Source: a virus | Length of the DNA stretch: 25,970 nt | Virus record (IMG/VR): IMGVR_UViG_3300017917_002860 | Location: 1 to 25,970 of that record | Reading direction: 5' to 3' (one strand) | Shown here: one piece after another, positions 1 to 25,970 of the stretch | How the letters are laid out: every line of letters starts with the position of its first letter | How positions within the stretch are numbered: the first letter of the stretch is position 1 | Position numbers and translations under genes: made by a program | Notes under the pieces: model-generated | Databases searched by the model: none | Told to the model about the DNA's origin: nothing | Seen by the model: only the letters and a program-made list of their open reading frames with translations

Positions 1-918
1 ACCGCCGACACCAAGACAACCGAGGTCATCCCCTGCATAAGCGACGCGGTTCGCATCAAAGCCGTCGCCAAAGTCCCGCATTACACGCAATATCCGTTCG
101 ATACCAATGATCCGTTATGGTCAGAGTTCAACGAAGCGGCTCGCATCGCTATTGCAGAACGAATCGAACCACACGACTTCATCTGCCTAATCGGTGGCAC
201 CGCCCAAAAGCCGATTGCGGATGCCTTCCCTGCCCATATCTCAGTTGAATTTGGTGTTGGTTATGGTGGAGTATTTTCAAAATATCGAGTCTTTGAATCT
301 TATGCTTGGATGCATTCAATCTACGCAGGAAACCAAAGTCCAACATCTGTAGATGGTCGATTCTTTGATGCGGTAATCAACGGTTACCTAGAACCTGAGA
401 TGTTTCCATTAGGTGAAGGTAAAGGAGATTATTATCTCTACATCGGTCGGATTATTGACCGAAAAGGTTACAACATAGCTCAAATGGTTTGTGAGAAATT
501 AGGCAAACGATTGATCTTGGCAGGACCCGGTAAAGGTTCTGGCTATGGTGAGTTTGTTGGATCAGTATCACCTGAAGAACGAGCAGAGTTGATGGGCAAT
601 GCCATAGCAACTTTTGCACCGACTCTTTATATAGAACCATTTGGCAACGTGGTCATTGAATCTCAAGCATGCGGAACTCCAACAATAACAACCGATTGGG
701 GAGCATTTACGGAGACCAACATCGATGGTTTAACTGGTTACAGATGCAGGACTCTGGCTGAATTTATGGAAGCGGCTGAAAAAGTTAAAGATCTTGATAG
801 AAAAAAGATCAGAGACTACGCAGTCCAACGTTATTCACTTGATACAATAGGGAAGCAATACGAAACTTATTTCAAACGGTTATTACTGCTTTGGGGAAGT
901 GGCTGGGATCAACTTTAA
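1..918 (+). CDS. GT4-type glycosyltransferase, 5' end outside the window
   Basis: The frame is open from base 1 to the TAA at 916-918 with no ATG before base 310, so this is a gene cut by the window edge (305 residues seen) and not a 202-residue ORF. The middle holds VFESYAWMH, then a GT-B C-terminal domain: IGRIIDRKG (nucleotide-sugar domain start), ILAGPGKG, and the retaining-enzyme E-x7-E signature in YIEPFGNVVIESQACGTP. It probably transfers a sugar from an NDP-sugar; a virion protein is the likeliest acceptor because the gene abuts the head-tail genes, but a hydroxymethylated DNA base is possible given the modification genes at 17.5-22.5 kb. The first 240 bases are about 55% GC, the rest about 40%. 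Confidence 0.85.
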   Translation, partial: TADTKTTEVIPCISDAVRIKAVAKVPHYTQYPFDTNDPLWSEFNEAARIAIAERIEPHDFICLIGGTAQKPIADAFPAHISVEFGVGYGGVFSKYRVFESYAWMHSIYAGNQSPTSVDGRFFDAVINGYLEPEMFPLGEGKGDYYLYIGRIIDRKGYNIAQMVCEKLGKRLILAGPGKGSGYGEFVGSVSPEERAELMGNAIATFAPTLYIEPFGNVVIESQACGTPTITTDWGAFTETNIDGLTGYRCRTLAEFMEAAEKVKDLDRKKIRDYAVQRYSLDTIGKQYETYFKRLLLLWGSGWDQL

Positions 919-927
919 GGAGTAAAC

Positions 928-1128
928 ATGGCAGCAACAATGCAATCTCGCGCCCTAACTCCAACTAAAATGTTGCCATATCCATCAATGGCATCCAACA
1001 TCCAGCATTTTGCATATAATGAACCTGGCGTAATCTACAACAACAAAGATTTTACTTACCAATACACCGCATATCGAGGCAACGCACTTCCTCGTAATAG
1101 ACGAGGCGTAGTTATGGAGAGCAAATAA
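928..1128 (+). CDS. Small virion-region protein, unknown function
   Basis: A 66-residue protein with a good ribosome site (AAGGAG, 6 bases before ATG). Its stop overlaps the next ATG by one base (taATG). It has no membrane segment or Cys pairs; it is rich in Asn, Tyr and Arg, with NEPGVIYNNKDFTYQYTAYRG in the middle split by no obvious domain boundary. Position between the glycosyltransferase and the connector gene suggests a head or neck accessory protein. I do not recognise the family. Confidence 0.75.
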   Translation: MAATMQSRALTPTKMLPYPSMASNIQHFAYNEPGVIYNNKDFTYQYTAYRGNALPRNRRGVVMESK

Positions 1129-1973
1129 TGGCAGTATATGACTTAGGTGACGTTGTTCCATTAGGCGTCAAAATTACCGATGCAAATGGTAATTTAGCCA
1201 ATGCAACAGTAGTGACTTGCACGATTACTTTGCCTGATGGATCATCTGCAACTCCAACTGTTACTAATACCCAAACCGGTATTTACGATACCGATTACAC
1301 ACCTACAATGTATGGACGCTACGCTGTCCGCTGGGTTGCAACAGGAACAAATGCATCTGCATATGCCGACGAGTTTACTGTACGAGACTTTACTGATCTT
1401 GGAATTGTCTCACTTGATGAAGTAAAAGCACATCTAAATATACCTGCAACTAATACAAATAACGACGAAGAGATCCGTCGATTTATGGATGCTGCACAAG
1501 ATCTTGCAGAAAACTATGTTGGTTGTGTGCTTGGACGTAAAACATTTTCTAGTGAAAAATATGATGGCAACACCGATATTCTACGTATTAGAAATCCACG
1601 CGTTATCTCTGTTACCAGCGTTTATGAAAATGGAGTTTTGCTAACTAACGCAGACTACATGGTTGATCCAACAGGTCAACGTTTGTATCGTCTTGCCAGT
1701 GGAACCTTAAATGTACCAAATTGGTATGGAGTGTGGGCTCCTGGAGTACAAAATATTGTAGTTACATATGTTTCAGGATTTGTTATTCCACCACCATCTG
1801 CAAAGCAAGGTGTTCTAGAGATCATTCGTCATCTATGGCAAACACAACGTGGACCAACGTCTGTTGTTGGTCGTAATCAATCAGGTGATGATTTCTACCA
1901 GACACCTACATATTCATTGCCACGTCGAGCAATGGAATTGCTTGATCCAGTATCTCTACCAGGACTTGCATAA
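1128..1973 (+). CDS. Head-tail connector (gp6-like) with N-terminal Ig-like domain
   Basis: 281 residues in two parts. Residues 1-88 look like a bacterial Ig-like beta-sandwich (alternating beta strands, TGIYDTDYTPTMYGRYAVRW near its end). Residues about 91-281 match the phage gp6-like connector pattern: SLDEVKAHLNIP, then a helix beginning with DEEIRRFMDAAQDLAENYVG, and a tail with VLEIIRHLWQTQRGP. Connectors of this family form the ring that joins the portal to the tail. Starts at the base where the previous gene stops and hands over to the next by the same taATG one-base overlap, so the genes are translated together. The Ig-like domain could be surface exposed and bind host glycans. Confidence 0.75.
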   Translation: MAVYDLGDVVPLGVKITDANGNLANATVVTCTITLPDGSSATPTVTNTQTGIYDTDYTPTMYGRYAVRWVATGTNASAYADEFTVRDFTDLGIVSLDEVKAHLNIPATNTNNDEEIRRFMDAAQDLAENYVGCVLGRKTFSSEKYDGNTDILRIRNPRVISVTSVYENGVLLTNADYMVDPTGQRLYRLASGTLNVPNWYGVWAPGVQNIVVTYVSGFVIPPPSAKQGVLEIIRHLWQTQRGPTSVVGRNQSGDDFYQTPTYSLPRRAMELLDPVSLPGLA

Positions 1974-2431
1974 TGGCAACAGAAGCAGGCGAGGGTTTAA
2001 TCGATGCAATGGTGACTGCATTTAGATCTGCTTCATCATTATCAGATGTTACCGTATACGATGGTCCTGAAATTGACTCATCTGATCCATTAGTTTGGTT
2101 AGCTGTAGGTCATGACGGAACTGAAGATGGTGACGTTGTTGCCATAAATTCAACAAATCAGTACAACCAATTGGGTGCCAAAAAGATGTTTGAAGAAGGC
2201 ACTATAAATTGCGTACTTGATGTTTGGAATGGCGACGTAAATATTTCTGAACTAAGATCTCAGGCTCGAACATATATGTCAGCAATTGACACAATTATTC
2301 GAACTGATCCATCTTTTGGTGGGGTTGTACTATTCTCTGGACTATCATCTCAGGTTCTTAGTTATTCTCAAACCAACCAAGGTGCAGAAGTAAAAATAGT
2401 TTTTACTGTTTATTACAAGGCCAGAACATAG
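1973..2431 (+). CDS. Tail terminator / tail completion protein
   Basis: 152 residues, alpha/beta, without signal or membrane segments. N-terminal helix GEGLIDAMVTAFRSA followed by VTVYDGPEI, then a pattern of strands, RSQARTYMSAIDTIIRTDP helix and a C-terminal strand VKIVFTVYYKART: the overall layout of tail-terminator or neck proteins, which cap the tail tube and join it to the connector. Identification rests on size, secondary-structure pattern and position between connector and tail tube; sequence similarity alone would not settle it. Confidence 0.6.
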   Translation: MATEAGEGLIDAMVTAFRSASSLSDVTVYDGPEIDSSDPLVWLAVGHDGTEDGDVVAINSTNQYNQLGAKKMFEEGTINCVLDVWNGDVNISELRSQARTYMSAIDTIIRTDPSFGGVVLFSGLSSQVLSYSQTNQGAEVKIVFTVYYKART

Positions 2432-2440
2432 GAGCAAATA

Positions 2441-2629
2441 ATGGCAAAAGTAAAAAATGTTTCATCGCTAGGCGACCTAATTGTTCCTAGCCTTGGACTT
2501 GAAGTAAAAGCAGGTGAAGTGATTGAAGTTTCATCAGAAGCTGCAGAATCATTACTTGCACAACCGGACAATTGGGCGGCCGCCGATAAAGCAGCCGTTT
2601 CAGTAACCCCATCTGAAATAGGAGAATAA
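2441..2629 (+). CDS. Small tail-region protein, unknown function
   Basis: 62 residues, ribosome site GGAG six to seven bases before ATG. The protein reads as two or three short beta strands (DLIVPSLGLEVKAGEVIEV) then a helix (SEAAESLLAQP) and an Asn-Trp. I know this kind of short sequence in many actinophages just before the major tail protein; its role is not established. It could be a small tube or neck accessory subunit. Confidence 0.7.
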   Translation: MAKVKNVSSLGDLIVPSLGLEVKAGEVIEVSSEAAESLLAQPDNWAAADKAAVSVTPSEIGE

Positions 2630-2632
2630 TAA

Positions 2633-3610
2633 ATGGCTATCGGCTCTGGTATTGGTTCGCAATTAGGTATTGCGGCCGAAACAACTTTTAATACCCCAGT
2701 AACGGTTTCTCGTTTTTATGAATTCACCAACGAATCTCTAAACTACAGTAAGAAAACTGCAGTCGGAATGGGGCTTCGTGCTGGTGGACAACTTCCTCGT
2801 TCACAACGTCGCGTTGTTACAACGACAGAAGTTAAAGGCGAAGTAAATCTAGATCTTCCAACTCGTGGACTTGGTCTATTGCTTTCATTAGCAACTGGAT
2901 CAGCACCATCACCAACAACAGTGGCAAGTGGCGTTTACAGCTACACATTTACACTTGCAGATCTTGCAGGTAAATCATTTACCACACAAGTTGGTGTTCC
3001 ACAATACGGCGGAACAGTTACACCAAAAACAATCAGTGGTTGCAAGGTAGATGGTTTTGAACTTGCAGTAACTTCTGGTGGTTTAGCAACAGGTAAGTTT
3101 ACAATTGATGCTGCAGGTTTCACAACTGCAACAGCATTAGCAACTGCTTCATATTCTGCAGCTACCAACATCTTTCACTTTGCTCAAGGAGCAATTACAG
3201 TTGATGGATCGTCTGTAGCAAATATCAAAGACTTCTCTATGAAGGTAGAGAATACTCTTAAAGATGACCGCTATAACTTAGGTGCTGCAGGACTTAAGGC
3301 TGAGCAAGTAATCAATGGTTTCCGTAAGATCACAGGTAAGATCACCGCAGAATTTACAGATACCACACTATTGACAAAGTTTATCAATGATACTGCAACT
3401 GGTTTGGCATTGACTTTCACTGGCAATACCATTTCAAGCACTTACAAAGAGACATTGTCAATTACTCTTTCAGCTGTAAAGTTTGATGGAGACACTCCAC
3501 AAGTTGGTGGACCTGAAGTAATCGATGTCAACTTCTCATTTGAAGCATATGACAACGGAACAGATCAACCACTAACAATCGTATACCAGACAGCAGATTC
3601 ATCACTTTAA
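2633..3610 (+). CDS. Major tail protein (tail tube)
   Basis: 325 residues, Thr/Gly/Val-rich beta protein typical of siphovirus tail tubes. The start (GSGIGSQLGIAAETTFNTPV) with the following RFYEFTNESL is characteristic of tube proteins; RRVVTTTEVKGEVNLDLPTRG and the C-terminal EVIDVNFSFEAYDNGTDQPL fit the strand that packs against the next ring. Longer than the minimal tube fold of about 150-200 residues, so an extra domain (about residues 100-230) likely decorates the tail. It sits where the tube gene belongs, upstream of chaperones and tape measure. Its stop overlaps the next ATG (taATG). Confidence 0.8.
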   Translation: MAIGSGIGSQLGIAAETTFNTPVTVSRFYEFTNESLNYSKKTAVGMGLRAGGQLPRSQRRVVTTTEVKGEVNLDLPTRGLGLLLSLATGSAPSPTTVASGVYSYTFTLADLAGKSFTTQVGVPQYGGTVTPKTISGCKVDGFELAVTSGGLATGKFTIDAAGFTTATALATASYSAATNIFHFAQGAITVDGSSVANIKDFSMKVENTLKDDRYNLGAAGLKAEQVINGFRKITGKITAEFTDTTLLTKFINDTATGLALTFTGNTISSTYKETLSITLSAVKFDGDTPQVGGPEVIDVNFSFEAYDNGTDQPLTIVYQTADSSL

Positions 3611-4137
3611 TGGCCGATAACGTCGATTATGATGTCAGCGAGTTTGTAAAGTTCTACAAAGCTGTCGGAAATATTGACGTGGAGTTAAAAAAACAACTCC
3701 GTAAAGCCATTATGGAATCTACAAAACCTATTGTCCAAGATGTAAGATCTACGGTTCTCGCCTTGCCTTCTAAACGTTCTGTTACAAGTACGCGTAAAAA
3801 GAAAGGCGAGACCTTAGGTCTTAGAGCTTCAATTGCTGCAGCCACAAAATCAGAATTTGATGGCAATGCAAAACGAGGTGCACTTGTTCGTATCAAAGTA
3901 TCTGGCAGTAGGTTTCAAGCAGTAAGCGGACGATATAGAACACTTCCAAGATATTTAGAAGGACGCACAAAGAAAGTCTGGAGACACCCAGTTTTTGGAA
4001 ATAAAGAAGTCTGGGTAAGTCAAAATTCTAAGCCATATTTGTTTAATACCGTATTAAAATACCGTGATGCAGTAGAAAGATCTATTGCAAAAGCCGTGGA
4101 CGACACACTACAAACTATAGACAACAAAGTAGATTAA
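3610..4137 (+). CDS. HK97 gp10-like neck/minor tail protein
   Basis: 175 residues, strongly basic, beginning with a helix (VKFYKAVGNIDVELKKQLRKAIMEST) and ending with SKPYLFNTVLKYRDAVERSI and another helix. This is the layout of HK97 gp10-like proteins, which take part in the head-tail interface or tail completion. In most siphoviruses this gene precedes the terminator and tube genes; here it follows the tube, as in several actinophages. Overlaps the tube gene by one base. Confidence 0.55.
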   Translation: MADNVDYDVSEFVKFYKAVGNIDVELKKQLRKAIMESTKPIVQDVRSTVLALPSKRSVTSTRKKKGETLGLRASIAAATKSEFDGNAKRGALVRIKVSGSRFQAVSGRYRTLPRYLEGRTKKVWRHPVFGNKEVWVSQNSKPYLFNTVLKYRDAVERSIAKAVDDTLQTIDNKVD

Positions 4138-4149
4138 CAGGGAGAAAAA

Positions 4150-4530
4150 ATGCCACTAAAATTAAGAGGCAAAACATACGTAATTCCTAATGAAGGAAAT
4201 CAACCAGCACCAACTGGATCAGAGATCATTGAGATTGAAAATACTTTTGGTTTAGATGGATTACGTTTGTTGGCTTCGTTGCAACCAAAAGCAATTGAAG
4301 TTAAAGGTTATACAAAGACAAAAGCTTTATACGCAATTACCTGGATCACTCTAAGACGAGCAGGACACGTTGTTTCATTAGATGATGTATTGAATGAATA
4401 CAACATTGAAGAAATTGCAAATGGATTTATTGATGACCCAAAAGAAATAACCGAAAGCTTATCCGTGGCGGAGCCTACGGTTTCATCAGAGAACACACCG
4501 CTCTCCTCTGCCACACCTATCCAGGAATAA
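4150..4530 (+). CDS. Tail assembly chaperone, short form (gpG-like)
   Basis: 126 residues, ribosome site AGGGAG before the ATG. It has the position and look of lambda gpG: mixed helical, conserved TKALYAITWITLRRAG then DVLNEYNIEEIANGF, followed by a low-complexity Ser/Thr/Glu tail after residue 98. That tail is read only when the ribosome does not slip at the CCCAAAA at 4437-4443. Chaperones of this type coat the tape measure protein and recruit tube subunits; they are absent from the finished virion. Confidence 0.8.
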   Translation: MPLKLRGKTYVIPNEGNQPAPTGSEIIEIENTFGLDGLRLLASLQPKAIEVKGYTKTKALYAITWITLRRAGHVVSLDDVLNEYNIEEIANGFIDDPKEITESLSVAEPTVSSENTPLSSATPIQE

Positions 4531-4601
4531 CTCCATTTAATATCTGGGACATTGAGTACGAACTTTTAGTAGAATTAGTCAAAGCAGCGCAATCAGAATA
4601 G
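4150..4601 (+). CDS. Tail assembly chaperone, frameshifted long form (gpG-T-like)
   Basis: Joined as 4150-4443 plus 4443-4601 by a -1 frameshift, giving 98 + 52 = 150 residues. The downstream frame is open only from base 4437 (a TGA lies just before, at 4434-4436) to TAG 4599-4601 and has no start codon of its own near its beginning. It encodes GGAYGFIREHTALLCHTYPG then ITPFNIWDIEYELLVELV, the usual end of the T domain (Tyr-Pro-Gly-Ile then a Trp-containing helix). In known systems the G-T fusion binds the tape measure and the tube protein. The reading frame evidence, slippery site and position agree. Confidence 0.85.
4437..4480 (+). promoter_or_regulatory. Programmed -1 frameshift site: CCCAAAA plus downstream hairpin
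   Basis: The heptamer C-CCA-AAA fits the X-XXY-YYZ rule in the zero frame (codons cca at 4438, aaa at 4441). A 7-bp stem follows: CCGTGGC (4463-4469) with GCC-T-ACGG (4473-4480), triloop GGA, one bulged T. The spacer is 19 bases, longer than the usual 5-9, so the hairpin may or may not be the stimulator. The new frame opens at exactly this point. Confidence 0.85.
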
Positions 4602-4608
4602 GAAGATC

Positions 4609-6018
4609 ATGGCAAAAGATACCTCGTTAACGGTCAGTCTTTTTGGTCGTGACATTACTCTGAGCAATGCGCTTGGCAATGCAGGAAAATCAGCACAAAC
4701 TACTGGCGAAAAGATCGATGCTGCAGGTAAAAAAGCTGCAGTTGTTTTCACAGCTGCGTCTGGTGCTGCTTTATTATTTGCCAAAGCCGCAGCCGAAGAT
4801 GAGAAAAGTTCAGTACTTCTTGCCAATCAGTTAAAAAACGTTACAGGTGCAACTAATGATCAGATTGCATCAACTGAAAAATGGATCTCAAAGACCACTT
4901 TAGCTAGTGGTATTGCTGACGATAAACTACGTCCAGCTCTTGCTCGTCTTGTTACTTCTACTAAGAATGTTCAAGAAGCACAAAAGTTGACAAATCTTGC
5001 AATGGAAATTGCAACAGCAAAGCATCTAGACGTTGAAGCAGTAGCAAATGCTCTTGCCAAAGCACATGATGGAAATATGGGTGCATTGAAACGTCTTGGT
5101 GTAAGTTTAGATGAAACAACTATCAAGAACAAAGATTTTGAAGGTGCAGTAAAACAACTTGGTGAAACTTTCAAAGGATCTTTGCAGGCTGAATCTGAAA
5201 CAGCTGCAGGTAAAATGGAACGTATTCAGAATGCAATGAATGAAGCCAAAGAAGCGATTGGTTATGCTTTCCTACCTGCATTAACTTCAGTAGCAAATGT
5301 ATTCAAAGGTCTTGCTCCACTTATCACAGAACATGCTGATCTTCTAGGTAAGATCATGATGGTTGTAATTGGACTATCTGGTGCAGTTGTAGCATTGAAT
5401 TTAGGTTACAAAGCTTATATTGCAATTACTAAAGCCGCTGCGGTTGCTCAAACATTATTAAATGCCGTATTAAGTGCAAACCCAATTGCGTTAGTGGTAA
5501 TTGCCGTTGCAGCACTTGCAGCTGGTTTGATCTACGCATACAAACATTCAGAGACTTTCAGAAATATTGTCAATGGAGCTTTTGAAGCAGTAAAAGAAAC
5601 CGCTAAAAGCGTTGCAGAATTTATTGGAAATGTTTTCAAGACTGTATTTGGTGGAGTTAAGTTATATATCAACACCATCATTTCATTAGCAAATCTTGCA
5701 ATTAGCGCACTAAATAATATCCACGTAAAAGTACCAAGTTGGGTACCGCTAGTTGGTGGAAAAGAATTTGGTTTTTCATTGCCACAAATTCCAAAACTTG
5801 CTGAAGGTGGAATTGTAAGCAGACCAACTCTTGCAATGATTGGTGAAGCAGGCCCTGAAGCAGTTGTACCACTTAAAAAGGGTGGATTAACTACACCGAT
5901 CAATATTTATGTAAGCGGATCTGTAATTACTGAAAGAGATCTTGCAATTAAAGTACGCGATGAAATGGCTCAATTGCTACGTCGCAAAGGTGCTCCAATT
6001 AGTGCGTTAGGACTATAA
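4609..6018 (+). CDS. Tape measure protein
   Basis: 469 residues, largely helical and Ala/Lys-rich. N-terminal half is predicted coiled coil and begins after a short beta stretch (TVSLFGRDITLS); hydrophobic segments lie at about 247-265 and 291-311 and could insert in the host membrane on ejection. The tail carries the familiar tape-measure signature at 399-421 (EGGIVSRPTLAMIGEAGPEA then VVPL). Its length sets tail length; at about 0.15 nm per residue this predicts a short tail of roughly 70 nm. No lytic domain (NlpC, SLT or peptidase) is visible, so wall penetration must rely on another protein. Ribosome site AGGAAG before ATG. Confidence 0.9.
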   Translation: MAKDTSLTVSLFGRDITLSNALGNAGKSAQTTGEKIDAAGKKAAVVFTAASGAALLFAKAAAEDEKSSVLLANQLKNVTGATNDQIASTEKWISKTTLASGIADDKLRPALARLVTSTKNVQEAQKLTNLAMEIATAKHLDVEAVANALAKAHDGNMGALKRLGVSLDETTIKNKDFEGAVKQLGETFKGSLQAESETAAGKMERIQNAMNEAKEAIGYAFLPALTSVANVFKGLAPLITEHADLLGKIMMVVIGLSGAVVALNLGYKAYIAITKAAAVAQTLLNAVLSANPIALVVIAVAALAAGLIYAYKHSETFRNIVNGAFEAVKETAKSVAEFIGNVFKTVFGGVKLYINTIISLANLAISALNNIHVKVPSWVPLVGGKEFGFSLPQIPKLAEGGIVSRPTLAMIGEAGPEAVVPLKKGGLTTPINIYVSGSVITERDLAIKVRDEMAQLLRRKGAPISALGL

Positions 6019-6019
6019 A

Positions 6020-7144
6020 ATGGCAGCATTTGACGGTACAAATGGTCCTATATTAAAACTTCAATTCCTAAAGTCTGGCACTTGGACAAACGTAACCACA
6101 ACAGATGTTAGAAGTATTAAAACAAAACGTGGTAGATCTAGACCAGATCAACAGAATGATCCAGGTCAAGCCGTAATTGTTTTAGATAATAGAACTGGCA
6201 TTTATGATCCAGACTATACTGCAGCAAGTACTTGGGTCGTTAGTGGAGTAAGCATCCTTAAAGCAGGATTGCAAATGCGCATTATCTGGACATGGTCTGG
6301 AGTTGACTATGTTTGGTACGTCGGATACCTGGAAACAACTGATCTTGATTCAGGCTTTGATGCAACTGCAACAATGACGTTTGTCGATGGTCTTTCTTTA
6401 TTGGCAAATGTTCAAGCACCTGCATTGGCAACACCATCATTTTCTGAAACCACAGCAACACGAGTTGGTCGTATGCTGACATATGCCGGTTGGACTGGAT
6501 CATCAAGTTTGACAGGTTCTGTTGTGTTACTTCCAACATCTCAAGATGCTCCTGTGCTTCAAATGATTGAAGAATGCATAAATGCTGAAGCCGGACGTTT
6601 TTATATTAGCTGTGATGGAGTCGCAACATTTGTTCCATTAAGCAATAAATTCAGTCGTGTAACCAGATTACTTCTAAGCGATTCTCGTGCTACAAATACG
6701 GTTGAATATGATTCAATTAAAACTACTCCAGGAACTTACCAGGTCATTAACCAAGCGGTAATAAATAGACCAAGTAAGATCCAATATACATCTAAATACA
6801 CCCCTAGTGTGAATACTTATGGACTTAAATCAAAAACATATACCGCACCGGTTAATTCAAATACAACAGCAAGTAACTTGGCGGCGTATTATTCAAGAGT
6901 ATGGGCAACTCCTACAACTTTAGTTGAGCAAATAGGTTTTGATTCATTTGCTCTAGGAGCTTTATATCCAGATTTTCTTGCACTAGAAATTGGAGATCAG
7001 ATCACTGTTGAAAGAACAACAGTCGATGGAAGATCTTTGACTTATTATCTAGTAGTTGAAGGTTTTACTCATGATATTACAGATAGCAAATGGCGTACTG
7101 AAATACAGACGTCCACTATGAATCCTTACACGATAACACTATAA
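6020..7144 (+). CDS. Minor tail protein, baseplate hub-like
   Basis: 374 residues, starts one base after the tape-measure stop. The N-terminal part has VRSIKTKRGRSRPDQQ and VIVLDNRTGIYDPDY, a pattern I know from actinophage minor tail proteins that follow the tape measure; it is consistent with a Dit/Tal-type hub. It probably forms the tail tip ring that connects the tube to receptor-binding proteins. No enzymatic motif seen. Annotation rests on position and family memory. Confidence 0.65.
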   Translation: MAAFDGTNGPILKLQFLKSGTWTNVTTTDVRSIKTKRGRSRPDQQNDPGQAVIVLDNRTGIYDPDYTAASTWVVSGVSILKAGLQMRIIWTWSGVDYVWYVGYLETTDLDSGFDATATMTFVDGLSLLANVQAPALATPSFSETTATRVGRMLTYAGWTGSSSLTGSVVLLPTSQDAPVLQMIEECINAEAGRFYISCDGVATFVPLSNKFSRVTRLLLSDSRATNTVEYDSIKTTPGTYQVINQAVINRPSKIQYTSKYTPSVNTYGLKSKTYTAPVNSNTTASNLAAYYSRVWATPTTLVEQIGFDSFALGALYPDFLALEIGDQITVERTTVDGRSLTYYLVVEGFTHDITDSKWRTEIQTSTMNPYTITL

Positions 7145-7154
7145 GGGGACTATC

Positions 7155-8780
7155 ATGCCATTAGCACCGCAGATTACAAATACACCTAGCACAATTACGG
7201 TAAATAGTGATTACACAATAAGCAGTGTATCTAATGTGCAGCAAACAACTACGTTTTTCCAAACTACAGCACCAAACGCGGAATCTATTGGTGATCTTTG
7301 GTTTGATACCGATGATGGAAATAAGCAATATCGTTGGGATGGAACTAACTGGGTAAATGCTCAAGATGGAGCAATTGCACAAGCAGCAGCAGACGCGGCC
7401 GCAGCATCTGCAGCAGCATCTGCCGCACAAACATCTGCAAATGGCAAAAACAAAATTACTTATTCAACTTTAGATGCATCTGGATCAGGTACAACCGCAG
7501 GAGATGTTTGGTTTAAGTACACAACTGGTGGAGTCATTACTGCACAATGGACCTGGAACGGATCATCTTGGGTATCAAATACTCTTAATTCTACTGTAAT
7601 TGCAAGCCTAGATGCAGGCAAGATCACTGCAGGTACAATTTCGGTTGCGGTCACATTATCTGCAGCAACCATTACTGGTGGATCAATTGACATAAATACA
7701 GGAACTTTCAAGGTAACAAGCTCTGGCGTTGTAACAATAAGCGCTGGAAGTTTTGATATAAATTCTGGTACATTTAAGGTTACATCACTCGGAGACGTAA
7801 CCATTAAATCAGGAAGTTTTAATATCAATTCAGGTCAGTTTGTTGTAGGAACTGATGGAGCAGTTACAATCAAAGCTGGAAGTATTGACATTAACACCGG
7901 AACTTTCAAAGTAACTACTACCGGAGCTTTAACTGCAACAAGTGCAGATATTACTGGTAAGATCAATGCAACTTCAGGATATATTGGAAGCTCAACATCT
8001 GGTTGGAACTTTACTTCTAGTGGATATTTGTACAATACAGATAGCACAACAATTCTTTATCCAACCACAGCCCCTGGTGGATCTGCAAATACTTATGCTT
8101 TTATTACTAACCGATCTATTTCATGTAACAAAATTCAAGCTAACAGTACTGCAACCGATGCGTTAATTATTTCTGGCGGCGGAACCGTTTCAAAACTTCT
8201 TTATATGGGAGATCTTGAAATTGGAACCACTGCAAATCTTTATGGTGGATATGGTTTAATCACTGACTGGTCACCGAATAATGGATACGATAATAGCGTT
8301 GATCTTGGTCAAGCAACAAGCAATGGTGCATCTCAGAACCGACGTTGGCGTAGACTTTATTCAAACAACACAACAATCAGCACATCAGATATTAGACTTA
8401 AAACTGATATTTCAGATTCACCTCTTGGACTAGATTTTATTAACTCACTACGTCCTGTCAATTACAAGTGGATTGTAGGAAAAAGAGAACCAGTACTAGA
8501 TCAAGACGGAAAACCGGTCATAACAGGTTATGATGATATGGGTAAACCGATCATGGAAATGACCGAAATACCTGGAGTTAGACTTCACTATGGTTTTATT
8601 GCTCAAGAAGTTAAACAAGCATTAGACGCTAGTGGAGTAACTGATTTTGCTGGTTGGGTTCAAGATGATCTAAACGATCCTGATTCTTACCAGTCATTAT
8701 CATATGAGCAATTTATTGCTCCATTAACAAAAGCAGTACAAGAACTATCGGCTAGAGTCAAACAACTAGAGGGGAAGTAA
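7155..8780 (+). CDS. Tail fibre with 22-residue repeats and self-cleaving S74 chaperone
   Basis: 541 residues. Residues 43-69 and 115-141 are two related small modules (GDLWFDTDDG...WDGTNWV; GDVWFKYTTGG...WNGSSWV) joined by an Ala-rich linker (75-95). Residues 176-263 are four 22-residue repeats beginning GS(I/F)(D/N)IN(T/S)G, likely a triple beta-helix shaft. The C-terminus is a peptidase S74 intramolecular chaperone: SDIRLKTDI has Ser411 and Lys416 in the S-D-x-R-x-K arrangement of the catalytic dyad, so cleavage before Ser411 would release a 131-residue trimerisation chaperone. Acts in host receptor recognition. Ribosome site AGGGGA before ATG. Confidence 0.88.
   Translation: MPLAPQITNTPSTITVNSDYTISSVSNVQQTTTFFQTTAPNAESIGDLWFDTDDGNKQYRWDGTNWVNAQDGAIAQAAADAAAASAAASAAQTSANGKNKITYSTLDASGSGTTAGDVWFKYTTGGVITAQWTWNGSSWVSNTLNSTVIASLDAGKITAGTISVAVTLSAATITGGSIDINTGTFKVTSSGVVTISAGSFDINSGTFKVTSLGDVTIKSGSFNINSGQFVVGTDGAVTIKAGSIDINTGTFKVTTTGALTATSADITGKINATSGYIGSSTSGWNFTSSGYLYNTDSTTILYPTTAPGGSANTYAFITNRSISCNKIQANSTATDALIISGGGTVSKLLYMGDLEIGTTANLYGGYGLITDWSPNNGYDNSVDLGQATSNGASQNRRWRRLYSNNTTISTSDIRLKTDISDSPLGLDFINSLRPVNYKWIVGKREPVLDQDGKPVITGYDDMGKPIMEMTEIPGVRLHYGFIAQEVKQALDASGVTDFAGWVQDDLNDPDSYQSLSYEQFIAPLTKAVQELSARVKQLEGK
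7680..7943 (+). repeat. Four 66-bp coding repeats in the tail fibre shaft
   Basis: Protein repeats 176-197, 198-219, 220-241 and 242-263 are each exactly 22 residues (GSIDINTGTFKVT, GSFDINSGTFKVT, GSFNINSGQFVVG, GSIDINTGTFKVT at the starts). Copies 1 and 4 are the most alike. DNA copies have diverged at third positions, so this is old or selected repetition and not a recent slippage event. Such units allow shaft length change by recombination. Confidence 0.8.
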
Positions 8781-8911
8781 TGGATCAACAAGTCGAAGTA
8801 GGGGAAATTCTTGCTAACATGAGAGAACAACTCGGACTCTTGATGCAAGAAAATGCTATATTAAAAGCAACCATCAAGAAAATGCAACAAGAAAACACAG
8901 CCAAACCATAA
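8780..8911 (+). CDS. 43-residue coiled-coil peptide
   Basis: ATG overlaps the fibre stop by one base (taATG) and AGGGGAAG is the ribosome site. The product, beginning MDQQVEVGEILANMREQLG, has leucine/isoleucine heptads (LLMQENAILKATIKKM) that predict a coiled coil, and no membrane segment. It lies between the fibre and the lysis genes, so it could be a fibre accessory protein or a soluble partner of the membrane protein that follows. Function unknown. Confidence 0.7.
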   Translation: MDQQVEVGEILANMREQLGLLMQENAILKATIKKMQQENTAKP

Positions 8912-8928
8912 CCTAAAAGGTGCAATAA

Positions 8929-9189
8929 ATGATAGATGCAAACACCGCAACAATTGTTTACTCATACTTCTTCGTCTTAGTAGCAATTTTTGCAGGGGGC
9001 AGTTATATAGCCAAACATTATGTAGAAAAGCAAACTGAGGAACTTAAAGATCAATTGCAAAAGATCATGTATGCTCTCTACAATGATGGAAAAACAGGAC
9101 TGATTAACAAAGTAGACTGCCTAATAGAACGCCAACAGGAAATTAAAATCGACGTAGAAGTCATGAAATCGAAATTTGAAGAGAGATGA
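8929..9189 (+). CDS. Single-pass membrane protein with coiled coil, lysis-cassette candidate
   Basis: 86 residues. One membrane segment at about 8-28 (IVYSYFFVLVAIFAGGSYIA), then a charged, helical cytoplasmic region with heptads (VEKQTEELKDQLQKI and EIKIDVEVMKSKFEER). Ribosome site AAAAGG before the ATG. ATGA overlap couples it to the endolysin. One membrane pass and a long coiled coil resemble class III-like or holin-associated proteins next to phage endolysins; an inner-membrane spanin-like or holin-modulating role are alternatives. Confidence 0.65.
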   Translation: MIDANTATIVYSYFFVLVAIFAGGSYIAKHYVEKQTEELKDQLQKIMYALYNDGKTGLINKVDCLIERQQEIKIDVEVMKSKFEER

Positions 9190-9716
9190 CACAAGCAGAG
9201 AAATTTATCCAGATACTCACCGCCGAAGCAGGTTACAAAGAGCAAGGCGGAAAAGACGGTAAATCTGGAAATATAACCAAGTACTGGGATTGGTATAAAA
9301 AGAAAACCAAAAAAGACTTCCAAGGTAATTCTTGGTGCGGTGTTTTCCTAGATTGGGGTATGAGCCAAGTTAAAGGATCAGCTCCAAGTACAGTTTACAC
9401 TCCTGCAGGAGTCGAAGGATTCAAAGGTCGTGGACGTTGGTCTAATGCAGCAACAGCAAAACCAAAAGTTGGAGACTATGGATATTGCAACTTTGATGAA
9501 GATCCTGAAGTAGATCATGTATTTGCAGTGGTCAAAGACAATGGAGATGGAACTGTTACTACAGTCGAAGGCAACACAACTCCAGATGGAGTTAAAGGAA
9601 GCCAATCAAATGGCGGACAAGTTGCAATAAAAATTCGCGCTTATCGCAAAGACAATAAGAGGAAATTACCAGTCTACGTTGTAGGATTTGGTACACCGAA
9701 ATGGAGTGATAAATGA
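9186..9716 (+). CDS. CHAP-domain endolysin
   Basis: 176 residues, one catalytic domain and no recognisable wall-binding domain. CHAP fold: Cys51 in NSWCGVFLDWG, His111 in EVDHVFAVV, and Glu128/Asn130 in TVEGNTTP make the expected Cys-His-Glu/Asn set. CHAP enzymes cleave peptidoglycan as amidases or endopeptidases; the bond cut here cannot be told. There is no signal peptide, so release to the wall needs the neighbouring holin candidates. Begins with a 4-base overlap (ATGA) with the upstream membrane protein and ends with an ATGA overlap with the downstream one. Confidence 0.85.
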   Translation: MTQAEKFIQILTAEAGYKEQGGKDGKSGNITKYWDWYKKKTKKDFQGNSWCGVFLDWGMSQVKGSAPSTVYTPAGVEGFKGRGRWSNAATAKPKVGDYGYCNFDEDPEVDHVFAVVKDNGDGTVTTVEGNTTPDGVKGSQSNGGQVAIKIRAYRKDNKRKLPVYVVGFGTPKWSDK

Positions 9717-9922
9717 AAAAAATTAACCCAAAAGTATTTGAAGTATTCGGCAAATGGTTAGCTGGACTTGTAACAGGTGCCATTGTTGGTATTGGTAAGT
9801 TTCCATTAGATCTTACTGCTCACGACTGGAAAAACATTGCAAACACAGTGTGGCTTGCGGCTGTTCCTGTAATTTACAAGTGGGCAAAGCCAACAGACGA
9901 TCTTACTTTCTTAAAGAAGTAA
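9713..9922 (+). CDS. Putative holin
   Basis: 69 residues with two hydrophobic stretches, about 12-30 (WLAGLVTGAIVGIGKFP) and 43-57 (IANTVWLAAVPVIYKW), separated by a short acidic loop, basic N-terminus (MKKINPKVF). Size, two membrane spans and ATGA coupling to the endolysin suit a class II holin, which opens the membrane at lysis. The upstream 86-residue membrane protein is the competing holin candidate; one may be an antiholin. Confidence 0.65.
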   Translation: MKKINPKVFEVFGKWLAGLVTGAIVGIGKFPLDLTAHDWKNIANTVWLAAVPVIYKWAKPTDDLTFLKK

Positions 9923-9923
9923 C

Positions 9924-10175
9924 ATGACAAATCAGGGGAACTTATCTTCTGCCATACATGATCTCCTTGAAAACAAAAGAGATAAAAAATGTATACTAGG
10001 CAAACTTCTCGATGATCTGAAAGATCCTGATTTAGAAGCAATGAATACTTTATTAGCTTCAACCGTCTCGCATGCAAAAATTGCTGATCTACTAAATAGC
10101 AATGGAATTGTTATTGGCGAAACTGCTATTTGGAAACATAGGACAAAACGTTGTCCATGCGTGAGGCCATCATGA
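9924..10175 (+). CDS. Small HTH DNA-binding protein
   Basis: 83 residues, starting one base after the holin stop. The C-terminal half looks like a helix-turn-helix: HAKIADLLNSNGIVIGETAI then WKHRTKRC, with the second helix read as recognition helix, similar to short HTH domains that read phage or host promoters or pack with terminases. N-terminal half is helical and charged. It overlaps the phosphoesterase gene by ATGA, so the two are probably made together and may act together. Target unknown. Confidence 0.6.
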   Translation: MTNQGNLSSAIHDLLENKRDKKCILGKLLDDLKDPDLEAMNTLLASTVSHAKIADLLNSNGIVIGETAIWKHRTKRCPCVRPS

Positions 10176-11221
10176 GTTTAGCCGATGATGCAAAAAACTT
10201 AATGACGCAAGAAGATGCGACAGTTGCAGAACTCCGTCAAGCTTTGGTTAGAACTCAGAAAAAACTACAAAAGGCTCAAGAACGTACTGAAGAACTTGTA
10301 GAAGCAACTATCCAAGCTTGTAAAGATGCGACGATTGCACTAGGACCAATGAAACCAGTTGAAGGTCCAAAGATCGATAAAAGACGCAAACGCGCCGAAG
10401 TTGCTTTGTGGCATATGACTGACTGGCAAGGTTCTAAAGTAACTCCTAGTTACAACTCTGAAACCATGAGAACTAGAGTTATGGAGTTTACTAAAAAAGC
10501 TACAAAGATCACAGAGATCCAACGCCAAGATCATCCAGTCAATGATGTAGTTATATGCTTTGGCGGAGATATGGTTGAAGGACTTTTTAACTATCCTGCA
10601 CAATTATGGGAAATTGATCTTAGTCTTTATGACCAATACATTGTTGTTTCACGTTTGATTGTAGACGTAGTCCGACAAGCGCTTTCTGTTTATCACCACG
10701 TTACTGTTATTGCAGAATGGGGTAATCACGGTCGAGTTGGATCAAAGAGAGACAACGTACCTAAGTCGGATAACTTTGATCGTATGTGTTATGAATTAGC
10801 TCGTCAATTACTTTGCTCTGATGAATCAACTGCAAAACGACTAACATGGGATCCGCTTCATGGCACTGAAGATATTCAAAGGATTGAGATCGGCAACTAT
10901 CGAGCTTTGCTTATGCATGGCGATGAAGTTGGTAGATCTGGTTTTGCTTCTCCGTCCGCGTGGCAAGCAGCAGGAAATCGTTGGAAAGCAGGAGCATACG
11001 GTTGGGACTTTCAAGACATCTATCTTGGTCATTACCATCGTCATGCGCAAGAACCCCTCTCCGACGGTCTTGGCGCTATCTATTGGACTGGTTCCACGGA
11101 ATCAGATAACAGATACGCACGGGACTCTATGGCGGCTTCGGGTGTTCCTAGTCAACGATTACATTTCATAGATCCAGAACGTGGTCGTGTAACTGCTGCG
11201 TATCAAGTTTGGTTAGATTAA
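10172..11221 (+). CDS. Calcineurin-like metallophosphoesterase
   Basis: 349 residues from ATG 10172, chosen because it overlaps the previous stop as ATGA and has GAGG six bases upstream; an in-frame TTG at 10151 and ATG at 10157 are less likely. A coiled coil (about residues 15-60) precedes a metallophosphoesterase domain with all its blocks in order: HMTDWQ, CFGGDMVEG, EWGNHGR, MHGDEVG and LGHYHRHAQ, which supply the Asp/His/Asn ligands of a two-metal centre. The family includes nucleases of the SbcD/Mre11 type and protein or nucleotide phosphatases. Common in actinophages beside small HTH genes; substrate unknown. The HTH partner suggests a DNA substrate. Confidence 0.85.
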   Translation: MSLADDAKNLMTQEDATVAELRQALVRTQKKLQKAQERTEELVEATIQACKDATIALGPMKPVEGPKIDKRRKRAEVALWHMTDWQGSKVTPSYNSETMRTRVMEFTKKATKITEIQRQDHPVNDVVICFGGDMVEGLFNYPAQLWEIDLSLYDQYIVVSRLIVDVVRQALSVYHHVTVIAEWGNHGRVGSKRDNVPKSDNFDRMCYELARQLLCSDESTAKRLTWDPLHGTEDIQRIEIGNYRALLMHGDEVGRSGFASPSAWQAAGNRWKAGAYGWDFQDIYLGHYHRHAQEPLSDGLGAIYWTGSTESDNRYARDSMAASGVPSQRLHFIDPERGRVTAAYQVWLD

Positions 11222-11231
11222 GGGGTAAACC

Positions 11232-11498
11232 ATGCAAAGAAATAAGATCTTAAATGAAGCAGAACATTTGATCTATAACGATCGAGCTCAAGATTATGGT
11301 CACCCATCTATCAACCACTTGAGAATTGCAAAACTATGGTCCGTTGTCCTTGGCGTAGAAGTCCAGCCATATCAAGTAGCATTGTGTATGAATCAAGTAA
11401 AAATCTCACGATTGGTGCAAACACCAGATCATGAAGATAGTTATATTGATGCAGCCGCATATATCGCCATTGCAGGGGAATTAGCTACGGAGAGATAA
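11232..11498 (+). CDS. DUF6378 family phage protein
   Basis: 88 residues, helical, with the family pattern I recognise: ILNEAEHLIYNDRAQDYGHP, RIAKLWSVVLG, VALCMNQVKISRLVQTPDH and DSYIDAAAYIAI. Widespread in phages of Gram-positive and Gram-negative bacteria, with no known activity. The ribosome site is AAGGGG. It shares its last base with the ATG of the Ntn-hydrolase gene (taATG). Other helical small phage proteins with E..D patterns bind nucleotides; this one lacks a clear metal motif, so I assign no function. Confidence 0.8.
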   Translation: MQRNKILNEAEHLIYNDRAQDYGHPSINHLRIAKLWSVVLGVEVQPYQVALCMNQVKISRLVQTPDHEDSYIDAAAYIAIAGELATER

Positions 11499-12100
11499 TG
11501 ACAACGATCGTTGCAATACAGCATGAAGATTGGTGCCTCATAGCAGCTGACACTCAGACAACTGGTTATGATCTTGCATCAGATTGTTCAACAATGGGCA
11601 AAATTGCTCAGAATGGAAAGTACCTGGTTTCGGCTGCAGGTTTGGTCAGAGGCATGAATCTGATCCAACACGCATTTACTCCACCAAATCCACCTAGGGT
11701 CAAAGAACACAAGTTAGATAAATTCATGGTATCGACTTTTGTTCCTGCTCTTAGAAAAACATTTGTTAATTCAGGCTATGACATTAAATCTGATGGAGAT
11801 CCGGCTAGTCATGATAATGAGTTCATAGTTGCTGTTAACGGTCAATTATATTTCATAGACTCTGCATATGGAATTGAACGAGCAGGCAATAAGTTTTATT
11901 GCACAGGAACTGGCATGAAACTTGCTCTCGGAGCGGCACATGCTTTAGGAGTCCATGAAACTGATGATTGGGAAGAAGCTGTAGACATTCTTGAAACCGC
12001 AGTAAAAACAGCAATTGAATTTGACATTTATTCTGGTGGAAAAGTGCAGATTGCACTTCAAACCAATGATGGAAGATCTTGGGTAACCGTCCTCGACTGA
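11498..12100 (+). CDS. Proteasome beta/HslV-like Ntn hydrolase
   Basis: 200 residues, starting MTTIVAIQHEDWCLIAADTQ. After removal of Met1 the new N-terminal Thr would be the nucleophile, as in HslV and proteasome beta subunits; the conserved Asp17 (mature numbering, in AADTQT) and Lys34 (in MGKIAQNG, Lys33 in HslV) follow, then LVSAAGLVRG and the CTGTGMKLALGAAHAL segment that corresponds to the GSG-x(n)-A block of the family. No propeptide is encoded, unlike actinobacterial PrcB, so it is built like HslV. It probably forms a ring protease or a peptidase/amidase of unknown target. Last gene before a strong terminator. Confidence 0.75.
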   Translation: MTTIVAIQHEDWCLIAADTQTTGYDLASDCSTMGKIAQNGKYLVSAAGLVRGMNLIQHAFTPPNPPRVKEHKLDKFMVSTFVPALRKTFVNSGYDIKSDGDPASHDNEFIVAVNGQLYFIDSAYGIERAGNKFYCTGTGMKLALGAAHALGVHETDDWEEAVDILETAVKTAIEFDIYSGGKVQIALQTNDGRSWVTVLD

Positions 12101-12115
12101 AGATCTTCAAAAAGA

Positions 12116-12149
12116 AACCCCCTACCGAAAGGTAGGGGGTTCTTTTTTT
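12116..12149. terminator. Bidirectional rho-independent terminator
   Basis: A perfect 11-bp stem AACCCCCTACC / GGTAGGGGGTT closed by a GAAA tetraloop (12116-12141) is followed by C and seven T on the plus strand, and by a T-rich run (TTTCTTTTT, bases 12109-12117 read in reverse) on the minus strand. It lies between two convergent genes, the Ntn hydrolase (stop 12100) and the minus-strand DUF932 gene (stop 12156), and can end both transcripts. Confidence 0.95.
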
Positions 12150-12155
12150 ATTTAT

Positions 12156-13100
12156 TTACATCATTGCAAGAACTCGTTCTGTCAATGCATTTCCTTGATC
12201 TAACATGAAACGCTCAGCGCGTTCTGCATCTGTAACCTTGGAGAAGTTTGGACGAGTCCACTGATCATACTCAGCAAATGCTTGAACAATTCCCCACTTA
12301 GTATTCTTGATGTTCTCTTGAGTTGGACCGTTCCAGATATTTAGAAGAGTCTTACGGCGATCTTCAACTGACTCGATCTGACGTGGTGTCATGTTGTTTT
12401 CATCGATCGGCAAAACATCTTTGACAATTGCATAGAAGTCAGAGTTTAGAACTTCTTGAGACATTAGATTCTCAGCCATTAGACTGAATTCTTCTGTTGC
12501 TGCCAAAGTAATATCTAGAGTGCTGCGAACATCTTCAACTCGAACATCCATACGAGATGTGTGACGAAACGCAATTGATGATGTAGTTGTCCAACGAGTC
12601 ATACCGTTTGTGCAGATCAAGCGAAGCTGCTTGACTTCAAAGCGGAATGAATCTGTACCGTCATGTGTGTTAGTTGCAGTTAGATATGTATCGACTGGAT
12701 CAATTCCACCGATGTTTAAGCTGTTAGGTAGTTTTGCTGCAAAAAAGATCTTGCGTCCACCACGTAATTCACCAGCACTTACAATTTTTGCACCAGACTC
12801 ATATGTAACTGCATCGATAAGATCAACGATTGCAGAATTCTGAACAATTGAATATGTTGGTGAAGTAATTCCAAGTACAGATGCAGATCCGTCATTGTTG
12901 ATACGAGTTGTTGCAACTTTTCCAGCTACTTCAACGTTTTGATTAGAAACGTGAGCAAATAATGGGTTGTGCTCAACTGTCCAATTAAGTCCTGCATTTT
13001 CAAGAACTTGTGCAGCGGTAAAATCTTCTTCGTTCTTGTTTACCCATGATGCTGCGTTGATCCATGGTGCCTTGCGTGATGTTGCGTTCGTTACTCTCAC
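12156..13100 (-). CDS. DUF932 (TIGR03299-like) phage/plasmid protein
   Basis: 314 residues from the GTG at 13100-13098, chosen because AGGAGG stands six bases before it on the minus strand; the frame is open farther upstream but those codons read across two hairpins and lack a ribosome site. Sequence features: KAPWINAASWVN, VLENAGLNWTVEHNPLF, ITSPTYSIVQNSAIVDLIDA, RGGRKIFFAAKLP, LICTNGMTRW and ARMDVR-like middle, all typical of the DUF932 / phage-plasmid TIGR03299 group. Widely found in phages and plasmids, function not known. Only large gene on the minus strand; expressed from the divergent promoter at about 13590. Confidence 0.85.
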   Translation of the reverse strand: MRVTNATSRKAPWINAASWVNKNEEDFTAAQVLENAGLNWTVEHNPLFAHVSNQNVEVAGKVATTRINNDGSASVLGITSPTYSIVQNSAIVDLIDAVTYESGAKIVSAGELRGGRKIFFAAKLPNSLNIGGIDPVDTYLTATNTHDGTDSFRFEVKQLRLICTNGMTRWTTTSSIAFRHTSRMDVRVEDVRSTLDITLAATEEFSLMAENLMSQEVLNSDFYAIVKDVLPIDENNMTPRQIESVEDRRKTLLNIWNGPTQENIKNTKWGIVQAFAEYDQWTRPNFSKVTDAERAERFMLDQGNALTERVLAMM

Positions 13101-13119
13101 TTCTTGCCTCCTGTTTTTT

Positions 13120-13172
13120 CTGATGGACTCATCAGTGACGTCATTTAACGCCAGACACTCCGTAAGGAGTGT
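13120..13172 (-). other. Two intercistronic hairpins before the DUF932 gene
   Basis: On the minus strand, the stem ACACTCC-TTAC-GGAGTGT (13155-13172, seven perfect pairs) lies eight bases after the stop of the 62-residue gene, and CTGATG-AGTC-CATCAG (13120-13135, six perfect pairs) lies just before the AGGAGG ribosome site of the DUF932 gene. A TGACGTCA palindrome (13136-13143) sits between. There is no T run, so these look like RNA processing, attenuation or translation-control elements and not terminators. Confidence 0.65.
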
Positions 13173-13179
13173 TTCGTCC

Positions 13180-13368
13180 TTAGCGATATCCTGCAGCGTG
13201 AAGTGCACGAAATACGTTGCTAACTCGTTCTTCTGTGCGTTCTTTATACAATTCCATTCCTTTTTCGTTATACAAATACATTTCTGCATCTTGTAACAAG
13301 CAATCAAGTTGTGCAATTTGTTGTGCATCAAAAGTCACTGTGATTGTGGTTCCGGCTTTAATTCCCAT
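13180..13368 (-). CDS. Small minus-strand protein, unknown
   Basis: 62 residues from ATG 13368-13366, preceded by AGGTAGG on the minus strand; an upstream in-frame ATG at 13404 would overlap the previous gene more and lacks a better site. The protein begins MGIKAGTTITVTFDAQQIAQ and continues with a helical charged region (EKGMELYKERTEERVSNVFR). No Cys, no membrane segment. It follows the 48-residue gene by two bases, so the two are co-translated. Function unknown. Confidence 0.7.
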   Translation of the reverse strand: MGIKAGTTITVTFDAQQIAQLDCLLQDAEMYLYNEKGMELYKERTEERVSNVFRALHAAGYR

Positions 13369-13370
13369 GA

Positions 13371-13517
13371 TTAGCAACCTACCTTTGAAGCAAGTGACTT
13401 GCATAGATTAACTAAATATTCATTTTGTTCTAATTTGTTTTGATAAATATATGTTGCAACTAATTGTGAAAGAAATTCTGCATCATTTACATTTACTGTT
13501 ACTTCGTTGTTTGACAT
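13371..13517 (-). CDS. 48-residue minus-strand protein, unknown
   Basis: Starts at ATG 13517 after the ribosome site GGAG (in CCGCCAGGAGTAA), stops at TAA 13373-13371. Begins MSNNEVTVNVNDAEFLSQLV and is helical after residue 12. First gene of the leftward unit; its leader has a stem-loop and the same ACCGCCAGGAGTAA sequence as the first rightward gene at 13888, so both are probably under common control. I do not recognise the family. Confidence 0.7.
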   Translation of the reverse strand: MSNNEVTVNVNDAEFLSQLVATYIYQNKLEQNEYLVNLCKSLASKVGC

Positions 13518-13537
13518 TTCTTACTCCTGGCGGTTTG

Positions 13538-13555
13538 ATCAGCGTGGTTGCTGAT
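13538..13555 (-). promoter_or_regulatory. Leader hairpin of the leftward unit
   Basis: On the minus strand ATCAGC-AACCAC-GCTGAT, six perfect pairs, followed by CAAACCGCCAGGAGTAA and the ATG at 13517. The loop AACC and the sequence that follows match the rightward leader at 13852-13887. Could be an operator or an RNA element acting on translation. Confidence 0.6.
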
Positions 13556-13561
13556 GGGATA

Positions 13562-13591
13562 ATCTTAAGGCCATGGACATCCATTTGTACA
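13562..13591 (-). promoter_or_regulatory. Candidate leftward promoter
   Basis: On the minus strand TGTACA (13591-13586) is followed after 18 bases by TAAGAT (13567-13562), a plausible -10. The A-tract plus AGATCT (13624-13613) and TTCCAAT (13602-13596) lie upstream. The -35 match is weak (4 of 6 to TTGACA), so the call leans on mirror similarity with the rightward promoter. Confidence 0.45.
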
Positions 13592-13753
13592 CTTCATTGG
13601 AACATATTTTTTAGATCTTTTTTTGGATCCGCCTGTCCAAGTCGAGTCCACCAGATCGGATCTGGGCCACTTTCAGCCGTGGCCGAGTATAAAACCATAG
13701 GGGGAAGACCTCGGTCGATCCTGGCGCATCCTGGCCGCATCCCACATGTAAAA

Positions 13754-13767
13754 AGAACATATGTTCT
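13754..13767. promoter_or_regulatory. LexA/SOS-box-like operator AGAACATATGTTCT
   Basis: A 14-bp perfect palindrome that contains GAAC-N4-GTTC, the consensus of LexA binding sites in actinobacteria and Bacillus. It lies in the centre-right of the divergent control region. A host LexA, or a phage repressor with the same specificity, could bind it and tie the early genes to host DNA damage. A partial copy (GAACATAT) is at 13601-13608. Confidence 0.6.
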
Positions 13768-13816
13768 GGTACCGGTATTGATCTGGGACCTAACAAAAAA
13801 AAGATCTTCCAATAGT

Positions 13817-13844
13817 TGTACATTTGTGCCAAACAGTATAGATT
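13817..13844 (+). promoter_or_regulatory. Candidate rightward promoter
   Basis: TGTACA (13817-13822) or TTGTAC one base earlier, then TATAGATT at 13837-13844. Spacer is 14-16 bases depending on the hexamer chosen. Upstream elements AAAAAAAGATCT and TTCCAAT (13795-13813) match those of the leftward promoter. Confidence 0.45.
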
Positions 13845-13851
13845 TGTCCAT

Positions 13852-13867
13852 GTGATCAACCGATCAC
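13852..13867 (+). promoter_or_regulatory. Leader hairpin of the rightward unit
   Basis: GTGATC-AACC-GATCAC, six perfect pairs, then GATAACCGCCAGGAGTAA and the ATG at 13888. Partner of the leader hairpin on the other strand at 13538-13555. Confidence 0.6.
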
Positions 13868-13887
13868 GATAACCGCCAGGAGTAAAA

Positions 13888-14154
13888 ATGAACACAGCAA
13901 CAAAACTAACAATTGGTTCTTCTGTTAATTGGGCGGAACCAAAATCAAATGTAAAAGCAAATGATGATTACTGCACACAATGTGGTAAAAAAATGGGTAA
14001 AAACGGTTTTTATGTTCACGTTTCAATAAGCGGAACAATTCTTCCTTTAGATTTTGATTCAGAAAATTATGCAGTATCGCAAGGTTGCTGGAGTGTTGGA
14101 AGTGAATGCGCAAAAGCATTTGATAAAAATGTATTAGGAAAAGTTGGTGCATAA
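13888..14154 (+). CDS. Small Cys-containing early protein
   Basis: 88 residues. A CTQCGKKMG zinc-knuckle half (two Cys) at about 29-32 and two more Cys at QGCWSVGSECAKAF (about 67 and 74) could bind one zinc. Middle part FYVHVSISGTILP is beta. First of six overlapping mini-genes read rightward from the divergent region; strong ribosome site CAGGAGTAAAA. Early, small, zinc-binding proteins often act on host transcription or defence, but nothing here proves that. Confidence 0.75.
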   Translation: MNTATKLTIGSSVNWAEPKSNVKANDDYCTQCGKKMGKNGFYVHVSISGTILPLDFDSENYAVSQGCWSVGSECAKAFDKNVLGKVGA

Positions 14155-14498
14155 TGAATAAGACAGTTTTCTACAACGGATCACATGTTCCAACAAATGC
14201 GTATCTTCGTTCAGAACTACGCAAAGCAGGAATTCCAGTATTTCGTGAAATTAAAAAATCAGGTGGACGCGTTGGATACGTGCATTCAAATCGTCGCAAG
14301 TCGACAACAAAACATATTCCTGGAATTGAAGCGCAGCAATATTCACAAAATCCATCTGTACTAATTCAGTGGACAGATGGTTGGAAATCAGAAGGACATG
14401 AATATACTTTAGAACAACGCCAAGTTTTTGTGGCTCAAGCAATTGAAATTGCAAAATCTCTTGGTTTTGAAGTACGTAACATGGAGGTAAACGCATAA
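14154..14498 (+). CDS. Basic early protein, unknown
   Basis: 114 residues, starting on the last base of the previous stop (taATG). Basic N-terminal half (SELRKAGIPVFREIKKSGGR, SNRRKSTTKHIPG) suggests nucleic acid contact; C-terminal half is helical (YTLEQRQVFVAQAIEIAKSL). No catalytic motif seen. Family not recognised. Confidence 0.75.
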   Translation: MNKTVFYNGSHVPTNAYLRSELRKAGIPVFREIKKSGGRVGYVHSNRRKSTTKHIPGIEAQQYSQNPSVLIQWTDGWKSEGHEYTLEQRQVFVAQAIEIAKSLGFEVRNMEVNA

Positions 14499-14668
14499 TG
14501 ACACTTACAGAACAAATTGCAAAAATTGCTAATACTTCTCTTGAAAATGCAAGAGTGATCCGTAACTATATTGACGATGAAAATCTCCTCGATTGGTCAG
14601 AATGCACTAATCGTGAAATGGCAATGGCTATAAAAGAAGCCGCTAGCGAGTTAGGAGTAAATTCATAA
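14498..14668 (+). CDS. 56-residue early protein, unknown
   Basis: ATG overlaps the previous stop by one base and GGAGGTAAACGCATA supplies a ribosome site. The protein starts MTLTEQIAKIANTSLENARV and is acidic and helical; TEQIAKIANTSLENARVIRN resembles the first helices of an HTH. Not recognised otherwise. Confidence 0.65.
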   Translation: MTLTEQIAKIANTSLENARVIRNYIDDENLLDWSECTNREMAMAIKEAASELGVNS

Positions 14669-14826
14669 TGACAACTTATGTAGTCAGAATTACTTGTTCA
14701 GTCGTTGTTGAATCAAATTCACTAGAAGAAGCTAAAAAAGATGCTGAACAATTCTTAAGAGATCAAGACGAAATCATTGATACCGTTATTGTTGCCGCTG
14801 TCAAATCTAATTATATGGAGGACTAA
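14668..14826 (+). CDS. 52-residue early protein, unknown
   Basis: One-base overlap with the genes on both sides; ribosome site TTAGGAG. The protein (MTTYVVRITCSVVVESNSLE start) has a beta-alpha-beta pattern: TYVVRITCSVVVES strand pair, SLEEAKKDAEQFLRD helix, IIDTVIVAAVKS strand. This resembles small DUF4177/ferredoxin-like folds of phages. Function unknown. Confidence 0.65.
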   Translation: MTTYVVRITCSVVVESNSLEEAKKDAEQFLRDQDEIIDTVIVAAVKSNYMED

Positions 14827-14936
14827 TGACTTGTAATCTTTGCTATGGTCGTGGTTTTCTTTATTATTATCACGGCGAAGAATATCAAATTGAAGTTTGC
14901 GAATGTCAACAGGAGGTAAAAAATGAAACTAACTAA
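14826..14936 (+). CDS. 36-residue zinc-binding mini-protein
   Basis: Cys3, Cys6, Cys25 and Cys27 in CNLCYGRGF and VCECQ form a complete four-Cys zinc site; the CxxCxGxG part resembles half of a DnaJ-type zinc module. Overlaps the previous stop by one base, and its 3' end contains the AGGAGG ribosome site of the next gene. Very short, yet the pattern is too regular for chance. Confidence 0.65.
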   Translation: MTCNLCYGRGFLYYYHGEEYQIEVCECQQEVKNETN

Positions 14937-15090
14937 ACGCGGTAAGCGAGTACGCGCAATTGCAATTCTTATAGGTTTATATTTGATCTGGCAAGTTGCA
15001 ACTCATTTATGGTGGGTTGGAGTTGGATCACCATCAGAAGATTTTCTAGGTTATTGCTGGGGATCTTTTATTGAATGCAATGGTTTGTAA
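14923..15090 (+). CDS. 55-residue single-pass membrane protein
   Basis: Strong ribosome site AGGAGG seven bases before ATG. Basic N-terminus (MKLTKRGKRVR) then one membrane span at about 11-30 (AIAILIGLYLIWQVATHLWW), so the C-terminus with Cys45 and Cys52 would be outside the cell. Possible superinfection-exclusion or host-envelope factor; no family recognised. Overlaps the previous gene by 14 bases. Confidence 0.7.
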   Translation: MKLTKRGKRVRAIAILIGLYLIWQVATHLWWVGVGSPSEDFLGYCWGSFIECNGL

Positions 15091-15228
15091 TTGGCGCGCG
15101 TTGGCTGGAGAACCGCCAGGTAAACCAGCCAACCGCGTGGCTAATTATATGCAAAAAAACTAAATAGCAATGCATTGTCCACGGAAAAGTTCTGTGGCAA
15201 TTTCCAATCAAACTAGGAGAATGGTAAA
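15091..15228 (+). promoter_or_regulatory. Structured intergenic leader (large hairpin with ACCGCCAGG loop)
   Basis: A stem of 8 perfect pairs TTGGCTGG / CCAGCCAA extended by CGCG / CGCG with one bulged C (15097-15137) closes a 16-base loop that contains AACCGCCAGG, the same sequence found before the start codons at 13517 and 13888. A second hairpin CCACGG-N7-CTGTGG is at 15179-15197. There is no T run after either. A promoter for the following gene is expected (TAATTATAT at 15142-15150 is a possible -10), but no good -35 is seen. Confidence 0.6.
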
Positions 15229-15432
15229 ATGCACAATCATAATGGCCGCGAATGCTTGTCTACAGGAGAGGCAGCAAAACTGATCGGACTTAACTCGAAG
15301 ACTCTTCGACGTTGGGTTGACATTGGCAAGGTAGAAGGTTACAAGTCAGTTGGCGGCATGCGTTTTGTATACGCAGATTCATTACAAGCAATCATCCAAT
15401 CACGACAAGAAAGTCAAACCAACTCGAACTAG
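15229..15432 (+). CDS. BldC/MerR-type HTH regulator
   Basis: 67 residues. LSTGEAAKLIGLNSKTLRRW, VDIGKVEGYKSVGGMRFVY and DSLQAII give the winged-helix of the MerR superfamily without the effector domain, as in BldC and in phage excisionases. The SVGGMRF wing is close to the Gly-Gly-His-Arg wing of BldC. With no integrase in view, a transcription regulator is more likely than an excisionase. Ribosome site AGGAG. First gene of the long rightward operon. Confidence 0.8.
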   Translation: MHNHNGRECLSTGEAAKLIGLNSKTLRRWVDIGKVEGYKSVGGMRFVYADSLQAIIQSRQESQTNSN

Positions 15433-15443
15433 AGGAGGCAAAC

Positions 15444-15875
15444 TTGATAGCACTAGTTCTAGCTATGGCAATCCACACGACTCCGGTCCATGCCACAAAC
15501 TATAAAGCAGCCGCAGAGATACCGAAAGATCAAAAGATTTATGCAGCTTGCGTGAGTCACCAGGAGTCCAGGGGGAACTACCGAGCAATCGGTGACAACG
15601 AAAACGCACGTGGTCGTTGGCAATTCCTGGACTCCAATTGGAGACGTGGACTATCGTATATGGTTGCCAAGCGATTGATGGACTATGGAATGCCAAAAGA
15701 AAAAATGAAACCATTGGTGAAACATCTAAGATCAAAGTCAATAGATGCATGGGAACCCATCTACCAGGATATAGGATTTGTTGCTGCATTGAACGCAAAA
15801 CATCCTTGGTCCGGTTGGCGCCATTGGGCTGTTGATACGGAATGCAATAAATACGTACCTAAAAAGTACAGATAA
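15444..15875 (+). CDS. Exported lysozyme/Rpf-like protein
   Basis: 143 residues from TTG 15444, supported by GAGGAGG six bases upstream. Residues 1-17 form a short signal sequence (IALVLAMAI then VHA before Thr18). The mature part begins with the catalytic Glu41 context CVSHQESRGNYRAIGD and NARGRWQFLDSNWRRGL, the pattern of the lysozyme-like fold shared by Rpf and SLT proteins, with Cys36 and a Cys near the end that may pair. It probably cuts peptidoglycan glycan strands. Placement among regulatory and replication genes, away from the CHAP endolysin, is unusual. Confidence 0.7.
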   Translation: MIALVLAMAIHTTPVHATNYKAAAEIPKDQKIYAACVSHQESRGNYRAIGDNENARGRWQFLDSNWRRGLSYMVAKRLMDYGMPKEKMKPLVKHLRSKSIDAWEPIYQDIGFVAALNAKHPWSGWRHWAVDTECNKYVPKKYR

Positions 15876-15884
15876 GAGGGGAAA

Positions 15885-16217
15885 ATGAAAACCGCCAGAA
15901 GTTGGTCTGATCCAAAGCAATTATCTTTATTGCCAGATCCAATAGATGCACAATTTGTGGAATTTCATCACAATAATCCACACATTTATAGGCAGTTAGT
16001 CGAACTTGCTTATGTCTGGAAAAATGCAGGACATGACATTTGTTCAATTGATCTGCTAATAAATAAACTACGTTGGGAAATTGGTGTTTCGTCTAAGGGG
16101 AATCAGTTTGCTATATCAAACAATTTCGCTAGTCGCTACTCACGACTCATCGAAGCTAATGAACCAGGACTAGCAAACTTTTTCACGAAGAGGACACTAA
16201 AATACTCATGGGACTAG
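15885..16217 (+). CDS. Conserved phage protein, unknown
   Basis: 110 residues, ribosome site AGAGGGG. VEFHHNNPHIYRQLVELAYVW, INKLRWEIGV and FTKR recall a short protein repeatedly found upstream of Cas4-like nucleases in phages, perhaps a winged-helix domain, but no activity is known. Starts with ATG AAA ACC GCC, eight bases of the ACCGCCAG motif seen elsewhere; this may be chance. Overlaps the next gene by ten bases. Confidence 0.7.
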   Translation: MKTARSWSDPKQLSLLPDPIDAQFVEFHHNNPHIYRQLVELAYVWKNAGHDICSIDLLINKLRWEIGVSSKGNQFAISNNFASRYSRLIEANEPGLANFFTKRTLKYSWD

Positions 16218-16969
16218 AACGAATTGAAACCAAGCGTGGTCATAAATATGAACTAGATGGCAAACCTGTAAAAGGTGTGACCACGCTGATTGGTACTGGT
16301 ATGCCAAAACCAGCACTTCCATATTGGTCTGCAAAAATGGTTGCAGAATACGTAGCAGATAATTATATTGCTCTCGATAGTCTAATTGCTAGAGATCGAG
16401 ATGATGCAATTAAACATCTTAAAATGGTTCCTTGGACCGAAAGAGATAAAGCTGCAGCTCGAGGAACAGACATACATGCAATTGCTGAAACTATTATCCA
16501 TGGCGGAGAATCAGAAGTTGCAGGAGAAATTGTTGATTACGTCAATGGATATGTCAAATGGTTAGATGAGTGGAACGTAGAACCTGTTTTGACCGAAAAG
16601 ATTTGTGCAAATAGATCTTATTGGTATGCAGGTACTTTTGATGCAATTCTTAAATTTGGCGATGGTCCATTAAAAGGTAAAACATATCTTTGTGACTGGA
16701 AGACTAGTACAAACGTATATGGCGAAATGGCAATGCAATTAGTTGCGTATGCCAATGCAGATTTTTATCTTGATGAAGATGGATCAGAAAAACCATTACC
16801 TAAGATTGATGGTTTGGCAATTGTTCACATAACTCCTAATGGAACTACCGTTCATGAAGTGACAGATATTGATCTAGCATGGTCATCATTCAAGATTGTC
16901 ATTGATCTTGCAAATCAAATGGAAGTAATAGAAAACCTAATGAAAAAAGTAGAGGACAATAATGGATAA
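16208..16969 (+). CDS. Cas4/RecB-like PD-(D/E)XK exonuclease
   Basis: 253 residues. His90 in ARGTDIHAIAE, Asp145 in YAGTFDAIL, Asp163-Trp-Lys165 in CDWKTS and Gln177/Tyr181 in AMQLVAYANA are the full active site of the Cas4-RecB branch of PD-(D/E)XK nucleases. No four-Cys iron-sulfur set, so it is RecB-like and not true Cas4. Next to an annealing-protein candidate, it is expected to resect DNA ends for phage recombination. Overlaps the next gene by 8 bases. Confidence 0.85.
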   Translation: MGLERIETKRGHKYELDGKPVKGVTTLIGTGMPKPALPYWSAKMVAEYVADNYIALDSLIARDRDDAIKHLKMVPWTERDKAAARGTDIHAIAETIIHGGESEVAGEIVDYVNGYVKWLDEWNVEPVLTEKICANRSYWYAGTFDAILKFGDGPLKGKTYLCDWKTSTNVYGEMAMQLVAYANADFYLDEDGSEKPLPKIDGLAIVHITPNGTTVHEVTDIDLAWSSFKIVIDLANQMEVIENLMKKVEDNNG

Positions 16970-17510
16970 AAGACTAGAAAACTATGTCGATGTACCACAT
17001 AGGATTAGATTGTTTTATGAAAAATATCCTGAGGGTTCATTGCAACTTCAACATATTTCGTTTGAGACAATTGGCGAACAAGTAATCGTCATAGGAAAAG
17101 CATACGCATATCGTTATCCTAATGATCCGACTCCAGGAGTTGGAACTGCACAAGAATATTTTCCAGGCAAAACCAATTTTACACGTGGTTCAGAAATACA
17201 GAATCTGGAAACAAGTTGTTGGGGCCGAGCTATTGGAGCTTTAGGTATTGGAATAGATGGAGCAATTGCAACTAAAGAAGAAGTTGAGTTAGCAATTGAA
17301 CGTAACAAACCGGATAAGGTAACAATTAAAAGACCAAATCCAGGTTTGAAGAAAATCAAAGAATTGCTAGAAGGTTTCGGACACACACCGGACGAAATAC
17401 TTGTAGCAGTACGTGACATCATTAACAGAGATATTGTCTCTAGCAATGATCTTACGGACGATGAGATTGAATTTGTACTTCATTATCTCATCGAGGTCAG
17501 TTCATCATGA
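16962..17510 (+). CDS. Probable ssDNA-annealing protein (Erf-like)
   Basis: 182 residues. YVDVPHRIRLFYEKYPEGSL, VIVIGKAYAYRYPNDPTPG, YFPGKTNFTRGSEIQN and ETSCWGRAIGALGIGIDG are the conserved blocks of a family very common in actinophages just after a Cas4-like nuclease. The family is usually read as an Erf/Rad52-type annealing protein; I base that on the sequence pattern and on the exonuclease partner. A helical C-terminal region (about 125-182) could be a protein-binding tail. ATGA overlap with the next gene. Confidence 0.6.
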   Translation: MDKRLENYVDVPHRIRLFYEKYPEGSLQLQHISFETIGEQVIVIGKAYAYRYPNDPTPGVGTAQEYFPGKTNFTRGSEIQNLETSCWGRAIGALGIGIDGAIATKEEVELAIERNKPDKVTIKRPNPGLKKIKELLEGFGHTPDEILVAVRDIINRDIVSSNDLTDDEIEFVLHYLIEVSSS

Positions 17511-17932
17511 CTCGTATATCCTGGGACAAATATGGATTGGAAATAGCGAAAGCAGCCTCCTATCGTAGTGAAGATCCATATTTGAAGGTAGGTGCTTGTG
17601 TTCTTCGAATGGATCGAAGTATCATAAGTACTGGTTACAACGGAGCTGCGCCTGGTATTAACATTGTGTGGGACAATAGAGATGCCAGACGCGGCTACGT
17701 TATCCATGCTGAAATAAATGCATTGCGTTATTGCACACCAGATCAAACTCGCGGCGGTTACATGTACGTTACGCATCACCCATGTTTGGAGTGCATAAAA
17801 GTTATTGCCAGTTATGGAATCAATGAAGTCCACTACATAGATCTGATTGATGGATCTGTTTATGACTTAGAGGCAATTGCAAATATTGCAAGAGAATACA
17901 ACATTAGACTAATACAGGAGGCAAAAGAATGA
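17507..17932 (+). CDS. dCMP deaminase
   Basis: 141 residues. Zinc site His67-Ala-Glu69 (HAEINAL) and Pro92-Cys93-x2-Cys96 (HPCLECIK); Glu69 is the proton shuttle. GYNGAAPG is a deoxycytidylate-type substrate loop. It should turn dCMP into dUMP and ammonia. In T4 this enzyme works with dCMP hydroxymethylase and dCTPase. It begins the modification segment of the operon by ATGA overlap and ends by ATGA overlap with the pyrophosphatase. Confidence 0.9.
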   Translation: MTRISWDKYGLEIAKAASYRSEDPYLKVGACVLRMDRSIISTGYNGAAPGINIVWDNRDARRGYVIHAEINALRYCTPDQTRGGYMYVTHHPCLECIKVIASYGINEVHYIDLIDGSVYDLEAIANIAREYNIRLIQEAKE

Positions 17933-18360
17933 GTGCTTTAGATTTGATCTTAAATGCTCAGAGAAATTTACAAAAGAATTCTTATGGAGTGGATATATCT
18001 ACACTCAATGAAGAAGACAGAGCAAAATATATTCGTGACATGTCATTAGCATTAACAGATGAATTGCACGAAGCTTTGAATGAAACAGGTTGGAAGCCAT
18101 GGGCAACAAGTCGACATTTTAATCGTCAAGCATTTTTAAGTGAGATGATCGATGTCCTACATTTTTGGTGCAATTTAGTTTTATTGACCAACGTAAGCGA
18201 AGCCGAAATTTTGGATGCTTATTTTGCTAAAGCAGAAAAAAATGCCAAGCGGCAATTAGAAGGTTACAACGGAGTCGATGGAAAGTGCAAATCTTGTGGA
18301 CGTGCTTTTGATGACGTAGCAGTACTTTGCACTCCGACAGTATGTGAGCACCTAGAATGA
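17929..18360 (+). CDS. All-alpha dNTP pyrophosphatase (dUTPase/dCTPase type) with zinc ribbon
   Basis: 143 residues. Glu45-x2-Glu48 in TDELHEALNETGWKPW and Glu72-x2-Asp75 in LSEMIDVLHFW make the metal-binding set of the dimeric all-alpha dUTPase/MazG family, which also includes T4 gp56 dCTPase. The last 30 residues add a four-Cys knuckle (CKSCG, then two more Cys), unusual for the family. It cleaves dUTP or dCTP to the monophosphate, keeping the unmodified base out of DNA and supplying the TS-family enzyme. Strong AGGAGG ribosome site. Substrate choice cannot be read from sequence. Confidence 0.75.
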   Translation: MSALDLILNAQRNLQKNSYGVDISTLNEEDRAKYIRDMSLALTDELHEALNETGWKPWATSRHFNRQAFLSEMIDVLHFWCNLVLLTNVSEAEILDAYFAKAEKNAKRQLEGYNGVDGKCKSCGRAFDDVAVLCTPTVCEHLE

Positions 18361-19376
18361 CATACGTAATTGACGATATTGTCACACCATTTACTGATCG
18401 AATTGCAAGTCATAGATCAGCTTGGCCTCGCATGCAAAAGTGTATGGCAGAAGTTGCATTTGACCAAACCGTAGATATTGCGTTTGGAGATCCAACGAAA
18501 GTCAATGGATCAACTTGGCTTGTATCAACACCGATGGAATTCAAAGGTGAAGTTTTTAATTTATTTGGTGGATATACAAAAGAAGTACGTGACAGAATTG
18601 CACGAGTCCTGGACTTTGATTTTGATAACATTAAAGCTTTGGATCTTCCAGTACCTGATATTGAAAAGATCTTACGACCAAGAGCAGAAAAAACTGACTT
18701 TAATTTTACTGAAGCAGAATGGTCTAGAATCAGAGATCTTCAAAAATGTGAAGTAATAAAACATGAAGATCTTGTTTTAGATGTTCAGCGTGTGGTCATT
18801 GGAGATTCTCACTCAATTTCTAGATACCGCGCTAATACCATTGTTTACCGACATGATGGATTGACTTTATACGGACTATTACAACGTGGGATAAACAGTT
18901 ATTTACCGAATTTCTACGTACCTCATTTGGTTATAAATGCTGGAAACGTGGATATTAGACACCATATTTTGCGTCAACCATCACATGTTGCAGTAACTAG
19001 AAAACTTATTACCGACCTGAGAGTCCAATTAGAGTTTTTACAAAATGAAGGTTTGATTGGTACTTTCGAAGTGACAGCACCATATCCAATTGAATTTGAA
19101 GGCCGTAAAATTCCAAAAACTGGATATTACAAAGGTACTGCATTTTTTGGATCTTGGATTGAACGTGACCATGTCAGAGCTTTAATGACCAATGAAATGA
19201 AATACCAAATAGAAAAAGTTCATGAGTGGCCACAACATTGGTACATGATTAGTCCTGAAGATTATGCAAAGATCTATATGGAAAAACCAGGATCAGTTCA
19301 TTTGTCACCAGAATATTATGAATGGGATTTATTAACAAATACACCAAACGAGGGTATTTATGCCACAGTTGATTGA
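18357..19376 (+). CDS. SGNH-hydrolase-like protein in DNA modification cluster
   Basis: 339 residues. Three SGNH/GDSL blocks are visible: Gly149-Asp-Ser151-His-Ser in RVVIGDSHSISRY, Gly196-Asn197 with Asp199 in VINAGNVDIRHH, and His315 in GSVHLSPEYYEW. The first 140 residues are an unfamiliar N-terminal region. SGNH enzymes are esterases, acetyl-transferases or phospholipases; here it may add or remove an acyl group on a modified base or nucleotide. ATGA overlap with the pyrophosphatase and 17-base overlap with the transferase gene tie it to them. Unusual in nucleotide pathways. Confidence 0.65.
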   Translation: MTYVIDDIVTPFTDRIASHRSAWPRMQKCMAEVAFDQTVDIAFGDPTKVNGSTWLVSTPMEFKGEVFNLFGGYTKEVRDRIARVLDFDFDNIKALDLPVPDIEKILRPRAEKTDFNFTEAEWSRIRDLQKCEVIKHEDLVLDVQRVVIGDSHSISRYRANTIVYRHDGLTLYGLLQRGINSYLPNFYVPHLVINAGNVDIRHHILRQPSHVAVTRKLITDLRVQLEFLQNEGLIGTFEVTAPYPIEFEGRKIPKTGYYKGTAFFGSWIERDHVRALMTNEMKYQIEKVHEWPQHWYMISPEDYAKIYMEKPGSVHLSPEYYEWDLLTNTPNEGIYATVD

Positions 19377-20421
19377 GACCATTTACTGGGAAGATTTTAA
19401 GAAGTATTACAACCGTGCTGCAACTTTGCAAAACATAAATATTGCAAGTGAAAAAGGCCGTGATACTTCAGAAGATCTACACGTTGACGATCCATTGCAG
19501 CACTACATAACAATCTACGATACTGTAGACCGTGAGTTTGCAGGGTTCAGCAATGCAATTCAGCAAATTTGGTATGGAAGTAAGAATCCAAAAAAGTGGC
19601 AGATAGATACCAGATTTGATGGTTATCAATTGCATACTATGGATTGGTTCTGGCTTTTTATGATGCATAGAATTACCGGTTCAGGTGCATCATTTAGTTA
19701 TGACCATGGTTTTCGAAATAGTATCCTTTCTGATATGGCTTTAGCCGGCGATAACATGATCCATATGCGGCAATATGTTTTGTCCGAATTTAGAAATGGC
19801 AGACCATTATTTACAAGTATTGGTAACCAAATACCAATGTTTCCAAAACCTGTTGAACCATTTACAAAAGCTTCTGAGTATTACATTTCAGAATTTATGC
19901 CTAGATTAGTAAAAGGTTTTTACTATCACATTATCAACAATCCACTTTCAATGAGTATCAGAGAAGCAGTTGATTGGATCAATGCGTGGCACAAAGATCA
20001 TGGCATAAAAAGTTTTCATTTTGTTATGACTGCATTTGTTATGGATGTTGCTCAGTATTTTCCTGAGTTAATAGATCCATGGAGTCAGGTAAACTATGGC
20101 AAAAACGCAGTGGAAGCTTTGCATTTATTATTTGGAAATGATGGCTACAAAAAAAAGATGGATTTTCTAGATGCCGCAATGGATAAGATCTGTGAAGAGT
20201 TTAGAAGTCCATATGATACCAGAGATCTTGAAAGAAATCTTGGTAAAGGTTTTAGTTTAGAGGATGTGGCATGTGATTATGTTCGCTACGTTGAATGCTA
20301 TGTACCAAAAGGTTATGAACATTTAGAACCTTGGCAAGTCACAAACAATTCAATGATACCAGAACATCCAAAACACTGGACATACCATAAACATGTCGAG
20401 AAATGGAATAAAAATGTTTAA
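19360..20421 (+). CDS. Putative amino acid:DNA transferase (alpha-glutamyl/putrescinyl-thymine pyrophosphorylase-like)
   Basis: 353 residues, helical. Ribosome site GAGGG before ATG 19360. WFWLFMMHRITGSGASF (Arg104-Gly107-Gly109) followed by His116-Gly-Phe-Arg-Asn, and the later GKGFSLEDVACDYVRYVECY match the pattern I associate with the amino acid:DNA transferase / aGPT-PPlase group of Iyer, Aravind and colleagues, which replace an activated hydroxymethyl group on DNA with an amino acid or amine. I am not certain of the clade. Neighbours (kinase, TS-family enzyme, PLP enzyme) are the kind this family keeps. Confidence 0.5.
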   Translation: MPQLIETIYWEDFKKYYNRAATLQNINIASEKGRDTSEDLHVDDPLQHYITIYDTVDREFAGFSNAIQQIWYGSKNPKKWQIDTRFDGYQLHTMDWFWLFMMHRITGSGASFSYDHGFRNSILSDMALAGDNMIHMRQYVLSEFRNGRPLFTSIGNQIPMFPKPVEPFTKASEYYISEFMPRLVKGFYYHIINNPLSMSIREAVDWINAWHKDHGIKSFHFVMTAFVMDVAQYFPELIDPWSQVNYGKNAVEALHLLFGNDGYKKKMDFLDAAMDKICEEFRSPYDTRDLERNLGKGFSLEDVACDYVRYVECYVPKGYEHLEPWQVTNNSMIPEHPKHWTYHKHVEKWNKNV

Positions 20422-21301
20422 GATTACAGACGACAAATCCAGCAAATATGACTACAATACGAGAGAACAATGGCTCGAACTTGCTGGTGATTGGATCGAT
20501 GAAACACCTGCGCCAAACATCACTACGTTTCATGGTGCAACAATATGGGACGATTCTGTAACAGGGGTCGGTACAAAAGGTCGGTGGGGAGATCTTTTAG
20601 TGTCGAAAATGGAATCAGATCATCTTGTCTACGTGCAACCACGTGTTGGTTGGGCAGGTGTTTCATTGTCAGCTTTGGCAAAAAAGTATAACAAAAAGTT
20701 AACTTTGTTTATGCCATCATCTAAAGTAATTAGTGACCATCAATTAGTTTGTATTGAACGTGGAGCTAATCCTATTTTTAGACGTATTGCCGCAATGCCT
20801 GTTTTGAATAAGTATGCAAAAGAATGGGCAGAAGAACATAATGCGCAATTTGTCCCATTTGGCTTAGATCATCCATTAGTAGTTGCAGCAGGAGTCAAAT
20901 CAACACTTCAACAATGGGGGAACCGTGAAGAACCGAGAGACGTTGTATCTGTTATCAGCACAGGAGTACTTACAAGAACCCTACAAATTGCTTGGCCTAG
21001 TGCAAAATTCCATGGTGTTGCCGTCGCACGTAACTTGCACAAAGGTGAAATTGGACGGGCAGACGTATCTGCATATCATCGTGGATTCAAAGAGAAAGCG
21101 GATCACGCAGATGAGATCAACAGAGAAATTGCTTCAGCTCCGACATATGATTGCAAAGGTCTTGAACGTTTTATGTTGGACAAAACCAATGCACCAAAAG
21201 AAAAAACTACTTTAGTTTGGAACGTTGCAGGTGAAGTAAAGCCTGTTAAAATGTCTCCTTCTGACGTGGATAGTTACAGGGAATGGGGCGAGTTTAGATG
21301 A
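20414..21301 (+). CDS. Fold-type II PLP-dependent enzyme
   Basis: 295 residues from ATG 20414 (overlaps the previous stop by 8 bases; an in-frame ATG at 20393 is possible). Lys55 in VTGVGTKGRWGDLL fits the PLP Schiff-base lysine of the ACC deaminase/D-cysteine desulfhydrase group, VQPRVGWAGVSLSALAKKY the glycine-rich Asn-like loop after it, and ISTGVLTRTLQIAWP the phosphate-binding loop. Chemistry is elimination, replacement or isomerisation on an amino acid; a substrate attached to DNA, or an amino acid made for the transferase, are both possible. The Ser/Thr-Gly loop differs from housekeeping enzymes. Confidence 0.7.
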   Translation: MFKITDDKSSKYDYNTREQWLELAGDWIDETPAPNITTFHGATIWDDSVTGVGTKGRWGDLLVSKMESDHLVYVQPRVGWAGVSLSALAKKYNKKLTLFMPSSKVISDHQLVCIERGANPIFRRIAAMPVLNKYAKEWAEEHNAQFVPFGLDHPLVVAAGVKSTLQQWGNREEPRDVVSVISTGVLTRTLQIAWPSAKFHGVAVARNLHKGEIGRADVSAYHRGFKEKADHADEINREIASAPTYDCKGLERFMLDKTNAPKEKTTLVWNVAGEVKPVKMSPSDVDSYREWGEFR

Positions 21302-21756
21302 TAACAATTGTTGAAGGTTGTGATGGTACAGGCAAAACAACATTTGCCAAAAACCTTGCAAAGATCAATAACTTGAAGTATTTGCATGCTGAAAAACCAA
21401 CTACAAACTATTGGTACACAGAATACTTAAAGCCTGTAAATTCTACAAACATGGTTTTAGACAGATGGCATCTTGGTGAAATAGTTTGGCCAGAGATTTA
21501 CGGTCGAGAATCATTATTTTCTGATCCAGAAAGTTTTGATATTTGTAACTGGACTTTAGCCAAACTAGGAGCAAGATTGTTGCTCTTTGTTCGTCGAGAT
21601 GATGACATTGCAGATGAATTACTAAAACGAGGCGAAGAAAAAGAAATTGAACACGTTCTAAAAGCTAAAGATCTTTTCCTTGATGCATATAAAAGAGTTA
21701 AGTATATGGATAAAACAATTATAGAAAGCGGGACGGTTCATGCACCTAATAACTGA
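21298..21756 (+). CDS. P-loop nucleotide (or modified-base) kinase
   Basis: 152 residues. Walker A VEGCDGTGKTTFA with Lys13, and the thymidylate-kinase-type Asp-Arg in MVLDRWHLGEIVW; an arginine-rich lid (RRDDDIADELLKRGEE). Short for a TMP kinase (about 210). Two readings: a dNMP kinase that raises hydroxymethyl-dNMP to the diphosphate, like T4 gp1 in role, or a DNA kinase that phosphorylates the hydroxymethyl group in DNA so the transferase can displace it. ATGA overlap with the PLP enzyme and 17-base overlap with the TS-family gene. Confidence 0.75.
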   Translation: MITIVEGCDGTGKTTFAKNLAKINNLKYLHAEKPTTNYWYTEYLKPVNSTNMVLDRWHLGEIVWPEIYGRESLFSDPESFDICNWTLAKLGARLLLFVRRDDDIADELLKRGEEKEIEHVLKAKDLFLDAYKRVKYMDKTIIESGTVHAPNN

Positions 21757-22549
21757 GACTCCAAGTGAAGCACTAGAATTTGCAACCAATTACGTATTGC
21801 TACAAGGTCAAGAAATATCTCCTAGAGGTATGAAGACCTATGAAGTTCTCAATGCTACAATTGAAATAACAAAACCGTGGAACATACCATTAGATCTTGA
21901 AAACAGAAAACTTAATCAACGAATTGGTGCAATGGAATGCTTACAATTAGTTGGACAAGTATCTGTTCCTGAGTTAATGACACAAACGGCAAAAACTTTT
22001 GAGCGGTTTATGGATCATGGTATTCTCTATGGTGCGTATGGACCTAGAATCTACGGCAATTTACATAAAGTTGTTGAATTACTTAAAAAAGATCCATCGA
22101 GTCGTCAAGCAGTATTGACCATTTACAATTCTGATAAGGATACCAATTCTGATGTCAAAGATGTTCCATGTACTTTAACTTTGCAATATTTCATTAGAAA
22201 TAATAAACTTTTAGCAAGAACAAGTATGAGATCAAATGACATTTATTTAGGAATGCCATATGATTTTGTTCAGTTTATTGGTTTACAAGGTGCAATTGCA
22301 AAAGCTTTAGATTTGGAAATGGGCACCTATTCTCACACTGTCGGTAGCTTACACGTTTATGATCAGCATGTTCGAGATGCAGAGTTTATCAAAGGTCTTA
22401 AAAATAATTATTCAAGCGAATATGTACCATTGTGGACTAGTTCAACAATTGAAGAAATTAGTTCAGATGCAAGAATGATTTTAGGTGGTCTTATTCGACA
22501 AAACTGTACCGAATTTGAAAAATTCTTGGCAGGCATTGAACATGAGTAA
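21740..22549 (+). CDS. Thymidylate-synthase-family enzyme with dCMP-type Asp175
   Basis: 269 residues. Catalytic Cys144 (DVPCTLTLQY), phosphate-binding Arg164 in MRSNDIYLGMPYD, and His205-x-Tyr207 (LHVY) show the TS fold. The residue equal to Asn177 of E. coli TS, which pairs with uracil, is Asp175. T4 dCMP hydroxymethylase has Asp there and dCMP as substrate. CHxxxQ of true TS is CTLTLQ. It should therefore add a hydroxymethyl (or methyl) group to C5 of dCMP, or of another pyrimidine nucleotide. Starts inside the kinase gene by 17 bases; no closer start exists. Confidence 0.8.
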   Translation: MHLITETPSEALEFATNYVLLQGQEISPRGMKTYEVLNATIEITKPWNIPLDLENRKLNQRIGAMECLQLVGQVSVPELMTQTAKTFERFMDHGILYGAYGPRIYGNLHKVVELLKKDPSSRQAVLTIYNSDKDTNSDVKDVPCTLTLQYFIRNNKLLARTSMRSNDIYLGMPYDFVQFIGLQGAIAKALDLEMGTYSHTVGSLHVYDQHVRDAEFIKGLKNNYSSEYVPLWTSSTIEEISSDARMILGGLIRQNCTEFEKFLAGIEHE

Positions 22550-22688
22550 AGACCCAAATGTTGAAAGATGCCAATCATGTGGTACATGGATTTATATGGA
22601 TCAGATGATGACTCTTAAAAAGTTATTAGGAGAGACCTTGTTATGCTCTTTCTGTGCAGGCGGAAGAAAGATCAAACATGCTTCCTAA
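22542..22688 (+). CDS. 48-residue zinc-ribbon protein
   Basis: ATG 22542 lies eight bases before the end of the TS-family gene and AGG is seen 7-9 bases upstream. CQSCGTW and LCSFCAGG provide four Cys for a zinc ribbon. Short form chosen over an in-frame upstream ATG at 22485 that would lie deep in the previous gene. Could be a partner of DNA or of the modification enzymes. Function unknown. Confidence 0.65.
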   Translation: MSKDPNVERCQSCGTWIYMDQMMTLKKLLGETLLCSFCAGGRKIKHAS

Positions 22689-23031
22689 TCAGCAAGAAGT
22701 TGTAAAGCGTTTGATGGAATTATCACGAATGCTTGACCAAGCAACTGAAGAAATTGCTAAACTAGATCATGATTATACTGTAAAAAAAGCAGTATATGAA
22801 AGAGCATTTGCTAACGCATTTTTAACTTCAACAGGATCAATGGATTTGCGTAAACATGAAGCAACCGCACAATGTGCAGATGCAAAATTTGAAATGGAAA
22901 TAGCAGATCAACTAGTAAGAGCATGCAAAGAACGGATCAACACTTTAAGATCTCAAATTTCCATTGGTCAATCCTTGAGTGCAGCAATTCGCCAACAGTT
23001 TTCAGCTGAAGGAATTGGACAATATACATGA
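22678..23031 (+). CDS. Helical coiled-coil protein, conserved in actinophages
   Basis: 117 residues from ATG 22678; an in-frame GTG at 22654 would extend it. Almost entirely helical: VVKRLMELSRMLDQATEEIA, YERAFANAFLTSTGSMDLRK, ADQLVRACKERINTLRSQI, GQSLSAAIRQQFSAEG. I know this type from actinophage replication regions, always small and without known role. ATGA overlap with the HNH gene. Confidence 0.7.
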   Translation: MLPNQQEVVKRLMELSRMLDQATEEIAKLDHDYTVKKAVYERAFANAFLTSTGSMDLRKHEATAQCADAKFEMEIADQLVRACKERINTLRSQISIGQSLSAAIRQQFSAEGIGQYT

Positions 23032-23288
23032 GAGCACGTAGCAAAAAAATGTCCAAAATCTACATTGAGCGTAGAAAATTAGTTGCACAAATTTTAGAAG
23101 AAAAACCAATGTGTGAACGCTGTGGTCAACGAGCAACAGAAGTGCATGAATTAAAAAGCCGTGCACGTGGCGGTTCAATTTTAGATCCGACAAATTGTGT
23201 TGCTTTGTGTCATTCTTGCCATCATTGGGTTACCACTCATCCAGCCGAAGCAAAAGCTCAAGGTTGGTTAAAGAATTCTTGGGAGTAA
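23028..23288 (+). CDS. HNH endonuclease
   Basis: 86 residues. Two CxxC zinc pairs (MCERCG and ALCHSCH) flank the HNH core: His40 in EVHELKSRARGG (first His), Asn56 in DPTNCVALC, and His in CHHWVTTHP. Single HNH domain without extra specificity domain. Phage HNH proteins of this size may assist packaging or be mobile; here it is coupled by ATGA, so it is a working part of the operon. Confidence 0.8.
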   Translation: MRARSKKMSKIYIERRKLVAQILEEKPMCERCGQRATEVHELKSRARGGSILDPTNCVALCHSCHHWVTTHPAEAKAQGWLKNSWE

Positions 23289-23289
23289 T

Positions 23290-23457
23290 ATGCCAACTTA
23301 CGATTATCAATGTCCAAAATGCAAAGTGACCATTGAGCATTATTCTGCTTTTAGTGAAACTACAGCACCAATGTGTGATTGCGGTCAAACAATGCAAAAG
23401 ATCTATTCTAGTCCAGGAGTCATCTTCAAGGGTGATGGTTGGGCAGGTAAATCATGA
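23290..23457 (+). CDS. FmdB-like zinc-ribbon protein
   Basis: 55 residues. Begins PTYDYQCPKCKVTIEHYSAF, the standard opening of FmdB-type ribbons, with a second pair CDCG (Cys29, Cys31) and an MQKIYSSPGVIFKGDGWAG end that is typical of the family in actinobacteria. Role unknown; these proteins are thought to be regulatory. TGA overlaps the next ATG (ATGA). Confidence 0.85.
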   Translation: MPTYDYQCPKCKVTIEHYSAFSETTAPMCDCGQTMQKIYSSPGVIFKGDGWAGKS

Positions 23458-23789
23458 CTCAGGCAAGACGACGCCGTGGTCGTGACACAGAATTGATCTT
23501 TGCTGAATATTTGAAGACTCAAGGTTGGATTTATGCTGAAGCAACCAGTTCTTCGGCTCCTGGAACCGACATTACAGGAGTTTTAGGAGTGGATTGGGAA
23601 TTGAAAGCCAAAAAAGACTTTGATCCTAAATCAGCTATGCGTCAACAAGCAAAAAGACTAAATGATGGAATTATTGGTATTTCAGTGTTGCGACAAAATG
23701 GTCAAGGTGAATCTGATATTGAAAATTGGCCAACTGTGATGCCATTAAAAACTGCAATTGAATTATTAAAGAAAGCTGGTTATCAATGA
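23454..23789 (+). CDS. PD-(D/E)XK nuclease, Holliday-junction-resolvase-like
   Basis: 111 residues. Basic start (ARRRRGRDTELIFAEYL), Asp39 in APGTDITG, then Glu49-Leu-Lys51 in VDWELKAKKDF, an active site of VRR-NUC or archaeal-Hjc-like nucleases. Probably cuts branched DNA for recombination or packaging. ATGA overlaps on both sides. Confidence 0.65.
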   Translation: MTQARRRRGRDTELIFAEYLKTQGWIYAEATSSSAPGTDITGVLGVDWELKAKKDFDPKSAMRQQAKRLNDGIIGISVLRQNGQGESDIENWPTVMPLKTAIELLKKAGYQ

Positions 23790-24079
23790 TCCGTGATGAT
23801 GGTATTTATTTCATTTCAGAACGTTGGATGAAAAATGCTGCTTGTACAGATCCATCAGTTGATCCAGATTGGTGGTTTCCTGTCAACGAGCAAAAAACAA
23901 ACATTGAACTTCAAGTGGCTGTCAACATTTGCAAGGAATGTCCAGTAAGGCGAAAGTGTTTGGAGTTTGTAATGAGTAACTGGCCAATGTACGGTGTTTG
24001 GGCAGGTCATACACAAAGAGAATTAAAAAACATAAAAAAGAAAATGGAGAAGCAAAATGAGCATAAACGTAGTGCTTAA
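23786..24079 (+). CDS. WhiB-family iron-sulfur transcription regulator
   Basis: 97 residues. Cys20 (NAACTDP), Cys49 and Cys52 (NICKECP), Cys58 (RRKC) are the four ligands of the [4Fe-4S] cluster; GVWAG is the turn before the basic C-terminal helix (REL, KKKMEKQ). WhiB proteins bind sigma factor region 4 and are confined to actinobacteria and their phages, which sets the host. Known phage examples can repress host whiB genes or block septation. ATGA coupling with the nuclease. Confidence 0.95.
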   Translation: MIRDDGIYFISERWMKNAACTDPSVDPDWWFPVNEQKTNIELQVAVNICKECPVRRKCLEFVMSNWPMYGVWAGHTQRELKNIKKKMEKQNEHKRSA

Positions 24080-24458
24080 AGGTCGAGTTGGTAAAGATCC
24101 AGAAATCAAGTTCACGCCAAATAACATGGCTTTATGCCAATTAAGCGTTGTTACTAATGGACGTAAACAAGTAAATGGCCAATGGCAAGATGTGGATACG
24201 AGTTGGTGGGAATGTAAAGCATTTTCAGGTTTAGCCGAGGCTATTGTAGATACAGTGCGGAAAGGTCAATTGGTGACGATTACAGGCGCAATGAAGCAAA
24301 CAACATGGGTAGACAAAGCAGGAAATCAACGCTCGTCATATGAGGTTCTGATTGATTCTATTGCGCCGCAAATTACTGTACAAAAATACCATGGACAAAA
24401 ACCACGTGAAAAGAATTCAGATCCAGTAGCGTGGGATCCAACAGAGGCGGTTTTCTAG
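24057..24458 (+). CDS. ssb: Single-stranded DNA-binding protein
   Basis: 133 residues, OB fold: NVVLKGRVGKDPEIKFT, VVTNGRKQVNGQWQDVDTSWWECKAF, AEAIVDTVRKGQLVTITG and RSSYEVLIDSIAPQI are the usual SSB strands. The acidic tail ends DPTEAVF in place of the host DDDIPF tip, so it may not bind the host's SSB partners in the same way. Ribosome site GGAG, overlapping the WhiB gene by 23 bases; TAG is directly followed by the next ATG. Confidence 0.9.
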   Translation: MSINVVLKGRVGKDPEIKFTPNNMALCQLSVVTNGRKQVNGQWQDVDTSWWECKAFSGLAEAIVDTVRKGQLVTITGAMKQTTWVDKAGNQRSSYEVLIDSIAPQITVQKYHGQKPREKNSDPVAWDPTEAVF

Positions 24459-24932
24459 ATGTCAGTTAAAGCAATGTCATATGTTTGGGATAATTCACCA
24501 TATAACGGCAATGCACTGATCGTCCATTTAGCTTTAGCAGATCATTGTGATGACCAAGGAATCTGTTGGCCGAGCCAAAAATATTTAGCTGAAAAGTGCA
24601 AAATTAGCGAACGGCAAGTCAGGAGAATCATTTATCAGATGGTCGAAAATGGATTATTGTTTGTTGAAGTACGAGCCAAACAAGGTAAAAACAATAATCG
24701 CTACCGGTTGATCTTCAAAAAAGTACAGGTCACCGGTGACCCATTGGACATTGATAATGATGCGATTTGGCCTGTCCAACAGGACACAGCTATGGCCTGT
24801 CCAACAGGTCAAGCTGGTGGCCAGTATAACCATCATAAACCATCAATAATCATCAATAAGAGAAGTGAGATGCCACAAGAAGTAAAAGAAATGATTGAAC
24901 AAATTAGGAGGAAAAATGGACGACAAAGATAA
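24459..24932 (+). CDS. HTH replication initiator-like protein
   Basis: 157 residues. HTH_36/replication protein O-like N-terminus: ALIVHLALADHCDDQGICWP, KYLAEKCKISERQVRRIIYQ and LEENG-like NGLLFVEVRA give the winged helix that in lambda O binds the origin. After residue 90 the sequence is low-complexity and carries DNA-level repeats (see 24728-24860), as in phage O genes whose origin lies inside the gene. Last residues EVKEMIEQIRRKNGR are helical. The helicase loader partner is not visible. Confidence 0.7.
   Translation: MSVKAMSYVWDNSPYNGNALIVHLALADHCDDQGICWPSQKYLAEKCKISERQVRRIIYQMVENGLLFVEVRAKQGKNNNRYRLIFKKVQVTGDPLDIDNDAIWPVQQDTAMACPTGQAGGQYNHHKPSIIINKRSEMPQEVKEMIEQIRRKNGRQR
24728..24860. 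repeat. Candidate replication origin inside the initiator gene: palindrome, iterons, AT-rich repeats
   Basis: GGTCACCGGTGACC (24728-24741) is a perfect 14-bp palindrome. TGGCCTGTCCAACAGG occurs twice, at 24768-24783 and 24793-24808, 25 bases apart, each holding CCTGT-CCA-ACAGG symmetry. Because 25 is not a multiple of 3, the copies are read in different frames (WPVQQD and MACPTG), so DNA sequence, not protein, is conserved. An A+T-rich stretch with ATCAATAA repeats (24829-24860) follows, like an unwinding element. Confidence 0.65.
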
Positions 24933-25053
24933 AGCATTTTGGGCTTGGTGGGAAGTTGTACAGAGTTACAAAAATTTGTACAATTTACGAATGGCATTTG
25001 AAGCAGGTTGGGAAGCAGCAATAAAAAATCAGGTTGTAAATGATGGAAAATAA
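24916..25053 (+). CDS. 45-residue protein, unknown
   Basis: Strong ribosome site AGGAGG six bases before ATG 24916. Starts MDDKDKAFWAWWEVVQSYKN and is rich in Trp, Phe and Tyr, with an amphipathic helix (YNLRMAFEAGWEAAIKNQ) resembling a short phage motif of the type F..GW.A. No other clue. Overlaps the initiator gene by 17 bases and the next gene by 14. Confidence 0.65.
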   Translation: MDDKDKAFWAWWEVVQSYKNLYNLRMAFEAGWEAAIKNQVVNDGK

Positions 25054-25660
25054 ATGCTCAACTTGTAAAGGAGCTTCTGAAAAAGGTGCTTGTCCATATT
25101 GCCGGAAAAGATTAAAAAAGATCTTACAAGAATTAGTTGCTTTCATAGATCTTCTTAATTCAAGCCCTAGTTTAAGACAGCAAGTCTCTACACAGCAAGA
25201 AGGCAGAGGATCTTTGTCAAATTCACTAGTTATCAATGTCCAGATTGTTGATTTAATAGCAAAAAATGGAATTCCTTTAATTTTAGAGTCCTGGGCTAAG
25301 ATGATTGTAGAAGAGCGCGAATTAAGTCCATCGTTATTAAATGCTACTAAGGAAAAGTCAAAACTGCATTCTGTACAAGCTGTTTTAGAAAACCACAATG
25401 ACTGGTTAGCAGATTCTGATCTATGGAAAGATTACTACACAGAAATAAAAGAACCGTGGACTACTCTTAGAAGAATTATCCATGGCGAGCGAAAACCACC
25501 AAAAAAAGTATCCTGTCCTGTACAAGACTGCAACGGTGTACTACACCTAGAATCTAATGGTGATGTCCACTGTATAACAGATGAATCTCATGCTTGGCAA
25601 TATGAACAGTGGAGTAGGCTAGCAAAATTACTTGTAGAACCTAGTGTACAATCACAGTGA
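25040..25660 (+). CDS. Zinc-binding protein with Cys pairs at both ends, unknown
   Basis: 206 residues. N-terminal CSTCKGASEKGACPYCRKRL supplies four Cys; C-terminal CPVQDCNGVL plus VHCITDESHAW supplies three Cys and a His; between them are long helices (LKKILQELVAFIDLL and VQIVDLIAK) and ENHNDWLADSDLW. I have seen proteins with this layout near the end of actinophage early operons, with no known function; the zinc ends suggest nucleic acid or protein binding. Confidence 0.65.
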   Translation: MMENKCSTCKGASEKGACPYCRKRLKKILQELVAFIDLLNSSPSLRQQVSTQQEGRGSLSNSLVINVQIVDLIAKNGIPLILESWAKMIVEERELSPSLLNATKEKSKLHSVQAVLENHNDWLADSDLWKDYYTEIKEPWTTLRRIIHGERKPPKKVSCPVQDCNGVLHLESNGDVHCITDESHAWQYEQWSRLAKLLVEPSVQSQ

Positions 25661-25718
25661 TGTGATTTACAATATGGATCACCGGACTACAGGTGTGTAA
25701 AAAATCGGATATAATTAA
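25640..25718 (+). promoter_or_regulatory. Dyad and TATAAT box before the HNH gene
   Basis: ATCACA-GTGA-TGTGAT (25651-25666) is a perfect six-pair dyad, extended by near-matching TGTACA/TTACA flanks, at the stop of the previous gene. TATAAT at 25710-25715 stands three bases before the ATG at 25719. No good -35 is seen, and the box is very close to the start, so a leaderless transcript or chance both remain possible. Confidence 0.4.
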
Positions 25719-25970
25719 ATGCCATTGAAACCCTGCTTAGATTGTGGTATACCAAACCCTAATAGCAGATGTGCATCATGCCAAGAGATAAGATCTAATA
25801 ACCAACCACAACGTACACGTGATACTGCAGTTAAACGTGGTTATGATAAAGCATGGTACAAGTTACGTGCACAAATATTAGATCGTGATAAGTGGATCTG
25901 TTATATATGTGGCAAAAAGTTAATTGGTGATGATGCAACAGTGGATCACATCGTACCAATCAGTGTGAAT
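25719..25970 (+). CDS. HNH endonuclease, 3' end outside the window
   Basis: 84 residues are seen and the frame is still open at the end. Four N-terminal Cys (KPCLDCG and RCASCQ) form a zinc knuckle; RTRDTAVKRGYDKAWYKLRA and ICYICGKK then TVDHIVPIS are the usual HNH core opening, including the catalytic Asp-His. HNH genes of this form often lie beside the terminase genes, so the packaging module may begin right after the window. Confidence 0.85.
   Translation, partial: MPLKPCLDCGIPNPNSRCASCQEIRSNNQPQRTRDTAVKRGYDKAWYKLRAQILDRDKWICYICGKKLIGDDATVDHIVPISVN

Follow-up and report, generated by a model that had tools for sequence, protein, structure and literature searches.

A conserved cluster of seven overlapping genes

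The stretch of DNA analysed here (the window) corresponds to one complete IMG/VR virus record, IMGVR_UViG_3300017917_002860, of 25,970 bases. Its genes for tail, head-tail connector and tape measure proteins, an endolysin and an exonuclease, together with those for WhiB and SSB, mark its source as a tailed phage. Since a WhiB gene is present, the host of this freshwater phage is probably an actinobacterium.

As shown in Table 1, the window carries seven ORFs, all on the + strand and overlapping their neighbours by 4-29 nt, in the order that an earlier note, made from the sequence alone, had described. The same gene order is found in about 40 other viral contigs of IMG/VR, with protein identities mostly of 58-88%, and more distant relatives keep only a core of the seven genes. 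By these sequence comparisons, the conserved order of the cluster is confirmed as more than chance. A DNA-level search of 50,697 phage records revealed no close relative of the whole cluster. An exonuclease-like gene at 16208 and the ORF 16962-17510 precede the seven genes, co-linear and with overlaps, and the operon may begin further upstream. We also considered an anti-phage defence function for the locus and rejected it: all that PADLOC returned was a match of the deaminase to a dCTPase system, besides some weak P-loop matches.

Table 1. Predicted genes of the seven-gene cluster, with positions in the window
Predicted product	Position	Strand	Evidence
dCMP deaminase (Cd-like)	17507..17932	+	Pfam PF00383 1.9e-19; phrog_174 dCMP deaminase 3.6e-37
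All-alpha dUTPase_2 / dCTPase-type NTP pyrophosphatase, C-terminal Cys-rich tail	17929..18360	+	PF08761 1.4e-14; phrog_18650 4e-32
SGNH-fold protein, GDSH motif, cassette core	18357..19376	+	AF2 + Foldseek, conserved S151/H315; no Pfam match
All-helical ADDT/HMUDK_hel-like protein, presumed DNA hmC transferase	19360..20421	+	hhalign, BFVD Foldseek; no Pfam match
Fold-type-II PLP enzyme, presumed tailoring role	20393..21301	+	hhalign to M6 gp52; phrog_7093 6.4e-27; weak PALP 0.003
Small P-loop kinase, DRW motif, presumed (hm)dCMP kinase	21298..21756	+	Weak P-loop/thymidylate-kinase-like matches
TS-family dCMP hydroxymethylase (predicted), C144 + D175	21740..22549	+	PF00303 1.1e-21; best PDB match MilA

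The TS-family enzyme is predicted to act on dCMP

The last gene of the cluster encodes a protein with the TS fold and an invariant catalytic Cys (C144), whose best match in the PDB is the CMP 5-hydroxymethylase MilA, with the true thymidylate synthases ranking behind. At the site of Asn177 of the E. coli thymidylate synthase this protein carries D175 (LGMPYDFVQF). Asn177 is the dCMP-specificity site of the TS enzymes, and its change to Asp shifts the preference from dUMP to dCMP (PMC8670742); in the MetaGPA study, an Asp was hypothesised at this site in the TS enzymes of cytosine-modified viral contigs (PMC8670742). By an automatic motif count, which left the motif unread in two cassette TS sequences, every readable TS enzyme beside the cassette of SGNH, 19360-type and PLP genes in the loci fetched has the Asp, whereas every readable TS enzyme of the phage M6-type loci, fetched with the M6 ADDT or HMUDK_hel, has Asn; because the two kinds of loci were fetched by different queries, this split does not represent a random sample. 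The Asp-type enzymes of the cassettes fall into two lineages, with a mutual identity of only 23%: one is the type present in the window, and the other, the gp42 type of the marine cassettes, is 50-55% identical to T2 gp42 in alignments. The cassette would thus accompany dCMP hydroxymethylases of two separate lineages, and this recurrence, in loci that were not randomly sampled, is the strongest single result that our sequence analysis offers. Since the cassette enzymes are of the Asp type and those of the M6-type loci of the Asn type, a pathway built on dCMP, as the earlier note had proposed, appears well supported, and all the sequence evidence predicts that the enzyme is a dCMP hydroxymethylase yielding 5-hydroxymethyl-dCMP.

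The SGNH protein and its helical partner

AF2 produced a model of the SGNH protein with a pLDDT of 84, which Foldseek aligned in the PDB with GDSL/SGNH esterases and with the OatA acetyltransferase domain (prob 0.87-1.0; E-values of about 0.002-0.03, with a modest TM of 0.25-0.36 of the query). Acetylesterases and OatA were the nearest folds. Seven residues, G149, D150, S151, H152, D199, H203 and H315, are invariant among 50 homologues, and N197, the block III Asn, is Asn in 40 of them and Ser in the other 10. S151, N197 and H315 are the catalytic candidates. The Asp of the block V DxxH motif was sought and is absent, the sequence reading GSVH, so that the protein would need a Ser-His dyad or another acid. 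The model, with its GDS nucleophile, block III Asn and block V His, indicates the SGNH hydrolase fold that had been assigned to the protein by reading its sequence. Searches of the PDB sequences with the SGNH, 19360-type and PLP alignments retrieved nothing meaningful. We know of no role of SGNH proteins in base modification.

The neighbouring protein (19360-20421) had been compared with the amino acid:DNA transferases. It has no match in Pfam, and its distant homologues have none that is meaningful; Pfam ADDT (PF18724) was matched neither by this protein nor by other members of its family, with a positive M6 control, and HMUDK_hel (PF18723) was not matched by the protein either. A first profile, made from close homologues only, gave no significant alignment with the M6 families. 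Inclusion of distant homologues raised the score, and the diverse profile of 55 homologues gave in hhalign an alignment of 159 columns to M6 gp55 (HMUDK_hel), with a probability of 34.8% and E 4e-4. The score obtained, 35.9, was reached by 0 of 60 column shuffles (maximum 26.4) and lies above the maximum seen with unrelated families (27.3); taken alone, this profile match is weak. In this alignment MDIAQYFPDLIDPWSRVNYGKNAVEAL falls opposite TDLRHTRYLRNAPDIWAWANAGPGAIRGL, and EDVACDYVRY opposite EHTLCEFDKY. The match of the same profile to M6 gp51 (ADDT) was lower (2.6%), barely over its shuffles. D229, G247/N249/A250, E301 and C305 are invariant in the family, E301 and C305 being present in 56/56 sequences, and the motifs E-x3-C and G-x2-A may be shared with the helical core of ADDT/HMUDK_hel. 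The AF2 model was poor to moderate (pLDDT 62, pTM 0.65) and found no match in a PDB fold search; in BFVD, the leading Foldseek matches of this low-confidence model include 'Amino acid:DNA transferase domain-containing' (prob 1.00). A pattern scan of prokaryote genomes detected no relatives. From profile and model, the protein resembles the ADDT/HMUDK_hel superfamily, of which it may be a divergent relative, and we presume it to be a DNA hmC transferase. The comparison with amino acid:DNA transferases would stand at the level of the superfamily, with the ADDT-named matches in BFVD, but not at that of the Pfam ADDT family, the profile lying nearer to HMUDK_hel.

A PLP enzyme related to M6 gp52

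The family of the PLP enzyme aligned in hhalign with M6 gp52 at 98% (E 3e-13), and at 96.1% when a diverse set was used, and both proteins match phrog_7093. The candidate PLP lysine, K62, is invariant in 58/58 sequences of the family. Judging by most relatives, the gene probably starts at 20414 (MFK...). These alignments point to a fold-II PLP enzyme of the M6 gp52 type, which agrees with the earlier identification and adds to it the homology with a protein of the 5-NedU pathway. The M6 gp52 gene sits between the ADDT and radical SAM genes of the 5-NedU cluster. PLP enzymes of such hypermodification clusters decarboxylate the attached amino acid.

Composition of the cassette in other viruses

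Searches with distant members revealed that the SGNH, 19360-type and PLP genes stay together in diverse contigs. The window group and the 127-kb contig G001 have the order SGNH-19360-PLP; T4-like contigs have SGNH-PLP-19360, with TS and deaminase genes, and contig L202 has PLP-SGNH-19360. In the L225-L234 group the SGNH and 19360-type genes are present and no PLP homologue was found, so the PLP gene looks optional, which would suit an enzyme that tailors the product at a late stage. The HMase, the dCMP deaminase and a homologue of the kinase, which adjoins the TS gene, lie together in G001, elsewhere in the genome than the cassette; this layout suggests that precursor genes and cassette are separable and that the kinase travels with the precursor genes. 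The PF18748 kinase and the PF18724 ADDT were found in none of nine cassette-bearing records of 37-142 kb, several of them fragments, with a positive M6 control. That no canonical 5-hm DNA kinase was found in these records implies that the activation step differs from that of M6 or escaped identification and, together with a kinase that tracks with the TS gene and the lack of an ADDT match, argues for the SGNH and 19360-type genes as the core of the cassette, with PLP as the optional component.

A putative pathway for cytosine hypermodification

The explanation that we favour, and which is probable rather than certain, is that the operon directs a cytosine-based DNA hypermodification, in which an hmC precursor is made first, the SGNH and 19360-type proteins attach a group, and the PLP enzyme trims it. 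The pyrophosphatase and the dCMP deaminase would drain dCTP and dCMP, the Asp-type TS enzyme would convert dCMP into 5-hydroxymethyl-dCMP, and the small kinase would return this product to the triphosphate route, by which hmC would enter DNA. After replication, the SGNH and 19360-20421 proteins, between which we infer a division of labour, would act on hmC in DNA and add a group to it. An amino acid is the most likely such group, and the gp52-like PLP enzyme would trim it, most likely by a decarboxylation that gives an amine. Three genes that T4 does not have had suggested a further attached group, and the addition of such a group to hmC is still their likely role; that it derives from an amino acid is our best but unproven guess. 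In the known thymidine systems, a DNA kinase activates hmU before transfer (PMC6449724; for the chemistry see also PMC7653180). Since we found no DNA kinase, we speculate that the SGNH enzyme may supply this activation by O-acylation of hmC, the ADDT/HMUDK_hel-like protein displacing the acyl group with an amino acid, which the PLP enzyme would decarboxylate to leave an amine on the cytosine. We regard this particular scheme as tentative and rather doubtful.

The gene neighbourhood in Aeromonas phage Aes012, where the SGNH gene adjoins a UDP-galactopyranose mutase gene and one for an unannotated protein, makes a sugar or acyl end product a serious, if unlikely, rival. In this reading hmC, or a sugar attached to it, would be the substrate of the SGNH protein, an O-acyltransferase or esterase as its nearest folds would suggest, and the PLP enzyme would make the donor or act on another small molecule; the window also has a glycosyltransferase-like gene at 310-918. 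However, the conserved cassette comes without a glycosyltransferase, the partner of the SGNH protein is ADDT/HMUDK_hel-like, and the PLP enzyme has its homologue in the M6 hypermodification pathway.

The role of the small kinase can also be read in another way, compatible with the rest of the favoured explanation: it could be a DNA kinase acting on hmC in DNA, as in M6, which we consider quite unlikely. The nearest M6 protein is indeed gp54, the P-loop subunit of the 5-hmdU DNA kinase, but the match spans the 20-residue P-loop only, and HMUDK_HMUD1 (PF18748), with a positive M6 control, was not matched by the kinase. Its homologue travels with the TS gene in G001 and was not found beside the marine cassettes, and its DRW motif is, by eye, thymidylate-kinase-like. 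From these sequence features a nucleotide kinase for hmdCMP is favoured. The parallel drawn previously between four genes of the operon and the T4 hmC set (Cd, gp56, gp1 and gp42) is upheld for the dCMP-based pathway, one of whose two TS lineages is gp42-like, but not in the homology of the kinase: its profile had no match in T2, T-even gp1 was not recognised, and a functional analogue of gp1 is possible. For the pyrophosphatase family, T2 gave only a weak partial PF08761 match.

A further reading, very unlikely in our view, gives the Asp-type TS enzyme another product, either the 5-hydroxy-dCMP of RB69-type phages or 5-methyl-dCMP, with the later steps acting on that base. Mosigvirus phages use a homologous synthase for the former (PMC13390438), and the latter is the product of Asn-to-Asp TS mutants (PMC8670742); against this, among solved structures that of a cytidylate hydroxymethylase is the closest, and the HMases of the marine cassettes resemble T2 gp42. 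An enzyme acting on dUMP, in an ordinary thymidine or 5-hmdU system, would fit a PLP family and general gene types common to the M6-type pathways, but it is made highly improbable by D175 and by the clean separation of the cassette loci, with Asp, from the M6-type loci, with Asn.

Significance

Our literature search found no report of a cytosine-based hypermodification of the amino-acid type. Comparable base decorations are known on thymine. If the proposed cytosine hypermodification is correct, it would extend the logic of thymidine hypermodification to hmC and place an SGNH enzyme among the tools of DNA modification, and the new hmC chemistry would bear on the specificity of type IV restriction and on hmC-sequencing tools. 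It would also provide a candidate answer to a question raised in 2010, when the Aeromonas phages 44RR, 31 and 25 were described as having gp42, alc, denA and denB and no glucosyltransferase: what, if anything, protects their hmC (PMC2993671)? As these three are cultured phages, the SGNH part of the proposal is directly testable.

Comparison with known systems

Aeromonas phages 44RR, 31, 25 and Aes012 resemble the window in having homologous SGNH proteins (27-36% identical) in phages with gp42; the gp42 homologues of 44RR and Aes012 are 55-57% identical to that of T2. In 44RR and 31 the SGNH protein is fused to a C-terminal domain, whose match to HMUDK_hel in 44RR is weak (E 0.0036, below the cut-off). 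Unlike in the window, homologues of the 19360-type and PLP proteins were not found in these phages by tblastn, and the genes are annotated as hypothetical. In Microbacterium phage Clock, the TS (gp48) is of the Asp type and lies near a thymidylate kinase as well as a genuine HMUDK_hel protein (gp51, 4e-32), but the phage differs from the window in having a glycosyltransferase and no SGNH or PLP gene annotated in the stretch read. The MetaGPA contigs with 5-carbamoyloxymethyl-dC likewise combine an Asp-type HMase and a dCMP deaminase with an additional enzyme that modifies hmC, which is there a carbamoyltransferase instead of the SGNH, ADDT-like and PLP proteins (PMC8670742).

The 5-NedU cluster of Pseudomonas phage M6 (gp51-gp58) is like the window in its HMase, its homologous fold-II PLP enzyme and, if the resemblance of 19360-20421 holds, its protein of the ADDT/HMUDK_hel superfamily, and unlike it in that the HMase is of the Asn type and acts on dUMP, and in its canonical ADDT, HMUDK_hel, P-loop DNA kinase and radical SAM proteins; the M6 cluster proteins compared included no credible SGNH match. 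Finally, the T-even hmC system has the same dCMP HMase, pyrophosphatase, deaminase and kinase roles as the window, and the gp42-type HMase recurs in the marine cassettes. The kinase and pyrophosphatase of the window are not close homologues of the T2 genes, and where the T-even phages have a glucosyltransferase, the window cluster has the SGNH-19360-type-PLP cassette in its place.

Related genes in other phages and contigs

Immediately upstream of the TS, SGNH and 19360-type genes of L225, a member of the group in which no PLP gene was detected, lies a small nucleotidyltransferase-like ORF, which may encode a donor-activating enzyme. In contig L018 the TS, kinase and PLP genes are carried on the opposite strand (14682-16618), at the end of the contig, a placement that may be an assembly artefact. 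PLP-domain homologues (28%) were also found within genes annotated "DNA modification methylase" in Erythrobacter phage R6L (gp1; L043) and Microcystis phage Mae-JY30; a TS enzyme, sought in both genomes, was found in neither.

Two further ORFs of the window are listed below. The glycosyltransferase-like ORF has structural genes as neighbours. A proteasome-like subunit encoded by a phage would be unusual.

Features of interest in the window and related loci
Feature	Location	Strand	Remarks
Glycosyltransferase-like ORF	window 310-918	+	phrog_3408, 6e-42
Proteasome-like ORF	window 11498-12100	+	C-terminal match to proteasome subunit family PF00227, E 1e-7
44RR ORF233c	L041 4989-7376		annotated hypothetical; SGNH domain fused to C-terminal domain
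Aes012 gene row	L042 2773-6047		UDP-galactopyranose mutase, unannotated 358-aa protein, SGNH gene
Mae-JY30 PLP-domain homologue	L044 7111-8702		ParB/sulfiredoxin genes adjoin
Nucleotidyltransferase-like ORF	L225 3786-4259		cytidylyltransferase type, judged by eye
Microbacterium phage Clock	L236 2918-3682 and 4285-5160		cultured actinophage

Candidate cytosine modifiers among Aeromonas and Microbacterium phages

In Aeromonas phage 44RR, the C-terminal domain of the ORF233c fusion weakly matched HMUDK_hel, the helical domain of 5-hmdU DNA kinase. The gene row of Aeromonas phage Aes012 suggests a possible galactofuranose-type modification of 5-hydroxymethylcytosine. Besides its Asp-type TS enzyme, Clock has genes for a thymidylate kinase, a glycosyltransferase and a genuine HMUDK_hel protein; judged by this gene set, it would be a possible second cytosine-based hypermodifier.
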